This document shows positions 1 to 13,136 of a stretch of 13,136 nt of DNA, piece after piece. The notes under the pieces were generated by a model. That model searched no databases, was not told the DNA's origin, and saw nothing but the letters and a program-made list of their open reading frames with translations. The translations under genes were made by a program, and so were the position numbers. Position 1 is the stretch's first letter, and each line of letters opens with the position of its first letter. The stretch is from assembly GCA_002365735.1 (NCBI GenBank), contig DEZY01000095.1, positions 1 to 13,136 on the forward strand. The letters run 5' to 3'. This DNA is from Actinobacteria bacterium UBA3120. Its GTDB lineage: Bacteria > Actinomycetota > Actinomycetes > S36-B12.

Positions 1-92
1 ATACCGAGTTGTTGCGCAAGTTGCTTCAACTCTGGTAGCAGCATTCCGGAGAGCCCATCTGTGCGACGTTTTGAATCGTTTGTTTCTGACAC
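1..92 (-). CDS. rho: Transcription termination factor Rho, N-terminal fragment (cut by window edge)
   Basis: Only the first 30 codons are inside the window. Translation on the minus strand from the GTG at 90-92 gives a short polar start followed by a segment reading LSGMLLPELKQLAQQLGI. This matches the start of the Rho N-terminal helical domain found in actinobacterial Rho proteins. A Shine-Dalgarno AAGGAA lies at 100-105, 7 nt before the GTG, which fixes the start. Rho is the hexameric RNA helicase that ends transcription at Rho-dependent sites. The position right after thrB is the usual actinobacterial arrangement and supports the call. The RNA-binding and ATPase domains are off the window and cannot be checked. 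Confidence 0.85.
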   Translation of the reverse strand, partial: MSETNDSKRRTDGLSGMLLPELKQLAQQLG

Positions 93-311
93 TCAATAAT
101 TCCTTTGTGTGTATGGGCGAAAATGCCCTGGGCCAAACATGATTACGTTTGTGAGATACCCATTAAAAAGTGGAACTGTGCCCCCGATAAAGCTTCATAT
201 TCACATAAATCGCTTCTGCAGATATGCATGAATGTGATTCTTAAAGGGCGCTCGCCACGACTGTGGACGTTTTAAGGCTAACACAGACAGAACTGGCCTG
301 CATGCAAGGGC
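93..311 (-). other. Non-coding leader between thrB and rho
   Basis: These 219 nt lie between the thrB stop and the rho start and hold no convincing gene. If the extended -10 at 275-283 is used, the rho mRNA would carry about 175 nt of untranslated leader. The leader holds small hairpins, for example CCAC/GTGG with a 4-nt loop near 256-267, and GGGCG/TGCCC around an AAAA loop near 115-129 that lies just upstream of the rho ribosome-binding site. Two short ATG-initiated reading frames of 11 and 28 codons occur in the leader, but neither has a visible ribosome-binding site. Rho is known in several bacteria to control its own gene through its leader; that this happens here is inference. Confidence 0.5.
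275..283 (-). promoter_or_regulatory. Candidate extended -10 promoter of rho
   Basis: On the minus strand the sequence reads TGTTAGCCT, an extended -10 of the form TGnTAnnnT. The same TGnTAGCCTTA word occurs upstream of the tRNA-Arg gene at 7999-8007. No good -35 lies at 16-18 nt, which extended -10 promoters do not strictly need. Transcription would begin near 268. It is called from sequence pattern only. Confidence 0.4.
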
Positions 312-1235
312 CTAAACCGGGAGTGGGACAGCCCTGACCCCTTCGAAATCAACGGGCACGGCGATGCGAGTCCAATCCTGTGGAACCACCGACAGGGCCG
401 CTTCAAGTTCACTCGCGTGATTGCGATCAATTAACAGCAAAACGGCAGGCCCCGCTCCCGAAGTCATTGCGGCCATATTGCGTTCTCGGAGTGCGGAAAT
501 AATCTTTGTTGTTTCGGGATACATCTGCGCTCTGGCATCTTGATGTAAACGATCCGATGTCGCCTCCCACAAAAGACCTGGGTCCTGGGAAATTGCGTAC
601 ACCAACAAACCGGTTCGCGAAAGATTGTGACAAGCTGCCGAGCGGTCAACCTGCTGCGGCAAAACTCCGCGAGCTTTGCTGGTTGCCAATTCATGAGGCG
701 GAATCAGCACTACCGGCACTACGTCTTCATGCACTGACGGTTGCACCGCTCCAGCGGTCCCGTTAGTTTCGAGCCAGCTCACGTTAAAACCTCCGTGTAG
801 GGCAGCCGACAAATTGTCCGGATGGCTTTCGAACTCAAGTGCAATATTGAGAATTTGTCGATTCGACATGAGATCCTCGCCTCCCTCAACGAGTGAGCGA
901 GCCACAGCCAACCCACCAATCACAGCCGATGCCGAGGAACCCAATCCTCGGCCATGGGGAATGGCGTTGCGACATTTAAGGATGAACCCCGGCGGAACCG
1001 AATCCATTGCCGAAAACCCACGATTCATTGCCCGGACAACCAAATTCGTTTCATCTGTCGAAACAGCGTCTGCCCCCTCGCCTTCGACATCAACTTTGAT
1101 GCCCTCGTCATTGGTCACCATTGCTGTCAATTCATCATGTACCGCGAGTGCAAGCCCCATCGAGTCAAACCCTGGGCCCAAATTCGCACTGGATGCTGGA
1201 ACCAGGATTCGAACGGCGCCTGAAACAAAAGTCAC
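312..1235 (-). CDS. thrB: Homoserine kinase
   Basis: This cytoplasmic GHMP-family kinase phosphorylates L-homoserine with ATP, the step before threonine synthase. The 307 residues are the normal length. The family motifs appear in order: PASSANLGPGFDSMGLAL near residues 13-30; the ATP-binding loop PHGRGLGSSASA near 93-104; HPDN near 138-141; and the C-terminal glycine motif SGAGP at 259-263. The start is GTG at 1233-1235, 4 nt after the thrC stop. The Shine-Dalgarno is weak, so translation is probably coupled to thrC. It is the last gene of the hom-thrC-thrB run before rho. Confidence 0.96.
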   Translation of the reverse strand: MTFVSGAVRILVPASSANLGPGFDSMGLALAVHDELTAMVTNDEGIKVDVEGEGADAVSTDETNLVVRAMNRGFSAMDSVPPGFILKCRNAIPHGRGLGSSASAVIGGLAVARSLVEGGEDLMSNRQILNIALEFESHPDNLSAALHGGFNVSWLETNGTAGAVQPSVHEDVVPVVLIPPHELATSKARGVLPQQVDRSAACHNLSRTGLLVYAISQDPGLLWEATSDRLHQDARAQMYPETTKIISALRERNMAAMTSGAGPAVLLLIDRNHASELEAALSVVPQDWTRIAVPVDFEGVRAVPLPV

Positions 1236-1239
1236 GGAA

Positions 1240-2301
1240 TCAGCCCACTAAGCCTAATTTTATTGCCGCAAGGCCAACATCAACCGGAATGCTCACGGGG
1301 TCAGCAGCACTGTCAATCGCCCATTGCGGGTCTTTGAGGCCGTTACCGGTCAAGGTGCAGGTGATTACCGAGTCTTTCGGCACCCGCCCCGCCGCATGCA
1401 TTTTGAGGAGCCCGGCCACACTCGCAGCACTCGACGGCTCGCAGAACACACCTTCCTGCTCAGCAAGGAGGTGATAAGCAGCCAAAATCTCCTGATCGGT
1501 CACAGAATCAATGTGCCCATTGGATTCATCTCGCGCTGAAATTGCCCTGTCCCATGAAGCCGGATTTCCAATGCGAATTGCCGTCGCGATCGTTTCAGGG
1601 TCCAATACGCGGGCCCCGGTCACCAAAGGCGCGGCTCCTTCTGCCTGGAACCCCCACATAGCCGGTGATGCACTTGTGACTCCCGAGCTTTGGTACTCCT
1701 GGAAACCCTGCCAATAAGCCGTGATGTTGCCTGCATTCCCTACTGGCAGGCAATGAATATCTGGCGCCTGACCCAACCGATCAACAATTTCAAATGCCGC
1801 CGACTTCTGTCCCTCAATGCGCACTGGATTAACGCTATTGACCAAGGCAACCGGGTAATTCTCGGAAAGTTCACGGGCGAGAACCAGACAATCGTCAAAA
1901 TTGCCTTCCACTTGAAGCAGCACTGCACCATGAACAACTGCTTGGGCCAGTTTTCCCATGGCGATCTTGCCTTTAGGAATCAGCACTGCGCAGGTCATGC
2001 CGGCTTTAACGGCGTAGGCCGCGGCACTAGCAGAAGTATTACCCGTTGAAGCACAAATAACGGCTTTGGCACCCTCGTTCGCCGCATGTGAGATGGCCAT
2101 GGTCATGCCGCGATCTTTAAACGAACCCGTCGGGTTAGCTCCTTCATATTTCAACCAGACAGACCCACCCACAGCTTCACTCACAGTGCACGCGTAGACG
2201 AGCGGAGTGCCCCCTTCGCCCAAACTCACAATGGGTGAGGAATTGTCAAGCGGCATCCGGTCGCGATATTCGGTGATTACTCCACGCCATTGATGTGCCA
2301 T
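1240..2301 (-). CDS. thrC: Threonine synthase
   Basis: A PLP-dependent enzyme of fold type II that converts O-phosphohomoserine to L-threonine in the cytoplasm. The 353-residue length fits the short bacterial ThrC class. The cofactor lysine is Lys62 in [10 protein letters not shown] (56-65). STGNTSAS near 85-92 follows, and the phosphate-binding loop is GNAGN at 188-192. The ATG start directly follows the hom stop codon with no spacer. AAGGTGAGG at the end of hom serves as ribosome-binding site. The thrB start is 4 nt downstream, so hom, thrC and thrB almost certainly share one message. Confidence 0.97.
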
Positions 2302-3615
2302 TTAAGCCTCACCTTCGACTCTCATCACACCGACAACTTTTCTGACCTCATCCATTGATTCGAGTTGATCAACAGTAGCTTTGAGCGCTGCTTCGCTTCC
2401 ACTGTGTGTTCGCACGATCAACCCAGCCTCTGAACCTTGTCCTTCTTGCCGCACCACCTGAATACTCACTCCGTGCGATGCAAATGCATGAGCAATATGC
2501 GCGAGAACTCCGGGCCGATCCTGTACGTCGAGGTTTACGTAATATCGTGTTTCCACGCATCCAATGTCGAGAACTTTTAAACCCGAATAGGTACTTTCAC
2601 CCGGGCCCCGTCCCCCTAAGACCCGATGCCGTGCAGCAGCGACTACATCTCCCAAAACCGCGCTCGCGGTCGGATCCCCGCCAGCACCGCGCCCATAGAA
2701 CATCATTTCTCCGGCAGCTTCCGCGTGCACGAAGACCGCGTTAAATGAACCGCGCACATTTGCCAAAGGATGGTGTAGAGGAATCATTGCCGGGTGCACC
2801 CGCACAACAATGCCATCTTCTTTCTCCTCGGTACAGACTAATTCAGCAATTGCGAGCAGCTTGATCACAAAACCCATGTCGCGTGCAGCACCGATATCGG
2901 CCTTGGTGACGTTACGGATTCCCTCGCAATAGACATCGGCCAAAGTGACCCGAGTATGAAAAGCCAACTCGGCAAGAATCGCGGCTTTTGCGGCCGCATC
3001 AATTCCGTCAACATCGAGGGAAGGGTCGGATTCGAGGTAGCCCAGTGCATTCGCTTGGTCAAAAACCTCGGCGTAGTCGGCTCCTTCCTCATCCATTTTG
3101 GTAAGCATGAAATTGGTAGTTCCGTTGACTATCCCCATCACTTTGGTGACTCGGTCTCCCGCCAGGGACTCACGCAGTGGTCGAATCAGTGGGATGGCGC
3201 CCGCAACAGCAGCCTCAAAATATAGGTCAACATCAAATCGTTCTGCTGCTGCGTAAAGTGCCGCGCCATCTTCTGCCATGAGTGCTTTGTTGGCGGTTAC
3301 AACGCTTGCCCCGGCTTCCATCGCTGAGAGTATGAGCGAGCGAGCCGGTTCAATCCCACCCATTACTTCGATAAGAATGTCCGCCCCCGACAATGCCACC
3401 GATTCCAAGTCTTGGGTGAGCAGCGACTGGGCAATTCCTACCCGAGGCTTATTAATATCTTTGACTCCAACGGCGATCAATTCAAAGCCGGCCCCAACTC
3501 TGTGCGCCAAATCGTGTTGATGCCGGGCCAAGAGCTGGGCGACCGAGGATCCCACCGTCCCAGCGCCCAACATGGCGATGCGCACTGGTGGAGCAGATTT
3601 ATCGCGATCTGACAT
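2302..3615 (-). CDS. hom: Homoserine dehydrogenase with C-terminal ACT domain
   Basis: It reduces aspartate 4-semialdehyde to homoserine with NAD(P)H, the branch point from lysine toward threonine and methionine. The protein has 437 residues. A Rossmann nucleotide-binding motif, MLGAGTVGSSV, is at about 15-25. ANKAL with Lys110 follows, then GIVNGTTNFML at 161-171, and the catalytic region DVDGIDAAAKAAIL with Lys210. An ACT domain fills about 358-437; in this family it mediates feedback inhibition by threonine. The frame extends to a TTG at 3627, but GAGGAG ends 5 nt before the ATG at 3613-3615, so the ATG is chosen. A 69-nt gap separates it from lysA. Confidence 0.96.
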   Translation of the reverse strand: MSDRDKSAPPVRIAMLGAGTVGSSVAQLLARHQHDLAHRVGAGFELIAVGVKDINKPRVGIAQSLLTQDLESVALSGADILIEVMGGIEPARSLILSAMEAGASVVTANKALMAEDGAALYAAAERFDVDLYFEAAVAGAIPLIRPLRESLAGDRVTKVMGIVNGTTNFMLTKMDEEGADYAEVFDQANALGYLESDPSLDVDGIDAAAKAAILAELAFHTRVTLADVYCEGIRNVTKADIGAARDMGFVIKLLAIAELVCTEEKEDGIVVRVHPAMIPLHHPLANVRGSFNAVFVHAEAAGEMMFYGRGAGGDPTASAVLGDVVAAARHRVLGGRGPGESTYSGLKVLDIGCVETRYYVNLDVQDRPGVLAHIAHAFASHGVSIQVVRQEGQGSEAGLIVRTHSGSEAALKATVDQLESMDEVRKVVGVMRVEGEA

Positions 3616-3618
3616 CAA

Positions 3619-3625
3619 TCTCCTC
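3619..3625 (-). promoter_or_regulatory. Ribosome-binding site that sets the hom start
   Basis: The minus strand reads GAGGAGATTGATG. The GAGGAGA core is at 3619-3625, which overlaps the alternative upstream TTG start at 3625-3627 and rules it out in favour of the ATG at 3613-3615. A short T-rich run lies just upstream in the 69-nt lysA-hom spacer. Confidence 0.7.
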
Positions 3626-3684
3626 AAATAAAAATTGCCGGGGCCCGTAGGCTTAGTGTGCCAAAGCAGAATACCGCCGGTGCA

Positions 3685-5088
3685 TTAGCCGGCAAATGGA
3701 TCAAGTGCCAATAGGTCATCAAAAGTTTCTCGTCGTAAAACTAGTTGGCTGACTCCCTCACGAACTGATACCACAGGGGGCCGCGGAATCTGGTTGTAAT
3801 TGGAGGCCATAGAGCGGCAGTAAGCGCCGGTAGCCGCAACGGCGATCAAGTCACCGGGCGTAATGTCACCGGGCAGCCAAGCATCGCGCACCACGATGTC
3901 TCCTGATTCACAATGCTTTCCGACTACCCGGCAAAGAATCTTTTCATTTGACGATTCTCTCGAGACCAGAGCCACCGAATATTGAGCCCCATAAAGTGAA
4001 GTTCGAATGTTGTCGCTCATGCCTCCGTCAACCGAAATGTAGGTGCGCTCACCGTGATCGAGTTTTACTTTCTTAACCGTCCCCACCTCATAAACAGTGA
4101 TTCCGGCTCTGCCCACGATGGCTCGCCCCGGCTCAAAGCACAATGCAGGGACCGGGATGCCAACGCTCTCGCACTCTCGATTCACGATTTCTTTGATCTG
4201 GTTGGCCATGAGCCGAACTGAGAGCGGATCATCTTCTGGGAGGTAGGCGATCCCCATTCCCCCACCCAAGTTGAATTCCTGGCAGAGGATTCCCTGGGTG
4301 TCGTAAATCGCGTGCGCAACCGAAACAACACGAGCAGCTGCGATTTCAAACCCTGCAGAGTCGAAAATTTGAGATCCGATATGTGAATGCAGGCCGACAA
4401 AATTCAACGACGGCAGCTTGGCAATGCGACGAACCGCCTCTTCCACATCGCCTTCTTGCACCGAAAGTCCAAATTTCTGATCCTCGTGGGCGGTCGCAAT
4501 AAATTCATGCGTGTGAGCCTCAACGCCCACTGTTGCCCGGACCAATACGTGCGCGACCACATTCAGATCCGCAGCGATTGCCGCCACGCGCACAATCTCG
4601 TCAAATGAATCGATGACAATTCGACTCACTCCATAATCGAGTGCAGATCGAATTTCACCCTGCGACTTATTGTTTCCATGCATGAGCAATTTGTCACCCG
4701 GGATTCCCGCGCGAATTACGATCGCCAGTTCGCCACCGGATGCGACATCAATTCCCAGTCCTTCTTCAGCAACCCAACGTGCCACAGCAACGCTGAGAAA
4801 AGCCTTCGCGGCGTAATAGACCGTCCCGTTTTCGTTGTCAGCAAGATATGCGCTCGCAAACTCGCGAGCCCGTTGACGCACATCTTGCTCATCAAAAATA
4901 AACAGTGGCGTTCCATACTCGGCAGCAAGGGCGACAACGCCCTGACCTCCTATACGCAGTTCGCCGCTATCTGCTCTTTCGGCGCTGAGGGGCCACACGT
5001 GGGATTGCACAGGATCCGAGGTGGGGATAGGCGCATGTGATTCCTGCGCCATCTGAGCATGACGCGGCCCGGCGGGATGTGCTTGCAT
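3685..5088 (-). CDS. lysA: Diaminopimelate decarboxylase
   Basis: This PLP enzyme of the alanine-racemase fold (fold type III) decarboxylates meso-diaminopimelate to L-lysine, the last step of lysine synthesis. The 467 residues are at the long end, as in actinobacterial LysA. The cofactor lysine is Lys95 in YYAAKAF. Other family motifs are HSHIGSQ at 234-240, the phosphate-binding GGGMG at 275-279, FEPGRAIVG at 318-326, CESGD at 393-397 (the active-site cysteine motif) and GAY at 421-423. The ATG at 5086-5088 lies 19 nt after argS and has only a weak AGG upstream. A second ATG 12 codons in also lacks a ribosome-binding site, so the first is kept. Confidence 0.96.
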   Translation of the reverse strand: MQAHPAGPRHAQMAQESHAPIPTSDPVQSHVWPLSAERADSGELRIGGQGVVALAAEYGTPLFIFDEQDVRQRAREFASAYLADNENGTVYYAAKAFLSVAVARWVAEEGLGIDVASGGELAIVIRAGIPGDKLLMHGNNKSQGEIRSALDYGVSRIVIDSFDEIVRVAAIAADLNVVAHVLVRATVGVEAHTHEFIATAHEDQKFGLSVQEGDVEEAVRRIAKLPSLNFVGLHSHIGSQIFDSAGFEIAAARVVSVAHAIYDTQGILCQEFNLGGGMGIAYLPEDDPLSVRLMANQIKEIVNRECESVGIPVPALCFEPGRAIVGRAGITVYEVGTVKKVKLDHGERTYISVDGGMSDNIRTSLYGAQYSVALVSRESSNEKILCRVVGKHCESGDIVVRDAWLPGDITPGDLIAVAATGAYCRSMASNYNQIPRPPVVSVREGVSQLVLRRETFDDLLALDPFAG

Positions 5089-5107
5089 GACGCGAGCCTA
5101 CCGGTCG

Positions 5108-6760
5108 TTACATCTTTTCACGAGCGCTGACTCCAAGGAGCTCCAAACCGTTTGCGAGCGTCTGCTGGGTTGCCGCGCACACCCACAATCGAGCAATATG
5201 GACTGAACCCAGCTCTTCATCAGAGCGGGGCAAAACTCGACACGCATCATAGAAGCCGTGGTAGGCGCTGGCCAATTCCTCAAGAAAGCGAGCAACCCGG
5301 TGAGGTTCGCGCAGCTCCGCCGCCGTTGCAATAACCGCCGGGAACTTTTCGATGACCCCAAGGAGCTCATTTTCCTGATCACTATTAAGTAATTCGGGAA
5401 TAAATTCACTCTCACGCCATTTCGCCCCAATGTCTTCGGCGTTGCGCAAAACCGAACTGATGCGCGCGTGAGCGTATTGCACATAGAACACCGGGTTGTC
5501 ATTTGCTTTGCGCGCGATTTCTTCAAGATCCACAACCAGCGGGGTCTCAACCGGATATCTAGCTAAGGTGTAACGCGCCGCATCCACCCCAACCTCTTCA
5601 ACGAGTTCTTCCAAGGTCACGATTTGGCCTGAGCGTTTTGAGAGCTTGACCTCTACTCCCCCGCGCGTGATTTTCACCATTTGACCAATCAAAATTTCGA
5701 TGTTTTCATCCATGTCGTCACCCGCGCATGCCGCCACTGCTCGCAGACGGTTGACATATCCGTGGTGGTCCGCACCCAGCAGATAGATTGCCGTGTCAAA
5801 TCCGCGCATCCGCTTGTCAACGTAATAGGCAGTGTCCGCAGCAAAATAAGTTCTTTCGCCGTTTTCCTTTATCAGGACCCGATCTTTGTCGTCTCCAAAT
5901 GTCGTGGTCCGTAACCAGAGCGCGCCCTCTGATTCAAAAACGTGACCCTGCTCCTCGAGGCGAGCTTGAGCCCGCTCAACCGCACCCGAGTCATAAAGTT
6001 TGCGCTCGGAGTACCACACATCAAAGTGCGTTCGAAAAAGTTCAAGGACGTCTTTTTGCTGCTGCCACTGCAATGCATATGCCTCTTCACGAAAAGCAAC
6101 CAATTGTTCTTCAGCAGGAAGTTGGCGAAACTCCGGATGCTCCCGATTTATCTGCGCCGCCAGATCCAAGATGTATCCACCGTGATAGCCGTCTTCTGGA
6201 ACAGCCTCACCTGATGCAGCTGCCATGACGGACGCTCCAAATTTATCCATCTGCACCCCGCGATCATTGATATAAAACTCGGTAGTTACGTCCGCTCCTG
6301 CAGCGGCTAAAACCCGAGCCAAAGCGTCCCCCACGGCAGCCCACCGAGTGTGCCCAAGATGTAAAGGTCCTGTGGGATTGGCTGAGATGAACTCAACGTT
6401 GAAACTCTTACCCAACAATGCGTCATTGCGGCCATAGCCCGAGCCCAGGTGCACTACCCGCTCGGCAATTTCCCCCTGGGTCTGAGCCGAGAGCCTAATG
6501 TTCACGAAGCCCGGTCCCGCCACACTCACATCGGTGAACGCTGGATCAGCACTCAGCCGCTCAGCAATTTGGTGGGCGAGTTCCCGCGGTGGAAGACTCG
6601 AGCTCTTTGCGGCCACGAGTGCGACATTGGTGGCGTAATCACCGTGTTCACGTGACTTCGGTCGCTCTAATGTGGCTTCAACGTGAGCGGTCAATATTCC
6701 CTGTGCAAATAATTCGTCGACGACGCGTTGAACACTCTCGCGCGTGTCGTTGATGGCCAC
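5108..6760 (-). CDS. argS: Arginyl-tRNA synthetase
   Basis: This class I aminoacyl-tRNA synthetase charges tRNA-Arg. All family parts are visible in 550 residues. An N-terminal Arg-tRNA synthetase domain occupies about 5-90. The signature ANPTGPLHLGH is at 127-137, with HLGH as the HIGH motif. DHHGYVNRLR is at 331-340. KLSKRSG at 372-378 is the KMSKS-like loop. A DALR-type anticodon-binding domain occupies about 420-550. The start is GTG at 6758-6760; there is no Shine-Dalgarno, and a TANNNT box sits 6 nt upstream, so the message may be leaderless. It is the first gene of the minus-strand run ending in rho, and it shares a 48-bp divergent intergenic region with the next gene. Confidence 0.97.
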   Translation of the reverse strand: MAINDTRESVQRVVDELFAQGILTAHVEATLERPKSREHGDYATNVALVAAKSSSLPPRELAHQIAERLSADPAFTDVSVAGPGFVNIRLSAQTQGEIAERVVHLGSGYGRNDALLGKSFNVEFISANPTGPLHLGHTRWAAVGDALARVLAAAGADVTTEFYINDRGVQMDKFGASVMAAASGEAVPEDGYHGGYILDLAAQINREHPEFRQLPAEEQLVAFREEAYALQWQQQKDVLELFRTHFDVWYSERKLYDSGAVERAQARLEEQGHVFESEGALWLRTTTFGDDKDRVLIKENGERTYFAADTAYYVDKRMRGFDTAIYLLGADHHGYVNRLRAVAACAGDDMDENIEILIGQMVKITRGGVEVKLSKRSGQIVTLEELVEEVGVDAARYTLARYPVETPLVVDLEEIARKANDNPVFYVQYAHARISSVLRNAEDIGAKWRESEFIPELLNSDQENELLGVIEKFPAVIATAAELREPHRVARFLEELASAYHGFYDACRVLPRSDEELGSVHIARLWVCAATQQTLANGLELLGVSAREKM

Positions 6761-6766
6761 GGCGCG

Positions 6767-6772
6767 AGCGTA
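6767..6772 (-). promoter_or_regulatory. Candidate -10 box for argS (leaderless start)
   Basis: The minus strand reads TACGCT, matching TANNNT, exactly 6 nt before the GTG start of argS. Transcription would begin at or next to the start codon. No ribosome-binding site is present. The -35 region is poor. It is called from spacing and pattern only. Confidence 0.35.
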
Positions 6773-6796
6773 TCTGCTTGGGTATAGGTCCTGACA

Positions 6797-6802
6797 TAGA
6801 GT
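6797..6802 (+). promoter_or_regulatory. Candidate -10 box for the divergent small membrane protein gene (leaderless start)
   Basis: TAGAGT matches TANNNT and ends exactly 6 nt before the ATG at 6809. The spacing equals that of the argS box on the other strand. There is no purine-rich ribosome-binding site between them, which again suggests a leaderless message. Confidence 0.4.
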
Positions 6803-6808
6803 GCTCGT

Positions 6809-7102
6809 ATGGCCTCAGAAGACGAGATTGAAAAACTTCTACGTGAAATCGCTGCCCAAGATTCTCCACAGTTTGCGCCCGCAAGCCGCAAAGACTCAGA
6901 TCTGCCTGCCCAACAGCGTGAATCTAGCTCCAGTGGGCGGGTTGCTTACGCTGTAGCTGGCGGGGTCATCATGGGTGTCGGCGGAGTGGCATCAGGTCTG
7001 CTTTTGCCCGGTCTGACCATGATCAGTACTGGGGTTGGTGCCGCTGTTGGCGCCTTCTTGATTGCCCTCATCAGCGGACCCCCACGTTGGTTTTCGCGCT
7101 AG
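6809..7102 (+). CDS. Small glycine-rich two-helix membrane protein, function unknown
   Basis: A 97-residue protein that I do not recognise. The first 43 residues are hydrophilic, rich in Glu, Gln and Ser, with an acidic N-terminal helix. Two hydrophobic, glycine-rich segments follow at about 44-66 and 68-89, likely a helical hairpin in the membrane, and the protein ends in a short basic PPRWFSR tail. It is divergent from argS across 48 bp with a candidate leaderless promoter. Its last 111 bp are antisense to the 3' end of the convergent YihY-type gene. The clear membrane segments support it as real; the overlap lowers certainty slightly. Confidence 0.7.
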   Translation: MASEDEIEKLLREIAAQDSPQFAPASRKDSDLPAQQRESSSSGRVAYAVAGGVIMGVGGVASGLLLPGLTMISTGVGAAVGAFLIALISGPPRWFSR

Positions 7103-7975
7103 TTCACGATCACGGATCACGTCTTGAACAATCGAGCCGGTGAAAAATCCAAGAAATGCAAGATACGTCCAGATGAGAACCGCGATGGGTGCGCCAAAGA
7201 CAATCAGGGCCGAGCCCACAGTCGTTGATAGTTGCGCGTAGATCCCGAAGACTCCGACCGACAAAATGATCAGGCTCGTTGAGACAAGCAGTCCCGGAGA
7301 CCGCCAGGTGATGACTCCGGATTCCCCACTCGCGCGACGCATGACAAACCACACCATGAGATACACGAATATCCCAGGAGCTAGCCATCCCAATTTATCA
7401 AATATTTCCAAGAAAGTCGTTTCAATGTTGAGAGCGCTCAAAACCACCGGAACCACCGTGACGGCTAGGAGCGATGCCACGATCCCGACGATCAGGATGA
7501 GCGCAACCAACGCAGACCTTGCGCGAGCCATCAATCCTGGTGCCCGCCGGATATTGTGGAAGATGCGATCTTGAACCTGAAGAAACCCGGAAACGACTTT
7601 TTGAGACACGTATACGGCCAAGATTAAACTGACAATTGTCGTCACGGTAACCGAACTTGTAGATGCGGCTTGTGCCAATGTCGCAAGCGAATCAACCGCT
7701 GGGTCCAACCCACTGAGCGATTCCGGTCCTCGGCTGACAAAAGAATCCCATCCGGCCATGAACTGCTGGCGATCTACAAACAGCCCCGCGATCGCACCCA
7801 CGGAAATAGCGATTGGCGCCAAAGCCAAAATCACGTAATACGCCAAGCCCCCAGAAATGATTGACACGTTGAATTCGCCAAAACGCGCTAAAACGTCGCG
7901 CCCAAATGCGCTTGGCACGCTCACCAGTGGATGACTCCGAAAGGAATTCAGCGTCATCTGCAAATTAGCCACCAT
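6992..7975 (-). CDS. YihY/BrkB family inner membrane protein
   Basis: The 327-residue protein has about six hydrophobic segments, near 38-66, 108-132, 155-180, 198-213, 227-249 and 256-282. It has the family's order: an amphipathic N-terminus, a first helix with SGGLAYYVILALAPI, and a conserved-looking FHNIRRAP stretch between helices 2 and 3. These fit the YihY/BrkB family (Virul_fac_BrkB), once misnamed ribonuclease BN, whose function is not settled. After DRELARKP (to about 297) the last 30 residues are a polar low-complexity tail, and this tail is the part overlapped antisense by the small membrane protein gene. The ATG at 7973-7975 has no good Shine-Dalgarno; an ATG six codons in is an alternative. 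Confidence 0.88.
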   Translation of the reverse strand: MVANLQMTLNSFRSHPLVSVPSAFGRDVLARFGEFNVSIISGGLAYYVILALAPIAISVGAIAGLFVDRQQFMAGWDSFVSRGPESLSGLDPAVDSLATLAQAASTSSVTVTTIVSLILAVYVSQKVVSGFLQVQDRIFHNIRRAPGLMARARSALVALILIVGIVASLLAVTVVPVVLSALNIETTFLEIFDKLGWLAPGIFVYLMVWFVMRRASGESGVITWRSPGLLVSTSLIILSVGVFGIYAQLSTTVGSALIVFGAPIAVLIWTYLAFLGFFTGSIVQDVIRDRELARKPTWGSADEGNQEGANSGTNPSTDHGQTGQKQT

Positions 7976-7998
7976 GACATGCTTGCATATGGGTGCGC

Positions 7999-8007
7999 TG
8001 CTAGCCT
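7999..8007 (+). promoter_or_regulatory. Candidate extended -10 promoter of tRNA-Arg
   Basis: TGCTAGCCT fits TGnTAnnnT and ends 11 nt before the mature tRNA 5' end, a sensible distance for a short leader. It repeats the word seen upstream of rho. There is no clear -35 at ideal spacing. Confidence 0.4.
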
Positions 8008-8018
8008 TACCGTCCCCT

Positions 8019-8091
8019 GCCTCCGTAGCTCAGGGGATAGAGCGCCGGTTTCCGGTACCGTAGGTCGCAGGTTCGATTCCTGCCGGGGGCA
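8019..8091 (+). tRNA. tRNA-Arg, anticodon CCG
   Basis: A full 73-nt cloverleaf can be drawn. The 7-bp acceptor stem is GCCTCCG with CGGGGGC (one T-G wobble). The D arm is GCTC/GAGC around AGGGGATA. The anticodon loop TTCCGGT has CCG at 8052-8054, reading codon CGG. The T arm is GCAGG/CCTGC around TTCGATT. The discriminator base is A, and CCA is not encoded. The first anticodon-stem pair (positions 27 and 43) is a C-T mismatch. The gene is intact. A serine recombinase gene begins 29 bp downstream, so its 3' flank is a candidate element boundary. Confidence 0.95.
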
Positions 8092-8108
8092 CAACGTTAC
8101 ATTAAGTG

Positions 8109-8114
8109 TATAGT
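8109..8114 (+). promoter_or_regulatory. -10 box of the serine recombinase gene (leaderless start)
   Basis: TATAGT is close to the TATAAT consensus and ends 6 nt before the ATG at 8121, so transcription would begin at the start codon. There is no ribosome-binding site. The -35 position would fall at about 8086-8091, inside the last bases of the tRNA gene, where only three bases match the consensus. Read-through from the tRNA promoter is an alternative. Confidence 0.5.
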
Positions 8115-8120
8115 GCTTTT

Positions 8121-9512
8121 ATGACCATATTTGGGTATATCCGCCTATCCGTGAGGGAATCCGACGAAGGAACATCTCTGGAGTCCCAAAGAGCCGCTAT
8201 TCAAGCATACGCAGACGTTCACGGAGAGCAAATCGAATTCTTCACGGACGATGGCTTCAGTGGTCGTTCGACCAAGCGTCCCGCCTATCAAGAACTCCGG
8301 CGGCGACTAGCGGAACCCGGCCTAACGGCCATTGTGTGCCGCTCGGTGGACCGCCTTGGTCGTAATCTTCGCGAGTTTTTGGCTTTGGTTGATGAGGCTG
8401 CTGAGCATGGGGTTTTTGTGGTGGCCACCGCCAGTTCTATCGATACGAGTACCTCGGCGGGGAAGATGTTTACTCAGTTGCTAGGTGTGTTCGCGGAGGC
8501 TGAGAGTTCGGCTATTGGTGAGCGTCAGGTATACAGTCAAAGAGAACGCAGGAAGCAAGGCCGAAGTATTGGTGTCGCTTCGTACGGATACCAAAGCCAA
8601 GACACTGGTTCAGGTTCATTCAAAGTGATTGTTGAGCATCAAGCCAACATCATTCTTACTGCCGCCGAAGCAGTGCTAGCCGGTGGATCAATTTATTCCG
8701 CCGCAAGATCAATGAATGCTGCTGGTGAAACCACGAGCCGTGGGAATCCTTGGTCAGGCATATCCCTGCGCCGCTTGCTGAGCAATCCAAGCATTGCGGG
8801 CCTACGTCATTATCAAGGTGAGCTTTTGACTGATGACTCTGGTGCTTTAATCCATGACAAGCACTTAGAGATCGTGCCGTTAGCACGCTGGAGGAAGCTC
8901 CAGGTTGTGTTGGAGTCACGCGCAGTAAGCAGGGTAGTTGGTACCTCGAGCGAGCAACTGCTTCTCACTGGCGTAGCAAGGTGTGGGACATGCCAAGGAA
9001 CCTTCGTCAAAGGCAGTCGAAAGAATCAATCACCGCGGTATCGTTGCCGCAATTTAGAGAACAATAAATGCGCTCAAGGTGTGACAATTAGTGTGGAAAA
9101 ATTAGACGCTTATGTGCTTGAACAATTGGAACCGTTGTCCCACATGCCAGTATTTGAAACCGTCACAACGGAAGATCCAGAGAATATTATTCAGCGGGAA
9201 ACACTCGCCATGCAGATTTCCGACGCAATGGAATCACTTGGTCAAGCAACACACGATCAAGTTGCGAAAATTGCCGTACGAATATCGGAACTAAAGCAAA
9301 GCCTGTCGATGGTTCCGATCAGCACTAGCGAGACCGCGCACGACACCGGAGCCACCTTTGGCGACCTGCTCCACGAATCACCTGAACTCGTGGTCAGGCA
9401 AGCATTAGAAGCCGTCATGGTTTATCCACCGGCCACACCGAAGTCACGCCAAATGAACTCTGAGCGCGTGCAGTTAATCTGGCGTGATTCCCTGCAAGAC
9501 TTTGACGACTAG
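8121..9512 (+). CDS. Large serine recombinase / site-specific integrase
   Basis: The 463-residue protein has the three-part layout of large serine recombinases. The N-terminal resolvase catalytic domain (about 1-148) holds the nucleophile Ser10 in GYIRLS, with DGFSG near 44-48 and RSVDRLGRN at 74-82. A recombinase DNA-binding domain follows at about 150-265. A zinc ribbon is at 285-320, with Cys288, Cys291, Cys309 and Cys317. The C-terminal tail, about 335-463, is helical. Such enzymes join attP and attB without host DNA homology. The frame extends to a GTG at 8106, but the ATG at 8121 fits the recombinase N-terminus and the TATAGT spacing. It probably inserts the element that fills the right of the window. 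Codons at 8361-8530 differ from the rest. Confidence 0.93.
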   Translation: MTIFGYIRLSVRESDEGTSLESQRAAIQAYADVHGEQIEFFTDDGFSGRSTKRPAYQELRRRLAEPGLTAIVCRSVDRLGRNLREFLALVDEAAEHGVFVVATASSIDTSTSAGKMFTQLLGVFAEAESSAIGERQVYSQRERRKQGRSIGVASYGYQSQDTGSGSFKVIVEHQANIILTAAEAVLAGGSIYSAARSMNAAGETTSRGNPWSGISLRRLLSNPSIAGLRHYQGELLTDDSGALIHDKHLEIVPLARWRKLQVVLESRAVSRVVGTSSEQLLLTGVARCGTCQGTFVKGSRKNQSPRYRCRNLENNKCAQGVTISVEKLDAYVLEQLEPLSHMPVFETVTTEDPENIIQRETLAMQISDAMESLGQATHDQVAKIAVRISELKQSLSMVPISTSETAHDTGATFGDLLHESPELVVRQALEAVMVYPPATPKSRQMNSERVQLIWRDSLQDFDD

Positions 9513-9519
9513 CCATGCA

Positions 9520-9547
9520 CGCCACGGCTCCTCCGGGCAACGTGGCG
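9520..9547. repeat. Inverted repeat after the recombinase stop codon
   Basis: CGCCACG at 9520-9526 pairs perfectly with CGTGGCG at 9541-9547 around a 14-nt loop. It begins 8 bp after the recombinase stop. No T-run follows on either strand, so it is not a standard intrinsic terminator. It could slow or end transcription, or be a protein-binding site. Confidence 0.5.
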
Positions 9548-9573
9548 GCATTCCCCAGTCGATTGCAGAGATT

Positions 9574-9604
9574 CCACAGACACCACATACTCCCACAGAC
9601 ACCA
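9574..9604. repeat. 12-bp direct repeat pair
   Basis: CCACAGACACCA occurs at 9574-9585 and again at 9593-9604, 19 bp apart start to start. The near two-turn spacing would place both copies on the same helix face for a binding protein. No third copy is seen nearby. Confidence 0.6.
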
Positions 9605-9608
9605 AAGC

Positions 9609-9627
9609 CTCCCGCCAAAAGCGGGAG
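9609..9627. terminator. GC-rich hairpin, possible weak terminator
   Basis: CTCCCGC at 9609-9615 pairs perfectly with GCGGGAG at 9621-9627 around a CAAAA loop. The flank on the plus strand is TGGTGTGC and on the minus strand GCTTTGG, so a proper U-run is missing. It lies between the convergent recombinase gene and the minus-strand cassette, where a two-way terminator would be expected. Confidence 0.35.
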
Positions 9628-9634
9628 TGGTGTG

Positions 9635-9687
9635 CTTGCGTAAGTGGTTCGGAATATGAGTAGTGCTAGTCAACTTGTGTAAGTGGT
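9635..9687. repeat. 14-nt direct repeat pair with one mismatch
   Basis: CTTGCGTAAGTGGT at 9635-9648 and CTTGTGTAAGTGGT at 9674-9687 differ at one base and lie 39 bp apart. The second copy overlaps the last codons of the decayed minus-strand frame. Read on the minus strand, the ACTTACACAAGTTGAC at 9672-9687 resembles ends of some insertion sequences, but this is only an impression. Confidence 0.5.
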
Positions 9688-9936
9688 GTAATGGAAAGCG
9701 TCAGTAATGCGTGTGGCGCGGCGTTTGGGGTTTTCGGGGTGGTACTGCTCGTGACGGTTTAGGTGGTCTTGGTTTTGTGGTTGGGCCAACGCTGCGATTC
9801 ATTCAATCGCCGAAATAATCGGATGCCTAGCCCACATGACTCGCCGGATCGGGATTGATTCAAAGCGACCGTCGGCAGTTATTCTTCGATGTGCTTCCTG
9901 TAAGTGCTCGTTAGTGAGTTTGTGCCGACTTGTTCT
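9673..9936 (-). pseudogene. Decayed reading frame, possible gene remnant
   Basis: On the minus strand an 88-codon frame runs between stops at 9937-9939 and 9670-9672, broken once by an in-frame TGA at 9799-9801. It has no usable start codon upstream of its middle. The conceptual product has protein-like stretches on both sides of the stop: LTNEHLQEAHRRITADGRF before it, and HLNRHEQYHPENPKRR in the C-terminal half. The even, hydrophilic composition on both sides suggests a gene fragment with one nonsense change rather than chance. I do not recognise the family. A transposase or DNA-binding protein fragment would fit the setting, but nothing in the residues proves it. Confidence 0.35.
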
Positions 9937-9941
9937 TCAAT

Positions 9942-10115
9942 TTACTCAAACGTTTTTTCCAGTAGTCTTTGGTTCTTCCCCGAAAGCCCCCCCACGCCGG
10001 TACCTTCTTCGTAATACCTATCCACCTCCTTATATGAATCACTTTCCCCGCAGCCCGATAGGGCGATACCGAGTGCTGCAACGCCGGCCACTGTTGCCGT
10101 TAGAACTTTCGACAT
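9942..10115 (-). CDS. Small lipoprotein
   Basis: A 57-residue protein with a signal peptide: Met-Ser-Lys, a hydrophobic stretch TATVAGVAALGIA, then the lipobox LSGC with the lipidated cysteine near residue 22. The exported part is about 35 hydrophilic residues with a GTGVGGLSG turn and a charged tail. A longer in-frame ATG exists at 10167-10169, but AAGGAG lies 7 nt before the ATG at 10113-10115 and that start gives a proper signal peptide, so the shorter form is chosen. The protein would be anchored to the outer face of the membrane. It follows the zinc-ribbon membrane protein gene, also on the minus strand. Function unknown. Confidence 0.75.
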   Translation of the reverse strand: MSKVLTATVAGVAALGIALSGCGESDSYKEVDRYYEEGTGVGGLSGKNQRLLEKTFE

Positions 10116-10186
10116 ACGTGTCTCCTTCAAATCCTCCGAAACGTCCTGACTGTCACTAAAATGTACCAACCGGGTTGCGCCTGACG

Positions 10187-10208
10187 CTTAGCCTCCACCG
10201 TGGCTAAG
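10187..10208 (-). terminator. Hairpin across the stop of the zinc-ribbon gene
   Basis: CTTAGCC and GGCTAAG form a perfect 7-bp stem (10187-10193 with 10202-10208) around an 8-nt loop and include the TAG stop codon. No T-run follows on the minus strand, so it may be a processing or partial termination structure between this gene and the lipoprotein gene. Confidence 0.35.
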
Positions 10209-10962
10209 TCCCGAAAAGGCGACCACCGGTTCCATCGTCACCGAAATCCTCTACCGTAAAGTATTTACCTATTGTCTTCAGCGTTTTCGGTTTGCCAGAT
10301 CCGTGTACGGCTCCCGTCTCGAATTCGATATTCACCGTCTGCGCGGGCATCTTGCCGTAAGCCGCGGTGTCCACCTCGCCTTTGCTGCATTGCGACAAGC
10401 CAGCAGTTCCGCTGGGAGGTGTGCATTTAAATCCCATGGCGAGGAGGTCATCTCTCAAAGTCTCCAAGTCAGTTGTAGGGGTTGGGTCCATCGTCTCGGC
10501 AGAAGGCTGTGAAGATGCCGAAGAATTTGTTGTCGCCGGTTCTGAGCTATCAGAAGCAGAGAACATGAAGCTAAGGAGAACAACTGCGTAGGGCACAATG
10601 AACAGGGACCCGATTACCACTGCAAAGACACCCTTTGTGTTGCTCACGCCATGCCGCTTTGCTTCCTTTATCGCGGCCACTCCAAAAAAGACACCAAAGA
10701 ATGCAGTGATCCCGAGACTAATGATACCCAGGATCGATAACCACAAAGCACCAGTTCCTGGGGTCCCGTAGGGTCTGCCCAGCGACGGCGGGGCAGTAAT
10801 CGATCCTTGAACAATCGGCGTGACTGTTGGAGGTTGCTCATCAGGTTGCGCATCAGGTTGAATCGTTGACTTTGGGTCGATTAACGCCGTCCCACACTTC
10901 GAACAGAACCCTGCGTCTTCGGCTGATTCAGTCCCACACTTCGAACAAAAAATTGACGCCAC
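10204..10962 (-). CDS. Zinc-ribbon membrane protein with extracytoplasmic domain
   Basis: The 252-residue protein starts with a double-CxxC zinc ribbon (Cys6, Cys9, Cys20, Cys23) in which the motif FCSKCGT occurs twice. A Pro/Gln-rich linker with the repeat QPDAQPDEQ follows. Two membrane helices are at about 71-98 and 112-135, resembling DUF4190-like membrane modules. Then comes a Ser/Thr/Pro-rich stretch (136-164) and a C-terminal domain of about 85 residues with one cysteine pair (Cys180, Cys192). The ribbon would be cytoplasmic and the C-terminal domain outside. Zinc-ribbon proteins of this layout are common in actinobacteria and of mixed function. The start is GTG at 10960-10962, with AGGAGA 7 nt upstream. 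Role unknown; a sensor or anchor is possible. Confidence 0.82.
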   Translation of the reverse strand: MASIFCSKCGTESAEDAGFCSKCGTALIDPKSTIQPDAQPDEQPPTVTPIVQGSITAPPSLGRPYGTPGTGALWLSILGIISLGITAFFGVFFGVAAIKEAKRHGVSNTKGVFAVVIGSLFIVPYAVVLLSFMFSASDSSEPATTNSSASSQPSAETMDPTPTTDLETLRDDLLAMGFKCTPPSGTAGLSQCSKGEVDTAAYGKMPAQTVNIEFETGAVHGSGKPKTLKTIGKYFTVEDFGDDGTGGRLFGT

Positions 10963-11186
10963 AGTGATCTCTCCTGAACTCGTAGATCGAAAATTAATTC
11001 TTCCATGATGTTACTTCGCCTCCGCCGGTTCATGGTTCCGAGGGTGGCCGGGCTACCTACCCCGGGCTATGCCCCGGATTTTCCCCGGCGCTTCTGGCCC
11101 TGCGTCCAGATCCCACATAGCTCCGCAGTGTTTACCCTCCCCGTCTTACCCCCCCCCGGGTATAAAATAGGGAGGCAGTCTGAGCA
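10963..11186 (-). other. G-rich structured spacer upstream of the zinc-ribbon gene
   Basis: These 224 nt hold no gene. On the minus strand they carry a G9 run (opposite C9 at 11149-11157), nearby GGGG and GGG runs, and then a nested GC-rich inverted repeat (11047-11089). A TATAAAAT sequence lies at 11161-11168. The promoter of the zinc-ribbon gene should be here if it is not transcribed from the genes upstream, but no convincing -35/-10 pair on the minus strand was found. Confidence 0.45.
11047..11089. repeat. Nested GC-rich inverted repeat
   Basis: An outer stem pairs GCCGGG (11047-11052) with CCCGGC (11084-11089). Inside it, CCGGG (11062-11066) pairs with CCCGG (11073-11077). All arms share a CCGGG core and all pairs are perfect. 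In RNA from the minus strand this would lie about 85 nt before the zinc-ribbon start. No T-run follows it. Confidence 0.5.
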
Positions 11187-11414
11187 CTAAAATGAGTACA
11201 ATCCGTTCCGCTTCTTATTTTCAGCAGTCAGTTGCCGTTCTCGGGCTTCGATCCGATCCAAAGCAGTTTTTAATTCCTGCTCGCTATTACCGACCTCTTG
11301 ACTCACCCTTTTTACACGCTGTCTGTCCAGTTCTAAGTTTTTTAATTGACGATCTAGTTCTTTGTCGTTCTTTTCCCGTAAATACTTGCGTGCATTTTCT
11401 CCAACATCGTTCAT
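11187..11414 (-). CDS. Small charged coiled-coil protein
   Basis: A 75-residue protein, almost entirely helical by composition: Lys, Arg, Glu, Gln and Leu/Val repeat with heptad-like spacing from about residue 12 to 68, for example ELDRQLKNLELDRQRV. It has no signal peptide and no membrane segment, so it is probably cytoplasmic. The start is ATG at 11412-11414 with AAGGAG 8-9 nt upstream. A hairpin lies between it and the previous cassette gene, which may lower or separate its expression. The antisense strand is also open here, but that frame has no better support. I do not recognise a family. A structural or partner-binding role would fit the coiled coil. Confidence 0.72.
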   Translation of the reverse strand: MNDVGENARKYLREKNDKELDRQLKNLELDRQRVKRVSQEVGNSEQELKTALDRIEARERQLTAENKKRNGLYSF

Positions 11415-11445
11415 TCTGTGGTCTCCTTAATTTACAACAACGCCA

Positions 11446-11477
11446 GCGCTTGCCCCCATAGCCAAGGAAGCAAGCGC
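11446..11477 (-). terminator. Hairpin between two cassette genes, possible attenuator
   Basis: GCGCTTGC at 11446-11453 pairs perfectly over 8 bp with GCAAGCGC at 11470-11477 around a 16-nt loop. On the minus strand the 3' side is followed by TGGCGTTGTTGT, a weak T-rich stretch. It sits in the 76-nt gap between the 52-codon gene and the coiled-coil gene, the largest gap among the genes from 13136 to 11187, so it may reduce read-through. Confidence 0.4.
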
Positions 11478-11490
11478 CAGCAGTTGTGTC

Positions 11491-11649
11491 TTAGATGCTT
11501 CTGCTATTCAGCATGTCAGTGAAACTCTCCATAGGAATCACCACAGGCTCCTCACCCTGTGCATCAACCTTTGCTTGTAGTTCTGCCGATTCCGCCATCT
11601 TCGCCATCACCAATTTTTGGTGTGCCTGAATATCTGAACTGAGATCCAT
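11491..11649 (-). CDS. Small helical protein, function unknown
   Basis: A 52-residue protein beginning MDLSSDIQAHQKLVMAKM and ending SFTDMLNSRSI. It is helical and Met/Glu/Gln-rich at the N-terminus, with a short EEPVVIP strand-like stretch in the middle. AAGGAG lies 8 nt before the ATG at 11647-11649, inside the end of the previous gene, whose stop is only 2 nt upstream. The good ribosome-binding site, tight spacing and matching direction support it as real despite its size. No family recognised. Confidence 0.68.
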   Translation of the reverse strand: MDLSSDIQAHQKLVMAKMAESAELQAKVDAQGEEPVVIPMESFTDMLNSRSI

Positions 11650-11651
11650 TC

Positions 11652-11840
11652 CTAATGCTCCTTGTGTGTGTTGCGGATACGGTGGTTATCAAGATTCAAC
11701 AAACTGACCACTTCATCTATTGACTGTGACGATGCTCTGTGCGGTCTGCCGTTCTCATCTATTCTGGTGATGTTCTGTGACTCCCTCACTGCAATGTAGG
11801 AGCGCGCGCGATCCACTTGCTGCTCCGAATAGTCGTTCAC
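11652..11840 (-). CDS. Small protein coupled to the upstream gene, function unknown
   Basis: With the GTG at 11838-11840 it has 62 residues and overlaps the stop of the upstream gene by the 4 bases GTGA, the classic form of translational coupling. In-frame starts further up (ATG at 11850-11852, GTG at 11907-11909) have no ribosome-binding site and would overlap the upstream gene more. The protein is hydrophilic, with NDYSEQQVDRARSYIAVRES at its start, an SQSIDEVVSLLNLDNHRI helical stretch and a His/Lys-rich end. There is no signal peptide or membrane segment. No family recognised. Confidence 0.65.
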   Translation of the reverse strand: MNDYSEQQVDRARSYIAVRESQNITRIDENGRPHRASSQSIDEVVSLLNLDNHRIRNTHKEH

Positions 11841-12154
11841 GACAGCAACCATTTTGTCGGAGTGATCGTGTAGACCGTTCCTGTCGCGAGTAGCACCTGG
11901 CTTACCCACTCAAGGTGAACTAAGTGCTCTGATTTGAAATATCCAGCGGTAATCGTCAAACGCATTGTTCTTTGGAAATTCTCCACCGACCAAGGAACGA
12001 AATTCCTCGGACCGTCTGCCCAATTGACGGAGACCATATTTCGGAAGCCGGTGTCTAGAATTAGAGCTTCAGATATATCTCGCCATTTAGTTAACTGTGG
12101 TAGCCCATCCCAACAGTGATTCGGCTGTACTTCGAAAACGTTTGTTGGGTTCAT
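11837..12154 (-). CDS. Small Trp-rich protein, function unknown
   Basis: A 105-residue protein with five tryptophans, beginning MNPTNVFEVQPNHCWDGLPQ and with likely beta-strand stretches towards the end (LVHLEWVSQVLLATGTVYTI). There is no signal peptide or clear membrane helix. The ATG at 12152-12154 overlaps the stop of the upstream gene as ATGA, and its own stop overlaps the next start as GTGA, so it is locked into the cassette on both sides. No family recognised. The mix of small acidic and aromatic segments would suit a binding or immunity-like protein, but that is a guess. Confidence 0.68.
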   Translation of the reverse strand: MNPTNVFEVQPNHCWDGLPQLTKWRDISEALILDTGFRNMVSVNWADGPRNFVPWSVENFQRTMRLTITAGYFKSEHLVHLEWVSQVLLATGTVYTITPTKWLLS

Positions 12155-12741
12155 ACGTTCACCGACTCTGTTGAAGCAAGCAGTTGTGCAAACGACTTCG
12201 CCTTATCTGCAACTTCCGTTGCCGGTGGCGTACTACCTTGATGTCCGGCTACCAGCGAGTTTCTCCCGCCTCTCGCGAAACGTAGTTCGTCGCGTACCTT
12301 GCGACTGGCTTGGAGGCCAGATTCTATTTTTGAAATTTCAGCAATAGAATTGTGTATCATGCTATCGGCATTATTGATTATGTTTGAAAGTTCATTCAAT
12401 CTTTCCGCAACCTGTAAACGAACTGCCTCAATAAGCAGCGCCTCTTGGCACACGGTGTCCAATGCGCGTTCCGCATTGAGTACAGCCTGACCACGGAGAT
12501 TGAGGTCATGCGAAAGGTCACCAAGAATTAATGCGTGGCTTGGGAGTACTCGCTGCATTCTGTTGTTGCGTACGTCAGCAAGACCAGCGCCGTATTCCTG
12601 GCATTTCTGAGCCAGTTTTACTTCTGAAGCAATCGCAGCCTCGCGCGTGCCCTGATAGACGACATCAAGACGGAGGTCGACTTTCTCGACTCCCTTGATG
12701 CGCCTATTCCCCACGCAAAGGACATCAGCGCATTTGCGCAC
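12151..12741 (-). CDS. Helical protein of 196 residues, function unknown
   Basis: After a short basic N-terminus the protein is mostly helical. Long Ala/Glu/Leu-rich runs span about 30-60 and 85-155, for example ERALDTVCQEALLIEAVRLQ, with likely coiled coil near 110-150. A low-complexity Gly/Ser/Pro stretch lies near 158-175 and a final short helix follows. There is no signal peptide or membrane segment. The GTG at 12739-12741 begins 26 nt after the stop of the upstream gene; no Shine-Dalgarno is clear, and the frame stays open about 30 codons further up with no usable start in that stretch. The stop overlaps the next ATG as ATGA. No family recognised. Confidence 0.68.
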   Translation of the reverse strand: MRKCADVLCVGNRRIKGVEKVDLRLDVVYQGTREAAIASEVKLAQKCQEYGAGLADVRNNRMQRVLPSHALILGDLSHDLNLRGQAVLNAERALDTVCQEALLIEAVRLQVAERLNELSNIINNADSMIHNSIAEISKIESGLQASRKVRDELRFARGGRNSLVAGHQGSTPPATEVADKAKSFAQLLASTESVNV

Positions 12742-12767
12742 TGATTCGCGCCCATAAGCTGAACGCT

Positions 12768-13136
12768 TTACGGCCCGTAGGGGAAGCCCAACTGTCCAGG
12801 GAACCCATCGGTGAAGTCAACGTTGTTTACCCCTGTCTGTGGGTATTGCTGCGTTTCATCAAGTGTCCAGCACTCGCCGTCCTCGTATGTTCCGCAGACG
12901 TAGTAGCCGCCGCCCAATGGGTCCCCGCTGGGCCAGAACGTCACCGGGCGATCAGTTGAAGAGCTTGGTAGCGGTGGGGGGAAGGGATCGCAGTTGGCAC
13001 TGTTGTCAGGTCCCGCGCAGAACCGAATCGGCAGCATGTTGACATTGACATTAGTCGCGTAGGCCAATGAGACATACATGAGTGACTTCCGAAGCGGATT
13101 CCCATAGAAGTCCATATTGGTGAATTGGAAGTTCCC
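12768..13136 (-). CDS. C-terminal part of an unrecognised protein (cut by window edge)
   Basis: The frame is open to the window edge and no ribosome-binding site precedes its first ATG at 13113-13115, so this is the 3' end of a longer gene. The visible 122 residues are rich in Pro, Gly, Ser, Tyr and Phe. They contain four cysteines in two close pairs (FCAGPDNSANC and VCGTYEDGEC), a PFPPPLPSSS spacer, and a DFTDGFPGQLGFPYGP tail. Paired cysteines with low helix content are typical of exported or surface proteins, where they would form disulfides; export itself cannot be seen because the N-terminus is missing. It would be the first visible gene of the cassette. Confidence 0.65.
   Translation of the reverse strand, partial: GNFQFTNMDFYGNPLRKSLMYVSLAYATNVNVNMLPIRFCAGPDNSANCDPFPPPLPSSSTDRPVTFWPSGDPLGGGYYVCGTYEDGECWTLDETQQYPQTGVNNVDFTDGFPGQLGFPYGP

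Follow-up and report, generated by a model that had tools for sequence, protein, structure and literature searches.

The genes g1 to g4 form one cargo operon of an island of about 10.2 kb, which carries a large serine integrase and sits at the 3' end of a tRNA-Arg(CCG) gene, between this tRNA and the genes yhhQ and tgt. Taken as a whole, the reading in which this operon encodes a cytoplasmic accessory module is rather probable. The window, i.e., the whole stretch of DNA that was analyzed (13,136 nucleotides), is the entire contig C184 of a draft genome that totals 2,039,392 bases over 188 contigs. Its host setting is that of an uncultured aquatic actinobacterium. The same-genus relative G003, to which it is compared below, is a Candidatus Nanopelagicales MAG. 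As an element the island belongs, as a variant, with the known integrase islands, and no published description of it was found in the literature search. It shows insertion and gene exchange by cargo islands in aquatic actinobacteria that are abundant and mostly uncultured. It also gives true borders to a conserved four-gene operon that can now be tested, with families that, judging by the libraries used, seem undescribed.

Insertion site and extent of the island

The left part of the window is chromosomal, as judged by Pfam on its ORFs: GHMP kinase (thrB-like), PALP enzyme (thrC-like), homoserine dehydrogenase, lysA-type decarboxylase, arginyl-tRNA synthetase and BrkB-family protein (the names thrB, thrC and lysA are assigned here). 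The insertion target is the tRNA-Arg(CCG) gene (8019..8092, + strand), identified by ARAGORN, Rfam and comparison with empty sites. The left end of the island is the 3' end of this gene, with the core GGGCACAA at about 8086-8097 with reference to the empty sites; GGGCACAA is common to both island ends.

Seven stretches around this site were fetched from sister genomes. Six contain the tRNA and the seventh (L042) stops short of it. In all six the similarity to the window breaks off 2-9 bases past tRNA-Arg and yhhQ comes next; tRNA-Arg adjoining yhhQ and tgt is the empty site. The right-half pieces of the empty site were sought in the window and are absent. The yhhQ gene of the window genome itself lies at 4490-5182 of contig C167, is 94% identical to that of a sister genome and is followed by tgt (Pfam Vut_1 and TGT). 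This makes the stretch of C167 ahead of yhhQ the far end of the island.

Contig C167 starts within the gene whose tail closes the window, i.e., one gene (with FN3 domain, see below) is split over two contigs, and we infer that C184 and C167 join inside it. The alignment of this gene to two homologues gives 209-210 missing residues, i.e., 627-630 bases. The island thus comprises positions 8093-13136 of the window, a presumed gap of 0.63 kb and positions 1 to about 4489 of C167 (5.04 + 0.63 + 4.49 = about 10.2 kb). Both ends are defined against the empty site, and the join between the contigs is deduced from the shared gene. The island DNA left unread is about 0.63 kb plus two runs of N in C167 (290 and 183 bases; L044:763-1052 and 1605-1787), located in the FN3 gene and directly upstream of it. 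The original prediction had placed the genes within a candidate mobile element, and this is borne out by the integrase, by the empty sites of the sister genomes and by the two island ends.

At the empty site (L036:2613-2700, L037:3238-3320 and other sister loci; L044:4480-4490) tRNA-Arg ends 2-3 bases ahead of the yhhQ start codon. Given this proximity, the yhhQ transporter gene may be transcribed from the tRNA promoter there, as a nearly leaderless message. The insertion of the island parts tRNA-Arg from yhhQ. Close to the right end of the island are three imperfect direct repeats of 42 nt, spaced by 42-47 nt (L044:3946-4076), of iteron-like or regulatory appearance.

The four-gene cassette

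The five small ORFs and the tail of a larger one are all present on the - strand, in the same direction and with the junctions originally described. They are: g1 (12151..12741, 196 aa, GTG start, helical), g2 (11837..12154, 105 aa), g3 (11652..11852, 66 aa from ATG 11852 or 62 aa from GTG 11840, the longest ORF being 11652-11909), g4 (11491..11649, 52 aa) and g5 (11187..11414, 75 aa, coiled-coil-like). The stop of the tail is separated from the GTG of g1 by 26 nt. The genes g1 and g2 overlap by ATGA; g2 and g3 overlap by GTGA, or by 16 nt if g3 begins at the in-frame ATG; g3 and g4 are 2 nt apart, and g4 and g5 76 nt. The last gap holds, on the - strand, a terminator-like hairpin of 17 pairs 3' of g4 (11441..11482; −36.1 kcal/mol, z −4.7, none of 200 shuffles as stable). 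It ranks first among the terminator-like sites of the region; the scan gave 8 sites vs. 5.3 (sd 2.3) in shuffled sequences, so the number of sites is unremarkable.

All five genes and the tail had been taken as one unit. The sequence and the predicted terminator restrict the coupled unit to four genes, g1-g4, i.e., one cargo operon closed by the hairpin: the tail belongs to the FN3 gene, and g5 lies past the hairpin and did not turn up in the copy of G003. No relative of g5 was detected in four family libraries or in the fetched loci, the G003 cassette locus (L012) included at E 0.05.

The start sites of g2, g3 and g4 are clear and these genes are intact in the window; g1 has no visible ribosome-binding site upstream. 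No strong hydrophobic stretch is present in g1-g5, and g1-g4 have no obvious export or membrane segment.

The same order g1-g4 recurs in one other actinobacterial genome, G003. Its contig C63 (L012) bears, on one strand, the later part of g1 (8998-9318, 60% identity), then g2 (9330-9629, 32%), g3 (9623-9811, 41%) and g4 (9829-9978, 50%). The numbers of differences between window and G003 at codon positions 1/2/3 are 42/24/74 for g1, 47/34/65 for g2 and 19/16/30 for g4; the bias is weak for g3 (31/24/35). This conserved order, together with the protein relatives of g1 and g2 described below, indicates that these ORFs are more than chance. It must be added that only two genomes, both of the same genus, have the four genes together, and that the G003 copy is partly decayed.

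Relatives and folds of g1 and g2

As the original prediction supposed, the products have no recognised family: Pfam, PHROGs, NCBIfam and PADLOC gave no convincing match for g1-g5, and searches with the relatives of g1 and g2 gave none either (the sole PADLOC match is that of g5, E 0.04, in a library that covers described systems only). Among 5.8 billion proteins, 25 relatives were found for g1 and 5 for g2, near-identical copies included; none has a Pfam domain. Most full relatives of g1 have 193 aa or close to it, and for 22 of the 25 the longest contig is below 5,000 bases; P0003 and P0001 have contigs of 120,897 and 23,390 bases. One relative of g1 (P0021) and one of g2 (P0029), with a longest contig of 2361 bases each, come perhaps from one contig.

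In whole genomes g1 matched 2 of 57 and 2 of 85 (own genome and G003 each time) and 1 of 394 (own only). The gene g2 is present in 2 of 166 genomes, again its own and G003; the profile included the G003 row, so that this second match is given by construction. Searches by short exact patterns on contigs found no g1 in IMG/VR or GTDB contigs, nor was g1 found in plasmids or in 50,697 phage records; g2 gave a single locus in GTDB contigs (L045, which is the G003 cassette contig) and none in IMG/VR or the same phage records. These pattern scans are insensitive: that of g1 in GTDB contigs missed the G003 contig which g2 found.

A relative of g1 was modelled as long helices (pLDDT 83.5, pTM 0.54), and g1 is predicted to be all-helical; the model of g2 is poor (pLDDT 51.8) and unfit for a fold search. 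The fold search of g1 against PDB and viral models returned generic helical matches and nothing distinctive, and by sequence its matches to solved structures are weak coiled-coil ones (best E 0.014). An ESCRT-III/PspA-like reading was considered, the likeness being the long helices, with CHMP1B/IST1 as top Foldseek rows. It was dropped; the match has E 0.18, TM 0.31 and rmsd 13, and is absent among the 50 rows listed by a second aligner, all of them generic long helices. An LXG reading (weak matches in 5 of 25 alignment rows, best E 0.0058) was likewise attributed to chance in a long helical protein.

Two alignments of g1 were used, one with 22 of the 25 matches (three shorter ones left out) and another with 24 of 25. 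The first 32 residues of g1 are peculiar: P0001, a near-identical copy (99%, one residue different), agrees at 31 of 32, and the 20 other covering rows agree at only 2-6 of 28. The rest of g1 retains the residues conserved among the relatives. The start of g1 has thus probably been replaced, and with the end of the FN3 gene only 26 nt upstream this is the simplest reading: the replacement would probably have accompanied the arrival of that gene. The 26-nt junction between tail and g1 is then probably secondary. An assembly error is made less likely by P0001, a separate sequence one residue apart. On the other hand, the profile matches of g1 reach model position 8 or 10, so that the start may be merely strongly diverged.

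These features of g1 bear on whether g1-g4 are decaying leftovers without present function, in an island whose retention is owed to other cargo, e.g., the secreted FN3 protein. Conservation is lacking at the start of g1, with no visible ribosome-binding site before it, and in G003 the gene carries a stop and is missing its start; yet g2-g4 are intact with clear starts, the remainder of g1 keeps its conserved residues and a near-identical copy of g1 exists. Decay is on this balance rather unlikely.

The cassette would most likely be a small cytoplasmic accessory module, with the helical g1 as scaffold and g2-g4 as partners. Short overlaps between genes are common in bacterial operons. The original prediction took the close coupling to imply that the proteins act together, perhaps as one complex; that such coupling implies a complex is not supported, and a joint complex of the g1-g4 proteins is possible. 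For the benefit of the module one may guess, e.g., at defence or at the exclusion of rivals, from the company such islands keep; this guess is more probably wrong than right. The same tentative weight is given to the fuller proposal that the four proteins of g1-g4, with the helical g1 as scaffold, make up an undescribed cytoplasmic system, spread by serine-integrase islands in aquatic actinobacteria and serving defence or exclusion of rival elements.

Integrase and other island genes

An intact large serine integrase of 468 aa (8106..9512, + strand) lies at one end of the island, with PF00239, PF07508 and PF13408 above cut-off and a PHROG integrase match. Its relative in G003 is 48% identical. 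No relative was found in IMG/VR by short exact patterns, an insensitive scan, and 993 phage records match it, each with less than 60% identity. The ORFs of the island taken as genes share one direction, the integrase excepted. A stable fold at 9560-9700 (z −2.8), between the integrase and the next ORF, is perhaps a terminator between convergent genes.

Two genes on the - strand stand between this fold and g5. The first is a small lipoprotein-like ORF (9942..10169) with an inner ATG (MSKVL...), a lipobox LSGC seen by eye, a hydrophobic stretch and no Pfam match. The second encodes a zinc-ribbon membrane protein of 252 aa (10204..10962; PF13240 above cut-off, DUF4190 below) with a 31% identical relative beside the G003 cassette. 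On C167 the island contains a 46-aa zinc-finger protein, a 247-aa protein, a 269-aa ORF and the N-terminal part of the FN3 gene. The 247-aa protein is present in 2 of 166 genomes (own and G003), and short exact patterns, again insensitive, found no relative in IMG/VR; plasmids and phages gave none either. The 269-aa ORF has a hydrophobic stretch and is predicted to be possibly exported from an inner start.

No capsid, packaging, replication or conjugation gene was recognised in the island DNA read, and the Walker A motif is absent from all its stop-free stretches of at least 60 residues. PHROG matches of island ORFs are not convincing, except those of the integrase and of a zinc finger without assigned function. 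By its sequence the island is one integrase and otherwise mostly cargo. The absence of Walker A suggests that it hitchhikes, and with none of the above gene classes recognised it would probably spread by excision with the aid of a helper, e.g., a phage, or else through DNA uptake.

The same observations bear on a quite unlikely alternative, in which the island is the provirus or relic of an undescribed phage or phage satellite, and g1-g4 belong to its genes for the virion or for assembly. The integrase family is common to many actinophages (the 993 records above), relatives of g1 have weak PHROG matches to tail and baseplate proteins (best E 0.0092 and 0.098), and the 269-aa ORF has one to a minor tail protein (E 0.0018). 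However, the PHROG matches are at the level expected of long helical proteins, relatives of g1 and g2 are absent from the 50,697 phage records and from the IMG/VR pattern scan, and without a Walker A ATPase there is no recognisable terminase in the DNA read.

Comparison with known elements

AICEs, as characterized in passages of PMC3218068, are integrated, integrase-bearing actinobacterial elements; some have serine recombinases, and eight of Mycobacterium are located in a tRNA-Leu gene. The island resembles them in being such an element. It differs by having no match to an FtsK/SpoIIIE-type Tra, Rep or Prim-Pol in the scanned ORFs. For Tra this rests on Pfam and on the Walker A scan, 0.63 kb and two N runs being unread; for RepSA, RepAM and Prim-Pol it rests on Pfam, the RepSA model not being among the models and the 247-aa protein being without family. 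The 0.63 kb and the N runs could hold genes that would change the class of the island.

According to the portion of PMC11389934 on phage satellites and hitcher elements, these are small and integrated, with an incomplete set of virion genes and the need of a helper, as may be said of the island; they differ from it in that no packaging, capsid-altering or replication gene is recognised here. Tycheposons, as described in PMC10872708, are cargo islands beside tRNA genes in streamlined aquatic bacteria, a likeness to the present island. There, on the contrary, the recombinase at the tRNA border is a tyrosine recombinase, vs. a serine integrase here, and the window island is much simpler.

Integration into a tRNA gene by a serine recombinase was described as rare in 2011 (PMC3218068); phage phiRSM1 is given there as a case. 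A filamentous-phage reading after phiRSM1 was dropped because no Walker A ATPase was found.

The FN3 gene

The 122 aa of the tail (12768..13136, - strand), which is open at the contig end, are the C-terminal part of a secreted FN3 protein; the N-terminal part is on C167 (L044 1-1588, - strand). Matches to the tail occur in 4 of 166 genomes of the order: its own, G044 (50% identity), G040 (44%) and, weakly, G069 (E 5e-4, internal stop). The related ORFs have 824 aa in G044 and 746 aa in G040, with the FN3 domain above cut-off. In G044 a GH18 protein adjoins the FN3 gene. The ORF next to the FN3 gene of G040 is truncated where the contig stops and has no Pfam match of its own, and it is 86% identical to the GH18 protein of G044 over 178 residues. 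No relative of the tail was found in IMG/VR by short exact patterns, an insensitive scan.

Since these relatives adjoin a GH18 gene without the cassette, the FN3 gene is a separate cargo outside the coupled unit. Homologues in other settings had been named as what would speak against the original prediction; they were found for this member. That all six genes, exported protein included, form one system is very improbable, for despite the shared direction and the short gap of 26 nt the FN3 relatives lie beside GH18 without the cassette, g1 was not found in G040 or G044, within the taxonomic order g2 was found only in its own genome and G003, G003 has g1-g4 and no FN3-gene relative was found there, and g5 is past the hairpin. 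The link between FN3 gene and g1 could nevertheless be functional in the window genome, even if recent.

Further loci of G003

Besides the cassette, L012 has the zinc-ribbon relative and a partial, related integrase that faces the cassette. The zinc-ribbon gene is oriented relative to the integrase in the opposite manner to that of the window. The decay of this copy consists of the stop in g1, the loss of its start and an integrase truncated where the contig stops. The same tRNA-Arg is found, with a broken integrase, on a second G003 contig.

The full-length integrase relative of G003 (48%) is on another contig (L013:10121-11524), after an M20-type peptidase-like ORF and before a pentapeptide-repeat-like ORF; this region is possibly a second island of such kind. 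A third contig (L048:1-3591) carries the end of the 247-aa gene (90% identity), a DUF4190 protein and other cargo, including a 511-aa protein with six DUF4379 zinc-finger repeats. This gene content suggests a common island backbone with changing cargo.
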